NCBI GenBank assembly: GCA_029781865.1
Contig: JAKOVW010000057.1
Span: forward strand, 62,001-126,000
Source of the DNA: Bacteroidota bacterium
GTDB taxonomy: Bacteria > Bacteroidota > Bacteroidia > Chitinophagales > Saprospiraceae
Length of the DNA stretch: 64,000 bases
Reading direction: 5' to 3'
The position numbers were made by a program, and so were the translations under genes. Of the stretch, positions 1-64,000 are shown piece by piece; position 1 is the first letter of the stretch; every line of letters starts with the position of its first letter. Below the pieces are notes generated by a model. It was not told the DNA's origin. It saw only the letters and a program-made list of their open reading frames with translations, and searched no databases.

Positions 1-443
1 TGTGCACAAGCCCCAATGTCAAGTCCAGCCCAAACATTATCTTTTCTTGAAGTTATAAAAATAACTACCGGTGCCCCATGAAAAACAAAATCATTTCCCT
101 TGAAAAAAAGAAGATTTTCCGGATGCAATATCGCAGAAGCAATTGTCTTTGCAACTTGCTTAACTCCCATTTTTGCCACACCTTTAACCGTTGCCCTTCC
201 AATTTGACGTGAAAATTGCCTGATCAACTCCACATTGGATAAAACATAAAATTTCCATGGTTGCGCATTCATAGCAGATGGTGCCATCCTTCCTGCATCA
301 ATAATTTTCTCGATCCATTTCTTCTCTACCGGAATATCCTTATACTTTCGAATAGCTCTTCTTGAATAAATAACCCGAAGAGTTTCATTGTTTTGAATAC
401 CACAACCGGGTTCCAAATTTGTTTTACCAATTTCTACGTCCAT
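1..443 (-). CDS. Nitroreductase family protein (3' end cut by window edge)
   Basis: Reading from an ATG at 443 on the minus strand gives about 147 residues without a stop, running off the left edge. The N-terminal part carries the FMN-binding signature of nitroreductases: YSRRAIRKY near residues 26-34 and APSAMNAQPWKFY near residues 53-65. A later hydrophobic strand (HGAPVVIFI) is also typical. Such enzymes use FMN and NAD(P)H to reduce nitro or quinone groups; the substrate here cannot be read. The ATG start fits the family, which usually has a short leader before the RRxxRxY motif. No partner gene is visible downstream because the window ends. Confidence 0.85.
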   Translation of the reverse strand, partial: MDVEIGKTNLEPGCGIQNNETLRVIYSRRAIRKYKDIPVEKKWIEKIIDAGRMAPSAMNAQPWKFYVLSNVELIRQFSRQIGRATVKGVAKMGVKQVAKTIASAILHPENLLFFKGNDFVFHGAPVVIFITSRKDNVWAGLDIGACA

Positions 444-695
444 AATTCACGGTTTAGCGACCATACTTCGGAAACACATCTATTAAAAAACCTTTAATCT
501 ATTATTTTGGAAGCATAATCCGGAATGACAGCAGTTAAAGTCTGTGATGATACAGATCAGGTAATTAATCCTAAACCTCGTTTAGTTATCCCTATTTTCC
601 AGCGAAGACAGTACGAATCCTAGAAAAAAAACATTTTTACACATTCGCTTAATACTAATTACTAAATTTAGGATTTAACCCGGATTCCAGTTCAG

Positions 696-1634
696 ATGAC
701 CACATCTACCAGACCAGATATAAGTCGACCATGGCAATCATTTATTCGCTTTTTCTTTTTTGGTAACTATTTTTATGGCATATGTGCAGTAGCTTTATCC
801 ATTGAGGCCTCCCTGCAACAGCAATCAGGGATTAATCCATTTTTATATTATTGCCTCATTTTTTTTTCAACCATAGTATTCTATACCAAAGCGTACTTGT
901 CGGAAACAAATTCTATTAATGCCAACCCGAGAATACAGTGGTATGCAAAGCATTCGTCATTCATTGGGTTCAGCCAGATTATCTACTTCTTTTGTGCGCT
1001 CATTTGTGCTGTTTACCTTGTTTCAATGTATTCCATTTCGTTATTTTCATTGAAAGCCCGTGAATGGCTAATTATTCTCATTTTTCCGGTAGTGGCATAC
1101 TTGTACTATGGACTGGATATCAAAATTTATGATAAAATCAGCTTGCGAAATATTGGTTGGTTAAAACCCTTTGTTATTGGATTTGTCTGGGCAGGTATTG
1201 CTACCATTTACCCGGTTCTATTTAATAATTTAATTCATGCTTCGTCATACATCCCTACAGAATATGGCGTATTGCTGTTTATTAAAAACATGATGTTTGT
1301 CACTATGCTTTGCGTACTCTTTGATATCAAAGACTATGCTGCCGATGGCAATCAGCAAATCAAAACCTTCGTTGTTAAATTCGGTTTGCGAAAAACTATT
1401 TTCTCATTTGTTATCCCATTAACCTCAATTGGCCTGGGTTCGTTCATGCTGTATGGGTATTTTCATCATTTCCATCCGGTCAAAATTATGCTGAATATGA
1501 TCCCGTTTTTATCGCTCATTTGCTTTGCATATCTTCTTCACAAACCAAAATCTATCCTGTTTTACCTGATTATGATTGATGGTCTCATGCTCGCAAAGGC
1601 CATCTGTGGAAGCATTGCTATGATTTATTTTTAA
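696..1634 (+). CDS. UbiA-like polytopic membrane protein
   Basis: A 312-residue protein with about eight hydrophobic segments spread over its whole length. In the second half (near residues 210-230) the stretch FDIKDYAADGNQQIKTF has the spacing of the second Asp-rich motif of UbiA prenyltransferases (DxxDxxxD-like, then a conserved Thr/Phe turn and FG). The first Asp-rich motif, normally NDxxDxxxD in the first third, is not seen; the matching region reads SINANPRIQWY. UbiA enzymes move prenyl chains onto aromatic acceptors in the membrane. With one motif missing, catalytic activity is uncertain. It stands alone, transcribed away from the nitroreductase. Family call is moderately safe; function unknown. 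Confidence 0.6.
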   Translation: MTTSTRPDISRPWQSFIRFFFFGNYFYGICAVALSIEASLQQQSGINPFLYYCLIFFSTIVFYTKAYLSETNSINANPRIQWYAKHSSFIGFSQIIYFFCALICAVYLVSMYSISLFSLKAREWLIILIFPVVAYLYYGLDIKIYDKISLRNIGWLKPFVIGFVWAGIATIYPVLFNNLIHASSYIPTEYGVLLFIKNMMFVTMLCVLFDIKDYAADGNQQIKTFVVKFGLRKTIFSFVIPLTSIGLGSFMLYGYFHHFHPVKIMLNMIPFLSLICFAYLLHKPKSILFYLIMIDGLMLAKAICGSIAMIYF

Positions 1635-1787
1635 TTCCCTTAGCCTATCTGATTTTTATCAATTAGATCTGGTCATTCAACCATTATAAATATCATTTCA
1701 TACACCAAACGTATACTCTGCATGATGCCATTTAATCCATAAATAGAGCACTTACTTATTTCGGTTTTCATTAACCTAAATTGCTTT

Positions 1788-1821
1788 TTGTCATAATTTA
1801 AATTGACGCTTGTCATTATTT
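1788..1821 (+). promoter_or_regulatory. Direct repeat upstream of hsp20
   Basis: Two near-identical 12-mers, TTGTCATAATTT (1788-1799) and TTGTCATTATTT (1810-1821), begin 22 bp apart, about two helical turns, and lie 66-99 bp before the hsp20 ATG. Spacing on one face of the helix suggests binding by a dimeric regulator. No known regulator is assigned; this is an inference from the repeat alone. Confidence 0.35.
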
Positions 1822-1886
1822 TAGAGCTCACTCCATGATACAATTGCTTTTGAAAATTTTATTATTAACCACTAAAAATTACATAT

Positions 1887-2348
1887 ATGTCTGCATTAAC
1901 AATGGCTAATCGAAATTTACTTTCACCATTTTCAAGAAGTTTATTTGGAAATGGCGGAATGCTAAATCCACGCATTTGGGATTTTGAAGGCGATCTGTTT
2001 GACATGGATTTTGCCACTCAAGTTCCTTCCGTTAATATCCTTGAATCAGACAAGGAATTTAAATTCCACATGGCTGTTCCGGGTATGGAGAAAAAAGATT
2101 TTAAAGTATCCTTAGATCAGGGAATGCTGACCATAAGCGCTGAAAAAAAAGAAGAAAAAAAGGAAGAAAAAGAAAATTATGCCCGTAAGGAATATTCATT
2201 CAATAGTTTCAGCCGCTCATTCCGTTTACCGGATAATTGTCTGCCTGACAAAATGGAAGCCAAATACGAAAATGGCATTCTGATGTTGATGTTACCTAAA
2301 AAAGAAGTAACAATCACAAAAGCAATCAAGGAGATTAAAGTTGCGTGA
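1887..2348 (+). CDS. Small heat-shock protein (Hsp20/alpha-crystallin family)
   Basis: A 153-residue ATP-independent holdase chaperone. The alpha-crystallin domain fills about residues 48-150: it starts with PSVNILESDKEFKFHMAVPGM, has a charged Lys/Glu-rich loop near residues 90-100, and ends with the family signature AKYENGILMLMLPKK. The N-terminal region (about 45 residues, LSPFSRSLFG) is of normal length and helps oligomer formation. The ATG at 1887 is followed by a second in-frame ATG six codons on; either could be used. The gene is single, with a repeat pair upstream and a strong terminator downstream, so it is probably its own heat- or stress-induced unit. Confidence 0.95.
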   Translation: MSALTMANRNLLSPFSRSLFGNGGMLNPRIWDFEGDLFDMDFATQVPSVNILESDKEFKFHMAVPGMEKKDFKVSLDQGMLTISAEKKEEKKEEKENYARKEYSFNSFSRSFRLPDNCLPDKMEAKYENGILMLMLPKKEVTITKAIKEIKVA

Positions 2349-2380
2349 TTGATCTATCGCACACCCTTATTTGAATTAGG

Positions 2381-2414
2381 AAAAATTCCCGCATTCCTGC
2401 GGGAATTTTTTTTT
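2381..2414 (+). terminator. Rho-independent terminator after hsp20
   Basis: A perfect 13-bp stem (2381-2393 with 2398-2410) around a TTCC loop, followed by further T residues to 2414. It lies 33 bp after the hsp20 stop. The arm's own A/T ends could also stop minus-strand transcripts from the DUF5686 gene that ends at 2489. Confidence 0.9.
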
Positions 2415-2488
2415 CATTATCAATATAGTTTTTAAAACTTAAATAATGGCTATATCCGGGCCTTATAAACAATGAAGAACAGATGAGA

Positions 2489-5116
2489 TCAATAAATCAC
2501 TCTGAAGCCCAGAAAAATTCCATTTCTGTTACCCTTAGCGCCCGGTGAATCTAAATAATTAATCCGCCGGATATAATTTATGGAAAACAGATGAAAAATA
2601 TTGTCAATTCCAATACCCAGCTCGAGGTAGGGTTTCTGATCTGCAACAGTAATATTTTGAGCTGCATTAAATTGGCGGTTAGGTTCCGACAATCCGCCCC
2701 AGAATGAGTTAAAATGTATGAGTTCCCTGAATTGAAATTTTTGCAATAAAGGAATGCGGTCAAATAATAAGCCTCCAAAGTTTATTCTGGAATGAAGTTC
2801 TCCATAACGATCGGACGCAAATTCATAAGGCGTCATCAGATTAAATGCCCGGTTTGACATTTTCCAGGAATCACTACCCTGAGGTTGATGTAAAATTAAT
2901 GAAGGTATGGTGCCAAATATTTTACCGAACTCCAACCCCCAAATATATTCGATCTTGGGTGTTAAATGTGAGGTATGGTTGATATTTAAACTCCATTTTT
3001 GGTAGGTAAACTCGTAATCATTGAATTTAACACCATGCGTGTAAGACAAAATAAAAACAGGATACTTTGTAAACAATGGCAGTCTCGTATAATTTGAAAT
3101 TTTTGCCGATTCATGCCAGGCAAATCGCAGACCAACGGTAAATTCCGTAAGTGGAACAATGTGCTTATTTACCGGCTCATCAGGAGTCAGGTCATTGCTT
3201 TTGAACAATGGGTTAGGATAAAGAAACTGAATTGAAGGGTCGGTAGTTTCATAATCGAGAGTTTGGTAATTCATTCCGAAATGCAATAAAAAATTGGCTC
3301 CAATCTGTTGATCATGTGTAACTAAAAATTGCTTGTTATAAACTTTGGAATACAGCACTCCTCTTTTCCTTAAAATTGAATTGACAAAATTATCTTTATC
3401 AGATTGATCATACCACTCTATCACCACATCATAGTCTGATGTGTAAGCGATCTGACTTCTGGAATATGGCTGGGTCTGCCAGATTTGGCGAACTCCGATA
3501 TTCGATTTAAATTTTTGATCTTTTAATCCATAAGCTAAATGCCCATAGATCCCTGTTTTGGAAAATATCCCTTCCATTGTCCTCACACTTAGCCGGAAAC
3601 GAAAACCCTCAATCCTGTTGTAACTAACTAAGGATCCAAGCGGACCAATATAAATCTTATCGCCAATATAATAAACGCCCGAAACTGCCGTAGAAAGCAA
3701 CTTTTCCTTTGCGATTGCTTTAATATCTGTCTTCAAATGATCAGCCATCTGATAAATAGAAGATTCCCTACCCGTCAGCGTATCAGGCCGAATAGAACTC
3801 CAGTAATTATCATCATGTCCCGTATCCATTAGCCTTCTATTGGTGATCAGTGCACCGGCTTTTGCAAATTCGGCTTCTTCAGGACTGTTCAGGACAACAG
3901 CACTATTCTTTACTTTCATAGTACAGATCAACACTTTGTCACCGAATGAAATCGGCAATGGAATTCCCAGGCTTTCCAGATTAGCAAGATATTGCAATGA
4001 CAATATACTTTCACTGAGCGCATATCGATGTGTACCGGTAGAAACATCCAAAGCTGGGCTATATTTTTGTTGAATCCGAATAGCTTCAACAAAATTGATA
4101 TTAGCACTTTTGCTAAGGCGAAGATCAGCAGATACCAAGGCAAAAGAACTATCATTTACTGTAAAATATCCGGAAAAAACATTATCTCTCCAATCTTTTG
4201 GAATGGCTTGAAAAGTGATATTGTAATGGCCTTTCGGCAGGGCAACACTGTCGAGAATATAAAAATTATAGTAACTGAATGCATCCCGTCCCACCGGACT
4301 AACAAAGGTTTTATTAAAAAGCAAAACCCAATCCGAATACAAATTGATATCTCCGGCATTCCATTTTACTAATGGCTCCAATAATTTATCTGTTTCAAAT
4401 CCAGTGGTTTTTACAGCAATCTGTTGTTCTGATTCTGAAAAAGGTTCTTTCGTGATTTCATAATCAGAAATTTTTTCCGCAAAAAATAAAGGGGTATGTT
4501 TCTTTAAAGTATCATAGTCCTTTCTGACTGAAGCAAAAACTCTGGACTTGTCTCCAAAAATAATTCCTCCGGAAATTTTGTCGTCACTTGCCTTAGGATC
4601 ATATACATCCACTTCTTTAATTTCCCATCGCCTGGCATGGAAACGATTTAAATTCGCCAGATTGTTGAGTACATTTTGCTTAATAACTTTTTGCATCAAT
4701 GTTCTGCCGGGATTGGGATCTGCAGTAACTACAACTTCACCCAGATGATACGTTTCCTCCTTTAATTGAATATTAAAAGTCTGAACCGTCTTGTTGCTCA
4801 GTGGAATGGTCTGTGTCGCATAACCGACATAACTGATACGAAGGGAATCACCTGGCTTGAGATGTACTTTGAATTCAAATTTTCCGGAAAGATTAGTCTC
4901 TGCCCCAACGGAACGATTTTTAATCGATACGGAGACAAATGACAGCAATTCGCCCGTTTGATAATCCGTAACAACACCTTTAATTGTTGAACTGGTTTGA
5001 GAATATATCTGATTACCGTCCAAAAAGAATAGAGAAGCCAATAGTATACTCAGACTGAAACAGGCTGAAACCATCCTTTTCGCAATTAACTCAATAAATT
5101 TCGTTCTAATCCCCAT
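2489..5116 (-). CDS. DUF5686 outer-membrane protein with carboxypeptidase-like regulatory domain
   Basis: An 875-residue exported protein. Residues 1-40 hold a basic and hydrophobic signal segment ending near IYSQ. Residues about 43-128 form a CarboxypepD_reg-like beta-sandwich (IKGVVTDYQTGELLSFVSVSI, then DSLRISYVGYATQTI), as in SusC/TonB-type proteins, ending in GEVVVTADPNP. The long remainder matches the DUF5686 layout, rich in aromatic residues and alternating strands, and ends in a barrel-like terminal strand (NGIFLGFRVIY). No TonB plug is evident, so it is not called a TonB receptor. The likely location is the outer membrane. Function of DUF5686 proteins is unknown. It is a single gene, transcribed towards hsp20. 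Confidence 0.8.
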   Translation of the reverse strand: MGIRTKFIELIAKRMVSACFSLSILLASLFFLDGNQIYSQTSSTIKGVVTDYQTGELLSFVSVSIKNRSVGAETNLSGKFEFKVHLKPGDSLRISYVGYATQTIPLSNKTVQTFNIQLKEETYHLGEVVVTADPNPGRTLMQKVIKQNVLNNLANLNRFHARRWEIKEVDVYDPKASDDKISGGIIFGDKSRVFASVRKDYDTLKKHTPLFFAEKISDYEITKEPFSESEQQIAVKTTGFETDKLLEPLVKWNAGDINLYSDWVLLFNKTFVSPVGRDAFSYYNFYILDSVALPKGHYNITFQAIPKDWRDNVFSGYFTVNDSSFALVSADLRLSKSANINFVEAIRIQQKYSPALDVSTGTHRYALSESILSLQYLANLESLGIPLPISFGDKVLICTMKVKNSAVVLNSPEEAEFAKAGALITNRRLMDTGHDDNYWSSIRPDTLTGRESSIYQMADHLKTDIKAIAKEKLLSTAVSGVYYIGDKIYIGPLGSLVSYNRIEGFRFRLSVRTMEGIFSKTGIYGHLAYGLKDQKFKSNIGVRQIWQTQPYSRSQIAYTSDYDVVIEWYDQSDKDNFVNSILRKRGVLYSKVYNKQFLVTHDQQIGANFLLHFGMNYQTLDYETTDPSIQFLYPNPLFKSNDLTPDEPVNKHIVPLTEFTVGLRFAWHESAKISNYTRLPLFTKYPVFILSYTHGVKFNDYEFTYQKWSLNINHTSHLTPKIEYIWGLEFGKIFGTIPSLILHQPQGSDSWKMSNRAFNLMTPYEFASDRYGELHSRINFGGLLFDRIPLLQKFQFRELIHFNSFWGGLSEPNRQFNAAQNITVADQKPYLELGIGIDNIFHLFSINYIRRINYLDSPGAKGNRNGIFLGFRVIY

Positions 5117-5411
5117 AGAAAGACAGCCAAATTACCCGCAAAACAATGGAACTTAATCTATATTCTGAATTATTTTTTAGAATTTTAATTTAATGAACAG
5201 CCCTATCCGCAAACTCACTTAAAACCGAAATCGAACCCGGGAATTGTCAAAATCGGGAAATAAATATATTGTAATATTATTATATGTATATTATGCTGTA
5301 TTTCTGTATTTTAACCGCAAATAAACCATGATCATTATCTTATTGTTTCTTGACTGTGATCACTTTTAATGAAAATCTTATCCGTGATTTTTGCTTTTAT
5401 TCAAGTAAATC
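5117..5411. other. AT-rich divergent intergenic region
   Basis: This 295-bp stretch separates the divergent DUF5686 gene and the 5412 gene. It is very AT-rich, with TA-repeats around 5265-5300, and presumably holds both promoters. I see no reading frame of note, no tRNA and no clear hairpin. Confidence 0.6.
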
Positions 5412-6977
5412 ATGATTAGTAAAAAATTTATATATCTAATCTTTTTTTCATTCTTTATCTGCGGTGCCCATTTTCTTGTAGCTCAAAGCTTACAAAGCAC
5501 ACTGTCTATGTTATTCTATGAAGACAGTACAGATATTAATACGATTGCCTTATATCCAAAGAGCATTAGAGATGATCTGTTCAAAGTTTCAACGCATTCT
5601 GAAGGAATTGTAAAGCTTAATGTTATTCAAAAAAAATCAAAGGAGGCCTTTCGCAAGAAATTAGAAAACCTACCCAAGGAAGTTCAGAAAAAAGTATGGA
5701 ACATTAGCAGATTCGAGAATCTAATTTCACAACTAATGGAAATGGATGACAATAACAATCTTGAAACAGTACTGTCAAAATACCCAAAAGCAATACATGA
5801 TGATGCGGTGTCTGTATTTGTCAATAATCGGGATATTCTACCCTATCTCGATCATATTTATCAGGATTTCGAAACTTCATTTTCAATTATTATTTCAGTA
5901 TACAATTCAGAAGATCAATTGGCCTTCCGCCACTTAATGAAAACACCTGAATTAGTAGACCTTTTACTTGACAATCTCAACCTGGCAGTTAGTCTCGGAG
6001 ATATTTATAAAACAGATTCAACATTGTTGCACCATCAATTTGATTCGTTACAGACATTGCTTGCGCAACATCAGCTGAAAGAAAAAGAAGAATGGAAAGA
6101 AGAAATGACAAATAATCCTGAAGCACAAAAGGAGTTCATTGAAAGCACACAGGAATTTGATAAAGAATTATCGTATACAAATGAAGAATTGAAGGAGACA
6201 GATCAGGCGTCTTCTCCATCTTTTGACGACCTCCCCTATTCCTATTGGAGTGGACACCCCTGGTGGCTTGAGCCTGATTACTGGTATCCATATCCATACT
6301 GGTATCATTACGGCTTTTATTACCGGCAACATCGTATTATTTGGATTGGCATTCCATCCTGGCATTTTATCCGATGGCATTTTCACCATCATTTCAATTA
6401 CAACTTTTATCCACATTTTACGAATCTCCTCATTGAACACTATTATTTTGGTCCACTAAGACCAGCCTCCCGACACAAAGTTCCAATTGGAAACTGGATA
6501 GAGCAAAACAGGGAATTGCTGCCTGACAAATTCAATTCAAACCGGGAACTTAGAATAAATAGCATCCGTGAATTAGGTAAAGCAGAAATAGATCGCGAAA
6601 GGTATAACCGGGAGAATCCGGGAAACCCAGTCTCCAGTTTCGATTTTGTCCGTCAACATCATGCCAATTATCCGGATTTGAAACACGAAAAAGACCAGAA
6701 CCCGGTTTTAAAGAATACCCGCAATCCGGAAACGGGCCAACCCAGTGGCAGGATCAACAAAACTCCGAAAAAAAACAAGTTACCAATACAGGGCAACCAT
6801 CCACAGAGGAGAACATCAGAGGATAAACAAAAATTCATACCCAAAACGAATAAACCTGCACCGGGCTACCACAAAAAGGATGGCCAGAGTATCCGAACTG
6901 AAAGTAGGAAGCCATCAGCGAACCAGTCAACGCCTAAACCATCCAATCCTAAATCCCCTGATTCAAAGAAAGAGTAA
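5412..6977 (+). CDS. Secreted protein with distant DUF3300-like N-terminal half and aromatic/His-rich segment
   Basis: A 521-residue protein with an N-terminal signal peptide (about residues 1-25, ending VAQS). Residues 30-230 are mostly helical and contain two copies of a (Y)PKxIxDD motif, IALYPKSIRDDLF and LSKYPKAIHDDAV, about 75 residues apart. The first copy and the following KKVWNISRFENLISQL resemble the layout of DUF3300 proteins, but this is only a distant likeness by eye. Residues about 276-345 are extraordinarily rich in Trp, Tyr, His and Phe (YWYPYPYWYHYGFYY). The last 150 residues are basic, Pro/Asn/Lys-rich and probably disordered. It heads a likely unit with the tiny ORF at 7044 and hpf. 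No enzymatic motif is seen. Confidence 0.65.
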   Translation: MISKKFIYLIFFSFFICGAHFLVAQSLQSTLSMLFYEDSTDINTIALYPKSIRDDLFKVSTHSEGIVKLNVIQKKSKEAFRKKLENLPKEVQKKVWNISRFENLISQLMEMDDNNNLETVLSKYPKAIHDDAVSVFVNNRDILPYLDHIYQDFETSFSIIISVYNSEDQLAFRHLMKTPELVDLLLDNLNLAVSLGDIYKTDSTLLHHQFDSLQTLLAQHQLKEKEEWKEEMTNNPEAQKEFIESTQEFDKELSYTNEELKETDQASSPSFDDLPYSYWSGHPWWLEPDYWYPYPYWYHYGFYYRQHRIIWIGIPSWHFIRWHFHHHFNYNFYPHFTNLLIEHYYFGPLRPASRHKVPIGNWIEQNRELLPDKFNSNRELRINSIRELGKAEIDRERYNRENPGNPVSSFDFVRQHHANYPDLKHEKDQNPVLKNTRNPETGQPSGRINKTPKKNKLPIQGNHPQRRTSEDKQKFIPKTNKPAPGYHKKDGQSIRTESRKPSANQSTPKPSNPKSPDSKKE

Positions 6978-7043
6978 AACCTTACGATCAAAATGAAAAA
7001 TGAATTCATAATTATTTATACATTGCATTAAATTGTAAAGACT

Positions 7044-7217
7044 ATGAAAAAGAAACTGAACCCATTCAAAAGTCTTGAACAAAAGGTTTTTGAAGCACAA
7101 AATTTCAGGGATGAAGAAACCATATACGATGATAATCCATATGGTGACATTCCTCAAACAGATAATGAATATGAACAAAAATCACTTAACAAACCTATAA
7201 TCAAAAATGAAGAATAA
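7044..7217 (+). CDS. Small acidic protein overlapping the hpf start
   Basis: A 57-codon ORF from an ATG at 7044 to a TAA at 7215-7217. The product begins with a basic, hydrophobic-poor stretch (MKKKLNPFKSLEQKVF) and becomes acidic and Tyr/Asn-rich (DDNPYGDIPQTDNEYEQ). It lies between two co-directed genes and its last 11 bases overlap the hpf start codon at 7207, an arrangement that suits translational coupling. No signal peptide, membrane segment or known domain is visible. It could be a real small partner of the next gene or a leader ORF; function unknown. Confidence 0.5.
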   Translation: MKKKLNPFKSLEQKVFEAQNFRDEETIYDDNPYGDIPQTDNEYEQKSLNKPIIKNEE

Positions 7218-7548
7218 TATGCATTCTTTTGATATCAACAAAATTCAGCTAAAAATTCAATCCCCTCATGTACGTGTGAATGATGAATTTAACGACTACA
7301 TGATTGAACAAATTGAAAAGCTTGGAAAGATCTATAGCCGCATTGAACGGTGTGAAATCATGTTACACACCAGAAAAAATGATCAGAAGGAGTTTTGTGA
7401 GGTAGAAATCAAAATTTTTGTACCGGGCAAAATTTTGTTTGCCAAGGAACAGAAATCTAATTTCAGGCTTTCTGCTCAATCCGTTTTCGAAGATTTACAT
7501 AATCAGATAACGAAATTCAAAGGTCAATTAAACGAACAGAGCTCTTAA
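7207..7548 (+). CDS. hpf: Ribosome hibernation promoting factor (short HPF/YfiA family)
   Basis: A 113-residue protein with the beta-alpha-beta-beta-beta-alpha fold expected for HPF/YfiA: a first strand KIQLKIQSPHVRVNDEFNDYM, a helix with KLGKIYSRIERCEIML, a central strand KEFCEVEIKIFVPG and a final helix SVFEDLHNQITKFKGQL. The length matches the short form, which lacks the C-terminal dimerising domain of long HPF. Such proteins bind the 30S decoding centre and put ribosomes in a dormant state. A second Met at codon 5 (7219) would avoid the overlap with the tiny ORF before it. It converges with polX, 32 bp apart. Confidence 0.88.
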   Translation: MKNNMHSFDINKIQLKIQSPHVRVNDEFNDYMIEQIEKLGKIYSRIERCEIMLHTRKNDQKEFCEVEIKIFVPGKILFAKEQKSNFRLSAQSVFEDLHNQITKFKGQLNEQSS

Positions 7549-7580
7549 CAAGGACAAACAGATTACATATTCTGTTCCCA

Positions 7581-9344
7581 TTATTTTAGATTCCCTGCAA
7601 TCTGATGCCTTTTGCGTTTTGATTGAACAAATTGTTCGATGGTTTTCCAGCTTTGTGTATTTAGTATATCCTTAACTGTGCACCAGGCACGACGCGCAAT
7701 AAAGATTCCCGATTTCATAAATTCAAACTGCTTTTCCGAATGGCTATCTGTACTGATCACAAGCTTAACCCCTGCATTCCTTGCAAGACTACATAGTTCA
7801 TCATTTAAATCCATACGCTCAGGCTGCGCATTAATTTCCAAGGCCGTTCCGGTTGCTTTTGCAACTTTAAATACTCGTACCCAATCCACCGAATACCCTT
7901 CTCGTTTACCAATCAATCTGCCAGTCGGATGCCCTATACAATTTACATAGGGATGCATACATGCTTTAATAATCCGCTCTGTATTATCCTTTCTAAACCC
8001 GGAATGTATAGACGCGCAGACCCAATCTAATTTCTCCAATATGTGATCATTTAAATCAAGGCTTCCATCTTCAAGAATATCCACTTCCACACCGGTTTTA
8101 ATATAATCATTACCTGCTTTTTTATTAACCCTTTTAATCCGGTTAATTTGCTGTTGAAGTTCCCTTTCATTCATACCACCTGCTATTCGCACTGATTTAG
8201 AATGATCTGTCATTACGATGTAATCATATGTATAGTACTTCTGAACGTAATCAGCCATTTTTTCTAATGACGACAAACCATCACTCCCATCAGAATGAAG
8301 GTGCATATCTCCTTTCACATCATCAATAGTGACCAATTTTGAAATCATCTTTTGTTTCGTTAATTCAAACTCATCTTTCCCTTCTCTGAGTTCAGGTGGT
8401 ATATATTTCAGGCCCATGAGACGATAAATTTCTTCCTCTGTTTTGCCGGCCAGTAATCTGCCATCCCGAATTCTGAACACACCATACTCATTCATCTTAT
8501 AGCCATTTTTTTTGGCCTTTGTCCGAAGAAATACATTATGTTCCTTCGAACCCGTTAGATATAGTAATGAGGCTCCCCACTGCTCATCATCGACTATTCT
8601 TAAGTCAACTTGCCTGTTAAACTCATGAATCAAAATACTTACTTTGGTAGGTCCTTTTGCCAACACACTTTTCACGCCTTGTATTCCGATGAATTCCTTT
8701 ATAATTTTACTTCTGTCTTTTGGGCTGCTTGAAACAAGAATGTCGATATCACCAATCGTTTCCTTTTTTCTTCTTATGCTTCCGGCTACTTCAATCTGAT
8801 GTACCTCTTTTATTTTACTTAACTGTTGCAGAATTCGGTCGCTGATTGAAAGTGCATGAGTTAATAATATTCGTTTTTCAGCTTGATTGATTAACTTAAG
8901 ACTCCGTCTCATGTTTTCCACTTTTCTTTCTCCAAAACCGACTAACCCCTGGACACGACCTTCGTTAATTGCATTCAACAATTGTTGTTTCGTATTGATA
9001 TGCAACTTTTCGTGGAGGCGTTTTACCGATTTAGGACCAAAGCCTGAAATATCCATCAATTCCAATATTTCATGTGGAACTTTTCTTTTCAGTACTTCAT
9101 ACTTTTTGATTTTACCCGTTTTAATATACTCGTTGATTTTTTGAGCTATACTCTTCCCAATTCCGGGTATGTCATCCAGCAAATTCTTTTTATGAATTTC
9201 TAAAATATCTACATTTAAGCCATTCAACACTCTCGATGCCTTACTATATGCTAATGCACGAAAACGTTGATCATCGCCTAAATAACGATACATTGAAGCC
9301 ATATTCCTAAAAATTCCGGAAAGGATTTGATTCGTCCCTGACAT
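7581..9344 (-). CDS. polX: DNA polymerase/3'-5' exonuclease PolX
   Basis: A 587-residue family X DNA polymerase, the usual length for bacterial PolX. Residues 1-85 are the 8-kDa-type domain with a helix-hairpin-helix (DDIPGIGKSIAQKINEYI); a second HhH follows (ISGFGPKSVKRLHEKL). The palm holds the metal-binding pair in TIGDIDILV near residue 198 and a further carboxylate in RQVDLRIVD. The C-terminal PHP domain starts with the metal-binding HLHSDGSDG near residues 346-354 and includes VMTDHSKS, GVEVDIL and STDSHS. Family members fill gaps in base-excision repair and the PHP domain acts as a 3'-5' exonuclease or on AP sites. Single gene, no partner. Confidence 0.95.
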   Translation of the reverse strand: MSGTNQILSGIFRNMASMYRYLGDDQRFRALAYSKASRVLNGLNVDILEIHKKNLLDDIPGIGKSIAQKINEYIKTGKIKKYEVLKRKVPHEILELMDISGFGPKSVKRLHEKLHINTKQQLLNAINEGRVQGLVGFGERKVENMRRSLKLINQAEKRILLTHALSISDRILQQLSKIKEVHQIEVAGSIRRKKETIGDIDILVSSSPKDRSKIIKEFIGIQGVKSVLAKGPTKVSILIHEFNRQVDLRIVDDEQWGASLLYLTGSKEHNVFLRTKAKKNGYKMNEYGVFRIRDGRLLAGKTEEEIYRLMGLKYIPPELREGKDEFELTKQKMISKLVTIDDVKGDMHLHSDGSDGLSSLEKMADYVQKYYTYDYIVMTDHSKSVRIAGGMNERELQQQINRIKRVNKKAGNDYIKTGVEVDILEDGSLDLNDHILEKLDWVCASIHSGFRKDNTERIIKACMHPYVNCIGHPTGRLIGKREGYSVDWVRVFKVAKATGTALEINAQPERMDLNDELCSLARNAGVKLVISTDSHSEKQFEFMKSGIFIARRAWCTVKDILNTQSWKTIEQFVQSKRKRHQIAGNLK

Positions 9345-9602
9345 GTTTTTAAACTGCTATTGGAAACATCAATTAAGGTACATCCCCTTAGGATTGCCTA
9401 TGCCCGGACCCGACGATAAAATAATCAGATTTTTAGATATCCGACACTCAATAAGCCATTTGGCATTGACAAAATAGCTAATAATGATTTCTAATTCAAA
9501 TCAATTATCCACATTTACCACGCAGCAAATTAATCGCTGCCTGGTTAACTAATATTACACCGCTAATAACTATTCACATTTAAATACCAAAGCAATAAAG
9601 GC

Positions 9603-10043
9603 CTACACTATCTGTTTTAGGGAGAAGAACTCTTTAATTAATTTAACCTTTTGAGGATCCGTTAAATAATCGGTCTTTTCCATATGAATTTTCTTACCAA
9701 CCAATAGCTTTTCCCTGGAAATATAATTGGCAAATTCATTTGCTGCCGTAGTTGGACCAAATAGGAATATTTCATCATAAGGCTCTAATTGTTTGGCCAA
9801 ATATTCAAAATATTCCCTGGATGCATTTTCCTCCTTTCTGTGCTTATGCGCTTCATTATTGGTCGAACGATAATGCCCAATTTTAGTTCCATCAGAAGAT
9901 TCTCCGGGAAAGTGTTTCATATCTGCAGATGCAGAATGAATGGTCCGCATTGAATTTAATTCTTTTTCCGGCTCCATAAACTTTGCTTCTGCATGATCCA
10001 TCCAAACCCCGATTTTTTTGATTTCTACATTATGCTTATTCAT
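9603..10043 (-). CDS. Small eRF1-domain-3-like protein (possible stress protein)
   Basis: A 146-residue cytoplasmic protein. The N-terminus IGVWMDHAEAKFM matches the xVWxDHxxA opening of a widespread family of small proteins sometimes annotated as translational machinery or host attachment proteins, and the C-terminal half matches their end: EIFLFGPTTAANEFANYI then EKTDYLTDPQKVKLIKEFF. The fold is expected to resemble domain 3 of eRF1/Pelota. The middle (residues 30-70, HSASADMKHFPGESS, then HKHRKEEN) is charged and Ser/His-rich. Biological role is not established. It stands alone, upstream of polX on the same strand but with a 258-bp gap, so it is probably separately expressed. Confidence 0.55.
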   Translation of the reverse strand: MNKHNVEIKKIGVWMDHAEAKFMEPEKELNSMRTIHSASADMKHFPGESSDGTKIGHYRSTNNEAHKHRKEENASREYFEYLAKQLEPYDEIFLFGPTTAANEFANYISREKLLVGKKIHMEKTDYLTDPQKVKLIKEFFSLKQIV

Positions 10044-10094
10044 AATAATTGAATTTTACTAATCATAATTAAACTACATATTTCGTAATTTACT

Positions 10095-10114
10095 GATGTC
10101 CTTCAAATGACATC
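10095..10114. promoter_or_regulatory. Short palindrome upstream of the eRF1-like gene
   Basis: GATGTC and GACATC form an inverted repeat separated by eight bases, 52-71 bp before the start of the minus-strand gene at 10043. It could be an operator half-site pair; a six-base arm can also arise by chance. Confidence 0.2.
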
Positions 10115-10300
10115 CATCATAATGCAATAGAATAGTAATCATTTCACCTTAATTTGGAATCTGAGGCATTGCGAATCCGCATCAACTCATTGTAATATTC
10201 AGTTCAAACCGGCACAAATTTAAAATGATACAACTCTTTTCTGGCGAATAGAATTCAGGCATTTAATCTATTTTTATGGAGCGTTTTGCTTTAACCCGTC

Positions 10301-10846
10301 ATGGAAAATCCAAAGATAAAAATCACAATGGCAAAGAATGCGAATGTCAGCATTTGGCTCGATTCTTTTAATGACATCTACTCAGATTTTGATTCCAGGT
10401 CTTTGAATGACCGAACCCTCTCTGATGATTTTATTCATGAAATTCGTAAAATGGCCATTGAAAAGCCTGATGGCAAAATAGATCTTCAATTATTGATTCC
10501 CGCCGGTCTGAGAAATAGTGAAAACGAATCTATAATTATCAAAAGATTACACAATCAATTCAGGCAGACCTCAACGTTAATAACGCAAGAAAAGCGCAAA
10601 TTTAAAAAACGGGGCATTTTCATGGCATTGACTGGCTTTGTGTTAATGATTCTGGCAGCATATCTTTCCCTAATTGAAAATCATTCGTTTCTGATAAAAA
10701 TTTTTAGAGTTATATTGGAACCTGCCTGCTGGTTCCTGGTGTGGACCGGTTTAGATCAGTTATATAATACGGTTTATAAAAAAAATCCGGATCATGATTT
10801 TAATTTGAGAATGATTCATGCCAGAATCAGTTTTCAATCGTACTAA
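10301..10846 (+). CDS. Hypothetical membrane protein with two C-terminal membrane segments
   Basis: A 181-residue protein I cannot place by name. Residues 1-100 are soluble: a strand KITMAKNANVSIWLDSF, a short acidic turn with SDFDSRSLNDRTLSDDF, and a helix rich in Lys/Arg. Two membrane segments follow, about residues 105-123 and 131-151, and the last 30 residues are soluble. A second Met at codon 10 (10328) is an alternative start and sits closer to the conserved-looking region. The gene is isolated and convergent with the haloperoxidase-like gene that ends at 10912. The orderly domain layout argues that it is real. Confidence 0.6.
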   Translation: MENPKIKITMAKNANVSIWLDSFNDIYSDFDSRSLNDRTLSDDFIHEIRKMAIEKPDGKIDLQLLIPAGLRNSENESIIIKRLHNQFRQTSTLITQEKRKFKKRGIFMALTGFVLMILAAYLSLIENHSFLIKIFRVILEPACWFLVWTGLDQLYNTVYKKNPDHDFNLRMIHARISFQSY

Positions 10847-10911
10847 AGAAAGCTTAACGATAGAAAAAGAGAATTTAAATAAATTTAGGATAATGCAGCA
10901 ATCAGATATAA

Positions 10912-12294
10912 TTAATGAACGGAATATTCCGGTTTCATTAAATCGATTGACGATATTTTCTTGCCCACCTGGAATCCTATTTTTAATCCTTCCTCGCAAT
11001 CCATGCGATAATGGACGCCTAAAAAGATTCTGGAGAATGCATTTTCAAAGGCCATGTCATAAAACGAATGAAACATTCTTGGTTTACCCATAAATTCATC
11101 TCTCCCTTTATGACTATTATCCGTTATCTGATAATTGGGACCATAAAGCTGGGTCAATACTTCTGAAGCAGCAGATCCAAATACAGAATGTCCGGATGGA
11201 TATGATGGAAAAGGAGGTGTATGAAATAAAGGCTTCCAGTTTTTGTCAAATACTTTATGAATATAAGCCTCCGGTCTTTCCAGGTTATAATAATATTTTG
11301 AATGCCAACAAGCAACGCCTCCATCAGACAATGCCATGCCAACACGTAAAAAAGTTTCAAGGGTTTTATCTATTGGCGGACACTCTTTATGCACGACCTG
11401 ATTGGTAATGGAAATCCACCTTCCCGAAGGAGTAAATGTAATCCCAGGATGGTCATCGCTCCAGAATTCAGCTATCCATTTATTTTCAACAGACAACGGT
11501 GAACTAACTGTTAGTACTTCGAGTGCTTCTGTATAAAAAAGAGAAGAAGAAAGCTGAGAATACTCAGGAAGAGGTGATGCGAGAAAATCTGATGTATTGA
11601 TTACAAAAGGCCTAACATCTCCCCAATGGGGTAATAATGGAGGCATCGGTATTTCTTCTGAGACTTTCCACAATCCTTCTCCGGATTTTGGAACAAATCT
11701 CCTGTCATAAATATGTAAATAAGCTTGATGCCCCAATGAGTCCGTAGATGAATATTCATAAATGGCATTTGCTGTTTCAAATCCAAATTGTTTAGAATTC
11801 GCATAGGTACTGGAATCAGATCTTGTCTTTAGTTTTAATTCCCATTTGCTATATAATTGTTCTGCCAATTCCTGTTCATTGGTTCTGGCAGTCAAATAAA
11901 ACTTTTCAAACATTTTTTTATAGCAGGCATTTAATGCAGCCAGCACTTCAAAACGCTTCGATAAATCATAGGTAGGCAATTGCAGGTTTAATCGGGTTGT
12001 TGCAAAAGAGACATGAGTTGCATTCAGCAAAGGCATGGCTGTTTCGTATGCAGCCAAACCAATATGACCGTAAGTTCTTGCTGCAATCGGGCCTCTGTAT
12101 CCTTCCGCATGGCATTCCGTATTCAGAAATAGCTGATACCATTCCAAAATCAATTGATTGCTCAATTGGTTTTGTTCATTCATTCCTGAATATTTTGCCC
12201 GATATAAAAAAGCTCCAACAACTAAAACAAAAAATAAGAATACCCCATATTTAAGATAGGTATTATTAAATCTATTTTTAAGATAATTGATCAT
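10912..12294 (-). CDS. Vanadium-dependent haloperoxidase/PAP2 superfamily protein, membrane anchored
   Basis: A 460-residue protein with one N-terminal membrane anchor (about residues 15-32), so the catalytic part is probably periplasmic. All three parts of the PAP2/vanadium-haloperoxidase active site are present: K333-x6-R340-P, P366-S-G-H369, and S421-R-x5-H428-x3-D432. In this superfamily these residues hold phosphate or vanadate; the length and the all-helical appearance suit the vanadium-haloperoxidase branch better than small PAP2 phosphatases. Which activity it has (halide oxidation or phosphatase) cannot be decided from sequence. It is the last gene of an apparent operon behind the response regulator and histidine kinase (44-bp gap) and is clearly paralogous to the protein at 14664. 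Confidence 0.85.
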   Translation of the reverse strand: MINYLKNRFNNTYLKYGVFLFFVLVVGAFLYRAKYSGMNEQNQLSNQLILEWYQLFLNTECHAEGYRGPIAARTYGHIGLAAYETAMPLLNATHVSFATTRLNLQLPTYDLSKRFEVLAALNACYKKMFEKFYLTARTNEQELAEQLYSKWELKLKTRSDSSTYANSKQFGFETANAIYEYSSTDSLGHQAYLHIYDRRFVPKSGEGLWKVSEEIPMPPLLPHWGDVRPFVINTSDFLASPLPEYSQLSSSLFYTEALEVLTVSSPLSVENKWIAEFWSDDHPGITFTPSGRWISITNQVVHKECPPIDKTLETFLRVGMALSDGGVACWHSKYYYNLERPEAYIHKVFDKNWKPLFHTPPFPSYPSGHSVFGSAASEVLTQLYGPNYQITDNSHKGRDEFMGKPRMFHSFYDMAFENAFSRIFLGVHYRMDCEEGLKIGFQVGKKISSIDLMKPEYSVH

Positions 12295-12338
12295 TATGAC
12301 TATCTTAATAATTTTTGAGTAAGCTATGTGAATTTATT

Positions 12339-13775
12339 TTAATTATACTGTGCAATAACATCCTGTCTTTGATTCATTTTATCAGCAAACTCTTTTGGAG
12401 CCTGCATATCCTGACTATTTGAAAACACCAATCTGAAAATAGTTCCGCAGTTTTTTGGCCTGATAATTTCCAAATTAACCTTGTGGATTTTCAATATACT
12501 GGTCACCAGTGACAATCCAATGCCTGAACCTCGAACAGAAGACGTTTTAGCACTTCTGTAAAAAGGTTCAAAAATATAGGGCAGATCTTCCTCCCGGATA
12601 CCAGGGCCATTGTCTTCAATTTCCAGGACGATTCCTTTTTCAGAAGAATAGGTAAGCCTTAATTGAACCCTTAAGTCTGGACTGAATTTACAACCATTAT
12701 CCAACAAATTAATGATTGCGGTTTTTAACAAGGGTTCGTTTGCTTTAATCTTCAACTGATCTTCTGCTTCCGGCAGGTTCAGGATTTCAAAATTAATTTT
12801 ATATTCAGGATGTGATTTTAAGAGGTTTAGTTTCAATTGCCACAACAATTCATCAATCCTGATCCATTGAAAATCAACTATGGCATTATCGGCATTTATT
12901 CTCGCAAGTTGCATCAATTTATTTGACACCTCATTCAGATCTTTAACATCTTCAAGAATTGATGTCAGGGTTTCTTTATACTCACTGTTTTTCCGTTCTT
13001 TTTGAAGGGTAACTTCGATTTGAGAAATAATAACGCTTAATGGATTTTTTAATTCATGTGATATGTTGGACAGAAACATTTTTTGTGTGGCAAATGCCTT
13101 CTGAATCCGATCCAGTAATTTATTAAATGTGACCACTAGTCTGGATAATTCATCATTCTGATTGAATATTTTCAGCCGGTGACTCATATCGGTCGGCAAA
13201 AGTTCATCAACTTGATTCATAATATGATTTACCGGAGAAAGAGCCTGCCCTGCAAAAATCCAGCCCCCTATAGCAACCAAAGCAATAAATAAAAAGAATA
13301 CGATAAATAATATTTTATTCAGGTCACTCAGATGTTCCGATTTAAAAATGGCTTCTGCGACCACGACATAAGGCGTATTGGCTTTGTCATGGTACACCAT
13401 TCCCAGAGCGGTGTACTGATCTTTGGTGAACCGGGATTCACCGGTATGCCTGATTTCATTCAACAAGGATCCGTTGACTTCCTTCGGAGCAGGATTAAAA
13501 CTATAAATTCTTTGATTATTTTGATCATATATCGTAATGTTCTCTGAAAAAGAAGGCAAATTCGTGGATTGTGAAAACTCAGCGGTTTTATTGGGATACT
13601 TGATTTCCTGGCCGACGATCATGTCTGCCGTCATAATTGCCTTTGATTTCAAGCCACTGTAAAAATCATCACGTACCTGTTTTCCAAATTCAATATGAAT
13701 AAAAAACAATGCAAATACCATGATCACAGCGACGATCATGATGAACTGTATAGTTAATCGACTTCTAATTTGCAT
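12339..13775 (-). CDS. Sensor histidine kinase
   Basis: A 478-residue membrane kinase in standard order: membrane segment 1 (about residues 8-28), a periplasmic sensor of about 125 residues, membrane segment 2 (about 153-175), a HAMP linker (about 178-230), a HisKA domain with phospho-acceptor H240 in SNISHELKNPLS, and a HATPase domain with the N box near LLDNGCKFSP, G1 box DNGPGI, F box IFEPFYR and G2 box GSGIGLSL. The sensor domain shows no recognisable ligand-binding motif, so the signal is unknown. It follows the response regulator by 28 bp and precedes the haloperoxidase-like gene, so it probably belongs to one transcript with both. Confidence 0.95.
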   Translation of the reverse strand: MQIRSRLTIQFIMIVAVIMVFALFFIHIEFGKQVRDDFYSGLKSKAIMTADMIVGQEIKYPNKTAEFSQSTNLPSFSENITIYDQNNQRIYSFNPAPKEVNGSLLNEIRHTGESRFTKDQYTALGMVYHDKANTPYVVVAEAIFKSEHLSDLNKILFIVFFLFIALVAIGGWIFAGQALSPVNHIMNQVDELLPTDMSHRLKIFNQNDELSRLVVTFNKLLDRIQKAFATQKMFLSNISHELKNPLSVIISQIEVTLQKERKNSEYKETLTSILEDVKDLNEVSNKLMQLARINADNAIVDFQWIRIDELLWQLKLNLLKSHPEYKINFEILNLPEAEDQLKIKANEPLLKTAIINLLDNGCKFSPDLRVQLRLTYSSEKGIVLEIEDNGPGIREEDLPYIFEPFYRSAKTSSVRGSGIGLSLVTSILKIHKVNLEIIRPKNCGTIFRLVFSNSQDMQAPKEFADKMNQRQDVIAQYN

Positions 13776-13803
13776 TTAAATGAATTATATTAGAATTCAA
13801 GAA

Positions 13804-14481
13804 TTAATCTTCTTTAAATATATAACCGGAACCGAAAATAGTGTGAATTAACTTTTTCTCAAATGGCCTGTCGATCTTATTACGGAGATAATTGATATAC
13901 ACTTCAATCATATTCGTATTGGTATCAAAATTAATATCCCATACTTTTTCGGCGATCTCCCCTTTAGAAATCACCCTTCCCTGATGCCGTATAAAATACT
14001 CCAATAAGGTAAATTCCTTGGGAGTCAGATCTATTTTCTTACCTGCTCGAATAATTTCCTTTGCATCAATGTCCATTTTGACATCTGCATAGCTAAGCGT
14101 TTTATGTTGAATCGGATTGTCCTTTCCTCGCCGTGCCAGTGCCTTTAAACGGGCTAGCAGTTCTTTAAATTCAAATGGCTTAACCATATAATCATCTGCA
14201 CCCGATTCAAGGCCTTCCACAGTATTGTCGGTACCGCTTAACGCGGTGAGCAGAATAACAGGCGTTTTGACCCTATTGCTTCTAAGTAATTTTACCAGGT
14301 CAAAACCACTTAAATTTGGCATGATAATATCAGAAACAATGACATCATAGTGATTGGAATTGGCCATCTGAAAACCAAGTTGGCCATCAGAAGCAACATC
14401 TACTCTTATATTGTTTTCGAGAAACCCCTTTTTAAGTGTTTCAATAGCTTTCAACTCATCCTCAATGAGAAGGATTTTCAT
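13804..14481 (-). CDS. OmpR/PhoB-type response regulator
   Basis: With a start at 14481 the product is 225 residues and begins directly with MKILLIEDE, the usual opening of a receiver domain. A longer frame starts at 14556 but adds 25 residues absent from the family. The receiver holds the acidic pair E7/D8, the phospho-acceptor Asp51 in VIVSDIIMP, the conserved Thr/Ser in ILLTALSG and Lys in MVKPF. The C-terminal winged helix (about residues 128-225) includes LTPKEFTLLEYFIRHQGRVIS and NMIEVYINYLRNKID, typical of OmpR/PhoB DNA binders. It is first in the minus-strand unit and divergent from the lipoprotein at 14664, 182 bp away, so one operator could serve both. Confidence 0.95.
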   Translation of the reverse strand: MKILLIEDELKAIETLKKGFLENNIRVDVASDGQLGFQMANSNHYDVIVSDIIMPNLSGFDLVKLLRSNRVKTPVILLTALSGTDNTVEGLESGADDYMVKPFEFKELLARLKALARRGKDNPIQHKTLSYADVKMDIDAKEIIRAGKKIDLTPKEFTLLEYFIRHQGRVISKGEIAEKVWDINFDTNTNMIEVYINYLRNKIDRPFEKKLIHTIFGSGYIFKED

Positions 14482-14607
14482 AAATTCAATTGTTGAGACC
14501 TCACAAAGGTCATATCTCGTATCCTCCAATTCTAATAAGTCCTTGTATTTAAACAAATTCTAATGATATTCTAAACAATGCCTAATTCAATGTAAAAGTA
14601 AGCACTC

Positions 14608-14615
14608 TAATTTTG
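14608..14615 (+). promoter_or_regulatory. Candidate -7 promoter box for the haloperoxidase-like lipoprotein
   Basis: TAATTTTG matches the Bacteroidota TAnnTTTG box and lies 49 bp before the start codon at 14664. No matching -33 TTTG at the usual 19-base spacing was found. Confidence 0.4.
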
Positions 14616-14663
14616 CAGGGCAAACCTAATTTAAATAAAATTCGTTAATTTAACTCTAAGTCT

Positions 14664-16094
14664 ATGAAAATCAAATTTTTAATGCAGCTTTCTCTCGTGC
14701 TGTTTTCATTGGTTTTCTTTGTTACTTCATGTAACGAGGACACCAATCCTAATAACACCACCTCAGAGAAAGGCAATGTTGCTTCATTTAGCGCTGAAGC
14801 ATCTCTGGAATGGAATAAAATCTTTCTCGAAATAGAAAGATATGCCGCTGGTTACCGCCCTGGTCCTGCTCCACGTGCTTTGGCACTTCTTGGACTTGCA
14901 AGCTACGAAGCCTGTGTTACAGGAATGCCTGAATACCAATCTATTAAAACCCTTTATTCAGGTCTCGATATTCCTGCAGTACAATCCGGCAAAACCTACC
15001 ATTGGCCTACTGTTGTTCATTCTATCTATTCAACTATGATCCCAAAGTTCTTTGTGGACGCAAATGGCGTGGGAAACATCAATCCAACAGTAAAATTGAG
15101 AGTAGATGCTCTGATCAACAGACTGAATGATAAATATCTTACTGAAGTTGGTAAAGATCAATTTGAACTTTCCAAAGCTTACGGCCAGGCAGTAGCTCTT
15201 GCTGTTTGGAACTGGTCAACCACTGATAAAATCGGCGAACATTTAGAATATCCAACTTACCAGCACTATTTGGATCCTTTCCAGGGTTATGACTGGACAA
15301 AGCATACCGGGCCAGGTAAATGGGCTCCTATTTTCCCAGGACCAGGAAAGCCAATGGGTGCCATCTATGGAGGTGCACGTACTTTTGCCGTTACACAAAA
15401 ACTTTGCAACCCTCCTTCACTTTATGGAATGACCTATAGTGAGGATCCCAAATCAGAATATTATGCTCAGGCGTTGGAAGCATGGACAAAAAATGCATCA
15501 ACAGACTATTATACCAAATGGGTTGGAGAATTTTGGAGCGATGACCTCGTTAATCTGACATTCAGTCCAGGGCCACGTTGGATTGCAATTGCTAACCAAA
15601 TTATTGAAAATGAAAAATCAAATCTGGAAACAGCAATATTTGCATATGTAAAAACCGGAATGGCTATTTCTGATGCTGCTGTGGCTTGCTGGTATTCCAA
15701 ATACTATTACAATATTGAGCGTCCTGCCACTTATATTGTAAAATTTATTGATCCGAATTACAAATCCAATTTAAATAATCCGCTAACCGGAGATGTTGGG
15801 GTAGTACCTTCATTTCCTGCATACCCCTCTGGTCACTCCACTATGGGTGGCGCAGGTGCTGAAGCTTTAGCGAGTGTATTTGGCTACAGTTATGCAATGA
15901 CAGATAAATGTCATGATGGTAGAACTGAATTTGTCGGAACGCCAAGATCATTCCACAGTCTTTATGAAATGGCACAGGAGAATGCCTGGTCAAGAGTACT
16001 TTTGGGTACACACTGGCGTATGGACTGTGAAGAAGGTGTACGCTTTGGTACTGAAATCGGAAGAGCGGTAAATAGATTACCCTGGAAAAAGTAA
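14664..16094 (+). CDS. Vanadium-dependent haloperoxidase/PAP2 superfamily lipoprotein
   Basis: A 476-residue protein with a lipoprotein signal peptide whose lipobox Cys is C23 (FFVTSC), so it is probably membrane-tethered outside the cytoplasm. The complete PAP2/vanadium-haloperoxidase active site is present: K346-x6-R353-P, P388-S-G-H391, and S443-R-x5-H450-x3-D454. It shares long stretches with the protein at 10912, for example EFWSDD, SKYYYN.ERP and MDCEEG, so the two are paralogues. The family reacts with vanadate or phosphate; halide preference or phosphatase activity is not readable. It is divergent from the two-component regulator and ends at a terminator, so it is monocistronic. Confidence 0.88.
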   Translation: MKIKFLMQLSLVLFSLVFFVTSCNEDTNPNNTTSEKGNVASFSAEASLEWNKIFLEIERYAAGYRPGPAPRALALLGLASYEACVTGMPEYQSIKTLYSGLDIPAVQSGKTYHWPTVVHSIYSTMIPKFFVDANGVGNINPTVKLRVDALINRLNDKYLTEVGKDQFELSKAYGQAVALAVWNWSTTDKIGEHLEYPTYQHYLDPFQGYDWTKHTGPGKWAPIFPGPGKPMGAIYGGARTFAVTQKLCNPPSLYGMTYSEDPKSEYYAQALEAWTKNASTDYYTKWVGEFWSDDLVNLTFSPGPRWIAIANQIIENEKSNLETAIFAYVKTGMAISDAAVACWYSKYYYNIERPATYIVKFIDPNYKSNLNNPLTGDVGVVPSFPAYPSGHSTMGGAGAEALASVFGYSYAMTDKCHDGRTEFVGTPRSFHSLYEMAQENAWSRVLLGTHWRMDCEEGVRFGTEIGRAVNRLPWKK

Positions 16095-16120
16095 GCATAC
16101 ATTCCAAATACTAAAATTAA

Positions 16121-16160
16121 AATCAAAGAGGTCGGCTAATTAACCGGCCTTTTTGATTTT
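16121..16160 (+). terminator. Rho-independent terminator after the haloperoxidase-like lipoprotein
   Basis: A stem of about 15 bp with two G-T pairs (arm AATCAAAGAGGTCGG at 16121, return arm ending near 16158) around a short AT loop, with T-rich sequence in and after the return arm. It starts about 27 bp after the stop codon. Confidence 0.75.
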
Positions 16161-16238
16161 ATCTCGTTTTCTGATTATACTATAAATCACCTAACTTTAC
16201 ATGGACTAATATCTCTTTAATACTTTTAATCAAAAATC

Positions 16239-16703
16239 ATGCATAGATCCATATTCAAATCCGCACTCTTCTTAACATTTTTTATTATTTCATTTTCCTG
16301 TAAAGAAGAAAAGACAGAACAAATTTATAAATATCCGGGAGGTGAAATTTTACGTAAAATTCCCCTGGTGAATGGCAAAAAAAACGGGGAAATGAAGGAG
16401 TATTTTGCTTCAGGAGAATTAAAACAAACCAGCCAGTTTGTAGACGACAAACAGACCGGTAAAACGGTATATTATTTCAAAAGTGGCAAAGTGAAAGAAG
16501 TGCAGTATTTTGACAATTTCAAACAACAAAACGGAGACACCACATTTTACGAAAACGGTAAAATCGAATTTATTGTTGAATTTACAAACGGTTTAAAAAA
16601 CGGCTACGTGAAAAAATTTGACACCACTGGTGTTATGTACTTCAATGCCAGGTACAAAATGGATACACTGGTTGAAGTAAAAGGCGTTGTTTTGCAACGA
16701 TGA
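16239..16703 (+). CDS. YwqK/MORN-repeat-type lipoprotein
   Basis: A 154-residue lipoprotein: signal peptide with lipobox Cys C21 (ISFSC). After that come about five short repeats of roughly 22-25 residues with the pattern Y/F-x-x-G-x-x-x-x-x-x-x-x-x-G-K-x-x-G, such as GKKNGEMKEYFASGELK, DKQTGKTVYYFKSGKVK and GLKNGYVKKFDTTG. Such repeats form antiparallel beta-hairpins as in the YwqK family, often labelled antitoxin although most members have no shown toxin partner. No toxin gene lies beside it. Its probable location is the inner face of the outer membrane or the surface. Function unknown. Confidence 0.75.
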   Translation: MHRSIFKSALFLTFFIISFSCKEEKTEQIYKYPGGEILRKIPLVNGKKNGEMKEYFASGELKQTSQFVDDKQTGKTVYYFKSGKVKEVQYFDNFKQQNGDTTFYENGKIEFIVEFTNGLKNGYVKKFDTTGVMYFNARYKMDTLVEVKGVVLQR

Positions 16704-16746
16704 TCATTTGAATTCACTGGTATAAACTCTTATAGTCAATTTCAAT

Positions 16747-17457
16747 TCAACTCTTTTTATTGGCATTCAACCAGGTCAAAATATCATTCATCATATCCAT
16801 TTGCAAGCGTTGAATTTCAATCATTTCTTTTTGTTGATGCATGATTAAATGATCCAGTTTTTCATGAAGTGTGCGTATCTCAAGTTCAGATTTAAGATTA
16901 ATCATATAATCTTTTTTAGATCGCTCCCTGTCTTTTTCCTCCTGACGATTCTGACTCATCATAATGACCGGAGCCTGCAAAGCAGCAATGCAGGATAAAA
17001 TCAGATTAAGCAATATAAATGGATACGGATCAAAACCCTGATTGGCATACCAGATCCCATTAATTAAAATCCAAATTACCAGGAACACGCCAAATGAAAT
17101 GATAAACGTCCAGCTTCCTCCAAAATAAGCGACCTTATCTGCAATTTTTTGTCCCACACTCAATACCTGAAGGTCCTCAATTTCGATCTTATCCGTAAGC
17201 GTAGTTTGTTCCCGCATGGCATTCAGCACATTCTCACGCATTTGATTCAACTCCCGAATTTCATTGAACAAATAATCTGAAATGAATTTTTCCCTGTAAT
17301 AATTGAGTTCACTTACAGATAATACGCTCTCTGCATTAAAAGAAGGATGATCCTTTTGGATGAGCTCGAACAATGAATTCCGTATCAAGTCTCCTTTCAA
17401 TTGTTCATTGATCGGAAATTCCTTTCCTGAAAGATCACTGGTAAATGTTTTAATCAT
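16747..17457 (-). CDS. DUF1003 family membrane protein
   Basis: A 236-residue protein. Residues 1-100 are soluble, with a KIADKVAYFGGSWTFI lead into two membrane segments (about residues 118-136 and 147-166), separated by IWYANQGFDPYPFILLN. The region ends with ALQAPVIMMSQNRQEEKDR, which with the GSW and FDPYPF motifs is diagnostic of DUF1003. The last 60 residues form a charged helix (LEIRTLHEKLDHLIMHQQKEM), probably a coiled coil. Function of DUF1003 is unknown. The gene has no close partner: it converges with the YwqK-type gene. Confidence 0.88.
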   Translation of the reverse strand: MIKTFTSDLSGKEFPINEQLKGDLIRNSLFELIQKDHPSFNAESVLSVSELNYYREKFISDYLFNEIRELNQMRENVLNAMREQTTLTDKIEIEDLQVLSVGQKIADKVAYFGGSWTFIISFGVFLVIWILINGIWYANQGFDPYPFILLNLILSCIAALQAPVIMMSQNRQEEKDRERSKKDYMINLKSELEIRTLHEKLDHLIMHQQKEMIEIQRLQMDMMNDILTWLNANKKS

Positions 17458-17589
17458 TTTGTGATATTAAATAGTTCATATGACTGTCTAAATTGCCATT
17501 GAATCGATCCAGGTTAAATAACGGAAATCATTCAATTAAACTCAATCCGGTAGAAACCCATTGACCAATCTTTACATATACATGCTTAA

Positions 17590-17618
17590 ATAAAAAAGCC
17601 AGTGCAAATCGCACTGGC
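17590..17618 (-). terminator. Rho-independent terminator of the TPR-PD40-SPOR gene
   Basis: On the minus strand an 8-bp perfect stem (17618-17611 with 17605-17598) with a five-base loop is followed by a run of T residues. It lies about 38 bp beyond the stop of the gene at 17656. Confidence 0.8.
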
Positions 17619-17655
17619 AAGTTTTTGAATTTTGATTAAAAAAAAAGCTTTATTC

Positions 17656-19611
17656 TTATAATCTGAATAATTTTCCATTTTCTTCTACTACGATATAGGA
17701 ATCTTTAAAGCCTCTGGCTTTTAATTTGGATATGATGTCCTTTGCTGAGTTTTCAGTGGTATAGTTTCCTAAGACAATTATGGTCCATCCACTTTTAGTC
17801 CAATGTTCAATATTACCAAGATCATTGATTTTACTAATATCAAACCAGTCCGGTGCCTTATACTCTGCTACACGGATTTTATATTTACCTTCTTCACTCA
17901 CATCAGGATTTACCATCTTGTTTTCAGCCGGTTGCTCCGATTTTGAAACTTTGACATTGGCTTTGGAAATTAATGATGTACGCACCGGGTCTATGATATC
18001 TCCGACAATAAAGGCATCTTTCACACCATTTTTCCGAAGCAGGTTCATCAAAGCAACAGCTTCATTCACATCTACAAATGAACCAATGCGAATTTTGGTT
18101 ACTCCATCGGAATTCACTTTATATACATCGCCGTAGACCGCATACTTTTTAAATCGCTCTTCTACCTGTTCAGAATATTTGGTCAGTGATGTGATTTGTA
18201 CGAAATAAACTTTATTGGTTTGTGCTTCTTTTTTGTCAAGCAATGCCGGATCATCAAAGACTAAAGCTTCCTGGGATTTGGCTACTTCTGCTGTTGACAT
18301 GGAGGCTTTGGCATTCAAAGCCATTTCGCCAATTTCCGTATCCAGAATTGCAGGACCTTTTGCATCCTTAGGCAATTTTAATTTTAAACTCTGATAAATA
18401 TCTTCACCACCTTTACCACCAAATCGATTTGATGTGAAATAGCCATTGCCATCTTTATCCATGGTAAAATAATATTCATCCATTGTTGAATTTACACAAG
18501 TACCCATGTTTTGAACATCCTCCCATACATCACCTCTTTGTTTTGTTTTAAAAACATCAAAGCCTCCAAATCCCTGATGCCAATCAGAAGAAAAAAATAG
18601 CAATTGATCTTTGAAGTAAGGTGAGATCTCATTTCCAGGGGTATTGATGATAGCTCCTAAATTTTGCGGTTTGGACCAATGATCATCAGGACTTTTATAA
18701 CTAACATACAAATCATATCCGCCAAAACCTCCGGGGGCATTGGATGCGAAATACAACGTTCTTCCTCCATCAGTCAGGGCCGGAAATCCATAGGAATATG
18801 CTTTTTGATTGTATTCAAATGGTTTGATATTCGTCCATGAATCCTTGCCATCTATATCTGCAAAATAAATTTCCAAAGGAGTAAGTGCCTGAATTAATGC
18901 ATGCTCATTCAATTCATTGGATTTTGAAAAAACGACATGTTTTCCATCTTCTGTGAAGTTTACATTTCCCAATCCTTTTGATTCTTTATTTAACACTTCC
19001 CGAAGATTAGAACTGATATCTTTTGAATTCGACATATTTGCTTTAAATAACTCGACTCTGGAAGCAGATTTCACATTTTGATCTGTAACTCTTTCGGAAG
19101 CGAACAAAAGATCTTCGCCGATTGCAACGGGTGCGAAATCGGATCCTTTGGTATTTGATTCCAGATTTTTCAATTTACAGTAATTCGGTTGCTTCAATTG
19201 AGTTTGAGCATAATCACAGGTTTGGGCAAAGTAATTTCCAACCACCGGATTATGCACAGCGTATTTCTCAAAATAAAGCTTGGCTTCTTCAAAATTCCCG
19301 GAGCTCCTCAACAAATCTGCATATTCAAAAAGCAGCTCCATGTCTGTCGAAGGCTTGTTAACGATCTGGGAAAAGACTTTTATAGCCTGCTCAGTCTGAT
19401 TACTGTACTTGTAACTCAGTGCCAGCTTTGGCAAAATCTGGGTATTTTCAGGATCAGCCAGTAAGATATTTTCATAAAAAGAAGCAGCCTTCCCATAGTT
19501 TTTCAACTCATACTGTTTGTCTGCTGTTTTTAGGTCTTCAGGTTGGGAATTCAACCTGGAAATCGGAGCTAATAGAATGATTCCGAACGCAAAACAGATA
19601 AAATTTTTCAT
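17656..19611 (-). CDS. Periplasmic TPR-PD40-double SPOR protein
   Basis: A 651-residue exported protein. Order of parts: signal peptide (about residues 1-22), three to four TPR units (about 25-145, for example YGKAASFYENILLADPENTQ and NFEEAKLYFEKYA), a PD40-type beta-propeller (about 160-415) with blades marked by LYFASNAPGGFGGYDLYVS, LFFSSDWHQGFGGFDVFK and GYFTSNRFGGKGGEDIY, then two SPOR-like domains (about 467-545 and 575-651; YFVQITSLTKY and IIVLGNYTTEN). TPR plus PD40 matches the front of PorE-type T9SS proteins, but the usual OmpA domain is replaced by SPOR, which binds peptidoglycan glycan strands. Anchoring of an envelope complex to the wall is an inference. Monocistronic. Confidence 0.8.
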   Translation of the reverse strand: MKNFICFAFGIILLAPISRLNSQPEDLKTADKQYELKNYGKAASFYENILLADPENTQILPKLALSYKYSNQTEQAIKVFSQIVNKPSTDMELLFEYADLLRSSGNFEEAKLYFEKYAVHNPVVGNYFAQTCDYAQTQLKQPNYCKLKNLESNTKGSDFAPVAIGEDLLFASERVTDQNVKSASRVELFKANMSNSKDISSNLREVLNKESKGLGNVNFTEDGKHVVFSKSNELNEHALIQALTPLEIYFADIDGKDSWTNIKPFEYNQKAYSYGFPALTDGGRTLYFASNAPGGFGGYDLYVSYKSPDDHWSKPQNLGAIINTPGNEISPYFKDQLLFFSSDWHQGFGGFDVFKTKQRGDVWEDVQNMGTCVNSTMDEYYFTMDKDGNGYFTSNRFGGKGGEDIYQSLKLKLPKDAKGPAILDTEIGEMALNAKASMSTAEVAKSQEALVFDDPALLDKKEAQTNKVYFVQITSLTKYSEQVEERFKKYAVYGDVYKVNSDGVTKIRIGSFVDVNEAVALMNLLRKNGVKDAFIVGDIIDPVRTSLISKANVKVSKSEQPAENKMVNPDVSEEGKYKIRVAEYKAPDWFDISKINDLGNIEHWTKSGWTIIVLGNYTTENSAKDIISKLKARGFKDSYIVVEENGKLFRL

Positions 19612-19754
19612 ATTAATAGTTTTCTTAACGAATTACACATCTGCTAATAAGGCGCTAATATATAAGTAAAATATTTAATTCGTATCTTTTTGAAGATTTT
19701 TTTCATTCTGTTTTATAATATTGTGTTCATTTTCAATGGATAAAAAGCCTCCCA

Positions 19755-22667
19755 ATGTCTGCTTCCCCCCATTTTTTTCGATTCAAATCTTTTCTTCTTG
19801 TATTGACCATATTTGTTCAATTTGAAAACCTAAAAGGACAATCGCTGAGTTATCGGCAGGGCCAATTGCTGGTCCAGTTTGTCCCGGGCTTTAAACCGGA
19901 AATAAATTCGTTTGCATCCATTTCAAAAAGATCTAATAGCCTGATTTACAAGACTATTCCGATCAAACAACTCTGTCCATGGAATGTCTGGCTGATCGCA
20001 TTTGATTATACCCGCATCAGGGAAAATGATCTAATGAATGATTTGAAAGGACTTCCTGAGGTACTGATCGTTCAGAAAAATCACCTGATCAAACCAAGGT
20101 GGACCCCTAACGATCCTTACTTTACTGCTCAGTGGTATCATGTCAATTCGCAAAACCCGTTTATCGATTTTGATTCTGATAAGGCATGGGATTTAGCTAA
20201 AGGAGGACTGACTGACCGCGGAGATACCATTGTCCTCTGTGTAATCGACGACGGACTTGAAATAGCTCACGAAGACATCCGTCCGAACATGTGGGTTAAC
20301 TATAGAGAAATTGAAGGCAATGGAATTGATGATGATCAGGACGGATATATTGACGACAGATTCGGCTGGAATACCTATAAATTAAATGACCTTTTTGATA
20401 AAGGTCAACATGGCACTCCGGTAACAGGTCTTGCCGCTGCTAAAGGCAATAACAGCCTCGGAATATCAGGTATTTGCCCGAATACGAAAATTATGTTCGT
20501 GGAAGGAGGAGGAGATGAAGCGAATGCAATTGAAGCCTATTCCTATCCCTTTCAACTCCGCAGACTGTATAATAAAACGAATGGCATGAAAGGCGCATTT
20601 GTCGTTGTTACCAATACATCGTGGGGCTCTGACTATGGGCACCCGGAAGACGCTCCTCTTTGGTGTGCTGTTTATGATAGTCTTGGATTGGAAGGAATTG
20701 TCAATGTAGCCTCAACAGCAAACCTGAACATCGATGTCGATATTGAAGGGGATTTACCAACGACCTGTCCAAGTGACTATTTAATTACTGTAACCAGTCT
20801 GACGGATCAGAATCTCAGAGATGGAGGAGCGGCTTATGGCAAAAAGTCCATTGATCTGGGTGCGTATGGCGAATCTGTATTTTCAACTTACATCAATAAT
20901 TCTTACAGAAGTTTCAGTGGTACCAGTGCAGCCGCACCGCAAGTAACCGGTGCTGTCGCATTGATATATTCGCTGTCCTGTAGTAATCTTTCGACTCTTG
21001 CTATCTCAAACCCACCCGAAGCAGCCCGGGAAGTAAAAAGAATCATTTTGAATTCGGTACGATTGAATGATGATCTGAAATACAATACGGTTTCCGGAGG
21101 CGTTTTGAATTTATTGAATGCACTCAATTATTCAAGCCCAATCTTTCCAATAAAAATTACGGACCATAGTATTGCACTGCATTGGGATGCGAACGCTATC
21201 TTTCCAATTGCCATCCGTTACAGAATAAAAAGTTTATTCACCTGGAAAGACACCACAATTTATTCTGGTCAGGATTTTGTAATCAACAATTTAGATGCAT
21301 GTACTGAGTATGAAGTACAATATAAAAATATCTGTTCGAGGAATACAGATATCTATTCGCCCGGTAGAATATATAAAACATCCGGTTGTTGCGATGCCCC
21401 TTCCAATTTCAGCATCTTAAACAATACCGGAAACGAAGTTCATTTTAGTTTTTACGACCCTGACCAATTACCTCTTGTCGGGTTGTTAAGACATACCGGA
21501 TCTACTGACTGGGATACTTTTGTAATTCATTCTTCCGGTGGAAAATTTAACTTAACTAATCTGGATCTCTGTGCACAATATGAATTTGAAGCCTATGCCT
21601 ACTGTAATAACAAACCAACACCAATCAGCGCTCCTTTTTTATTTAATACCAATGGATGCGAAAATTGCAGCGACCTGAATTATTGTAAACGCTATAAACC
21701 ATCCAGTGATTTAGAATGGCTGGAAGCTATACAGGTTAACAACACAACGTTTAGAAGTGGCAATAATCTGGGTTATGGAAATTTTGTTGGATCAAATCAA
21801 AGCTGGACATTTGAGAAAAACAAAACCTATGCCGTGACATTTAAAGCAGGTTATTTAAATGACACAAGTCAATTGGTACTCGCAGCCTGGATAGATTACA
21901 ATCAGGATGGAAATTTTGATGACAATGAGAATTTTGCAGTGCCCACTCAAAAATTTAGTTATTCCAAAATGTATCAGCTCAGCATTCCTGCCAATGCTAA
22001 ATCAGGCTTGACCAGAATGCGGGTATGTTTGAAATATGCGGCCTTTTCTGCAACTACTCCCCTGCCCTGTTTTCAGTCACTTGAATTTGGTGAATACGAA
22101 GACTATTGTGTAACGATTACCAATTCAATATGTAATGATATTGAATCCGTACAATTGAATTCAGCTTTCAACAACCAGGTAAATCTGACCATTCAGGACC
22201 CCAACTCCAATTCATTTATATATGGTTATAGAAAATTGTATAGTCAGGACTGGATATTGGGTATTGCCACATCCAGGCAAATTCAATTAAACCAGTTAGA
22301 CAGTTGCAGCCGTTATGAAATTAAATTGCAATCTGTTTGCAACGACAGCAGATCTAACCCGGTTTATTTCAAATTCAATACTGCAGGTACAGGATGTATC
22401 AGTAGTACGAAACAAGAGGATTCAGAACGCATTTATATTTCTCCCAATCCGTTTACGGATCATCTCTACATTAATAATCCTGACAACATTTTTATTTCAA
22501 CACTGATACTCTACACTGTTGAAGGAAAATCGATACGCACAATTCGTTTGAATAGCAACGAACCTATTGTCCAACTGGATTGCAATATCAATCCGGGCTA
22601 TTATTTACTTCAATTGCAGTTCTCACATTGTTCTCCCAAAATTTATCCGGTGATCTCCATACATTAA
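19755..22667 (+). CDS. T9SS-exported subtilisin-like serine peptidase with GEVED domain
   Basis: A 970-residue secreted peptidase of family S8. Signal peptide about residues 1-29; an inhibitor-like propeptide to about 120; catalytic triad D165 (VIDDG), H219 (GQHGTPVTG) and S391 (GTSAAAP), all intact. Then come fibronectin III-like modules (about 455-640), a GEVED domain (about 665-785: AWIDYNQDGNFDDNENF, then FGEYEDYCVTI), another Fn3-like module and a T9SS type A sorting domain (about 890-970: ISPNPFTDHLYI, then GYYLLQLQF). The sorting domain sends it through the outer membrane by the type IX system. It converges with the nuclease-like gene, with only 3 bp between stops. Confidence 0.92.
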   Translation: MSASPHFFRFKSFLLVLTIFVQFENLKGQSLSYRQGQLLVQFVPGFKPEINSFASISKRSNSLIYKTIPIKQLCPWNVWLIAFDYTRIRENDLMNDLKGLPEVLIVQKNHLIKPRWTPNDPYFTAQWYHVNSQNPFIDFDSDKAWDLAKGGLTDRGDTIVLCVIDDGLEIAHEDIRPNMWVNYREIEGNGIDDDQDGYIDDRFGWNTYKLNDLFDKGQHGTPVTGLAAAKGNNSLGISGICPNTKIMFVEGGGDEANAIEAYSYPFQLRRLYNKTNGMKGAFVVVTNTSWGSDYGHPEDAPLWCAVYDSLGLEGIVNVASTANLNIDVDIEGDLPTTCPSDYLITVTSLTDQNLRDGGAAYGKKSIDLGAYGESVFSTYINNSYRSFSGTSAAAPQVTGAVALIYSLSCSNLSTLAISNPPEAAREVKRIILNSVRLNDDLKYNTVSGGVLNLLNALNYSSPIFPIKITDHSIALHWDANAIFPIAIRYRIKSLFTWKDTTIYSGQDFVINNLDACTEYEVQYKNICSRNTDIYSPGRIYKTSGCCDAPSNFSILNNTGNEVHFSFYDPDQLPLVGLLRHTGSTDWDTFVIHSSGGKFNLTNLDLCAQYEFEAYAYCNNKPTPISAPFLFNTNGCENCSDLNYCKRYKPSSDLEWLEAIQVNNTTFRSGNNLGYGNFVGSNQSWTFEKNKTYAVTFKAGYLNDTSQLVLAAWIDYNQDGNFDDNENFAVPTQKFSYSKMYQLSIPANAKSGLTRMRVCLKYAAFSATTPLPCFQSLEFGEYEDYCVTITNSICNDIESVQLNSAFNNQVNLTIQDPNSNSFIYGYRKLYSQDWILGIATSRQIQLNQLDSCSRYEIKLQSVCNDSRSNPVYFKFNTAGTGCISSTKQEDSERIYISPNPFTDHLYINNPDNIFISTLILYTVEGKSIRTIRLNSNEPIVQLDCNINPGYYLLQLQFSHCSPKIYPVISIH

Positions 22668-22670
22668 AAG

Positions 22671-23915
22671 TTATTCGTGGTCTCTTATTTTTAGCTTCAA
22701 ACTTACAGGAATCAAACTATCTAAACCGATAGCGTCTTCCGTTTGATCTCTTGAAGAATCAAAATTTAAATCAGGCTGACCTGCATCTATCCAAGCAGAG
22801 AGCCATACACTACCCAAATCAATAATACTGGCACGCATCCGCTCCTCTACCTGATTATCGAGAAGCAGGTGATACTTTTTCGCATAATCCTTGCACTGAA
22901 TTTTAGTCACATTTCCCTGGCGCTCATCGAAGCAAAATTGCTGATCCGGCGATGTAATTTGACTCAACTTTTTTTCAGTTGATAGTACTGATGCTACTTC
23001 ACAGTTACTATCCATAATGATTTTCCAGATAAAAGACCGCAGATCTGAAATATACATTGCAGGACCAACCACAAAATCAAATTCAGCCTCAGCAAACAAC
23101 TCCGGTATTCGGCTTTCCCAAAATGCATGGATTCCTTCCTGACCGGATAACTGGCCATTATAATTTTCGGAAGTATGCAAAGGCACATGGGCATCACCTA
23201 TGTAATGACCAATGTCCGCAGATAATCGCAGTATCCTGGTTTTGTTTTTTGATCTGAATGCATCAACCAACTGATTATAGGTTCGCTCCAAATGATAAGG
23301 CAATATGCCATGTGCGGTAAAACGATCATCGATTTTTACGATATCACCTGATTCAATAAAAGGGATAACCTCTCTTAAATCATCTCCGCTTACCTTCCAT
23401 AATTCTGAATCATAAACCGGCAACATTTTTTTCAAAAACGCTGAATGTAAATCGCTTAAGGGAATGCCATGCGCGTCTGCAATTTTTGATTGAATCAATT
23501 CCGTTGAAAAAAATACACTGTCCTGTATACCTTGAGCAACGGCAAGCGTATCGAATAAAAGAAGATTCATTTCACCTCGTTCAATATAAAACCGATTTGT
23601 AAGGATCATTGCATACGTATAATCTTTGAGCCAATTTGAATAACCAAGCCTGCTCCAGTAATCAAGATCAATGTAATGCCTAATGGCTTCCCCTTTAACT
23701 GCATATCGTCGTTTATCAGGATCAACGGCATGGCTTGTAATGTAATCCAGGTTGGATCTATAAAACGTCATGAGATCATCGGGCAACGTACATACGGCCA
23801 TTCTATTGATCAGCTTATGGGAATAAAATCCCCATTCTGCCTTCTGCATGAGATTGCCCTTCGGCAAATTAATGGAAAGCAAGAGCAGCACCAAAATGAA
23901 TCGATATGATAACAT
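22671..23915 (-). CDS. S1/P1 nuclease- or zinc phospholipase C-like exported protein
   Basis: A 414-residue protein with a signal peptide (about residues 1-23). The mature start carries WGFYSHKLIN, like the Trp/His zinc ligands at the N-terminus of the S1/P1 nuclease and zinc-dependent phospholipase C fold. Further ligands fit IRHYIDLDYW and above all GHYIGDAHVPLHTSENYNG (near residues 230-250), followed by HAFWESRIPE, the C-terminal His/Glu-type ligand helix. Members bind three zinc ions and cleave phosphodiesters or phospholipids in the periplasm; which substrate applies here is open. The gene is single. Confidence 0.75.
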   Translation of the reverse strand: MLSYRFILVLLLLSINLPKGNLMQKAEWGFYSHKLINRMAVCTLPDDLMTFYRSNLDYITSHAVDPDKRRYAVKGEAIRHYIDLDYWSRLGYSNWLKDYTYAMILTNRFYIERGEMNLLLFDTLAVAQGIQDSVFFSTELIQSKIADAHGIPLSDLHSAFLKKMLPVYDSELWKVSGDDLREVIPFIESGDIVKIDDRFTAHGILPYHLERTYNQLVDAFRSKNKTRILRLSADIGHYIGDAHVPLHTSENYNGQLSGQEGIHAFWESRIPELFAEAEFDFVVGPAMYISDLRSFIWKIIMDSNCEVASVLSTEKKLSQITSPDQQFCFDERQGNVTKIQCKDYAKKYHLLLDNQVEERMRASIIDLGSVWLSAWIDAGQPDLNFDSSRDQTEDAIGLDSLIPVSLKLKIRDHE

Positions 23916-24240
23916 AGTGTCGGATTACGTGAATCCAATTTTATTTCAAATGTCTTAACAATGCGACTTCGGGTGTTAAAGTCTGCATTTAAACAAAGAT
24001 AAATGGAATATTAAAAGAATCAGAATTGAAATCAGGCGAAGAAGGCAAACCGGCATCACATTAATTAATTACAGGCTAAAATCCATTTGAATTCAAATCG
24101 CCAATGATCGCCTATTTAGGATTTCAAGACACGCAAATAATTCAGTAAAAAAGGCTTGAATAGATACTTTTATATCCGGCGTACAAAACGAACTTTAACA
24201 AAGACTTTTCAAGCGATTATTAAATTCCTGAAAGAACTAA
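23916..24240. other. 325-bp gap without a gene
   Basis: This lies between the start of the nuclease-like gene and the end of the DUF4340 gene. The minus strand reads TATCTTTG at 24001-23994, a good Bacteroidota -7 box about 80 bp before the nuclease-like start. No long frame, tRNA or strong hairpin was seen in the remainder, and no clear terminator for the gld operon. Confidence 0.45.
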
Positions 24241-25257
24241 TTACTTAAAATCATCTTTCCTTTTTAGAATTGGCTGTATGTTAGGATACTGGACCAACAT
24301 AAAATCGCCGTCGCTTCTGTCAATATGCCAACGAAACAAATCGCCTTTATCAATAAGTGCCTGATTGAATTCATAGTGTACTTTACCGGAGGAATCTGCT
24401 TTCACCGGAAAAAATTTATAGGTCAAAGGCGTTTCCTTTCCGTTCAGGAATGCGCTAATCGTACAGTAAGATGATATGCGTTGTGCTTCTTTCCGCATTG
24501 GATTTTCATTTTGAATATCTTCAGCTCCAATTCCTTCATAACTCTGAAGATAAGATTTCAATATAGCCGGAGCGCTTACCTGAATCTTATTATTTGAATT
24601 TACAATATCGTATAATTCAAATTGATCTCCATTCTTCTTTAAGATGAACGAGTTTTCCATTTGTGACGGATACTCAACAGTAAGCTTTTCAACGGATGCA
24701 GCACTAAATTCAAAAATGCTTTGATCGCGCCAATCCGTAAAATCCAAATCATATCGCTCCCGCACATTTCCTACAAAATGAGGAATTTCCATAATATAAG
24801 GCTGGGATCCATGCTCCATGTAAAAATAAGTTCCGTATTCCTGTTGAGTAGCTCCGCCAACATAATAGGTTTTAAGTAAATCATGATTAGATCCATAAAT
24901 TTCCACTTTAATACCATAAACTGCAATGCCTTCCATTATGCCTTTCTGATGCCCTTTAGACGGAATAGATTGGATTCTGATTTCCTTCATCGTTTCCAAA
25001 AGATTTTTAACCGGATTTGCTGCAGCTTTGTATTTGCCATTCAGCATCCATACCCCATTTATTTTTTCCAGGGTGATGGGCTGTTTGTCCCTTGTTGCCA
25101 AAAATATCTTTTGGACCTGACTAATATCTTTCACGGCAAAATCTCGATCAGCCATTAACGCCCCCATTTTATCTGGCTTGTTACCCAGCATATACCAGGC
25201 AACACCAGCAAGAGCAAGAAATAAGATCAACAATAACCAGGAGGAATTGAATTTCAT
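24241..25257 (-). CDS. DUF4340 protein at the end of the gld ABC operon
   Basis: A 338-residue protein with one N-terminal membrane segment (about residues 7-25, WLLLILFLALAGVAWYML) and the rest outside the cytoplasm. The pattern ITLEKINGVWMLNGKYKAAANPVKNLLETMKEIRI, then a YYVGG strand and a DLDFTDWRDQSIFEF stretch, matches DUF4340, which is repeatedly found beside GldG-type ABC genes. It begins directly after the gldG stop, with no gap, so the two are translated from one message. It probably works with the GldAFG complex at the inner membrane; what it does is unknown. Confidence 0.8.
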   Translation of the reverse strand: MKFNSSWLLLILFLALAGVAWYMLGNKPDKMGALMADRDFAVKDISQVQKIFLATRDKQPITLEKINGVWMLNGKYKAAANPVKNLLETMKEIRIQSIPSKGHQKGIMEGIAVYGIKVEIYGSNHDLLKTYYVGGATQQEYGTYFYMEHGSQPYIMEIPHFVGNVRERYDLDFTDWRDQSIFEFSAASVEKLTVEYPSQMENSFILKKNGDQFELYDIVNSNNKIQVSAPAILKSYLQSYEGIGAEDIQNENPMRKEAQRISSYCTISAFLNGKETPLTYKFFPVKADSSGKVHYEFNQALIDKGDLFRWHIDRSDGDFMLVQYPNIQPILKRKDDFK

Positions 25258-26964
25258 TTATAATTTTTTGGTATAACGTTTTTTTCGAAGATATGCATTG
25301 GTAATGCCAAAAAGGATTAAGCCAAAAACGGGAAGGCCAATATTCAACCACTGCCAGAAAGACTTTTCATTTTCGATCTTCACCTGATCCAATAATCGAA
25401 TCCTGAATTGTTTAGACCTGGCTTCAAGTATATTTTCTTGATTCGTTAAATATTCCAAAGCGTTCAGGATAAATTCTCTATTTCCATTATAGGTAATTTT
25501 TTCCCATCTGTTATAGCCAAGACTGGTGAACTTATCAGTGCTTTCATCGTAATAATTGCGAATGATGTCACCATCCGAAACGACAATCATTTTAGTTGAT
25601 TCGCTTTTGGGTTTGAATTCCATTTTAATAGACTTCATCGCATCATTCATACTTTGATCCAATCTGTTTTCATAACATGAACTAAATACTCCTTCCAGCA
25701 ATACTCCCATAATTAAATTAGGTTTGTTAAATTTGGAAGCATCCGGTTTATATCTTAGGATTTCAAAACCCACTTTTGCAGGTGCAAGTTGATACCGGCT
25801 ATATTTTGAAGAAAGAATCAAAGGCGTTTTACGAACATCATATTTTGTCTTTAAGGTGTCTATGCTGGAAGGGAAATCCATCAATATCCTGTCAATATTA
25901 TTTACAATAGGATGATTTGACAATGGTGCCGGAATAGGATAATAATACCATGGAAATAATTCCATCTGGGGCTTATCACCAAGCTTACCAATAATCTGGG
26001 GAATTTTAGCACATTCAAGATCCAATACCAAATCCGGCTGAATCCGAAATCCATATTTAAAAAATAAATCCGAAAGATTGAGATCCAATGGCTCGGGAAT
26101 AAATTCATTGTGATAGAGTAAACTATCCAGACTCATCTTCATACCATCAATAAGCCACAATACTTTGCCTCCATTCATTATGTACTGATCCAGAATAAAT
26201 TTATTCCGTTCAGAAAAAGGAGTCACAGGCTTAGCCACAATTACGGCGCTAACTTCATTTTTGATTTGATAAATACTATCCAGGCTTACCCTGGTTACAT
26301 TGTAAAATGGTTTCAGCCTGGCTTCTAATGCTTTGGTTTGGTTTTTTGTCAACTCCCCATTGGAAGAAGTGAGTAAAATATTTTTTCGCTCGAAATGCAA
26401 TAACTTGTCAATTGCACTGGCGAATTTGTATTCCAATTGTGAAATGCTATTATTCAGATTTTCTTCCTGATCCAGCTCCGGGCTGTTTTCCAATAATCCA
26501 ACAGAAATTTTACGCTCCCCAAAATTGAAAACTGCATAGGGATAGATTAATTGCTCCGTATTCTCTGTTCCGGAACGCACTTTTAAATTAATGGGTACTA
26601 AACCTTCTTTGCCCAGATTTTCCCTCCGACTGTTTACTTGTTCAACCGTTCCTTCATTCGGATTTTCAAATACATATTCAAAGTAACCGTTCTCCGATTT
26701 AAACTGATTGAGCAAGTTCCTTGTACTTTCCTGCAAACGCTTAAAACCGGCAGGAAAATCTCCTTCCAGGAGAACGCGCACATATACCACATCGGGCACA
26801 TCTCTGATTGTTTTAAGACTTGCTGGTGTGAGTGTAAACCGATGGTCCTCAGTTAAATCCCAGGTAATTCGAAAAAAAGCACAAACTATATTTAACAGCA
26901 ATACAATTCCGATCAGCAATGTGATCCGAACCGGGCTTTCTAATTTTTTGAATTTTCCGATCAT
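25258..26964 (-). CDS. gldG: Gliding-motility ABC transporter substrate-binding-like protein GldG
   Basis: A 568-residue protein anchored by an N-terminal membrane segment (about residues 13-31) and a C-terminal one (about 540-560), with a large extracytoplasmic part between. The opening ITWDLTEDHRFTLTPASLKTIRDV, then VYVRVLLEGDFPAGFKRLQESTRNLLNQFK, and the later GKVLWLIDGMKMSLDSL are typical of GldG. In Flavobacterium, GldA, GldF and GldG form an ABC complex linked to gliding, although its transported substrate is unclear. Its start overlaps the gldF stop by one base and its stop abuts the DUF4340 start. Confidence 0.88.
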   Translation of the reverse strand: MIGKFKKLESPVRITLLIGIVLLLNIVCAFFRITWDLTEDHRFTLTPASLKTIRDVPDVVYVRVLLEGDFPAGFKRLQESTRNLLNQFKSENGYFEYVFENPNEGTVEQVNSRRENLGKEGLVPINLKVRSGTENTEQLIYPYAVFNFGERKISVGLLENSPELDQEENLNNSISQLEYKFASAIDKLLHFERKNILLTSSNGELTKNQTKALEARLKPFYNVTRVSLDSIYQIKNEVSAVIVAKPVTPFSERNKFILDQYIMNGGKVLWLIDGMKMSLDSLLYHNEFIPEPLDLNLSDLFFKYGFRIQPDLVLDLECAKIPQIIGKLGDKPQMELFPWYYYPIPAPLSNHPIVNNIDRILMDFPSSIDTLKTKYDVRKTPLILSSKYSRYQLAPAKVGFEILRYKPDASKFNKPNLIMGVLLEGVFSSCYENRLDQSMNDAMKSIKMEFKPKSESTKMIVVSDGDIIRNYYDESTDKFTSLGYNRWEKITYNGNREFILNALEYLTNQENILEARSKQFRIRLLDQVKIENEKSFWQWLNIGLPVFGLILFGITNAYLRKKRYTKKL

Positions 26965-27698
26965 TAAAATTTTCTCCTTTTTAATGATTCAATGGTAAGA
27001 ACTAAAAATACAGCAATGAGAGAAACAAAATACACGACATCTCTCAAATCAATGAGTCCTTTGCTTAAGGAATTGTAATGGTAGTCCATTCCCAATTGTT
27101 GAACGATATCATCTGTCTTTCCAAAAAATACCGGCAATTTGGAAACAAATAAAAAACCAAAATAAAAAACATAACAAACCGCCATTGAACACAAAAAAGC
27201 CACGATTTGGTTTTTGAAAAGAGTCGAACAAAATATTCCTACAGCTGTAAAGGCCGATGCCAGCATAAATAATCCGAAATAAGAACCAATCACAGATCCC
27301 GTGTCGATATTGCCCTTGGGAGAACCCAATTGATATACAGAATAAAAGTAAAGCAATGTCGGAATCAGTGCAATCAATACCAAAGCCACACAAGCCATAA
27401 ATTTTCCTCCGACGATATCCAATTCGCGGATTGGTTTTGTCAGAAGAATTTCCAACGTACCATTCTGTATTTCTTCGGAAAAAGATCGCATGGTGATCGC
27501 AGGTATTAAAAACAAAAAGATAATTGGCGACAGTGAAAACAACTGATCAAGACTTGCGTAACTATAATTTAAAATACTGAAATCGGGGAACACCCACATC
27601 ATCAATCCCAGAATCAAAACAAATATGCCTATCACCACATACCCTATCAGACTGCTGAAAAAACTTTGAATCTCTTTTATAAATATGGTGAACATCAA
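26964..27698 (-). CDS. gldF: Gliding-motility ABC transporter permease GldF
   Basis: A 244-residue inner-membrane permease with six hydrophobic segments, the layout of ABC-2 type transporters. The conserved region after the second segment, AITMRSFSEEIQNGTLEILLTKPIRELDIVGGKF, is typical of the GldF/NosY-like branch, where it contacts the ATPase. Its start overlaps the gldA stop by 4 bp (ATGA) and its stop overlaps the gldG start by 1 bp, so the three are translationally linked. The partner assignment rests on this order and on family likeness. Confidence 0.9.
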   Translation of the reverse strand: MMFTIFIKEIQSFFSSLIGYVVIGIFVLILGLMMWVFPDFSILNYSYASLDQLFSLSPIIFLFLIPAITMRSFSEEIQNGTLEILLTKPIRELDIVGGKFMACVALVLIALIPTLLYFYSVYQLGSPKGNIDTGSVIGSYFGLFMLASAFTAVGIFCSTLFKNQIVAFLCSMAVCYVFYFGFLFVSKLPVFFGKTDDIVQQLGMDYHYNSLSKGLIDLRDVVYFVSLIAVFLVLTIESLKRRKF

Positions 27699-28609
27699 TT
27701 ATTCGGTTTTGTAAGTGCATTAAAAATTTCTTCAACACTGGACTTTTCTTCTTTCATTTCACGTATAGTCCATGATTTTGAGGAAGTCAATTTAAACAAT
27801 CCTTCGCGGATGTCTTTACCTGGTTCAGCATGCAATTGAAATTTTCCTGAATCCAATGAAACCACTTTGGTTACAAATGGAATTGATTTAAGATCGTCAC
27901 CATTGACTGGCCCTGATATTTCCACTGAAATTATCGTATGATCTTTTGATTTATCAATTAATGCATCAATAGAGGAGTCTGCGACGATTTTACCTTTATT
28001 GATGATTAACACCCGGTCACACAAAGCTTGTACTTCCTGCATGATATGTGTCGAAAAGATCAGAGTCTTTTGTTTGCCAATTGTTTTAATGAGTTGCCGG
28101 ATTTCAATCAGCTGATTCGGATCCAATCCGCTGGTTGGCTCATCGAGTATCAATACTTCAGGATCATGCAACAAAGCCTGGCTGAGGCCAACGCGCTGAC
28201 GGTATCCTTTGGATAAGGATCCAATCTGTTTATTTTGTTCTCTGGTTAAACCGGTAATTTCGATGAGTTCCTCCACTTTTTGTTTCGTGTTGGGCAAATT
28301 AGTCAGCTTACCAAAAAACTGAAGGTATTCCCTGATATACATCTCTTTGTACAATGGGTTGTTTTCTGGCAGGTATCCGATTTTTCGTTTAGCCTGAATC
28401 GGCTGCTCTTCAATATCCAGATTACAAATTTTAACGGTGCCCGAACTAGCCGGCAAATAACCGCAAATCATTTTCATGGTCGTTGTTTTCCCGGCTCCGT
28501 TAGGACCCAAAAATCCGAGGATCTCCCCTTTTTGTGCAGAAAAACTGATATGATCTACCGCGGCCTGCTTATCAAAATACTTAGTCAGTTGATTGACTTC
28601 TATGGACAT
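27695..28609 (-). CDS. gldA: Gliding-motility ABC transporter ATP-binding protein GldA
   Basis: A 304-residue ABC ATPase. Walker A is GPNGAGKTT near residue 36, the Q-loop follows in IGYLPENNPLY, the signature motif appears as LSKGYRQRVGLSQALLHDP, Walker B is VLILDEPTSGLD, and the switch His is in IFSTHIMQE. The last 80 residues form the short regulatory tail often seen in GldA/NatA-type proteins. It is first in the operon gldA-gldF-gldG-DUF4340, and a promoter box lies just upstream at 28630. Confidence 0.92.
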   Translation of the reverse strand: MSIEVNQLTKYFDKQAAVDHISFSAQKGEILGFLGPNGAGKTTTMKMICGYLPASSGTVKICNLDIEEQPIQAKRKIGYLPENNPLYKEMYIREYLQFFGKLTNLPNTKQKVEELIEITGLTREQNKQIGSLSKGYRQRVGLSQALLHDPEVLILDEPTSGLDPNQLIEIRQLIKTIGKQKTLIFSTHIMQEVQALCDRVLIINKGKIVADSSIDALIDKSKDHTIISVEISGPVNGDDLKSIPFVTKVVSLDSGKFQLHAEPGKDIREGLFKLTSSKSWTIREMKEEKSSVEEIFNALTKPNN

Positions 28610-28629
28610 ACCGGTTTAAAAATAAGTAA

Positions 28630-28637
28630 CAAAGGTA
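28630..28637 (-). promoter_or_regulatory. Candidate -7 promoter box for the gldAFG operon
   Basis: TACCTTTG on the minus strand is an exact TAnnTTTG match, 20 bp before the gldA start at 28609, implying a very short leader. No TTTG is present at the expected -33 position. Confidence 0.5.
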
Positions 28638-28656
28638 AAACGATTGACAGGATTTC

Positions 28657-29373
28657 TCATTTAAGGCCTGAATCAAATAAATTCTTTAATTCATGCAAAT
28701 TCCAGGCATCTTCGAGTTTATAATCACCTATTGCATCTCTCTTTAATGCGGAGAGATAAGCTCCGCTTTGCAGTCTTTTGCCAAATTCTGAAACAAGGGA
28801 ACGGATATAAGTGCCTTTACTGCAGGAAACCTTAAATCCTATTTCAGGAAAATGATCCGTCTCTAACTCAAATTCGTGAATCACGATAGGTTTGGCTTCG
28901 AGTGTGACCTCCTTGCCTTCACGCGCCAATTGATAAGCCCTTTGCCCATTCACCTTAATTGCAGAATGAATTGGTGGAATCATCATTTGTTCACCGGTTA
29001 ATGATTGACGGGTCTTTTCCATCATATCAACATTGATATGCGAAGTTTCAAAATTGAAATCAATTTCAGATTCAAGATCATAAGTCGGGCGGCTTGCCCC
29101 CAAAACCATCTTCCCTGAATACAACTTGACCAATCCCTGAAATTGTGAAATTTGCTTAGTAAATGTTCCTGTACATAGTATGAGTAATCCGGTTGCCAAT
29201 GGATCCAGGGTGCCGGCATGTCCGATTTTCAGTTTTTTATCCTTGCCTCTGCTAATGGCTTTTTTAACCTCATAAACCAATTTAAAGGAACTAAAGCCAT
29301 ACGGTTTATCGACAAGGATAACAGCGCCTTTATTGAAATCAAGCTGATTGTAATTTGACTTGTTCAGTAGCAA
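28657..29373 (-). CDS. truB: tRNA pseudouridine(55) synthase TruB
   Basis: A 238-residue enzyme that makes pseudouridine at position 55 in the T loop of tRNAs. The N-terminal VDKPYGFSSF and the catalytic Asp57 in KIGHAGTLDPLATG are diagnostic of TruB. The later IPPIHSAIKVNGQRAYQLAREG and SCSKGTYIRSLVSEFG also match. The PUA-like end is short, as in many Bacteroidota. In related genomes truB usually follows ftsX, DUF3098 and an undecaprenyl-diphosphatase gene; here the last is not present in the 164-bp gap before truB. Confidence 0.95.
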   Translation of the reverse strand: MLLNKSNYNQLDFNKGAVILVDKPYGFSSFKLVYEVKKAISRGKDKKLKIGHAGTLDPLATGLLILCTGTFTKQISQFQGLVKLYSGKMVLGASRPTYDLESEIDFNFETSHINVDMMEKTRQSLTGEQMMIPPIHSAIKVNGQRAYQLAREGKEVTLEAKPIVIHEFELETDHFPEIGFKVSCSKGTYIRSLVSEFGKRLQSGAYLSALKRDAIGDYKLEDAWNLHELKNLFDSGLK

Positions 29374-29537
29374 GTGTATAGGTTTAAATGAAAATTAGCC
29401 AGAGCCTTATATTTCAATAAAAATTCTGATTGCTTTTAAAGCGTATTAAAGTAGAATCGAAATGAGGACTATATCCATATTGGGGATATATCGATTCAAT
29501 TTATAGAACCAGGATTAAGCCAGGCTTGCAGATAAAA

Positions 29538-29852
29538 TTAATCTACTTTAAAAATGGCAATAACCTGAAAAACCAAACCTGCCAATATAAAAATCGGCGC
29601 AAGTGTTAATCTTCTGAAACTGTAAATGATGCTTTCATCCCACACATCTGGACTTGGCATCCAGCCGCCTGACATCAGGATTAAACCCAATGCTATGCAG
29701 GCAATTCCGATTAACATCCATTTGAACTGAGGCTTTCCATATGTCATAGCTTCTACAATTCTATTTCCTTTGGATTTTTCCGGACCGGGCTTCACCATAG
29801 GATTCGAAGGTGCCGCAGCGGTTTTTGATTTTTTTTGTTTGGATTCACCCAT
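29538..29852 (-). CDS. DUF3098 small membrane protein
   Basis: A 104-residue protein. Residues 1-40 are basic, with Lys and Pro (KQKKSKTAAAPSNPMVK). Two membrane segments follow, about residues 45-63 and 82-102, separated by GGWMPSPDVWDESIIYSFRR, a typical DUF3098 loop; the line FKWMLIGIACIALGLILMSGG matches the family's first segment. Function is unknown. Its start is 5 bp after the ftsX stop, so the two are almost certainly co-transcribed, as is common in Bacteroidota. Confidence 0.85.
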   Translation of the reverse strand: MGESKQKKSKTAAAPSNPMVKPGPEKSKGNRIVEAMTYGKPQFKWMLIGIACIALGLILMSGGWMPSPDVWDESIIYSFRRLTLAPIFILAGLVFQVIAIFKVD

Positions 29853-29857
29853 ACTAT

Positions 29858-30688
29858 TTAGTTTAATAATAATTGAATTTTTCGCTTAACCAGAATGTAT
29901 TGCAAAGTTGGCCCGAAGATCATTAAAATCAGCATGACCAGGAGGAATTTTTGAGTTTCTATCCAAAAATAAATCCATGGAACAAGATAAGAGCACAATA
30001 AAATGATAATTCCGATCAGACAAACACTAAGGCTTGCACTGGCCAGTCCGAGATACACTACCCGTTTGAGATAAGGCTTTACGATTTTGTCTTCGGAAGC
30101 ACCTAATTCAAACCAATTGCGAATCACGGTTTCTCGCGAATCCACAAATACCTGTGCCAGGTACTCACTGATCATTATACCCACTAATACAAATAATAGC
30201 GTCAGACCTAAAAAACCAATACGGATCCGCTTTACCATATTTGACAAATCATGGGTAATTTCATTCTGATAAGAAAAATGCTGGACCATTTCTTGTCTAT
30301 ACAATCTTTCAGTAAACTTCTTTAAACGCTCTTCTTCCAAAAATTCTTGTTTGACTTTAAAAATGAAAATGGGAGGAAAATTCGCAATCAAAGCGCTTTG
30401 AGAGCTGTCTTCTTTAATTTCAGATGCAAGCATTTCTTTTATTTCCCTTGGCTCTATCTGTTGAATGGAAGTTGGAATCGGTTCGGCTTGTGTTTCAAGC
30501 CATTGTTTGAATTTTTGGATCTGCTCAACTGATTTCACCGGCTTCAATTCAATAGCCAATGCTGTGTTCTCCTTCAATTTCTTTTCCAGGCCGTATCCAT
30601 GAAACCAGGCCAACATCCCGATACCAATTAAAAACAGAACCCAGGCATAATTTAAAACGTGAAGAAAAAAACCGCGATTTTTATCCAA
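29858..30688 (-). CDS. ftsX: Cell-division ABC transporter permease FtsX
   Basis: A 276-residue inner-membrane protein with the four-segment FtsX layout: segment 1 near residues 12-28, a periplasmic domain of about 120 residues, then three segments at about 155-178, 205-232 and 242-262. The periplasmic domain contains FPPIFIFKVKQEF. The cytoplasmic DSRETVIRNWFELGASEDKIVKPYLKRVVYLG is the coupling helix region that contacts the FtsE ATPase. FtsX with FtsE controls septal peptidoglycan hydrolases. No ftsE gene is adjacent, which is usual in this phylum. It heads a two-gene unit with DUF3098. Confidence 0.88.
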   Translation of the reverse strand: MDKNRGFFLHVLNYAWVLFLIGIGMLAWFHGYGLEKKLKENTALAIELKPVKSVEQIQKFKQWLETQAEPIPTSIQQIEPREIKEMLASEIKEDSSQSALIANFPPIFIFKVKQEFLEEERLKKFTERLYRQEMVQHFSYQNEITHDLSNMVKRIRIGFLGLTLLFVLVGIMISEYLAQVFVDSRETVIRNWFELGASEDKIVKPYLKRVVYLGLASASLSVCLIGIIILLCSYLVPWIYFWIETQKFLLVMLILMIFGPTLQYILVKRKIQLLLN

Positions 30689-30709
30689 TGATGTTCCTTA
30701 TTTGATGGG

Positions 30710-30717
30710 TAAAGATA
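30710..30717 (-). promoter_or_regulatory. Candidate -7 promoter box for ftsX
   Basis: The minus strand reads TATCTTTA, one base off TAnnTTTG, 21 bp before the ftsX start codon at 30688. Position and composition fit a promoter; a -33 box was not identified. Confidence 0.3.
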
Positions 30718-30814
30718 AGGAAAAAGGGATGATCACAGGTATGAAATGAAGCTTATCAGCAGAAGGCTCTGCACCACAGCCAATGAACCGTTGTTATAAT
30801 AAAATAAACTTGCA

Positions 30815-31903
30815 TCATTTCGCATCACTTATTGTTTTATACAATTCGATGAGCTTTTTTTCTTCCAGCTCCCAATTGTATATCCCTGAAGCTTCTTCAC
30901 ATGCATGAAGACATTTCTGATAGTACTCCGGATTCTCCAAATGCCGTATCGCATCACAAATGTTTTGTTTGTTCACTTCCGGAATTAATACTCCTATCGG
31001 ATATTTTTTATGAATATCCTCATATTCCGGAAATTGCATTTGTATTAATGGCAATCCGGCATGCATATAGTCAAACGTTTTATTGCTTAGGGAAACAAAA
31101 TAACTCTTGCTCACTGATTCCAGTAAATCGATTCCAACAAAAGCAGTTGTTGCATAATTCTGCATTTCACTATAAGACAAGCGACCCAGAAATTTAACCC
31201 TGTCCTGCAAGCCCAATGATTCTACCTTGTTTTGTAATGCAGAAACAATGTCACCGTCTCCTGCCATATAAAAAGAATAGCCGGGCAAATCATTCATGCA
31301 TTCCAGCATGCACTCCAGTCCTCTGCCTTCATTTATGGCCCCCTGATACCAAATGATGTTATGCCTGGTTGAGTGAACCGGCCGATCTCCGGAGACTGGC
31401 ACATTTCTGATTACCAGAAACGGATATCCATACTTTAGTTCCAGTTCATTGGCAAGTGTTTGAGAAACGGTGTAACGCTGATCGGTTTTGGGCAAGCAAA
31501 ATCTTGCAATCCATTCCCAGGTTCTTTGAATCCTTTTTTTATTTACAATCTCAATGGATTCTTCAAAATATTCATGCGCATCAAAGATCAACTTTTTCTT
31601 TTTCCATTTCGATACCAGGGTCGCACTTAACAAGGTATCCAAATCACAGGCACATACAAGATCAAACCGGGAAAACAATAGTATAAAAAACAATCTTAAA
31701 TTGTATTCAGCATAAAAGAAAAATGACCTGGCAAACCAACAATGAATTAAATGATACGTAAATGGAAGCTGTAGTTGATGATTCATTTTCTTTTTTCGAC
31801 CATAAACACAAACCTCATAGCCATTACGAGAAAGTGTGGTTGCAATTCGCTTCACCCGTTGATCAAATGCAATATCTGTGGTTACGGTAATAATTATTTT
31901 CAT
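30815..31903 (-). CDS. Glycosyltransferase of the GT4 type
   Basis: A 362-residue protein with a two-Rossmann GT-B shape. The N-terminal part has ITVTTDIAFDQRVKRIATTLSRNGYEV, the acceptor-side start often seen in GT4 enzymes. The C-terminal part has the donor-side motifs WYQGAINEGRGLECMLECM, DRVKFLGRLSYSEMQNY and, further on, SNKTFDYMHAGLPLIQMQFPEY (in place of the common E-x7-E pattern). It probably adds a sugar to a surface polysaccharide or lipid. The gene begins 4 bp after recQ ends and closes the DUF6089-recQ-glycosyltransferase unit; the functional link between these three is not obvious. Confidence 0.82.
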   Translation of the reverse strand: MKIIITVTTDIAFDQRVKRIATTLSRNGYEVCVYGRKKKMNHQLQLPFTYHLIHCWFARSFFFYAEYNLRLFFILLFSRFDLVCACDLDTLLSATLVSKWKKKKLIFDAHEYFEESIEIVNKKRIQRTWEWIARFCLPKTDQRYTVSQTLANELELKYGYPFLVIRNVPVSGDRPVHSTRHNIIWYQGAINEGRGLECMLECMNDLPGYSFYMAGDGDIVSALQNKVESLGLQDRVKFLGRLSYSEMQNYATTAFVGIDLLESVSKSYFVSLSNKTFDYMHAGLPLIQMQFPEYEDIHKKYPIGVLIPEVNKQNICDAIRHLENPEYYQKCLHACEEASGIYNWELEEKKLIELYKTISDAK

Positions 31904-31907
31904 TCGG

Positions 31908-33830
31908 TTACTTCAGCCTGGTTGAGATGCTTAAAAATTCATGCTTACGTTCAAGTTCATTTTCGGCAATCATTGTACGAATGATATTTTCAGCCCATAC
32001 TTGTTTGTTGAAAGGGAATTCTCTTAACAAATCTCTATAAAACATGCCTTTATTGTTTCCTACCAGATTTATTATTTTTTGTTTCCAAGCGGTTTTTGTC
32101 AATTCATCCGGTTCACCAAGCGAATTCTTTAAACAATTATCACAGATACCACAATCCTCTGTTGTATTCTGTCCAAAATAAGCTGTAATATACTTTTGCC
32201 GGCATTCACCTGTTTCCAGAAACTCAAGCATTTTCTGCAACCTTTCTTTAAGAATCGACTTTCTTTTCGCATACCATTGCTGATCTATTTCAATAAGATC
32301 ACTTCTCAATCTTGCACTTAGAATCAAAATCTGTGGTTTGTTTTTAGATTCCTGATATTCGATAAGTCCTTCATTACCTAAATACCGGAGGGCCTTAATT
32401 ACTTTTTCTAAACCCTGGTTACACATTCTGGCCAGGACATTTTCGTTGATGGAAACCGGAGCTGTAAATATACCTTCATACGTCCGCAATAAAGACTGAA
32501 TTAATTCATCCAGAAAAGAATCCGATTTCCTATAACTATTCAGTTCCGGGGTAGATGCCACGATTTGAATTTTAGAAGAAATGAGGACGCCATCGGTCAT
32601 CTGTATAAAATTGCTTTGTTCCAGAATTTTTAATGCATTGATTGTTTTTTCAACGGGCAAATGAAATTGCTTTGAAAAGTCAAGAAGATCAAAGTCCTTA
32701 CTTTCATCCATAACAGCTCCGGTTGCAATGTCAAAGTAAATCGAAAGATATTTATAACAATCCTTGATCTCCTGTATTCCGGGAAACATGTCCTCCCATT
32801 GCTTGATCAGTCGATTGACATCCTGTTGATGGTAAAGCAAAATAGCGTAGGATCTTTTTTGGTCACGGCCTGCTCTTCCGGCCTCCTGATAATATTCTTC
32901 CAGTCCTTGTGGCAAATCCAGATGAATGACCATGCGCACATCCGGTTTGTCTATACCCATTCCAAATGCATTGGTTGCCACCATAATCCTCGTTTTATTG
33001 GCAATCCAATGATCCTGCCGTTCTGATCGGAGCGCATAGCTGAGCCCTGCATGGTAACTATCTGCAGAGAATCCGCGGGCCTTCAACTGATCGGCAATTT
33101 CTGCAGTCATCCTTCGGTTTCTGGTATAAATGATTACACTTTCGTTTTGCTTTTTGAGCAAGTGAATCAATAAGTTGTTTTTTTGTTCTTCTTCCCTGAC
33201 AATGAAACTTAACTGTTCCCTTCGAAAACTCATTTCGAATACAGCGACGTTTTTTAATTTCAGATGTTCTATGATTTCTGCCTTTGCATAGGGAGTCGCA
33301 GTAGCGGTTAATGCAAGAATTGGTTTATCCGTTAAGCTTCTCAGGTTTGCAATTTTCAAATAGGATGGTCTGAAATCATGTCCCCATTGGGCAATGCAAT
33401 GCGCTTCATCGACCGCAACAAAACTAAATTTTATTTCTTCGAGATAATTTTGAAAGCCCTGTGATGCCAATCTCTCCGGAGACAGATACAGAATTTTTAA
33501 ACTGCCATACATTGCATTGGAAAGCAAATTCTCTATTTCCCTTCGATGCATTCCGGAATGAATGCAGGCAGCTTCGATGCCCATGGATTTCAATCTTGCC
33601 ACCTGATCCTGCATGAGTGCGATCAAGGGAGAGATAACTAAACAAACTCCGGGCAAGCACATTGCCGGCACCTGGTAACAAATTGATTTTCCTCCACCGG
33701 TTGGCAATAAAGCCAAAGTATCCCTACCTGATAATATGCTTTGAATAATATCAGACTGAAGATTACGAAAGGTGTTAAACTTCCAGTATTTCTTTAGTAT
33801 GTCAATAGGATCTTGACTTTGCATGTCCAT
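31908..33830 (-). CDS. recQ: ATP-dependent DNA helicase RecQ
   Basis: A 640-residue superfamily 2 helicase. Walker A is LLPTGGGKSICYQVP near residue 45, the DEAH box is VAVDEAHCIAQWGHDFRPSY, and motif VI is QEAGRAGRDQ. A zinc-binding RQC region follows, with Cys residues in ETGECRQKYI and EDCGICDNCL near residues 540-570. After the zinc site there is only a short winged-helix-like end and no HRDC domain. RecQ unwinds 3'-tailed DNA in repair and recombination. The start directly follows the DUF6089 stop, without a gap. Confidence 0.93.
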   Translation of the reverse strand: MDMQSQDPIDILKKYWKFNTFRNLQSDIIQSILSGRDTLALLPTGGGKSICYQVPAMCLPGVCLVISPLIALMQDQVARLKSMGIEAACIHSGMHRREIENLLSNAMYGSLKILYLSPERLASQGFQNYLEEIKFSFVAVDEAHCIAQWGHDFRPSYLKIANLRSLTDKPILALTATATPYAKAEIIEHLKLKNVAVFEMSFRREQLSFIVREEEQKNNLLIHLLKKQNESVIIYTRNRRMTAEIADQLKARGFSADSYHAGLSYALRSERQDHWIANKTRIMVATNAFGMGIDKPDVRMVIHLDLPQGLEEYYQEAGRAGRDQKRSYAILLYHQQDVNRLIKQWEDMFPGIQEIKDCYKYLSIYFDIATGAVMDESKDFDLLDFSKQFHLPVEKTINALKILEQSNFIQMTDGVLISSKIQIVASTPELNSYRKSDSFLDELIQSLLRTYEGIFTAPVSINENVLARMCNQGLEKVIKALRYLGNEGLIEYQESKNKPQILILSARLRSDLIEIDQQWYAKRKSILKERLQKMLEFLETGECRQKYITAYFGQNTTEDCGICDNCLKNSLGEPDELTKTAWKQKIINLVGNNKGMFYRDLLREFPFNKQVWAENIIRTMIAENELERKHEFLSISTRLK

Positions 33831-34661
33831 TTAAAACCGCGGACAAAGTATTTGATATTTCCCCAGACGCGGACTGCGAAATTGGTATTTATTTCCAAAA
33901 TGATATGAAATGGTAAAAACTAAAGATTGAAACCAATCCTTATCCCCCGGATTTGCTCTCTTGGTCCCGGTAGCTGCCTGAATTTTATTGCCCAACTCCG
34001 CTGCCGTTTTACCCCTGCTAATAAGTAGCAAATCATAACTGACATAATTGGTAGAAGCATCATCCAGATAATCCGTAGTCGTATGTCTGGCAAGCGCATC
34101 GATAGTCAGGGAATATTTGCTGTTAATAAAATAACGGAGACCAAAACCCAGATCAAGTGCAAATTGTGTCAATTTGTATTTGTCTCCAAAATTTTGGATC
34201 CCCTGCCCTTCTGTTCCTAAAGGCTGCAATTCAATCCAATCGCCATGATATAAAGCTTCAGGATTGAATTTAAAGACAGACGCACCAAATTGAATATACG
34301 GATTCAATCTTCTCACCCTTTCCGACCACAAATTAAGAATCTGCATTTGGCAAATGAAGTTCAATTCGTGAATGTCCGATTGAAAACTGAGCTGCCGCAA
34401 TTTATTGCCAGGTCTTTCTGCATATTTGTCATCGCCACTGACTTTCAAAAACATGTATTGCAATTTCAAACTGACGACGGGATCCAATTCGATTCTTCCA
34501 TGGAATCCGATGCAAGGATGTGTTTGCTTTATGGATGAGGCTGCATTTTCTGTAAGATCTCCGCTATAGTTTGATCCCCCGACAGATAATCCCAAATCTA
34601 CATTTTGCGTTAATCCCAAATAATTTAAAAACAATAAGAAGGCTGTGGTAGTTATTCTCAT
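33831..34661 (-). CDS. DUF6089-type outer-membrane beta-barrel protein
   Basis: A 276-residue exported protein with a signal peptide (about residues 1-18). The line VDLGLSVGGSNYSGDLTE right after it, the strand pairs in LSFQSDIHELNFICQMQI and RLNPYIQFGASVFKFNPEA, and the loop LQPLGTEGQGIQNFGDKYKLTQFALDLGFGLRYFI match the DUF6089 family, small barrels of the outer membrane. Function unknown. It is first in a unit with recQ and a glycosyltransferase. A good -7 box lies upstream at 34687. Confidence 0.8.
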   Translation of the reverse strand: MRITTTAFLLFLNYLGLTQNVDLGLSVGGSNYSGDLTENAASSIKQTHPCIGFHGRIELDPVVSLKLQYMFLKVSGDDKYAERPGNKLRQLSFQSDIHELNFICQMQILNLWSERVRRLNPYIQFGASVFKFNPEALYHGDWIELQPLGTEGQGIQNFGDKYKLTQFALDLGFGLRYFINSKYSLTIDALARHTTTDYLDDASTNYVSYDLLLISRGKTAAELGNKIQAATGTKRANPGDKDWFQSLVFTISYHFGNKYQFRSPRLGKYQILCPRF

Positions 34662-34686
34662 CCCGAATCCATCTTGATTTGCCTTG

Positions 34687-34694
34687 CAAATTTA
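34687..34694 (-). promoter_or_regulatory. Candidate -7 promoter box for the DUF6089-recQ-glycosyltransferase unit
   Basis: TAAATTTG on the minus strand matches TAnnTTTG exactly and sits 25 bp before the start codon at 34661. No -33 box was recognised. Confidence 0.45.
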
Positions 34695-34784
34695 GATATT
34701 TTTTGGAATAATGAGAATACTATTTAGCTTTACACGCTGATTTTGAATATATTACTAATTATAAAACATTTTAAATTGTTAAAA

Positions 34785-36485
34785 ATGAAATTGTTCTCCA
34801 AAACTATTCTGATCCTTGTTTTTCTAAGTGTATTTGTGATGGGCCAGAGCCAGGAATCATTACCTCAAAACTGGCATATGCTCGATAAAAACCTAGATGG
34901 ATTAAACGGAGTGAGTTCGGAAAGGACTTATGCTGAGTTGTTGACCGGCAAAAAGGCCAAGACCATAATTGTTGCCATTCTGGATTCCGGAGTCGATTTC
35001 AATCATGAAGATCTGAAGGATGTAATGTGGGTCAACACAAAAGAAATACCCGGAAACCAAATAGACGATGATCATAATGGTTATGTGGATGACATTCATG
35101 GATGGAACTTTATCGGTGGTAAAAACGGCAATGTCGGTGCAGACACTTATGAAACCACCCGGCTTTATGCTGAAATGAAATACAAATACGAAAATGCCGA
35201 CCGGGAAAAGCTGACCAGCAGTCAGAAAAAAGATTTTGATCTTTATTTAAAACTAAAAAGCGATGTGGAATCCAGAAGAAAGAGTGCTCAAGTTAATCTG
35301 GATAATATTCAGCAATCTGAAAACACCATTATTGGTGCCATAGATGCCTTGTCCAATGCACTTGGTGACAAGCCGTTTACCATGGAAAATATCGAAAAGA
35401 TCGATGAAGGCGATTCTAAAAACCTTTCCATGGGTGTAGCAATTGCAAAACAAATTCTTCAGGACAATGCTACTGTTCCAAGTCTTGCTGAACTCAAAAA
35501 ATTTATTTTACAGGACTTTAAAGAAGGAAAGGACCATTATTCAAATGAGTTGAATTATGCTTTCAATCCGGATTTCAACCCCAGAACCATCGTTGGAGAT
35601 GATTACAGCAATGTGAACGAACGTTATTATGGCAACAATGATGTCCAGGGACCTGATGCTATGCACGGTACCCATGTTGCAGGATTAATTGCTGCAAAAC
35701 GATTCAATGGATTGGGTATAGATGGCATAGCTGATCACGTGCGCATTATGTCTGTGCGTTGCGTGCCCGATGGCGATGAACGCGACAAAGATGTAGCCAA
35801 CGCAATTCGTTATGCTGTTGACAATGGTGCCTCAATTATCAATATGAGTTTCGGCAAAGGTTATTCTCCTTATAAAGAAGCTGTAGATGAGGCCATCAAA
35901 TATGCTGCTGAACATGATGTATTGCTGGTGCATGCTGCAGGAAACGCAGGAACAGATAATGATAAAGTGGAAAACTTTCCGAACAAAAATTACAGGAAGA
36001 AAAAATTTCTCTCTTGCAACAAAGCAGACAACTGGCTTGAAGTTGGTGCATCCTCCTTTGAACCAGCTCCGGAAATGATTGCTGGATTTTCAAATTATGG
36101 TAAGAAAAGTGTAGATCTGTTTTCGCCCGGTGTGCAAATCTATTCTACTATACCCGGAAGCAAATACGAAAACCTGCAAGGCACTTCAATGGCAAGTCCT
36201 ATTGCTGCAGGCGTTGCGGCGATGATCAGATCTTATTTTCCAAATTTGACTGCAAAACAAGTCAAGGAAATTCTGGTAAAAAGTGCAGTTAAACAAAACG
36301 AAATGACCAAAGAACCCGGAAGCAAAACAGAAGTTAAACTTTCCGATATTTCCGTTTCAGGTGGCACTATAAATGCATACGAAGCCGTAAAGCTGGCTAG
36401 TAAAACTAAAGGCAAGAAGAAGATTTCCGCCAATGAAATGTATGATGACGACTCATTGAAAAACCCGGTTAATCCAAGAAGTTAA
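34785..36485 (+). CDS. Subtilisin-like serine peptidase (S8) with a large insertion
   Basis: The start at 34785 gives 566 residues beginning with a clean signal peptide (MKLFSKTILILVFLSVFVMG); a start at 34743 adds 14 residues before it. Numbered from 34785, the triad is D67 (LDSGVDFNHED), H294 (MHGTHVAGL) and S468 (GTSMASP), with the oxyanion Asn in HAAGNAGTDND. The Asp-to-His spacing is about 227 residues, far above the usual few tens, because of a mostly helical, charged insertion. There is no obvious propeptide domain and no T9SS sorting domain, so the enzyme is probably periplasmic or secreted by another route. Single gene. Confidence 0.88.
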   Translation: MKLFSKTILILVFLSVFVMGQSQESLPQNWHMLDKNLDGLNGVSSERTYAELLTGKKAKTIIVAILDSGVDFNHEDLKDVMWVNTKEIPGNQIDDDHNGYVDDIHGWNFIGGKNGNVGADTYETTRLYAEMKYKYENADREKLTSSQKKDFDLYLKLKSDVESRRKSAQVNLDNIQQSENTIIGAIDALSNALGDKPFTMENIEKIDEGDSKNLSMGVAIAKQILQDNATVPSLAELKKFILQDFKEGKDHYSNELNYAFNPDFNPRTIVGDDYSNVNERYYGNNDVQGPDAMHGTHVAGLIAAKRFNGLGIDGIADHVRIMSVRCVPDGDERDKDVANAIRYAVDNGASIINMSFGKGYSPYKEAVDEAIKYAAEHDVLLVHAAGNAGTDNDKVENFPNKNYRKKKFLSCNKADNWLEVGASSFEPAPEMIAGFSNYGKKSVDLFSPGVQIYSTIPGSKYENLQGTSMASPIAAGVAAMIRSYFPNLTAKQVKEILVKSAVKQNEMTKEPGSKTEVKLSDISVSGGTINAYEAVKLASKTKGKKKISANEMYDDDSLKNPVNPRS

Positions 36486-36543
36486 AACAAAATTCATCCG
36501 ACTCAGAAAATTAATAATTCATTTCTGAAACGAGTTATTGAAA

Positions 36544-37485
36544 TTAAGCAATCAATTGCTTAATAATTTCTTTGACCGGCCTGATTGAATGTACATGTTC
36601 GATAGAAATACCAGCACACCAAACATTCTGATATGTTGCATCAAATGCCGCTTTGCGGAGCACCTTCATTCCACGCATATAGGTTAGCATTTTAAACCAT
36701 TTTTTAAACCGTTTATTTCTGTTGATCAAAGATTGAAACCAGTTTTGACGGGTTCCGATTTTTTGCACATAAGGTGTATTAATTACTGTACATGGCAGAC
36801 CACTTAGCTTGGTCGTACAAACGATATCCTTTGCGCCATATTGAATGCAGGCTTTTTTATACTCTTCACTCACCGGAGATTCAACGGATGCAATAAATAT
36901 GCTTCCTACAGATACACCATCGGCTCCCAAATGTATTTTCTCCATCAATCCCACATGATCTCCTACTCCGCCTGCAGAAATAATAATCAGATCGGGAAAT
37001 AAACTGACTAATGCAGGAATGAATTCACCAGGAGATAAAGACCCCAGATGACCACCGGCCTGATTGGTAACTGCTATCAAACCATCCGGATTATACCCTG
37101 CTACCTTCCGGGCGTATTTCATATCAGAAACATCACAAAACACTTTTATACCAATTGGCTTACATAGGCGAATGACTTCCTCAGGTTTACCCAGGGACGT
37201 TATGATAAATGGTACTTTGTATTCAACACACAATTGGAGTTGCTTTCTCAACCTTATATTAGACCGGTTGACAATTAAATTGATGCCATAGCATTTTCCC
37301 ATTTTGTTTAATTCCACCAGAGCATGTTCAAACTCTTGTTCATTTCTATAATTCAGTGCGGGAATACAACAAGCTATTCCATTTTCTGCAGCGGCTTTCG
37401 CCATGTTTACATTGGAAACCAAAAACATTGGAGCCATGATTATCGGATGCTCAATATGCAATAAACGGGTAAGGCGTGTATTCAT
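36544..37485 (-). CDS. Nitronate monooxygenase-like flavoprotein
   Basis: A 313-residue TIM-barrel protein. The start IEHPIIMAPMFLVSNVNMAKAAAENG is typical of nitronate monooxygenase and enoyl-ACP reductase FabK relatives. The FMN phosphate site is seen in ISAGGVGDHVGLMEKIHLGADGVSVGSIFIAS, and the central VTNQAGGHLGS supplies the catalytic His region (GGH). The family oxidises nitronates to carbonyl compounds or reduces enoyl-ACP. With fabH next door on the same strand (164 bp apart) a fatty-acid link is conceivable, but the sequence alone does not decide it. Confidence 0.8.
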   Translation of the reverse strand: MNTRLTRLLHIEHPIIMAPMFLVSNVNMAKAAAENGIACCIPALNYRNEQEFEHALVELNKMGKCYGINLIVNRSNIRLRKQLQLCVEYKVPFIITSLGKPEEVIRLCKPIGIKVFCDVSDMKYARKVAGYNPDGLIAVTNQAGGHLGSLSPGEFIPALVSLFPDLIIISAGGVGDHVGLMEKIHLGADGVSVGSIFIASVESPVSEEYKKACIQYGAKDIVCTTKLSGLPCTVINTPYVQKIGTRQNWFQSLINRNKRFKKWFKMLTYMRGMKVLRKAAFDATYQNVWCAGISIEHVHSIRPVKEIIKQLIA

Positions 37486-37649
37486 GGAAAATTAATAATG
37501 AAAATTCAGTCTAAAACAAGAGATCAATTAGAGTCAAGGATTATCCGATTCAAAAGTTCACACCGCGGTATGGATTACATGATAATTCCGGAGATTAATT
37601 CCGGCTAATCCATTTTATTATTCTTTTATGAATAACAGGTCTTAGGGAT

Positions 37650-38639
37650 TCAATACGCCCATTTAAGATAGGTAGTGCCCCAGGTAAAGCCGCCACCGAA
37701 TGAAGTTAAAAATAATTTGTCGCCCTTTTTTAGTTTGGGCTCCCATTCCCATAAACACAGGGGCAATGTACCTGATGTCGTATTGCCGTATTTATGTATG
37801 TTGACCATGACTTTCTCTTTATCAAAATCAAGCATTTCAGCGACCCCATCTATAATTCGGATATTGGCCTGATGAGGCACCAGCCAATTGATGTCTTCCT
37901 TGGTAAGACCATTGCGCTTCATCACTTCCTTTATAGACTCCACCATCCCCTTTATAGCCGCTTTGAATACCGGCTTTCCATCCTGGTATACATAATGTTC
38001 TTTACGATCAATGGTCTCATGCGATGGTGGCTTCAGTGAACCACCCGCTTTCATGTGCAGAAATTCTCTTCCACTTCCGTCCCCATGGAAAACACTGTCT
38101 ATAATTCCGTTGCCACTTTCATCAGGTTCAAGTAGAACCGCTCCACCTCCATCCCCAAATATGATGCAGGTTGCCCTGTCTGTATAATCGATTATAGAAG
38201 ACATTACATCGAGACCGACGACAATCACTTTTTTGTATGTCCCGCTTTCAATGAACTTGGCCCCGGTTGTCAAACCAAATAAAAATCCAGAACATGCTGC
38301 ATTAATATCAAAACCGAACGCATTTTTAATCCCTGTTTTGTAACAGATGGTATTAGCCGTATCCGGAAATACCATATCGCCTGTAACTGTACAACAGATG
38401 ACAAGCTCGATATCGTCTGGATTTGTTTTAGTCTTTTCGAGCAACTTTTCAACCATAATTTTGCCCATATCAGAAGCAGCTTTCCCTGGTTCCTTAAGGA
38501 TGTGTCTTTCTTTAATGCCTGTTCTCGTCGTGATCCATTCATCATTGGTATCCACCATTTTTTCCAACTCTTTGTTGGTCAGGATATAATCCGGTACATA
38601 CCCCTGAATTCCAGTAATTGAGGCCAATCTCTTAGGCAT
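37650..38639 (-). CDS. fabH: 3-oxoacyl-ACP synthase III FabH
   Basis: A 329-residue thiolase-fold condensing enzyme that starts fatty-acid synthesis by joining acetyl-CoA (or branched acyl-CoA) to malonyl-ACP. The Cys-His-Asn triad is complete: C116 in NAACSGF, H256 in VPHQANIRI and N286 in KYGNTTSG. The N-terminal ITGIQGYVPDYILTN and WITTRTGIKERH are also typical. Length is normal. It is probably transcribed alone or with the nitronate monooxygenase-like gene downstream. A near-consensus promoter box lies at 38659. Confidence 0.95.
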   Translation of the reverse strand: MPKRLASITGIQGYVPDYILTNKELEKMVDTNDEWITTRTGIKERHILKEPGKAASDMGKIMVEKLLEKTKTNPDDIELVICCTVTGDMVFPDTANTICYKTGIKNAFGFDINAACSGFLFGLTTGAKFIESGTYKKVIVVGLDVMSSIIDYTDRATCIIFGDGGGAVLLEPDESGNGIIDSVFHGDGSGREFLHMKAGGSLKPPSHETIDRKEHYVYQDGKPVFKAAIKGMVESIKEVMKRNGLTKEDINWLVPHQANIRIIDGVAEMLDFDKEKVMVNIHKYGNTTSGTLPLCLWEWEPKLKKGDKLFLTSFGGGFTWGTTYLKWAY

Positions 38640-38658
38640 AAGTTAAGATTTGAATGCG

Positions 38659-38666
38659 TAAAGATA
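38659..38666 (-). promoter_or_regulatory. Candidate -7 promoter box for fabH
   Basis: The minus strand reads TATCTTTA, one mismatch to TAnnTTTG, 19 bp before the fabH start at 38639. No -33 element was identified. Confidence 0.3.
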
Positions 38667-38829
38667 CATTCTCGTCCAAATTATCCTTTAATTTCTTAAA
38701 ACCAGGCAGATTTATTTTTGCATTAGTTTGCTGTCTTTCAATTACTTATATAAATATCTTTTTTCAGATGAGAATTTGGTCCGCATTTTGATTAAACAGC
38801 CGTGAAAACCTGACAAACGTCACATTCAA

Positions 38830-39612
38830 ATGAAGGCAATTACTCTCTTCGCAATTCTGTTCCTACTTCAAAGCAACTCAAGCTTTGCAGGAGAATCGAA
38901 TGCCTTTTTTATGGGAGGAAGCCTGAGTGCCGCCAAAGAACGCGCAAACCGGGAGAACAAGCTACTCATCCTTGAATTTACAGCAAAATGGTGCCTGCCC
39001 TGTCAATACATGGAAAAGAATGTTTTCAGAAATCAGGATGTCCAAAAATTCTCCGAGCAACATGCGATCATTTTCAAGGTAGATATTGATGAAGATAAAA
39101 ATCTTAAAGCTGAATTCAATATAGAAGCATTACCGACGATCATCATCATGAAAGCCAGCGGACAGGTACTTTCCAGAAAAGAAGAATCCCTGAATGCCGA
39201 AAACTTTATGCGCTGGATTGAAAAAAGCAAAAATGAGGATCCGGAAAGTTCGTTATCTAAAGTTCAACCTGAAATTAATCCGGTACAAATCGAATTGCCT
39301 AATCTAGATAGTCAGGAAATGGAAAATGTACTGGCTCAAAAAGAAACCAAAGCAACCGGTAAAATCAGTGCTCAGGCAGAATCCAATTATCATCTTCAGA
39401 CCGGAGTTTTTGCAAGCAAATCAAATGCTGAAAGCATGGCGGCATTATTAAATTCCAACTTCCAGCAAAGTATTAAAATCGTTGAAGAATCGAATGGCAG
39501 CAATAGCATTTTCAGAGTTTGTGTAGGCAGCTTCCAAAGCAAGGAAGAAGCTGAAGTCTTCAAACAACTTCTCGAACAATATAAAGTCAAAGGAGTCATC
39601 CGAAATAACTAG
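38830..39612 (+). CDS. Periplasmic thioredoxin-like protein fused to a SPOR domain
   Basis: A 260-residue exported protein. Signal peptide about residues 1-20. A thioredoxin-like domain (about 28-135) has the redox motif W54-C55-L-P-C58 and the cis-Pro region ALPTIIIM. A linker of about 45 residues, rich in Glu, Ser and Gln, leads to a SPOR domain (about 186-260; YHLQTGVFASKSNAESM and FRVCVGSFQSKEEAEVF). Trx domains exchange disulfides; SPOR domains bind denuded peptidoglycan strands. The fusion suggests a redox protein held at the cell wall or division site, an inference. It precedes hutI by 45 bp, and could share a transcript. Confidence 0.85.
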   Translation: MKAITLFAILFLLQSNSSFAGESNAFFMGGSLSAAKERANRENKLLILEFTAKWCLPCQYMEKNVFRNQDVQKFSEQHAIIFKVDIDEDKNLKAEFNIEALPTIIIMKASGQVLSRKEESLNAENFMRWIEKSKNEDPESSLSKVQPEINPVQIELPNLDSQEMENVLAQKETKATGKISAQAESNYHLQTGVFASKSNAESMAALLNSNFQQSIKIVEESNGSNSIFRVCVGSFQSKEEAEVFKQLLEQYKVKGVIRNN

Positions 39613-39657
39613 GACTTTCTGTAATTTTGATCTCAAGCCAGAAATGAGACCAGCTTC

Positions 39658-40920
39658 ATGCCTTCCGACAAAACACTAATTAAAAATATTCGGAAGCTCA
39701 TTCTTGCTTCTAACACTCCGATTCCATTTCAAAAAGGCCCTGCACTTTCCGAATTAGCCACAATAGATTCCGCATTTTTGATCATCGAGAATGGCAGAAT
39801 TAGTTCATTCGGACCTGAAGATCAAACACCGGAATGTAGCGGAGCAGTTATTGATGCTCATCATGGCTATGTAATGCCGGCTTATATCGATTGCCATACA
39901 CATCTGGTTTTTGCGGACTGGCGCGAACAAGAGTTTATAGACCGCATGAAAGGCTTAAGCTATCAGGAAATATCAAATAAGGGCGGTGGCATCCTAAACT
40001 CTGCGAAAAAGCTGGCTGCACTACCGGAAGATGAATTGTTTGAGCGATCTGCCATTCGATTGACTGAAGCGATGAAATGCGGTACCGGTGCAATTGAAAT
40101 CAAAAGCGGATATGGACTCAATACTGAGAATGAATTAAAAATTTTAAGAGTCATAAAAAGACTTAAAGTTCATTTTCCGATTCCGGTCATAGCCACATTT
40201 TTAGGAGCCCATTCCTTTCCATTGGAATTCAAGTCAGATCATCAGGGATACATCAATTTGATTATAAATGAAATGCTTCCTGAAATACATAAAGAAGGAC
40301 TGGCAGAATACTGCGATGTATTTTGTGAACAAAACTTTTATAGTCCTGATGAAACTGGTCAAATTCTTGAAGCAGCTTCCCGGTATGGATTAAAAGCAAG
40401 AATTCATTCGAATCAGTTTACACATAGCGGAGGCATTGAAGTAGCCATTCGCAATCATGCCATCAGCGTAGATCATCTCGAGGTTTGCAATGAAGAGGAA
40501 ATCGAACTATTAAAAAATTCATCAACGCATCCGGTGCTGCTTCCTTCTGCAGCATTTTTTATGAATCAGGAATATCCGCCTGCACGGAATATGATAGACC
40601 GGGGATTGGGCCTGGTACTGGCCAGTGATTTCAATCCGGGAACCAGCCCTTCTTACAATCTTTCATTTGTTTTAAGCCTGGCCTGTATTAAGATGAAAAT
40701 GCTACCCGAAGAAGCCATTCAGGCCCTGACTATAAATGCCGCATATAACCTTGGACTGGAATCAGATTACGGCAGTATTGAACCGGGAAAAATCGCCAAT
40801 CTGATACTTACCAAACCCTGTCCCAGCCTATCTTATTTGCCCTATTCTTTCGGCAATTCCTGGATTTCAAAGGTTTTTATCCGTGGAAACCCTGATTTTT
40901 CTTCAGAATGGGCCCTATAG
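39658..40920 (+). CDS. hutI: Imidazolonepropionase HutI
   Basis: A 420-residue metal-dependent amidohydrolase that opens imidazolone-5-propionate in histidine degradation. The metal-binding site shows in YIDCHTHLVFADWREQEF, with substrate-binding KGLSYQEISNKGGGI, KSGYGLNTENELK, a metal His in FLGAHSFP and the later SNQFTHSGGIE. The end ALTINAAYNLGLESDYGSIEPGKIANLIL is the standard amidohydrolase tail. No hutH, hutU or hutG gene is in the window, so the rest of the pathway must lie elsewhere if present. Confidence 0.93.
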   Translation: MPSDKTLIKNIRKLILASNTPIPFQKGPALSELATIDSAFLIIENGRISSFGPEDQTPECSGAVIDAHHGYVMPAYIDCHTHLVFADWREQEFIDRMKGLSYQEISNKGGGILNSAKKLAALPEDELFERSAIRLTEAMKCGTGAIEIKSGYGLNTENELKILRVIKRLKVHFPIPVIATFLGAHSFPLEFKSDHQGYINLIINEMLPEIHKEGLAEYCDVFCEQNFYSPDETGQILEAASRYGLKARIHSNQFTHSGGIEVAIRNHAISVDHLEVCNEEEIELLKNSSTHPVLLPSAAFFMNQEYPPARNMIDRGLGLVLASDFNPGTSPSYNLSFVLSLACIKMKMLPEEAIQALTINAAYNLGLESDYGSIEPGKIANLILTKPCPSLSYLPYSFGNSWISKVFIRGNPDFSSEWAL

Positions 40921-40991
40921 CAAACCAAAACCATCCATTTATCGTTCTTTAGTATTTAATGTCTGCGCATTTCATATTAAATTTTTTTTAA

Positions 40992-40999
40992 TATCTTTG
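40992..40999 (+). promoter_or_regulatory. Promoter -7 box for the SprB-repeat protein gene
   Basis: TATCTTTG is an exact TAnnTTTG match, 19 bp before the ATG at 41019. An upstream TTTC at 40970-40973, 18 bases away, is one base from the -33 TTTG. This is the best promoter candidate in the window. Confidence 0.55.
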
Positions 41000-41018
41000 C
41001 GATTTAAACGAACTCTGG

Positions 41019-44000
41019 ATGATCTCAAAAATACTATGTAGACTCAGTTCATTTTTTTTTGCTTTAACTCTGATTATCACCTTCTCTGTTTCTTTGAAAT
41101 CCCAAGGAAATTGTGTGCAATATGATATTGTTGGTGGCACTGCTCCAAAAGGTGATTGTATTTGGGTACCTATAAGAGTTTTTAATTTCGACAGTATTCT
41201 TGCATGTCAATTTGGAATAGCTTATGACCCAAGTTTAATCATGCCTGTAGATGTATGGATAAATCAAAATCTAAATGGATTCACTATTCTGGGCAATGTC
41301 AATATAAAACCTCCAGGCCTCATAAGAATGTCATGGACTGATCCGCTTGCCGGATTTTCTGGTTTAGGATTCGGGGATACCTTACTAATGATAAAATTTA
41401 AGTTGATCGGCGAACCCGGATCTTGTTCACCTATTTACCTATTTGACAAGCAACCCATTTTTACCGAAATATTAAATGCAGCAGGCGAAGAATATTGTGT
41501 TGAAGAAATAAACTCAAATGATAATTCAATATGCATTGGTAATCCGGTTAACTTATGTGTAGTCGCTCATTCCTGTGGCACCTTGACAAATACAGGATCT
41601 ATAACCATTACGCCATTCGGCGGCACACACGATTATACCATCAAATGGGAAAATCCTGCCGGACCTACAGATATTATAAAAATGAGCGGTGACAGCAAAA
41701 CATATAATAATCTTTTTCCAGGGATTTATCAAATTCGAGTGACCGACTCAACCGGAAAGGACACCTTAATGAACATAGAAGTACCTACGACGAGTTCTTT
41801 GGTTATTATGCCTACAGGGATTCAGCAACCTAAATGCTTAGGAGACTCAAGTGGATTTATTAATATAAACATAACCGGTGGCTATGGCCCATTACTAATT
41901 AGCTGGAGGCCGCTGAATATTTACAATCAAACCACAATTAATCGACTTAAAGTTGGCAAGTATACAGTCATCGTTACGGACTCTGTAGGATGCAAGGCGA
42001 CTGAAGATTTTTTACTTTTTGCAGATACCATTTTTCATGATGTACAAATATTAAAAGATGCAACCTGTGCTGATGATGGGAAAGTAATTGTCCGTGCATC
42101 CGGAGGCAATCCATTTCCGCCCAACAATGCATATTGCTTTTTTTGGAGTCAGCATAATTCATTTAACGTTTGTGATTCTGTGAGTCATAATGATTCTATT
42201 GCCGGAAAGCAATTTGTTGTTATTCAAGATTCCCGGGGTTGTATGGACACTGCATTCTTTGAAGTGCCATTCTCCGGAGATTTGCTGGATTCACTTGTAA
42301 TAGATTCTATTAAATGTTTCGGAGACTCTGGAATGATTCATTCCTTTATACATTCCAAGGGCACCTTAAATGGTCCTATGGCTTTCAGATTATCTGATGT
42401 TAATAATAAAACAATCGGAGGTGGCATCAATGGTGTCGCCGATTATATCAGTCCCAAACTTAAAGCTGGCAAATATTATCTCGATGTTATTGATAATGGT
42501 GGTTGTACGCTGAGAGATTCCTTTGTCCTTACCCAGCCACAATTATTGGAAATAATCGATATCCAAACTGATACCACTGAAAGTTGCAATCCCGGAAAAG
42601 ATGCATTCGTCCATGTAAGAGGATTCGGAGGAGTGCAACCTTATACATTTACCTGGTGTGATGGCAAAACCGGGCCCAATCATGATAGTCTTAGCAAGGG
42701 AATCTGCGCGGTTACCATTACCGATTTTAATGGTTGCACGGCAACAAAAACGTATACCATTACGCAGCCTAATGGGCCGAGGATCGATAGTATCATGATT
42801 TTGGCCAAACCAAATTGTCCGGGTGATAAAACGGGTAGCCTGATGGTGGTAATAACACCGGGCTCAGGTGTTTTAAAGCCCATCAAATGGAGTGTACCCG
42901 GCCAAACCACAACTAAATTAAACAATATCGGAGTAGGCCGTTATAGTGTAACCGTTACTGACGTCAATGGATGTGAGGATATTGATTCTATAGATTTACC
43001 AACATCAGGGAATACGCTTCGACTTAAGGCTTTCACTTTAAAAGATCCGAATTGCAATAAAAGTTCGGACGGTTTTATCACCCTTACCGTAGAAAACCAA
43101 CAAACTCCGGTCACGTATACCTGGGTTCCTGCAGTTAGTCAATCTTCCATCAATACCAATCTCAAAGCCGGAGTCTACTGTGTAACCATTGATGATGCTG
43201 GTAATTGTCCTCCTGTTGATACTTGTTTTACTTTAGTTGATCCACCGCCGATTGATATACAATTAAGCAATCTTACGGCTCCAAGTTGCGCAACAGCGGG
43301 CACTTGTGATGGCACAGCCATTGCGCTTGGCAAGGGCAACGATTTATTATCCTATCAGATCATCTGGTCTTCAGGAGAAATGACGGCATCTAAAACAGAT
43401 ACCGCAAATCAGTTATGTGCCGGAGATCAATACGTCATTGTACAGAATGGTAATTTTTGCAGGGACACGCTATTTTTCAATGTTCCCGAACCTGTTGCGA
43501 TTTCATTGGACACACAAATAATAGTTCCTCCAAGTTGCTATTTATCCAAAGACGGCAGTATAAGCTTAGTTGCTAAAGGTGGTACAGGTCCCTTTCAATA
43601 CCATTGGTTGAATCCGGTATTGAATTCACCAACCATAAATAATCTGGGAGACGGACTCTATTTTGTCAATATCATTGATTCTAAAAATTGTCTTCACATG
43701 GATTCCATCCGTTTAAGACAGCCCGACTCAGTGCGGGTCGATATTATTTTAGGATCTACACTGGATGTAACCTGTCCCGGCAAATCTGATGGACGTATTA
43801 CAACTGCATGGACCGGAGGCAACCGTGGAAAAGGAAGTTTTCAATGGACTCCCAACATTAATCCCGCTGATTCCATTGCAACGAATCTCAAAGAAGGAAA
43901 ATATATTTTAAAAGTAACTGATGAAAAGGGATGCATGGGCACAAATGAATACACCATTCTTGCACCACCTCCGATTTCATTTACTTTAACGCCTGTGGAC

Positions 44001-44762
44001 ACACCGAAATGTGAAAACGATCAGATCTTGTTCACCGTCTTACAAGCAAACGGTGGTTCAGGTCCCGCATATAAATTTACAATTAATACAGGCGCTCCTA
44101 ATGATATCAATCAATTAGTGCCCTTGTTTTCCGGTAACTATGCAATTCGCATTTATGACAAAAACAATTGCTTTGTAGATACAAGTATTACCATTGCAAA
44201 TCCAACCAACTTTTTGAGTCTGGATTTTGGAAAAGATATAGATTCCATTTATCTGGGTGACAGTATTTTCCTGGATGGAAAATTAAATACAACGGCAATT
44301 ATTGATTCCATCATTTGGTCTCCCTCTTCCAATGTGCACAATCCGGGCAGTGCAAGTTCATTTGTCAGCCCTGTTAAAAACACCACATACGTTTTATCCG
44401 TCATCGATGAAAACGGATGCGAAGTTTCAGACCAAATTACCATAATTGTGCGGAATAGCAGAAAATTTTATGCGCCCAATATTTTCTCTCCAAATGGCGA
44501 CAACATTAATGATTTTTTCAGTCTGCATATCGGGCAGGGAGTCAAAGCGATAAAATCGGTTCAGATCTTTGACCGATGGGGCAATAAAGTTTATTACCTG
44601 GAAAATCCGGTTATTGATTCTGATGTGATCAACACATGGAATGGACGATTTGGAAATACCGGAGATTTAATGAATCCTGCTGTATTTGTATATATAGCCG
44701 AAGTCGTATTTCAGGATGGCAACACAATTGTATATCGGGGAGACCTTACATTAATGCGTTAG
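41019..44762 (+). CDS. Large T9SS type B protein with cohesin-like domain and SprB-type repeats
   Basis: A 1247-residue surface or secreted protein. Signal peptide about residues 1-29. A cohesin-like beta-sandwich follows (about 30-190; VWVPIRVFNFDSILACQFGIAYDP-like strand pattern). Then come about ten to eleven repeats of roughly 80-90 residues of the SprB type, each with a Cys-containing start, a GGxxPYxYxW-like turn and an end such as GVYCVTIDDAGNCPPVD or GRYSVTVTDVNGCED. The last 95 residues are a gliding-associated type B sorting domain (FYAPNIFSPNGDNINDFF, then SVQIFDRWGNKVYY). SprB repeats occur in gliding adhesins; the role here is inferred. It converges with another type B gene 15 bp on. 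Confidence 0.9.
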   Translation: MISKILCRLSSFFFALTLIITFSVSLKSQGNCVQYDIVGGTAPKGDCIWVPIRVFNFDSILACQFGIAYDPSLIMPVDVWINQNLNGFTILGNVNIKPPGLIRMSWTDPLAGFSGLGFGDTLLMIKFKLIGEPGSCSPIYLFDKQPIFTEILNAAGEEYCVEEINSNDNSICIGNPVNLCVVAHSCGTLTNTGSITITPFGGTHDYTIKWENPAGPTDIIKMSGDSKTYNNLFPGIYQIRVTDSTGKDTLMNIEVPTTSSLVIMPTGIQQPKCLGDSSGFININITGGYGPLLISWRPLNIYNQTTINRLKVGKYTVIVTDSVGCKATEDFLLFADTIFHDVQILKDATCADDGKVIVRASGGNPFPPNNAYCFFWSQHNSFNVCDSVSHNDSIAGKQFVVIQDSRGCMDTAFFEVPFSGDLLDSLVIDSIKCFGDSGMIHSFIHSKGTLNGPMAFRLSDVNNKTIGGGINGVADYISPKLKAGKYYLDVIDNGGCTLRDSFVLTQPQLLEIIDIQTDTTESCNPGKDAFVHVRGFGGVQPYTFTWCDGKTGPNHDSLSKGICAVTITDFNGCTATKTYTITQPNGPRIDSIMILAKPNCPGDKTGSLMVVITPGSGVLKPIKWSVPGQTTTKLNNIGVGRYSVTVTDVNGCEDIDSIDLPTSGNTLRLKAFTLKDPNCNKSSDGFITLTVENQQTPVTYTWVPAVSQSSINTNLKAGVYCVTIDDAGNCPPVDTCFTLVDPPPIDIQLSNLTAPSCATAGTCDGTAIALGKGNDLLSYQIIWSSGEMTASKTDTANQLCAGDQYVIVQNGNFCRDTLFFNVPEPVAISLDTQIIVPPSCYLSKDGSISLVAKGGTGPFQYHWLNPVLNSPTINNLGDGLYFVNIIDSKNCLHMDSIRLRQPDSVRVDIILGSTLDVTCPGKSDGRITTAWTGGNRGKGSFQWTPNINPADSIATNLKEGKYILKVTDEKGCMGTNEYTILAPPPISFTLTPVDTPKCENDQILFTVLQANGGSGPAYKFTINTGAPNDINQLVPLFSGNYAIRIYDKNNCFVDTSITIANPTNFLSLDFGKDIDSIYLGDSIFLDGKLNTTAIIDSIIWSPSSNVHNPGSASSFVSPVKNTTYVLSVIDENGCEVSDQITIIVRNSRKFYAPNIFSPNGDNINDFFSLHIGQGVKAIKSVQIFDRWGNKVYYLENPVIDSDVINTWNGRFGNTGDLMNPAVFVYIAEVVFQDGNTIVYRGDLTLMR

Positions 44763-44777
44763 CATTTTTGAATTGGT

Positions 44778-45956
44778 CTATCTCATCAGGAAAAAACTTC
44801 CTTTGGTTTTATATTCTTTGTCTTTACAGGTATAAGCAATTCTGTAATAAAATGTTCCCGGAGTCAGCAAGGTTCCATTCCAACTTCCATCCCAGGATGC
44901 TTTAGGATCATTGTACCTCACAATTAGTCCTCCGTTCCGATCCATGATATCAAAATAGCTTAGCTTTTCAATAATATAATTATTCGAAATGAAAAAACGG
45001 TCATTGAGCTGATCATCATTAGGCGTAAATGCTGTAGGCAGTTTCAAAGCAGAGCAATCAATCATAGATGTGTCAATCACCTTGATCAGTATACTATCTA
45101 GTGCTTTGCAAAATCCCTGCGTAACCGTGAGATAATACTTTGTTTGTTTTAAAGGAGTAACCGTTGGATTCAAAATTGTCGCATCAGACAAACTCTGTAC
45201 GGGAGACCATAGCACTTTAACCGCACAATCGCTCTTTGCTCTAAGATCAAAAGATCCTCCTAAAAAAATCAACGTGTCCTGAGTGATGATTTCATCCTGC
45301 AAGAGATACTCAGCAAGTACTTCAGAACTTTTCATGGCATAATCGGCAATGATGATCTGATCCAGTTTGGCATTGATCCTGTTAATCAGACATGGAGATT
45401 GATTAAATACAATGGGGATTTTACTATTCAATCTAACCACAAAATTCCTGGTGTCTTCATCCACAATTTCTCCATTGATATACAAACGGAATTGACCGCC
45501 CAACTTTGTAATCATCAATTGCTGCCAGCACTTTTGAGGATCTGCTTTACCGGAAAGCTGTACTATCTTGTCAAAGCCTTGTTGAAAATAACAGACGAAC
45601 AATGAATCTTTCGCCTGATAAATTATCGACATTGATGTATCGTTATTACACGTTCTTGCCTTTGACAAAATATCTAAATTGCCATTGGACGGTGGAATGG
45701 AAATGGCAAATCCCAATGAGAAATCATCATGAAAAATAGTATCAATGCTCAAGGGTAGGGTCAAGGCCTGATTGTTCAATTCAATACACTCCTGTTCCAG
45801 CCCGCAACTACAAACAGGCGGATTTGCAGTTATAATGTCTGCAATCAAAGGCTGTTTTTCTGAAAGTTTACATTGATTAAAATCGTAGTAATACTTCAGA
45901 TGTTGAGATTGCAGAAGCAAAGGCAAAACAAACAGTAAGGACAATATACGTTTCAT
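44778..45956 (-). CDS. T9SS type B protein with LamG-like domain
   Basis: A 392-residue exported protein. Signal peptide about residues 1-17. A concanavalin/LamG-like domain spans about 40-215 (DDFSLGFAISIPP, then WQQLMITKLGGQFRLYINGEIVDEDTR), usually a sugar- or protein-binding fold. A short Ig-like piece (about 230-295; YYLTVTQGFCKALDSI) links to a type B sorting domain (about 300-392; LPTAFTPNDDQLNDRFFI, then YFDIMDRNGGLIVRY). Export through T9SS and surface attachment are expected. It ends 15 bp from the stop of the SprB-repeat gene. Confidence 0.88.
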   Translation of the reverse strand: MKRILSLLFVLPLLLQSQHLKYYYDFNQCKLSEKQPLIADIITANPPVCSCGLEQECIELNNQALTLPLSIDTIFHDDFSLGFAISIPPSNGNLDILSKARTCNNDTSMSIIYQAKDSLFVCYFQQGFDKIVQLSGKADPQKCWQQLMITKLGGQFRLYINGEIVDEDTRNFVVRLNSKIPIVFNQSPCLINRINAKLDQIIIADYAMKSSEVLAEYLLQDEIITQDTLIFLGGSFDLRAKSDCAVKVLWSPVQSLSDATILNPTVTPLKQTKYYLTVTQGFCKALDSILIKVIDTSMIDCSALKLPTAFTPNDDQLNDRFFISNNYIIEKLSYFDIMDRNGGLIVRYNDPKASWDGSWNGTLLTPGTFYYRIAYTCKDKEYKTKGSFFLMR

Positions 45957-46254
45957 ACAAGCCCAAAATTAGACAATACTGCAGGCTTCCGGTTATAATT
46001 TTGCGTTAAAGTTGGATGGATGGTTGCAAGTAAGGGTATTTAATAGATTTAATTTGAAAATTACAACTAAATCAAATTAATAAAAGGTATTCAGACAATG
46101 TGATACAACGATTCTGCTTCACTCTGCCAGAAATCATTTATCCAATTCCATTGAATTGACTCTGTTTGAATTAAACGACGTATATGCCGCCTTTAAGGCT
46201 TTCAGCCGGAGCGCAGAATAGTTACCAAAAATATCATAGTTTTGCAGACCAATA
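45957..46254. other. Divergent intergenic region before tatC
   Basis: This 298-bp AT-rich stretch lies between the divergent LamG-type gene and tatC. The tatC promoter candidate at 46237 is its only clear signal. No frame of note and no strong hairpin was seen. Confidence 0.5.
46237..46244 (+). promoter_or_regulatory. Candidate -7 promoter box for tatC
   Basis: TAGTTTTG matches TAnnTTTG and ends just 10 bp before the tatC ATG at 46255. If real, the message would be nearly leaderless. Confidence 0.4.
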
Positions 46255-47082
46255 ATGGGATTTTTTAGTAAATTTTTTGGGAGTAAGAAGACGGTATCGG
46301 GAGACGAGATGAGTTTCCTAGATCATATCGATGCATTGCGGACGCACTTGTTTAAATCAGCGGCCTACGTTACGATAGCCGCAACGCTGGTTTTTACGCA
46401 GAAAAGCCTGGTGATGGATACCATTATTCTCGGCCCGATTCACCCTGATTTCATTACCTACCGGTTTTTTTGCAATTTGTCGGAAATAACATGCATTCGT
46501 CCGGATAAGATCAAATTATTTACCAGAGAACTGAGTGAACAGTTGATGGTGCATCTTGAGGTCAGCTTTTATTTGGGTCTGGTACTCGCCTTCCCTCTTG
46601 TATTCAGGGAATTTTGGTTGTTTATTAAACCAGGCTTATATGACAAAGAGGTAAAAGCTACATCAGGGGTAATATTCTGGTGCACCTTACTCTTTGTAAT
46701 AGGGGTTTTGTTTGGGTATTTTGTCCTGGCTCCTTTTTCAATTGCTTTTCTGGCTTCCTATAATGTTAGCGATCTGGTTGAAAGTTCAGCTTCGCTGGGA
46801 TCCTATGTCGATGCCATGACCATGTATACTATGGCAACAGGCATTGTATTTGAACTTCCCCTGGTGGTCTATTTCCTGGCAAAACTGGGTGTTATGGGAC
46901 CAAAATTCATGAGAACCTATAGAAGACATGCCATAGTTATTATCGCAATTGTTGCTGCAGTGATCACACCACCTGATGTGACTTCCATGCTTGTCGTAAC
47001 CTTTCCTCTGCTATTATTATACGAAGCAAGTATATACATTGCAGCCTTGCATTATCCAAAAGACAAACAAAATCCAGCATGA
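46255..47082 (+). CDS. tatC: Twin-arginine translocase subunit TatC
   Basis: A 275-residue inner-membrane protein with six membrane segments, the receptor for twin-arginine signal peptides. The N-terminal EMSFLDHIDALRTHLFKSA is the TatC substrate-binding signature (HLxELR-like), and the stretch FPLVFREFWLFIKPGLYDKEVK in the first cytoplasmic loop is also conserved. The first periplasmic loop (about residues 60-95) is longer than in E. coli, as in other Bacteroidota. No tatA is adjacent. Its last 4 bp overlap the next gene. Confidence 0.93.
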   Translation: MGFFSKFFGSKKTVSGDEMSFLDHIDALRTHLFKSAAYVTIAATLVFTQKSLVMDTIILGPIHPDFITYRFFCNLSEITCIRPDKIKLFTRELSEQLMVHLEVSFYLGLVLAFPLVFREFWLFIKPGLYDKEVKATSGVIFWCTLLFVIGVLFGYFVLAPFSIAFLASYNVSDLVESSASLGSYVDAMTMYTMATGIVFELPLVVYFLAKLGVMGPKFMRTYRRHAIVIIAIVAAVITPPDVTSMLVVTFPLLLLYEASIYIAALHYPKDKQNPA

Positions 47083-47522
47083 TCCGAATATCTTCTTCTC
47101 TGACATTAGGTCTTGCTTTGTTCTTTCCTGTATTTTGGTTTGTTTTTTTTGGCAGCCTGAGCATTTTTATTGCAGCCACAGATCCGGAAGATTTACCTTT
47201 AGCCAATCCTGTTCTTTTCAAAACAGTGCTTATCATTTGTTATATCCTGTTCGGCTTTCTCATTTATAAATCGTTCGCAAAATTGAAACGGGTTGAATTA
47301 GAAAACAATCAGTTGTTTATTACCAACTACTTTAAAACCGTAACGTTTGATATTTCTCACATTGCCAAAATAAAAGATCACTCTATTTTGGGAATGATGA
47401 TCATCACTTTAGAATTGGATTACAAATCCATATTTGGAACTAAAATCCGCTTCCTCAGCGACGCTCAAAAATTTCAATTGCTCGCGGAGAGAATAAATAA
47501 TTCGAAGACTGAAGAATCATAG
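47079..47522 (+). CDS. Hypothetical two-segment membrane protein, translationally linked to tatC
   Basis: A 147-residue protein that I cannot name. Two membrane segments occupy about residues 8-28 and 47-65. The remaining 80 cytoplasmic residues alternate strands (RVELENNQLFITNYFKTVTFDI, then ISHIAKIKDHS and MMIITLELDYKSIFGTKIRFL), a pattern like a bacterial PH domain. The start overlaps the tatC stop as ATGA, a strong sign of co-translation. No link to Tat export can be shown. Confidence 0.6.
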   Translation: MIRISSSLTLGLALFFPVFWFVFFGSLSIFIAATDPEDLPLANPVLFKTVLIICYILFGFLIYKSFAKLKRVELENNQLFITNYFKTVTFDISHIAKIKDHSILGMMIITLELDYKSIFGTKIRFLSDAQKFQLLAERINNSKTEES

Positions 47523-47653
47523 TCGATAGATTTACTTATAAATCCATTCTGACATTTGGCTATTAAAACAGAAAGATATCTTCCGGATTCTTTGTACTTA
47601 AAACTTTTTCCAGTTCACCTATCACAATTCAAAAAACAAAACTACGTTTTTTG

Positions 47654-49219
47654 CTAACTTTTCTTACTCAATCGGATGACCGGACATATCATTTCTTCCA
47701 AAGATATTCCTCCATGCTGAAACGTATTTTTGTAATAGTTCAGAAAGTAATTGTAATTATTCGGATATAAAAAGTAACTATTGTTTCTGGCAAAAATAAA
47801 AGTAGACGAAAGATTGGGTCTTGGTAGTCCCACCTTGTTGGGTTCTTTTATTTCAAAAACATCTTTCTTGTCATAATTGAGATTCTTACCCACTTTGTAT
47901 CGAAGATTAGCAGTGGTTTCGCGGTCTCCCACTACTTTAATGGGATCTTTAACACGTATAGTGCCGTGATCTGTTGCTATAATCAGTTGAAATTTTTGAT
48001 TCCCAATTTTTTGAAGAGCCGCCCATAATGGGGAATGCATAAACCAACTTCTCGTCAACGAACGGTAAGCGGATTCATCAGAAGCAAGTTCTTTGAGCAC
48101 TTCCATTTCCGTCCTCGCATGAGATAACATGTCAATGAAATTGTAAACAATTACGGTAAGATTATTTTGCAGAAAATTATGGGCTGAGTCCACCAGGTTT
48201 TTCCCCTGTCCCGCATTGGTTACTTTCATGTATTCGATCTTCATTTCTTTACGGAAATTTCGCTTGATTTGAGCAACCAGAAGATCGGGTTCTTTCAAAT
48301 TTTTCCCACCCTCTTCATTGTCATTCAACCACCAATCCGGATAATAGGATTCAATTTCAGATGGCAGCATACCCGCAAATATTGAATTCCTGCTGTATTG
48401 CGTAGTCGTGGGAAGAATGCTATAAAAATAATCTTCTTCTTCAATCGCAAATAATTCCGTCAATATAGGTTCAATTATTTTCCATTGATCATACCTTAGA
48501 TTATCGAGTAACACAAATATGCAAGGCAGATCATCTTTCAGATATGGGAATACTTTTTTTACCATAAGCTGATAGGACCAGACCGGTTGAGGCAGGTTTT
48601 TATTTTCAAACCATTTCTGATAATTATTGATTATGAATTTTGAAAATTCCGAATTGGCTTCACTTTTTTGATTAGCAAGAATTTCCTGCATTTCGGAGGA
48701 CATATTCTGTTCTAATTTCAATTCCCATCCGATGAGCTTTTTATAAATCTCAACCCATTTTTCAAAATTCGGATTCCCATTAATTTCCATAAACAATTCA
48801 CGGAAAGCAATTTGATAATCCATCGATGTTTTTTCCGAAACCAACCTCTTGTTATCTATTAATTTTTTAATCGTGAGAACGAGTTGATTTGGATTAACCG
48901 GTTTGATCAGATAATCTGCAATTTCAGACCCGATAGCCTCGTCCATGATATTTTCCGCTTCATTTTTGGTTACCATAACCACAGGTTGCGTATAGCCTTT
49001 TTCCCTGATTTTTGCCAATGTTTCGAGACCTGTTATACCAGGCATACTTTCATCGAGAAAAATGAGATCGTAGGCATTGGGATTTTTAGAAATTAATTCC
49101 AGTGCATCGTGTCCATTTGTCGTTGTATCTACCTGGTATCCTTTCTTTTCCAAAAAAAAGAGTTGTGGCTTGAGCAGGTCCATTTCATCATCGGCCCAAA
49201 GAATCCTGATTTTATCCAT
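47654..49219 (-). CDS. porX: T9SS regulator PorX (receiver plus PglZ domain)
   Basis: With a start at 49219 the product is 521 residues and begins MDKIRILWADDE, the PorX opening; a frame from 49240 adds only seven residues. The receiver domain has the acidic pair in ADDE, the phospho-acceptor Asp in LIFLDESMPG near residue 53 and Lys in YLIKPVNP. After a helical linker, residues about 160-521 form a PglZ (alkaline-phosphatase-like) domain, with metal-site motifs PCIFVLLDNLRYDQW, PTTTQYSRNSIFAGMLPSE, FIDMLSHARTEME and IATDHGTIRV. PorX binds the sigma factor SigP and hydrolyses oligonucleotides in T9SS control. It is divergent from the HD gene over a 62-bp spacer; porY is not in the window. Confidence 0.93.
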   Translation of the reverse strand: MDKIRILWADDEMDLLKPQLFFLEKKGYQVDTTTNGHDALELISKNPNAYDLIFLDESMPGITGLETLAKIREKGYTQPVVMVTKNEAENIMDEAIGSEIADYLIKPVNPNQLVLTIKKLIDNKRLVSEKTSMDYQIAFRELFMEINGNPNFEKWVEIYKKLIGWELKLEQNMSSEMQEILANQKSEANSEFSKFIINNYQKWFENKNLPQPVWSYQLMVKKVFPYLKDDLPCIFVLLDNLRYDQWKIIEPILTELFAIEEEDYFYSILPTTTQYSRNSIFAGMLPSEIESYYPDWWLNDNEEGGKNLKEPDLLVAQIKRNFRKEMKIEYMKVTNAGQGKNLVDSAHNFLQNNLTVIVYNFIDMLSHARTEMEVLKELASDESAYRSLTRSWFMHSPLWAALQKIGNQKFQLIIATDHGTIRVKDPIKVVGDRETTANLRYKVGKNLNYDKKDVFEIKEPNKVGLPRPNLSSTFIFARNNSYFLYPNNYNYFLNYYKNTFQHGGISLEEMICPVIRLSKKS

Positions 49220-49281
49220 AAATTTGAGAATCGTATGCAAAGGAACGATAGTCCGCGAAATTAAAGTATCTCTGATTCAGA

Positions 49282-50499
49282 ATGTCCAAACTTAAAATAT
49301 TTAATGATCCCATCTACGGGTTTATCATGATTCCAAAAGGATTGATCATGGAATTGATCGATCATCCATGGTTTCAGCGATTAAGGAGAATTAAACAACT
49401 GGGGTTAAGTCATTTTGTATACCCTGGAGCTGTCCATACCCGTTTCCACCATGCATTGGGTGCATTTCATCTCATGACCCGATCCCTGGAGATTTTAAAA
49501 CTAAAAGGACTGATCATATCAAAAGAAGAATTTGAAGCTGCTCAGATAGCTGCTTTGCTTCATGACATCGGACATGGTCCTTTTTCCCATGTATTGGAGC
49601 ATAGCCTGGTGCCGGTCGATCATGAAATCATGACTTTAGAAATCATGAAAGAGCTCAATCAGCAGTTTGATCAAAAACTGAGTCTGGCCATTGCGATTTT
49701 CACAGGCAATTATGATAAGTCTTATTTATGTCAATTAGTATCCAGTCAGCTGGATGTAGACCGAATGGATTATCTCAATAGGGATAGCTTTTATTCCGGA
49801 GTTGCTGAGGGCACCATAGGATACGACCGAATGCTGACTATGATGGATGTAGTGGACAATCAACTCGTGTTTGAAGAAAAAGTAGCCTTATCTGTTGAAA
49901 ATTACCTGGCTGCCAGAAGATTGATGTACTGGCAGGTATACATGCATAAAACATCACTGGCGGCAGAACACATGCTTGAAGTATTATTAAAATGCTGTAA
50001 GCAATTGCCTGCTTCCAAAATTTCAGACTATGGTCTAAATTACTTTTTACATTTACCGGAAGGCTTTCAACCAGAACAGGATCATGATCAGTTATTATCT
50101 TTCTATCAGAACATCGATGATTCCGATATTGAAGTATTTTTAAAAACCTGTGTAAATTTTGAAGATCCAATGATTGTCTATTTGGCAAAAAACTTACTTA
50201 GCCGTAAATTTTTTAAAATCAAAATACAATCCCAGGCATTTAATGAAAGTGAATTACAAGCATACAGAGATGCCTGTTGCAGACTCTTTCCCATTTCAAA
50301 CAAGCAATCCGAATGGATCATTTCTCAAAACAAACTGGAATTCTGCGCGTATGAATTCGGTAAAACAGAATTGAAGATTCGGACAAAAACAAACGCCATT
50401 AAAAATCTATCCGAAATTATTAATCTTGAAAATTACATTCGAAGCGAAAACAAATATTTTATTGCCATTCCCCGTGAAGTGCTTGATTATTCGAAATAA
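49282..50499 (+). CDS. HD-domain phosphohydrolase (SAMHD1/dGTPase-like)
   Basis: A 405-residue metal-dependent phosphohydrolase. The N-terminus KIFNDPIYGFIMIPKGLIMELIDHPWFQRLRRIKQLGL is the typical opening of SAMHD1-related bacterial HD proteins. The metal-binding set is complete: H in FHHALGAFHLM, HD in LLHDIGHGPFSHVLEH, and the later Asp in LDVDRMDYLNRDSF. The likely substrate is a dNTP or another nucleotide; which one cannot be read. It shares a 62-bp divergent promoter region with porX. Confidence 0.85.
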   Translation: MSKLKIFNDPIYGFIMIPKGLIMELIDHPWFQRLRRIKQLGLSHFVYPGAVHTRFHHALGAFHLMTRSLEILKLKGLIISKEEFEAAQIAALLHDIGHGPFSHVLEHSLVPVDHEIMTLEIMKELNQQFDQKLSLAIAIFTGNYDKSYLCQLVSSQLDVDRMDYLNRDSFYSGVAEGTIGYDRMLTMMDVVDNQLVFEEKVALSVENYLAARRLMYWQVYMHKTSLAAEHMLEVLLKCCKQLPASKISDYGLNYFLHLPEGFQPEQDHDQLLSFYQNIDDSDIEVFLKTCVNFEDPMIVYLAKNLLSRKFFKIKIQSQAFNESELQAYRDACCRLFPISNKQSEWIISQNKLEFCAYEFGKTELKIRTKTNAIKNLSEIINLENYIRSENKYFIAIPREVLDYSK

Positions 50500-50639
50500 T
50501 AGCTCTTCAGCATTAAACGACTAGCGAATTTAAACTCAGCCTGATATCCGTAAACTTCATCTGCCAATTCAAATGTTTCCCGATGAACCCAATATGGAAT
50601 TAGAGCCTCAACCAAATTCAACAGAGCAAAATAATGCAT
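50487..50639 (-). CDS. Possible 50-residue small protein
   Basis: A short frame from ATG at 50639 to TAA at 50487-50489, too short for a usual gene call and overlapping the 3' end of the HD gene by 13 bp. The product is plain in composition (LVEALIPYWVHRETFELADEVYG, cut here for length, then aromatic and Lys-rich). A stop codon three codons upstream of the ATG prevents a longer start. No obvious ribosome site was seen. It may be a real micro-protein, a remnant or chance. Confidence 0.2.
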   Translation of the reverse strand: MHYFALLNLVEALIPYWVHRETFELADEVYGYQAEFKFASRLMLKSYYFE

Positions 50640-50801
50640 CCTATCCTAAGACCGGATGTCTCCCTCCGGCCCCGGTTGAATTGACCATAAGGGCCTTCAA
50701 CTATCCCATATAACAAGGTTATTCCCAAAAGGCAATAAAATCAATATTTTATAGATTCTTCTATCTTTGCCGCGTATATTTCAACTTTTCTAAGCAGTAG
50801 T
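50500..50801. other. 302-bp gap before glyA
   Basis: Between the HD gene and glyA. It contains the possible small minus-strand frame at 50487-50639, a GC-rich patch around 50655-50680, and the glyA promoter box at 50762. No RNA gene was recognised. Confidence 0.45.
50762..50769 (+). promoter_or_regulatory. Promoter -7 box for glyA
   Basis: TATCTTTG, an exact TAnnTTTG match, 32 bp before the glyA ATG at 50802. No TTTG at the expected -33 spacing. Confidence 0.5.
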
Positions 50802-52082
50802 ATGATTAAAGATTCGATTGTAAATGCCTTATTATTTAAAGAACTGGATCGCCAGCGACGGGGCGTAGAGCTTATCGCATCGGAAAACTTTGCCAGTCTG
50901 GATGTTATCCGAACTATGGGCAGTTGGCTCAATAACAAATATGCGGAAGGATACCCGGCCAAGAGATACTACGGAGGCTGCGAGGTAATTGACGAAATTG
51001 AAAACCTGGCTATAAAGTCCCTTTGTGAGTTATTTGGAGCGGATTTCGCAAACGTGCAGCCTCATTCCGGAGCGCAGGCAAATATGGCCGTTCAATTGAG
51101 CTTACTTCAGCCTGGCGATACTTTAATGGGTCTGGACCTGGCCCACGGAGGGCATTTGACACATGGGTCTCCGGTCAATTTCAGCGGAAAATATTTTAAA
51201 GTGGTTTCATACGGTGTCGATTTCAATACAGGCCTGATCGACATGGAGTCTGTCTACAAAAAAGCTATTGAGCATAGGCCGAAATTGATTATATGTGGTG
51301 CCTCAGCATACTCCAGGGACTGGGACTATGCAAGATTGCGGCAAATTGCAGATGAAGCCGGTTCCATTTTAATGGCAGATATTGCACATCCTGCCGGATT
51401 AATCGCTGCGAAACAACTAAATGATCCAATCCCTCATTGCCATATCGTCACATCGACTACCCATAAAACATTACGCGGACCACGAGGTGGAATTATTATA
51501 GTCGGAAATGACTTTGAAAACCCGATTAATAAAAAAGATAAAAAAGGAAACTTGCTGATGATGTCGCAACTAATCAATAGCGCCGTTTTTCCTGGAATTC
51601 AGGGTGGACCACTTGAACACGTCATTGCTGCAAAAGCCGTTGCATTCAGGGAAGCGGCAACAGAATCGTTTAAGAATTATGCAAAACAGGTTATTCTGAA
51701 CGCGAAAACATTCGCAAATACCTTAAAAACAAATGGCTTTTCAATTGTTTCGGGAGGAACGGACAATCATTTATTCCTTCTTGATTTGCGTTCAAAAAAC
51801 ATCACCGGTAAAGAAGCTGAGCAATTATTGATTCGCGCGGATATCACAACCAATAAAAACATGATACCCAATGACCCTCAAACGCCAATGATTACATCAG
51901 GCATCAGATTGGGTACTGCAGCATTGACGACACGAGGCTTTTTGGAAACCGATTTTATCCAAGTCGCTGAATGGATTAATTATCTGGTGAACAATAGAAA
52001 CGAGGAAGCAAAAATCACAGATATTAAAAAAGATATCAATGCTTATATGAAAAAATTCCCCTTATATCCTGAAATCAATTGA
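50802..52082 (+). CDS. glyA: Serine hydroxymethyltransferase
   Basis: A 426-residue PLP enzyme that converts serine and tetrahydrofolate to glycine and methylene-tetrahydrofolate. The N-terminal RRGVELIASENFAS, the loop EGYPAKRYYGGCEVID and the PLP lysine K222 in STTHKTLRGPRGG are diagnostic, and the C-terminal TSGIRLGTAALTTRGF also matches. Length is normal for bacteria. Its last 21 bp overlap the 3' end of truA on the other strand. It has its own promoter box. Confidence 0.96.
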   Translation: MIKDSIVNALLFKELDRQRRGVELIASENFASLDVIRTMGSWLNNKYAEGYPAKRYYGGCEVIDEIENLAIKSLCELFGADFANVQPHSGAQANMAVQLSLLQPGDTLMGLDLAHGGHLTHGSPVNFSGKYFKVVSYGVDFNTGLIDMESVYKKAIEHRPKLIICGASAYSRDWDYARLRQIADEAGSILMADIAHPAGLIAAKQLNDPIPHCHIVTSTTHKTLRGPRGGIIIVGNDFENPINKKDKKGNLLMMSQLINSAVFPGIQGGPLEHVIAAKAVAFREAATESFKNYAKQVILNAKTFANTLKTNGFSIVSGGTDNHLFLLDLRSKNITGKEAEQLLIRADITTNKNMIPNDPQTPMITSGIRLGTAALTTRGFLETDFIQVAEWINYLVNNRNEEAKITDIKKDINAYMKKFPLYPEIN

Positions 52083-52862
52083 TTTCCAAAGTTTCGTTTT
52101 TTCTTCAGGATATTTGATTTCAACCAGGCTCAATCCTTCCGCAGCAATACTCCAGGATTTGGTGATCTGTATCTTATTTGAAAGGTCACTCCTGATTTGC
52201 TGGAAAGAAATTTTTCCAAGGGCATAATTCACACACATTCCAACAATCAATCTCACCATCCCTCTTACAAAACGATTTGCGGAAACATGATATTCAAGTT
52301 GTCCTCCTTCGGTCTGTATCCATACACTTTCAAAAATCTGGCAAGGAAATGAAGTTAATCCTGATCCTGTCTTGACAAATGAGCTAAAATCATTTAATTC
52401 GAGAATGATGCTGCCGCATTCATTTAATTTAGGCAAAGAAAGAGAACCGGTCTCTTTAAAATAAAAACAATCTCCACACTGAAACGGATCTTTAAAAAAT
52501 TGAATCCGGTAAATATACTTTCTGCTGATTGCATCAAACCTTGCGTGAAAATCATCAGGTACATGATAAATACTTTTGATAGAAATGTCCGGAGGCAAAA
52601 TGGCATTCAGTGATTTTTTATCGGGAATTTTTGCGCCGCTTTGAGGCAAATCAAAATGTGCATAATATTGTTTGGCATGAACACCAGTATCAGTGCGCCC
52701 ACAACCCACCAAATTGGTTTCCATATGAGTTAGTACCGAAATTTTTTCCTGTAATACAGCTTGCACACTCAAATCACCAGGCTGAATCTGCCAACCATGA
52801 TAATTAGTCCCCTTATACGCCAGTTCCAGTACTAATCGCAATGCGGTTTGATTATTAAACAA
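52062..52862 (-). CDS. truA: tRNA pseudouridine(38-40) synthase TruA
   Basis: A 266-residue enzyme that modifies U38-U40 in the tRNA anticodon arm. Opening ELAYKGTNYHGWQIQPG, the catalytic Asp58 in GCGRTDTGVHA, the stretch DDFHARFDAISRKYIYRI and the later SANRFVRGMVRLIVG are all TruA signatures. The gene overlaps the glyA stop region by 21 bp, tail to tail. Upstream lies a strong hairpin at 52867-52929 that separates it from the DoxX gene. Confidence 0.95.
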   Translation of the reverse strand: MFNNQTALRLVLELAYKGTNYHGWQIQPGDLSVQAVLQEKISVLTHMETNLVGCGRTDTGVHAKQYYAHFDLPQSGAKIPDKKSLNAILPPDISIKSIYHVPDDFHARFDAISRKYIYRIQFFKDPFQCGDCFYFKETGSLSLPKLNECGSIILELNDFSSFVKTGSGLTSFPCQIFESVWIQTEGGQLEYHVSANRFVRGMVRLIVGMCVNYALGKISFQQIRSDLSNKIQITKSWSIAAEGLSLVEIKYPEEKTKLWKSIDFRI

Positions 52863-52929
52863 AAAAATTACGAACTATAAATTGAATTGCTAAAATAGAA
52901 AACGCAATTAGCTACTTATAGTTCGTAAT
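52861..52929 (-). terminator. Long stem-loop terminator after the DoxX-like gene
   Basis: A perfect 14-base inverted repeat (52867-52880 with 52916-52929) encloses a second inner hairpin (AATTGC with GCAATT). On the minus strand the stem is followed by seven T residues (52867-52861), the mark of a Rho-independent terminator, and it lies 18 bp beyond the stop at 52948. It could also shape the 5' region of truA, which starts at 52862. Confidence 0.6.
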
Positions 52930-52947
52930 AAAATCTGATCCCGATAT

Positions 52948-53304
52948 TTAACCAATAATACTTGAATCCTTTGAATAGCTGCCTGCATACATCAATGCAC
53001 CGCCCGCAATCGAAAGATCTTTGAGAAATCCGCCCATGTCACCAGTCATTGCTGCCGCTCTGTGGATAAATACAATAAAGAAGATCATCAATATGGATAA
53101 AAGTACGGCAGCTAATTTATCGTACTTTCCGAGAAAAACACTCACAGCAAAAAGGATCAAACAGAGTCCAACCAGGTAAATCATAATGGTACCGCCAAAG
53201 GGTGCCATTCCAGCCATAGCATCCGCATGTATAAAATGCAGCAAACCGAAAACAGCCATGGGCAAGGCAAATAAATACTTTCCAAGATTAATAAATGCAT
53301 TCAT
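52948..53304 (-). CDS. DoxX-like small membrane protein
   Basis: A 118-residue protein with four membrane segments: about residues 9-25, 38-58, 66-84 and 96-112. The layout, with an early LPMAVFGLLHFIHADAMAGM and MIYLVGLCLILFAVSVFLGKYDKLAAVLL, resembles the DoxX family. Some DoxX proteins take part in redox reactions at the membrane, but no cofactor motif is visible and the role is unknown. It is a single gene with its own terminator. Confidence 0.65.
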   Translation of the reverse strand: MNAFINLGKYLFALPMAVFGLLHFIHADAMAGMAPFGGTIMIYLVGLCLILFAVSVFLGKYDKLAAVLLSILMIFFIVFIHRAAAMTGDMGGFLKDLSIAGGALMYAGSYSKDSSIIG

Positions 53305-53583
53305 AATTCGTTGAGTTTTGAAGGTTAATAAAAATTATGTTGCAATGTATTAGAAAAACGCGATATAATACCTAATAAATTAAAATTTGTAATCAGCGCG
53401 GATTTAAGCCAGCTCATTTTGGGAATACAACATCCCTTAATGAGACAGGTCAGGAAGTCATCCTTAGAATAACTCTTACTTGAAAATGTAATGAATCCTA
53501 TTTTTGTTATTAACCGACTTAATTAAACAGAGAAAACCAAACACTTATCCCGGTTAGCGGCATTAGATATACAGCGTTCTTAC

Positions 53584-54837
53584 TTAAGCAGATTTCCGAA
53601 ACAACTGTGGATCAATATGATCCAAAACATATTTCCTGTCGATGCTCAATTTTTTCTTGCCTTCATCCCGTGGTGTTTCAAACATGGCTTCTTTTAAAAC
53701 AGTCTCACAAATAGATCTCAAACCTCTGGCTCCCAATTTATTTTCAAAGGCGAGCTCAGCAATCATTTCAATTGCATCTTTTTTGAAATCCAATTGAATG
53801 CCATCCATTGAGAAAAGCTTTTGATATTGTTTGATAATAGCATTTTTGGGAATGGTAAGTATTTCCATTAAAGAATCCTTTGAAAGGATTTCCAGGTAAG
53901 CCAAAACCGGTAATCTACCCAACAATTCAGGAATTAGCCCAAATTTTTTCAGATCCTGATGGTTTACATAACGGATCAATTTGTCATAGTCTGTTTCCTT
54001 TTTTTCATTATTGCTGGAATACCCGATTACATTCGTATTCATTCGTTTGGCAATAATTTTATCCAGACTATCAAATGCACCACCACAGATAAATAAAATA
54101 TTCTGCGTATTTAATTTTAAAAATTGCTGTTCCGGATGTTTGCGTCCGCCTGCAGGAGGAACATTTACATCTGCACCTTCGATAATTTTGAGCATGGCTT
54201 GTTGCACTCCTTCCCCGGAGACATCGCGGGTAATTGAAGGATTCTCACTGCGTCTTGAAATCTTATCTATTTCATCAATATATATAATCCCCCGCTCTGC
54301 CTGCTCCACATTATAATCACAAGATTGAAGTAATCTGCTCAGCATTCCTTCAACGTCCTCACCGACATAACCTGCTTCTGTAAATGATGTAGCGTCAACA
54401 ATCGCGAAAGGAACATCCAATAGCTTGGCGAGCGTTTTGGCCATTAATGTTTTACCGGTTCCTGTCGGACCGATGAACAGTACATTTGATTTTTCAATTT
54501 CAACTTCATTGTCTATGCCCTCTGCCAACCTCTTGTAATGATTATATACTGCGACAGACAATGTTTTCTTTGCTTCATCCTGCCCAATAATATACAGATC
54601 CAGATAATCCTTGATATGCCTTGGAGAAAAATGCTCTGGCAATTTGAATTGCTTTTTGGTTTTCTTCTTGGTTTTAATTTGTCCGACTTCATCTTCCACG
54701 ATCTGAAATGCATGAAGTATGCAAGCTTCGCAGATGGATGCATTTTCACCCTGTACTAAAATGCTGACTTCATCTTGCTTTTTCCCGCAAAAAATGCAAA
54801 AGGCATCTAAGCCAGCGTCGGATTTCTTTTTTGTCAT
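53584..54837 (-). CDS. clpX: ATP-dependent Clp protease ATP-binding subunit ClpX
   Basis: A 417-residue AAA+ unfoldase. The N-terminal zinc domain has C14, C17, C36 and C39. Walker A is [18 protein letters not shown], Walker B is [10 protein letters not shown], and the sensor and arginine-finger regions appear in [18 protein letters not shown] and [11 protein letters not shown]. ClpX unfolds tagged proteins and feeds them to ClpP. It sits last in tig-clpP-clpX, 8 bp after clpP, the classical order. Confidence 0.97.
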
Positions 54838-54845
54838 AACCGGAA

Positions 54846-55532
54846 TTATTTTCGATTCTTAGAAAGTACTTCATCAACCAACCCGTATTCTTTAGCTTCA
54901 TCCGCAGTCATCCAGTTGTCTCTGTCACAATCTTCTTCTATTTTATCATAGTCTTTATTGGTATGTAAGGCGATAATTTCGTACAATTCCTTCTTCATGG
55001 TTTTGATCAGTTTATAGGATATTTCCATATCGCTGAATTGTCCCTGCATGCCCCCTGAAGGTTGATGAATCATTACTCTGCTGTGTTTAAGGCATGTACG
55101 TTTTCCTTTCTTACCTGCACACAATAATACCGCTCCCATGGAAGCAGCAAGACCGGTACAAATCGTGGCTACGTCAGGATTGACATATTGCATGGTGTCA
55201 TAGATTCCCAATCCATCAATAACTGAACCACCCGGACTATTAATATACATCTGGATATCGCGCTTCGGATCGGCTGAATCCAAAAACAACAGCTGAGCCT
55301 GAATAACATTGGCCACATAGTCATTAACAGGCACACCCATAAAAATGATCCGGTCCATCATCAACCGGCTGAAAACATCCATGCCGACCACGTTCAGTTG
55401 ACGTTCTTCTATAACCGTCGGAGTAAAACCCTTAATATCCGGAGCTGATTCCGCCATATATTTTTCCAGGTGCATGGACGACATGCCCATATGTTTTACT
55501 GCATATTTCTTGAATTCATCTTTTGTAAACAT
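54846..55532 (-). CDS. clpP: ATP-dependent Clp protease proteolytic subunit ClpP
   Basis: A 228-residue serine protease that forms the ClpXP barrel. The catalytic set is intact: S131 in [10 protein letters not shown]156 in VMIHQPSGG and probable D205 in CDRDNWM. The N-terminal extension of about 35 residues, including [14 protein letters not shown], is longer than in E. coli, as is common in this phylum, and is probably removed. It stands between tig and clpX in one unit. Confidence 0.97.
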
Positions 55533-55555
55533 CGTATCTGATTTAAAATAAATTA

Positions 55556-56935
55556 TTAATGATGATGCTCATTGATTTGTTTTACTTTTTCTCTGAATTT
55601 TTCCAAAGAAACGGACTCTTCGGTCTGTTTTACTTCCTTCTTTAACCAATCCAGAACCTTTTGATTCTGTGCTTCAATAAAATAGTGCATGGATTTTTCC
55701 TTATCCGACAACGATCTTTTTGCTAGTTCATGCCAGGTCTCATCCGGAAGTTGGATGGCCGGGTATTGTGTCTTGATTTCTCCAATTACAATATTGGCTA
55801 CATCTTCATACTTGATATTGAAATTCTGCTCCATTAGAATTTTTTCCCGCAATATTTTCCAACTCATTCCTTCTTTAAAATGCAGCAACTCATGTTCTAA
55901 CTCGTGACCTTCTTTTGATTGCCATTCTTCATACGTTGCTTTGAGCCATTTAACAAGAAACTGATCCGGAAACTTCATTCCGGAATGCTTGACCATTTTT
56001 TTAACCAACTCTATGTCCAGCAATTTAGCACATTCCTTATCGAAATAGGATTCAAGGTTTTGACGAAGATTTTGCCTCAGCTCTGATTCATTAGTGATTG
56101 TTGTTTCAGGCCCGAATGCTTTTTTATAAAAATCATCATTAAGCTCAGCCGGCTTTTTGCGCATTATCTTGACTATGGTGCCCTGAAAATGATCACCTGG
56201 TATTACCACGTCAGCTTGGTCTTCAGGCAATTTAAGCAGGTATTTATTGATGTCTTTTTGGGATAAATTCGTTTCTACTTCGTGTATGTTAAACTCGAAT
56301 TGATCAGACTTCTTCAATCCAAGAATTGACGACATAAACTTTTCGTGTGTGAATTCACCTATAGAAACGGGAAATTGTGTTCTCCAACCTCCTACTTTAA
56401 TGTTTTCTCCATCCATTTCAACAGCATCGATTTCGACCACATCATCCTTGCTGACTGGCTCTTCTGTTTCCATTGATTCTCCGGTTCTGTTTTTTAGGTG
56501 ATCAATTTCTTCATCAATGCGCTCTTCTGGAATTTCAACTTTATATTTAACTAATTCGATCCCCGGCAGAAAAGCCGAAACATCCGGTTTTGGTGCAATA
56601 CCTACTTCAAACCTAAACTCCAGTTGTTCATCATTGACCCCTTGGTTTTCTTGCGGAGTTTCAATGAGATCTCCTAAAAACTGAACCTCATTGTTTTTCT
56701 GATAGTCCGCAATCGTCTGATTCAGTAATTTATTCAGTACATCCGCTTTGAGCTCGTCTCCATATAGTTTTTGTACCATAGCATCCGGGACAGCTCCTTG
56801 CCTGAAACCTTTGATATGAGCAGATTTTTTAATTCGCTTCAGCTCAGAATTGATTTTCGGCATATAGTCTTCCGGCACTATAGAGATACATAAAAAGCCA
56901 TGTTGCTCTGCGATAGGTTCAATACGTACGTTCAT
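55556..56935 (-). CDS. tig: Trigger factor
   Basis: A 459-residue ribosome-bound chaperone. The ribosome-binding signature is seen near the N-terminus (KRIKKSAHIKGFRQGAVPDAMV). The middle (about residues 155-245) fits the FKBP-type domain but is divergent. The last 200 residues form the helical chaperone arms (LRQNLRQNLESYFDKECAKLL and VLDWLKKEVKQTEESV). It is first of tig-clpP-clpX, 23 bp before clpP. Trigger factors of Bacteroidota are often this divergent. Confidence 0.92.
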   Translation of the reverse strand: MNVRIEPIAEQHGFLCISIVPEDYMPKINSELKRIKKSAHIKGFRQGAVPDAMVQKLYGDELKADVLNKLLNQTIADYQKNNEVQFLGDLIETPQENQGVNDEQLEFRFEVGIAPKPDVSAFLPGIELVKYKVEIPEERIDEEIDHLKNRTGESMETEEPVSKDDVVEIDAVEMDGENIKVGGWRTQFPVSIGEFTHEKFMSSILGLKKSDQFEFNIHEVETNLSQKDINKYLLKLPEDQADVVIPGDHFQGTIVKIMRKKPAELNDDFYKKAFGPETTITNESELRQNLRQNLESYFDKECAKLLDIELVKKMVKHSGMKFPDQFLVKWLKATYEEWQSKEGHELEHELLHFKEGMSWKILREKILMEQNFNIKYEDVANIVIGEIKTQYPAIQLPDETWHELAKRSLSDKEKSMHYFIEAQNQKVLDWLKKEVKQTEESVSLEKFREKVKQINEHHH

Positions 56936-57143
56936 GAATGGGTAAAAGAAATGGTAAGGTAAAAGAAAATAACAAGTACTATTTCAAGATTGTTTTTGGC
57001 AACTCTTCAAAGGATACACGCGAAAGGTATTTAGGCTGTAGGAAGAAGAATTTAGGTTAATCTCTGTAAAAGACATGAGGAATTCCAATTCCTTCATTTT
57101 AAATTCTTTAATTCCTAAAGCCTAATTACCTACAACCTTAAAG

Positions 57144-57225
57144 TGCGGGCGGAGGGAGTCGAACCCACACACCTTTCGGCACCAGATCCTAAGTCTGGCG
57201 TGTCTGCCAGTTTCACCACGCCCGC
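57144..57225 (-). tRNA. tRNA-Leu (anticodon UAG)
   Basis: The minus strand folds as a class II tRNA of 82 bases: acceptor arms GCGGGCG and CGCCCGC pair, with discriminator A at 57144. The anticodon stem CCAGA/TCTGG encloses the loop CTTAGGA, giving anticodon TAG. A short extra arm (CCGAAAGG region) and the T loop GGTTCGACTCC are present. The 3' CCA is not encoded. Confidence 0.95.
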
Positions 57226-57381
57226 AAAAAGCGCCGCAAAGTTAAACATTCAGCCCAGATTGAGGGATTTCAAATTAAGTTATTATATATATCAATAATA
57301 ATTAATGTGTTTTAGTCTAATAATAAATGATCTACTAAAAAAAATTACTATCCGACCATAGATTAAACAACAAAATCTGAT

Positions 57382-57389
57382 TAGTTTTG
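57382..57389 (+). promoter_or_regulatory. Candidate -7 promoter box for the Rel/SpoT gene
   Basis: TAGTTTTG matches TAnnTTTG, 10 bp before the ATG at 57400, which implies a very short leader. No -33 box was found. Confidence 0.35.
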
Positions 57390-57399
57390 TCACTTTACA

Positions 57400-59634
57400 A
57401 TGAACATCGTTGATCCCATTCAGCCTCATGTCCTTCATTCTGAAGAGAAGGACAATCGACTTATCAGGGCGGCTTATCGGCGTTTGTTCAGGGCTATCGG
57501 AGACAACCAGCTTCAACCTGAAGATAAGGCTCAGATCAGGCAGGCTTTTGAATTTGCCGCCAAAGCCCACTCCCAACAAAGACGCAAATCCGGTGAACCT
57601 TACATTACCCATCCACTGGAAGTAGCCCGGATTTGCTACGAAGAAATGGGTCTTGGGCCCACAGCTGTAATTGCAGCACTACTTCATGATACCGTTGAGG
57701 ACACTCCCGTTGAACTAGAAGATGTTAACAGGGATTTCGGTCCTAAAATCGCCAAAATTGTCGATGGTTTAACCAAATTGGATGGTTTGTATAATGTCGA
57801 AAGCCCTCAGGCTGAAAACTTCAAAAAAGTACTCTCAACCCTGGTCGAAGATGTCCGTGTGGTTTTGATTAAAATGGCAGACCGCCTACACAATTTGCGC
57901 ACCATTGATATCATGCCACGGCATAAGCAATTAAAGATTGCTGCTGAGACCAGTTATATCTATGCACCTTTGGCCCATCGGCTCGGATTGTACAATTTGA
58001 AATCTGAGTTTACCGATTTGTGCATGAAAATTACGGAGCCTGATTTGTATCATGAGCTGGAAGAAAAATTAAAACACACTCAAAAAGACCGCAATAAATT
58101 TATTAACGACTTTATTAAACCCTTGAAAATAGAATTGGATAAACTGCACATTCCTTATAAAATTTACGGCAGGCCAAAAACCATTTCTTCAATTTCAAAT
58201 AAAATAAAAACAAAAAAAGTAGCCTTCGAGGAAATCTACGATTTATTTGCAGTGCGAATCATTTTAGACGTTCCACTGGAAAAAGAAAAATCTGCCTGCT
58301 GGTTATTTTACAGTATCGTCACTGATGTCCACCGCCCTATCCCTGAGCGGCTGAAAGACTGGATCACAACGCCCAAATCGAATGGATACGAATCTTTGCA
58401 TACTACAGTCATTGGGCCGGGAGGCCGTTATGTTGAAGTTCAGATTCGAACCAAACGAATGGACGAAATAGCGGAGAAAGGATTTGCTGCACACTGGAAA
58501 TACAAAGAAGTAAACAGCTTACAAAGTGTGTATGACCATTGGTTTGATAGTATCCGCGATGTACTTGAAACGCCGCACAACGATGCCATCGAATTCCTGA
58601 ATGACTTCAAAGCCAATCTGTATGGTGAAGAAGTGTATGTGTATACGCCAAAAGGAGATATGAAAGTATTGCCTAAAGGCGCAACCGTTCTTGATTTTGC
58701 ATTCAGCATTCACACTGATGTTGGTTATCATGCCACTGCGTTTAAAATAAACAATAAGTTAGTACCCATGGGTCACGCCCTCGAAAGCGGAGACCAGATA
58801 CAAATCATTATTAATAAAAATCAAAAGCCTACGGAAGACTGGCTTAAGCTGGTTGTAACCGGGAAGGCCAGATCCAGAATTCGCACTGCTTTAAAAGAAG
58901 AACAGCGAAAACTAGCAGACCAAGGAAAGGAAATTCTGGAACGAAAATTAAAAAACAGCAAGCTTGAATTTGATGACAATATCGATGTACTGGTTAAGGT
59001 ATTAAATTGCAAAACACGCTTTGATTTATTTCTTGCCATTGCTGAAGAAAAGATTGATGTCACTGAAAGTCTCCGCCTGTTTAATATCGAAAAAGGCAAG
59101 CTCATTGAAAAGAAAGCGGATATCGGTGAAGAAAAAGATATCCCCGGAAAAACAGTCCCGATACCCGTTGAACAAAGAGTTGGAATTCTCGTGAATGGAG
59201 AACCCGCCAAACAATACAATTACACCCTGGCACATTGTTGTAATCCTCTTCATGGCGATGAAATCTTCGCCTATGTCGCAACAAACAGTGGCTTGAGAAT
59301 ACATCGATCTAATTGTCCGAATGCGGAACATCTCATGGTCAATCATGGCTACCGCATATTAAAAGCCGAATGGTCAGACATGATTGAAGAAGCATTTAAT
59401 GCTGAATTGTTAATTATCGGAATTGATGATGGTCCCGGTGTGATTGAAAGATTATCTCACCATATCTCAACCAAATTGGGAGTCAACATTACTTCGTTCA
59501 GCATTCAGGCGCATCAGGGTACTTTTGAAGGAAAAATCGGATTAATTGTAAACAGTAAAACTCATCTGAACCATATCATCAGGGCTCTTTCCCAAATAGA
59601 TGGAATCTCCAGTGTGCGAAGAATTGACCATTAA
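57400..59634 (+). CDS. relA: Rel/SpoT bifunctional (p)ppGpp synthetase/hydrolase
   Basis: A 744-residue long RelA-SpoT homologue. Order: HD hydrolase domain (about residues 45-200) with the metal motif H96-D97 in LLHDTVED, synthetase domain (about 240-360; VAFEEIYDLFAVRIIL and TPKSNGYESLHTTV), TGS domain (about 400-465; EEVYVYTPKGDMKVLPKGATVLDFAF), a conserved Cys region (AHCCNPLHGDEIFAYV), and a C-terminal ACT domain (about 665-744). Since both domains are complete, it should both make and break the stringent-response alarmone. Single gene, with purA downstream. Confidence 0.96.
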   Translation: MNIVDPIQPHVLHSEEKDNRLIRAAYRRLFRAIGDNQLQPEDKAQIRQAFEFAAKAHSQQRRKSGEPYITHPLEVARICYEEMGLGPTAVIAALLHDTVEDTPVELEDVNRDFGPKIAKIVDGLTKLDGLYNVESPQAENFKKVLSTLVEDVRVVLIKMADRLHNLRTIDIMPRHKQLKIAAETSYIYAPLAHRLGLYNLKSEFTDLCMKITEPDLYHELEEKLKHTQKDRNKFINDFIKPLKIELDKLHIPYKIYGRPKTISSISNKIKTKKVAFEEIYDLFAVRIILDVPLEKEKSACWLFYSIVTDVHRPIPERLKDWITTPKSNGYESLHTTVIGPGGRYVEVQIRTKRMDEIAEKGFAAHWKYKEVNSLQSVYDHWFDSIRDVLETPHNDAIEFLNDFKANLYGEEVYVYTPKGDMKVLPKGATVLDFAFSIHTDVGYHATAFKINNKLVPMGHALESGDQIQIIINKNQKPTEDWLKLVVTGKARSRIRTALKEEQRKLADQGKEILERKLKNSKLEFDDNIDVLVKVLNCKTRFDLFLAIAEEKIDVTESLRLFNIEKGKLIEKKADIGEEKDIPGKTVPIPVEQRVGILVNGEPAKQYNYTLAHCCNPLHGDEIFAYVATNSGLRIHRSNCPNAEHLMVNHGYRILKAEWSDMIEEAFNAELLIIGIDDGPGVIERLSHHISTKLGVNITSFSIQAHQGTFEGKIGLIVNSKTHLNHIIRALSQIDGISSVRRIDH

Positions 59635-59784
59635 GGTACACGACTCCGTAACAAGCAAGGTGGATTCCAAATCCGATCCATTATAAATTTGATTCCTTGA
59701 ACTGGCATCGAAGCATTTGAATATTTCATTTATTCATTCTTTAATTTTTGATTTACCTTCGCGTTTTAATTCACCAGAATTTAA

Positions 59785-61056
<1,272 letters not shown>

Positions 61057-61097
61057 TTTCAATTTCTTCATAGCCGTTTCTGTTGTGAGAAGTCTCC

Positions 61098-61778
61098 TTA
61101 TTGTGAGGGATTTTCATTGGGTTGTGCAACAATAATATACTGATACTCCAGCATGCGGTCATTGGAGAAGAGCAATTCATAACCGGCATCAATGAGCTCT
61201 TGCTCAACTTCAGATTGTGCAAGTCTGTTCTTTTGTGTAGGTCCGATTGGCGTTAACTTCTTTTTAAAATCAACTATCATGATTTTGCCTTCCGGTTTGA
61301 ACTTATTCTTTAAATTTTTTAAATACGTTACCCGATCGGAAATTAATGTGTATGTGTTTGAAATAAACACAATATCTGCTTCATTCGTATTAAGCCTTGA
61401 ATCCTTTGGAGTAGCCAGTCTTGCTTCAAATTTTTTCTGCAATTCCGGTTTATAAAATTGTTTTTCCTGCTCCATCATTTGTATCAATTCCGGCTCGATA
61501 TCAATGGCGATTACCCGTCCGGCTTCCTGTAAAAACCGAAATGCAAAAAATCCACTTCCGGCCCCTATATCCGCAATGGTCTTATCTTCAAGAGAACCTA
61601 AAAGATGAATGACGTCATAGGGTTTTTGCCATATGGTCCGATCTCTTCCATCTTCCAGTAATTCAACATCTGAACGGATTGAATCCTCCTGGTCTTTGCC
61701 GATTTGTTGCAAATTTATACTCGTTCTGTCTTTACAGGATAAGAAAATGAAAAATATAAGGAAAACGCTCCGGTTCAT
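61098..61778 (-). CDS. SAM-dependent methyltransferase with a lipoprotein signal
   Basis: A 226-residue protein with a short signal peptide and a lipobox-like Cys at residue 15 (IFLSC). The rest is a class I methyltransferase fold: glycine-rich SAM loop D70-IGAGSGFFAF, acidic end of strand 2 in VIAIDIEPE, then VFISNTYTLI and KIMIVDFKKK. Since SAM is cytoplasmic, an external lipoprotein methyltransferase would be odd. The signal may instead be a false one, or a second ATG may be used. It begins 5 bp after dacB and ends the envelope unit. Confidence 0.75.
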   Translation of the reverse strand: MNRSVFLIFFIFLSCKDRTSINLQQIGKDQEDSIRSDVELLEDGRDRTIWQKPYDVIHLLGSLEDKTIADIGAGSGFFAFRFLQEAGRVIAIDIEPELIQMMEQEKQFYKPELQKKFEARLATPKDSRLNTNEADIVFISNTYTLISDRVTYLKNLKNKFKPEGKIMIVDFKKKLTPIGPTQKNRLAQSEVEQELIDAGYELLFSNDRMLEYQYIIVAQPNENPSQ

Positions 61779-61783
61779 CTGGA

Positions 61784-63271
61784 TTATTTCGAATTCAACA
61801 TTTTATTAAATAATCCTGCAATCAATTCATTCATATATTCACCCGTGCAGGTATAATGATTAATCATCAAACTCAAAGCATAAACCGGTTTATTATCCCG
61901 AATAAGAAATCCGCAATAACTGCGCACCCGCTCCATGCTCCCGCTTTTTAACCGTAAATTCAACTGATATTTATTTTTAGGCTTTAACCATTTTGTCAAT
62001 GGACCCTGATTCACATTATCCGGAAGCAGTTGCCAAAAGGAATTCAACGATTCCGTTTTATTTATCCATTGCAAAAAAGAAACAAAATCACTTGAGCTGA
62101 TCATGTTTTTAGGTGACAGGCCACTGCCATCTTCGAGAACTACACTTTGATCATTTCCTACAATGTCTTGGACGATCTGATTTAATTTGATTAAAGCTTC
62201 TTGCCTGTTCGTTGTGCCATTCAGTGCAAAGCCAATCTGATGCAGGAAACTCTCACAATATAAATTTATACTTTTTGTTAAAGCCAGTCCTGCCAGATCT
62301 TTAAGCATTGGTGACTCGCAGTTAAAAATCAATTCCCTTTTATCTCCGGAAGCAATAGTAGATCCTTCTATCAGAACACCATTCCTATTCAATGCATCCT
62401 GCAACAAATGGACAAACAAATCTGAAGGATTTGAAAGAGCAGAATGTATGGTAAGCGTGTCTTCCCTGCAACACCTCCATTCTCCCAGTACTTCCTGCAC
62501 ACAACTTTTCGAATTCCCCAATACATATACATCTTCTTTATGAGGTTGTTCTTTTCCAATAACTCGGGAAGTGTAAAGAGAAGATAATTGATTGGGTTGA
62601 ACCTTTAGAATAGCGCACACTCCTCCTTCTTTATTTGCAGCAGTCAAGCTTATACTGGCCTGGTTTTCCGCATAATTAAAGGCAAAGCTTCCGGCTCCGT
62701 AATAATTACCTAAATCATACCACAACCACTCTTTGTTTTCCGGAACATCAGTTATATAACTTTCATCAACAAGAACTTTCCCGTTTATTTTTGAAATTCC
62801 TTTTCGCTTTAATATAAGGGATAAGGTATCGGCGATATCCTGAAGTTTTGGAATCGCTGTAAAATGAGCTGAGGCAAGACTCGGATCGCCTTTTCCAATA
62901 ATTTCCAGATTTCCATCAAAACTACCATCTGCCTTAGGAACTCCATTCAAATAAAATGGGGTGATAAATTTATAGTCGCCTTTCAGTTTATCCAGGACTA
63001 TGGCACAACTAATAATTTTCTGTGCAGATGCGGGAACCAATGCGCGATTTTCATCAAGTGTTGCAATTTTCTTTCCGGTTCTTAAATCAATTAGGGCAAA
63101 GCTTATGCTTGCCGATTTCAATTCCGGCTTGTGTGCAAACTCTTTTACTATTTTACGGAGTTGTGTTTTAGATAGTAATCTTTGACCGATTAGTCCGCAA
63201 TGAATGCATACCAGGAATATACAGATCAGTAAAACACACCGATTAAATCGCAGCATATTTTTCTTCTTCAT
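61784..63271 (-). CDS. dacB: D-alanyl-D-alanine carboxypeptidase/endopeptidase (PBP4 type)
   Basis: A 495-residue peptidoglycan hydrolase. Signal segment about residues 9-29. The class C penicillin-binding motifs are present: SxxK at S82-A-Q-K85 (VPASAQKII), an SxN-like SIN in ALTKSINLYCESF, and KSG at 442-444 (RLKSGSMERVR). It trims D-Ala or cleaves cross-links in the periplasm. The start overlaps the previous gene by 29 bp; Met6 at 63256 would cut this to 14 bp. The next gene follows after 5 bp. Confidence 0.9.
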   Translation of the reverse strand: MKKKNMLRFNRCVLLICIFLVCIHCGLIGQRLLSKTQLRKIVKEFAHKPELKSASISFALIDLRTGKKIATLDENRALVPASAQKIISCAIVLDKLKGDYKFITPFYLNGVPKADGSFDGNLEIIGKGDPSLASAHFTAIPKLQDIADTLSLILKRKGISKINGKVLVDESYITDVPENKEWLWYDLGNYYGAGSFAFNYAENQASISLTAANKEGGVCAILKVQPNQLSSLYTSRVIGKEQPHKEDVYVLGNSKSCVQEVLGEWRCCREDTLTIHSALSNPSDLFVHLLQDALNRNGVLIEGSTIASGDKRELIFNCESPMLKDLAGLALTKSINLYCESFLHQIGFALNGTTNRQEALIKLNQIVQDIVGNDQSVVLEDGSGLSPKNMISSSDFVSFLQWINKTESLNSFWQLLPDNVNQGPLTKWLKPKNKYQLNLRLKSGSMERVRSYCGFLIRDNKPVYALSLMINHYTCTGEYMNELIAGLFNKMLNSK

Positions 63272-64000
63272 AGGCCAAATGAAACATCCCGTCTCCTACA
63301 TTCACCAAAGGGGCATTGTTGTGACTTATAATATAAGCATCTTTCGAAGCATGCATCCTGATTTCGCGTTGCGCAAAGGGATCTGAAATAATGGCAATCA
63401 ATTCACCTTTGGAAACGTAATTTCCGGATTCCCGTTTGTAGGTGACAATACCGCCTTCCAAAGCTCTTTCCCATGATGTTTTCCGGAATAATTTTTTAAT
63501 GATGGCAGTGTGTTTATGATTATCGATCATTTTATGTGCCAGTAAAATATCCTTAATTGCAGATATTCCATTCTGGATAATAAATGGATCCAGTTTATTG
63601 GATTCACCCCCTTCATAAACCAATATCGGAATTTTCATATCCCTGGCCACCTTTCGCATTGATCTGGTCACAATTGGTTTTTCAACCAGCAAATTAAAAT
63701 TTGATTTAAGTGCAAGCGCTCTTGCTTCTGCATGTTTGGAGGAGTACCGGATCTGAGGATAATTCCAGTGCTGTTCACCACCGGTATGAAAATCGATACC
63801 AAAGTCAACTAGTGGAAGAATTTTTTTTGAAACGATTTTTGCAATTCTTGAAGCCAGTGAACCAGAACCTGTTCCGGGAAAACTCCTGTTTACATCTTTG
63901 CCATCCGGAACATCCCTTGAGAAATTGATGAATCCATAAATATTTAATAATGGTATTGCAACTACAGTTCCGGCTTTTAAATGGTTGAATATTTTTTCCG
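63243..64000 (-). CDS. Succinylglutamate desuccinylase/aspartoacylase family protein (5' end cut)
   Basis: The frame is open to the right edge and continues upstream of the TTG at 63692. About 252 residues are visible. Key family motifs are VPDGKDVNRSFPG, the zinc and substrate loop of the M14-like aspartoacylase fold, and FGIDFHTGGEQHW with the catalytic His. The C-terminal half ends in a lipoyl-like beta barrel (GGIVTYKRESGNYVSKGELIAIISDPF), typical of these enzymes. They remove acyl groups from amino acids; the exact substrate is unknown. It overlaps dacB by 29 bp. The start lies beyond the window. Confidence 0.85.
   Translation of the reverse strand, partial: EKIFNHLKAGTVVAIPLLNIYGFINFSRDVPDGKDVNRSFPGTGSGSLASRIAKIVSKKILPLVDFGIDFHTGGEQHWNYPQIRYSSKHAEARALALKSNFNLLVEKPIVTRSMRKVARDMKIPILVYEGGESNKLDPFIIQNGISAIKDILLAHKMIDNHKHTAIIKKLFRKTSWERALEGGIVTYKRESGNYVSKGELIAIISDPFAQREIRMHASKDAYIISHNNAPLVNVGDGMFHLAYEEEKYAAI

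Follow-up and report, generated by a model that had tools for sequence, protein, structure and literature searches.

The window, the whole stretch of 64,000 nucleotides that was analysed, carries a response regulator gene (RR), a histidine kinase gene (HK) and a haloperoxidase-like gene (HPO1) in one direction, facing a second haloperoxidase-like gene (HPO2) on the opposite strand (Table 1). The original prediction was correct to the base for the coordinates of these four genes and for the gaps of 44 bp (HPO1-HK), 28 bp (HK-RR) and 182 bp (between RR and the divergent HPO2). The domains also agreed with its gene assignments: each paralogue has PAP2, HK has HAMP, HisKA and HATPase_c, and RR has Response_reg and Trans_reg_C. 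In the profile search all HK and RR domains scored above their gathering scores, as for an OmpR-type two-component system. The RR open reading frame is extensible upstream to a TTG at position 14556, while the start giving MKILLIEDE is at 14481. The two paralogues were expected to differ in being anchored by a helix and by a lipid, respectively, and residues 14-30 of HPO1 do form a hydrophobic stretch near the N-terminus (mean KD 2.29), while HPO2 carries a lipobox-like motif, VTSC, with residue 23 as its last. The HPO1 anchors vary across copies, being either a plain helix or a helix followed by a Cys. The genome of the window contains 13 HPO1-like matches, and paralogy alone therefore means little.

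Table 1. Genes and candidate regulatory elements of the locus (positions within the window).
Feature	Position	Strand	Description
HPO1	10912..12294	-	Kinase-associated vanadium-haloperoxidase-fold protein with N-terminal membrane helix; PAP2 1.1e-12
HK	12339..13775	-	HAMP-HisKA-HATPase_c sensor kinase with short periplasmic domain
RR	13804..14481	-	OmpR-type response regulator
Candidate RR box	14558..14574	+	Direct repeat TTCTAA-N5-TTCTAA, 11-bp period
Candidate HPO2 -7 element TAATTTTG	14608..14615	+	Bacteroidota-type TAnnTTTG
HPO2	14664..16094	+	Lipoprotein vanadium-haloperoxidase-fold protein, PAP2
MORN_2-repeat lipoprotein	16239..16703	+	PF07661; downstream of HPO2

The suggested relation to the Zobellia iodoperoxidase was borne out for both paralogues by sequence, as their best PDB match was 4cit (3.8e-49 for HPO1 and 6.6e-25 for HPO2), and for HPO1 also by fold. 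The AF2 model of HPO1 (pLDDT 93.9) aligned to 4cit with a VIA-align Z of 47.7 over 396 residues (28% identity) and to the Curvularia chloroperoxidase (1vnc) with a Z of 32.3 over 386 residues. The algal bromoperoxidases aligned over about 240 residues only (Z up to 14.4), and the listed phosphatases gave a Z of at most 12.9 over about 190 residues. The model indicates that HPO1 has the full haloperoxidase fold and not just the PAP2 core. HPO2 was placed in the family by sequence only.

We take the vanadate-binding set to be K, R, S, G, H, R, and H, the columns of which were also read in the Zobellia enzyme Zg-VIPO1. These seven positions are filled as anticipated in HPO1 and HPO2 of the window. 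Among the homologs the set was complete in all 24 HPO2 proteins encoded divergently from an RR and in 28 of the 33 rows of the HPO1 branch described below. The difference in deviation (5/33 vs 0/24) is not significant (Fisher p 0.067), and other haloperoxidases deviate at a similar rate (9/99; p 0.34).

The original prediction called for the neighbourhood to be looked for in relatives and would have fallen had it lacked conservation there; the order was found to recur, and the prediction is not refuted on this count. By tblastn, RR, HK and HPO1 facing HPO2 were present in the same order in all 27 loci picked as complete, a set that includes the window itself and some near relatives, L143 and L222 among them. 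The loci come from genomes of the window's family together with Saprospiraceae, Chitinophagales and unclassified Bacteroidota MAGs, and counts from this survey of named genomes are to be read as "at least" values and not as frequencies. Mislabels by the ORF caller (HPO1 in L143, HPO2 in L153, and RR in L135, L136, and L140) were put right by tblastn. Outside the family, nine loci with a related kinase (L233-L241, at most 308 bits), drawn from 40 genomes in the order survey, had no haloperoxidase in the fetched stretch, with the contig ending just past the kinase in L235 and L239. In the phylum survey of 395 genomes, no haloperoxidase was seen near five of the ten passing places outside the family (L264-L268, best 354 bits). 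Bit scores alone do not separate the kinase groups, since a true HK orthologue in the window's own genus (G001) reached 288 bits only; the kinase tree does separate them. That these genes owe their neighbourhood to chance in a genome rich in haloperoxidase paralogues, with 13 HPO1-like matches to draw from, is refuted by this conservation, by the HK-HPO1 fusion and by the conserved box described below. We found no description of the arrangement in the open-licence papers searched.

In the kinase tree, built without seven named or second copies, the HK orthologue branch comprised 47 rows. HPO1 adjoins or is fused to 36 of the 46 kinases of this branch with a judgeable downstream gene, L143 being counted as HPO1-bearing because its "none" label is an ORF-caller artefact. 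The remaining 10 kinases have no adjacent HPO1 and can thus do without it there. In four genomes (G006, G032, G175, and G424) HK and HPO1 form one open frame of 921-935 aa with HPO1 at the kinase C-terminus. Each fusion has HisKA, HATPase_c and PAP2 above cut-off, and the three that were aligned are colinear with the separate HK and HPO1 genes. The four fused kinases make up one side of a branch in the kinase tree (98). The three fused haloperoxidase domains then in hand share a branch of the haloperoxidase tree with the unfused L117, so that a single fusion event is indicated by the kinase tree alone. In a structure model of the fusion the domains fold, while the linker (pLDDT <50) and the domain arrangement (pTM 0.51) are of low confidence.

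All 31 HK-linked HPO1 proteins fell into one branch of 33 rows in the FastTree tree (100). In the mixture-model tree 32 rows of the HPO1 branch formed one side of a branch (SH-aLRT 98), L150 and L157 being assigned to the HPO1 group because the FastTree tree had placed them there. Both trees were made without seven named loci taken as copies, first-search loci and rows shorter than 330 aa, and the mixture-model tree also without eight rows that were long or odd and without alternate "other" haloperoxidases. Across the 27 loci the correlation of distances with those of HK was 0.904 for HPO1, 0.898 for RR and 0.553 for HPO2, with a bootstrap difference between HPO1 and HPO2 of 0.19 to 0.54. The membrane paralogue HPO1 goes with the kinase by tree, by co-divergence and by four fusions. 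Seven HPO1-specific columns were found, none of them interpretable.

A direct repeat with an 11-bp period, TTYTAA-N5-TTYTAA, was found on the HPO2 strand in 20 of the 23 other loci (1.5 expected), where the hexamer and the period were taken from the window and the sequences of the other loci had been viewed before testing. The same test at nine other periods gave 1-5 of 23 loci, and the period-11 repeat was found on the RR strand in 2 of 23. In 18 of the 23 loci the repeat was followed by TTTG 36-38 or 47-49 nt past its end (0.07 expected); five loci lack this full arrangement. We take the TTTG to belong to a -7 element, presumably of the Bacteroidota consensus TAnnTTTG. The repeat was also present in six of seven further loci outside this set, among which L222 is close to L143 and hardly independent and one locus may count twice in the distance tally.

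Genome-wide, the box of the window is the only mismatch-free site with such promoter geometry. Of 22 genomes with the system, 10 had the strict box with a -7 element (14 sites), against 2 of 21 others (3 sites), and the reversed pattern occurred in none of the 43 genomes; the strict box is absent from 12 of the 22. Among the 14 strict sites, nine lie ahead of HPO2 or of a lipoprotein-HPO2 pair, including two (G150 and G385) on a different contig from the system, and five lie ahead of other genes. A wider regulon was not seen by a loose search, as genome-wide matches with two mismatches were not clearly above the reversed control. The box appears to mark the lipoprotein paralogue HPO2 as the predicted target of RR. 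The idea that a single two-component system is at the centre of a regulated haloperoxidase locus is supported, both by the conserved neighbourhood and by the conserved, phased regulator-type box at HPO2.

HPO2 required 15 label changes in the FastTree haloperoxidase tree and 12 in the mixture-model tree, and the output slot has therefore been refilled. HPO2 looks like a swappable, regulated output. Among RR-divergent HPO2 genes, 10 of 23 have a homolog of the MORN lipoprotein directly 3', compared with 12 of 100 other haloperoxidase genes and 0 of 29 HPO1 genes. In the window this gene is probably a fifth member of the locus, in the same transcription unit as HPO2.

Altogether, we lean toward a dedicated Saprospiraceae-type Bacteroidota two-component system that has one vanadium-haloperoxidase paralogue in its input and another as its output, and hold this to be somewhat probable. 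Its computed basis is the gene order, the kinase-linked HPO1 branch, the fusion, the co-divergence, the phased box, and the fold and residues. In the likeliest version, HPO1 acts as a co-sensor of vanadate-enzyme type, with RR activating HPO2. A single helix would anchor HPO1 in the inner membrane, and its vanadate-binding domain would presumably lie on the periplasmic side, where it may contact the small periplasmic domain of the kinase. The occupancy or turnover of HPO1, by vanadate/phosphate, halide, peroxide or a hypohalous product, could set the activity of the kinase. Phosphorylated RR would bind the TTYTAA repeats that stand in tandem, with an 11-bp period, ahead of HPO2 and would activate transcription of this secreted lipoprotein, and in many genomes the MORN-repeat lipoprotein would be switched on together with it. 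It is possible, if on the whole doubtful, that HPO1, beside the kinase or fused C-terminally across a third membrane helix, is an enzyme-based receptor whose signal is its own chemistry with vanadate, halide and peroxide, so that the bacteria gauge when conditions permit halide oxidation and then produce a second haloperoxidase, a secreted one.

The two paralogues may instead both be effectors, HPO1 as an ordinary inner-membrane haloperoxidase autoregulated with a kinase that senses alone, HPO2 as its outer-membrane counterpart, and the fusion reflecting co-expression only. Since most HPO1 copies and, by motifs, all four fusions keep the full active site, HPO1 may act as an ordinary enzyme, which also fits the operon-like spacing of 44 bp and the kinases lacking an adjacent HPO1. 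However, trees and distances tie HPO1 to the kinase much more tightly than HPO2. Through the fusion, four genomes with kinases of a single branch carry the enzyme on the receptor itself; inspection of ten loci gave no box on the RR strand; and HPO1 of L118 has lost one Arg and one His of the metal site. We consider this reading unlikely. The symmetrical "oxidation or phosphatase pair" of the original prediction was not supported in that form, as tree, co-divergence and fusions bind HPO1 to the kinase while the box marks HPO2 as the predicted target; because the two differ in trees and distances, an equal effector pair was set aside as the leading reading and kept as a rival.

Rather improbable is that HK answers hypohalous acid or copper like E. 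coli HprSR or CusSR, with HPO1 and HPO2 as mere targets. The nearest named RR models were indeed for copper/silver (PRK09836, 238.7 bits), heavy metal (TIGR01387, 237.5) and HprR (PRK11517, 204.5), and the nearest HK model was cztS_silS_copS (TIGR01386, 178.9). HprSR is reported to respond to reactive chlorine and to have its box between its RR gene and the operon that it controls, whose regulated output is periplasmic and redox-related (PMC9302797). The scores are, however, below the curated NCBIfam cut-offs (420, 279.2, 353, and 292.55, respectively), for TIGR01387 only moderately so, and the direct-repeat box found here contrasts with the HprR/CusR box CATTACAAAATTGTAATG, a palindrome (PMC9302797). 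No Cys, Met or His was conserved at 80% or above in the periplasmic domain among 36 HKs, and HprS-like redox sensing via a Met or Cys of the sensor domain was rejected.

More improbable still, the paralogues could belong to the PAP2 superfamily as acid or lipid phosphatases of the periplasm, in a system that answers phosphate or another oxyanion. PAP2 is the sole Pfam match of both, and the deposited title of 3bb0 describes a haloperoxidase apo-enzyme that catalyses dephosphorylation. Against this, the HPO1 model matches full-length haloperoxidases (Z 47.7 and about 32) far above phosphatases, and RR scored below the PhoB cut-offs of NCBIfam (TIGR02154, 170.5 vs 296.2; NF053854, 158 vs 270). 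The whole haloperoxidase fold of the model makes a plain PAP2 phosphatase less likely.

For the many vanadium haloperoxidase paralogues of Bacteroidota, a dedicated regulator with a defined candidate box offers a handle on their role, since any stimulus that induces the HPO2 promoter is the cue to which a bacterial haloperoxidase responds physiologically. The promoter might also be made to report halide, peroxide or vanadate. Should HPO1 belong to the receptor, an oxidising metalloenzyme fold would have come to serve as a component of a sensor, which could be tested in one polypeptide with the fused proteins. An enzyme-based receptor would, if true, be a receptor class without description in the open-licence literature searched.

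Among known systems, the vanadium iodoperoxidase Zg-VIPO1 of Zobellia galactanivorans (4cit/4usz) is the closest solved structure to both paralogues by sequence and to HPO1 by fold, and all seven vanadate residues are in common. It differs from HPO1, which has a membrane helix and a tie to a kinase, and the residue before SGH is Pro in the window proteins and Thr in Zg-VIPO1. The vanadium chloroperoxidase of Curvularia inaequalis shares the fold of HPO1 over 386 residues and has the same metal-site motifs; it is a fungal enzyme, and we know of no link to signalling. YycH and YycI, the accessory proteins of WalK, are single-helix membrane proteins whose genes accompany that of the kinase and which are regarded as modulating it, and their fold is unrelated to that of HPO1. 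Compared to these, the partner found here is of an enzyme fold and sometimes fused to the kinase C-terminus, the fusion and co-divergence suggesting contact. HprSR and CusSR resemble the present system in having an OmpR-type RR and a HAMP-HisKA kinase, as indicated by the kinship of the models, and a box between the RR gene and the output (PMC9302797). The system described here differs by a direct-repeat box in place of a palindrome and by the presence of an enzyme-fold partner of the kinase.

The locus consists of a response regulator (RR), a histidine kinase (HK) and a membrane-anchored haloperoxidase paralogue (HPO1) in one direction, facing a lipoprotein paralogue (HPO2). The coordinates of all four genes and the 44-, 28- and 182-bp gaps agreed exactly with the original prediction. 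Pfam identified PAP2 in HPO1 and HPO2, HAMP-HisKA-HATPase_c in HK, and Response_reg-Trans_reg_C in RR. The paralogues carry the different anchors claimed for them, HPO1 having a hydrophobic N-terminal helix and HPO2 a lipobox-like stretch. The closest solved sequence to both was the vanadium iodoperoxidase of Zobellia galactanivorans (4cit; E 3.8e-49 for HPO1, 6.6e-25 for HPO2). The fold comparison covers HPO1 alone. Its structure model (mean pLDDT 93.9, pTM 0.90) matched 4cit with Z 47.7 across 396 residues and Curvularia chloroperoxidase with Z about 32, compared to Z up to 14.4 for algal bromoperoxidases (about 240 residues aligned) and up to 12.9 for the phosphatases in the match list (about 190 residues). 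Since 4cit and the Curvularia enzyme score so far above the phosphatases, HPO1 comprises the entire haloperoxidase fold. This whole-chain fold of the model makes a minimal PAP2 phosphatase unlikely.

Features of the locus and of related loci
Feature	Location	Coordinates	Strand	Remark
HPO1	window	10912-12294	-	
HK	window	12339-13775	-	
RR	window	13804-14481	-	
TTCTAA-N5-TTCTAA	window	14558-14574		inside 182-bp gap
TAnnTTTG (-7 element)	window	14608		inside 182-bp gap
HPO2	window	14664-16094	+	
MORN_2-repeat lipoprotein	window	16239-16703	+	next gene after HPO2; domain by Pfam, lipoprotein by eye
Lipoprotein-like protein	L116 (G116)	4923-5408	-	161 aa
Lipoprotein-like protein	L231 (G388)	9504-9992	+	162 aa
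Three haloperoxidase genes in tandem	L064 (G000:C37)	5937-10333		window's genome
Second tandem HPO2	L182	1610-3091	-	one metal-site His to Cys
HK-HPO1 fusion	L045 (G032)			927 aa
HK-HPO1 fusion	L049 (G006)			921 aa; window's genus
HK-HPO1 fusion	L119 (G175)			930 aa; contig identical to that of named locus L152
HK-HPO1 fusion	L225 (G424)			935 aa

At least one match to HPO1 was found in 48 of 60 genomes searched, own genome counted. As the window's genome is rich in haloperoxidase paralogues (12 PAP2 matches, 13 matches to HPO1), the pair alone is unremarkable. A kinase probe matched at 319 bits or more in 16 of 199 family genomes, own included; HPO1 was directly downstream of or fused to the kinase in nine of the 15 others and not in six. 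HPO2 faces RR-HK-HPO1 as in the window in G004, G010 (two HPO2 in tandem), G001, G032 and G008 (HPO2 cut by the contig end), while G006 has the kinase-HPO1 fusion on one contig and an RR-HPO2 pair on another. An HPO1-alignment search matched at least 80 named loci. Among those listed, 24 had a kinase above 200 bits, and their titles were Saprospiraceae (14), Chitinophagales (two), Lewinellaceae (one), Phaeodactylibacter (one), and Bacteroidetes or Bacteroidota with nothing narrower (six). HPO1 adjoined or was fused to the kinase in 22 of these 24, the exceptions being L185 (contig end) and L199 (no HPO1 found). Recurrence of the four-gene order in relatives, raised with the original prediction, was confirmed by tblastn in 27 of 27 loci, all preselected as complete. 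Nine sampled loci from the order outside the family and five from elsewhere in the phylum showed no such arrangement; in two of the nine the contig ends just past the kinase. The HPO2-like genes of L177 and L196 come from contigs whose titles name MAGs of Alphaproteobacteria and Thermoanaerobaculia, which may reflect mis-binning or transfer.

HK and HPO1 are encoded as a single protein in four genomes. In each fusion a single open frame contains HisKA, HATPase_c and PAP2 domains scoring above cut-off, and metal-site motifs are present in all four. In an alignment of three, some 30 residues join the kinase to the hydrophobic segment of HPO1. The four fused kinases formed one side of a branch in the kinase tree (98). 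In the haloperoxidase tree, which holds three fused domains (L225 is not in it), these grouped with the unfused L117 in a branch of four rows; a single fusion event is therefore not shown by this tree alone.

Every HPO1-linked kinase of the set fell within a 47-row branch (100) of the kinase tree. HPO1 was adjacent or fused in 36 of the 46 branch kinases with a judgeable downstream gene (L143 counted as adjacent) and not in ten. All 31 HK-linked HPO1 of the 157-row haloperoxidase tree lay inside one 33-row branch (100), the other two rows being L150, with a kinase fragment upstream, and L157, with no kinase nearby. Under a mixture model (103 rows) the 32 HPO1-branch rows used formed one side of a branch (SH-aLRT 98). 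HPO2 copies required 15 label changes in the former tree and 12 in the latter; the output position has therefore been filled from different haloperoxidase lineages. Across 27 loci the distance correlation with the kinase was 0.904 for HPO1 and 0.898 for RR compared to 0.553 for HPO2 (bootstrap interval of the HPO1-HPO2 difference 0.19 to 0.54), and mean identity was lower in HPO1 (0.433) than in HPO2 (0.546). By fusion, trees and co-divergence HPO1 is the kinase-associated paralogue.

Upstream of HPO2 lies a direct repeat of TTCTAA-like hexamers with an 11-bp period, followed by a -7 element. OmpR-type regulators commonly use direct repeats with a period close to one helical turn. Allowing at most two mismatches in all over two hexamers, the repeat was present on the HPO2 strand in 20 of the 23 loci besides the window (1.50 expected from dinucleotide shuffles), whereas the controls gave 1-5 loci at periods 7-10 and 12-16 and two on the RR strand. 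TTTG followed the repeat end by 37 nt in 11 of 24 loci and by 48 nt, one unit more, in 7 of 24, with double counting possible. Repeat and TTTG at 36-38 or 47-49 nt were combined in 18 of 23 loci against 0.07 expected; L045, L046, L050, L182 and L185 lacked this arrangement. It recurred in six of seven further loci (absent in L230). At 99 other haloperoxidase genes the repeat was found in 12 and the full arrangement in six, including those of the second HPO2 copy in the G010 and L199 tandems.

A strict pattern was present in 10 of the 22 genomes that have the system, at 14 sites in all (G388, counted here, has a kinase without adjacent HPO1), versus 2 of 21 others (three sites, one inside an ORF; G020, among the 21, has a kinase without HPO1), and its reversal in none of the 43. 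Of the 14 sites, five precede other genes and nine precede HPO2, either directly or with a small lipoprotein gene in between. Among these nine are sites in G150 and G385 at an HPO2 on a contig separate from the system. The mismatch-free combination of box and -7 element is unique to the HPO2 upstream region in the window's genome; with two mismatches there were two further sites compared to one in the reversed control, and across 21 genomes this looser pattern was not clearly above its control. HPO2 is most likely the target of the system, and RR would bind the candidate box.

L116 and L231 encode a lipoprotein-like protein between a perfect box and HPO2, that of L116 without Pfam match. Identical box and -7 geometry was seen at L249 (G116:C23) and L259 (G388:C100) ahead of an RR gene from a paralogous two-component system and ahead of a SulP-like transporter gene (labelled by eye), and a paralogous regulator may therefore read a similar box. 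Other haloperoxidase paralogues (L055, L056, L065, L071) lie near a short protein resembling Rrf2-type regulators by eye.

A MORN homologue directly follows 10 of 23 RR-divergent HPO2 genes and 12 of 100 other haloperoxidase genes, among them L188 (the G150 copy of HPO2 located away from the system), but none of 29 HPO1 genes. Such homologues occurred in 18 of 32 loci examined, window among them, and the window's genome had a single further match, a weak one. The MORN lipoprotein probably belongs to the module.

The active-site residues had been claimed intact in the paralogues, and all seven vanadate residues were complete in 24 of 24 RR-divergent HPO2 and 28 of 33 HPO1-branch proteins, as in 90 of 99 other proteins. 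Among the five HPO1 exceptions is L118, in which Ser replaces an Arg and Gln a His. HPO1 and HPO2 did not differ significantly (p 0.067), so catalytic loss in HPO1 is at most occasional. Halide specificity is unreadable from the active site's first shell, which is conserved family-wide (PMC11871015). Two genes of the L064 tandem lack several vanadate residues, and several are likewise gone in L067, L068, L073 and L075.

The original interpretation held in kind, as a regulated haloperoxidase locus with conserved order and a box at HPO2, but not in its symmetry, HPO1 being tied to the kinase and HPO2 the probable target. Most likely, HPO1 would partner the kinase in the membrane and contribute its vanadate site to sensing, and RR would activate HPO2 and its MORN lipoprotein. 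In the fusions the HPO1 domain comes after the third hydrophobic segment, behind the cytoplasmic kinase; we infer the topology and a contact between HK and HPO1. Across 36 sequences, no Cys, Met or His in the periplasmic domain of the kinase reached 80% conservation.

The nearest NCBIfam models to HK and RR were of copper, silver, heavy-metal and HprR types, all missing their cut-offs (nearest TIGR01387, 237.5 of 279.2). The open-licence literature searched gave no description of a haloperoxidase coupled to a histidine kinase, whether by linkage or by fusion. The locus is a conserved signalling module, a variant of the two-component system for which no description was found in that literature. 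HprSR of E. coli responds to reactive chlorine and has a layout similar to that of the window's system, its box likewise being located between RR gene and target operon (PMC9302797).
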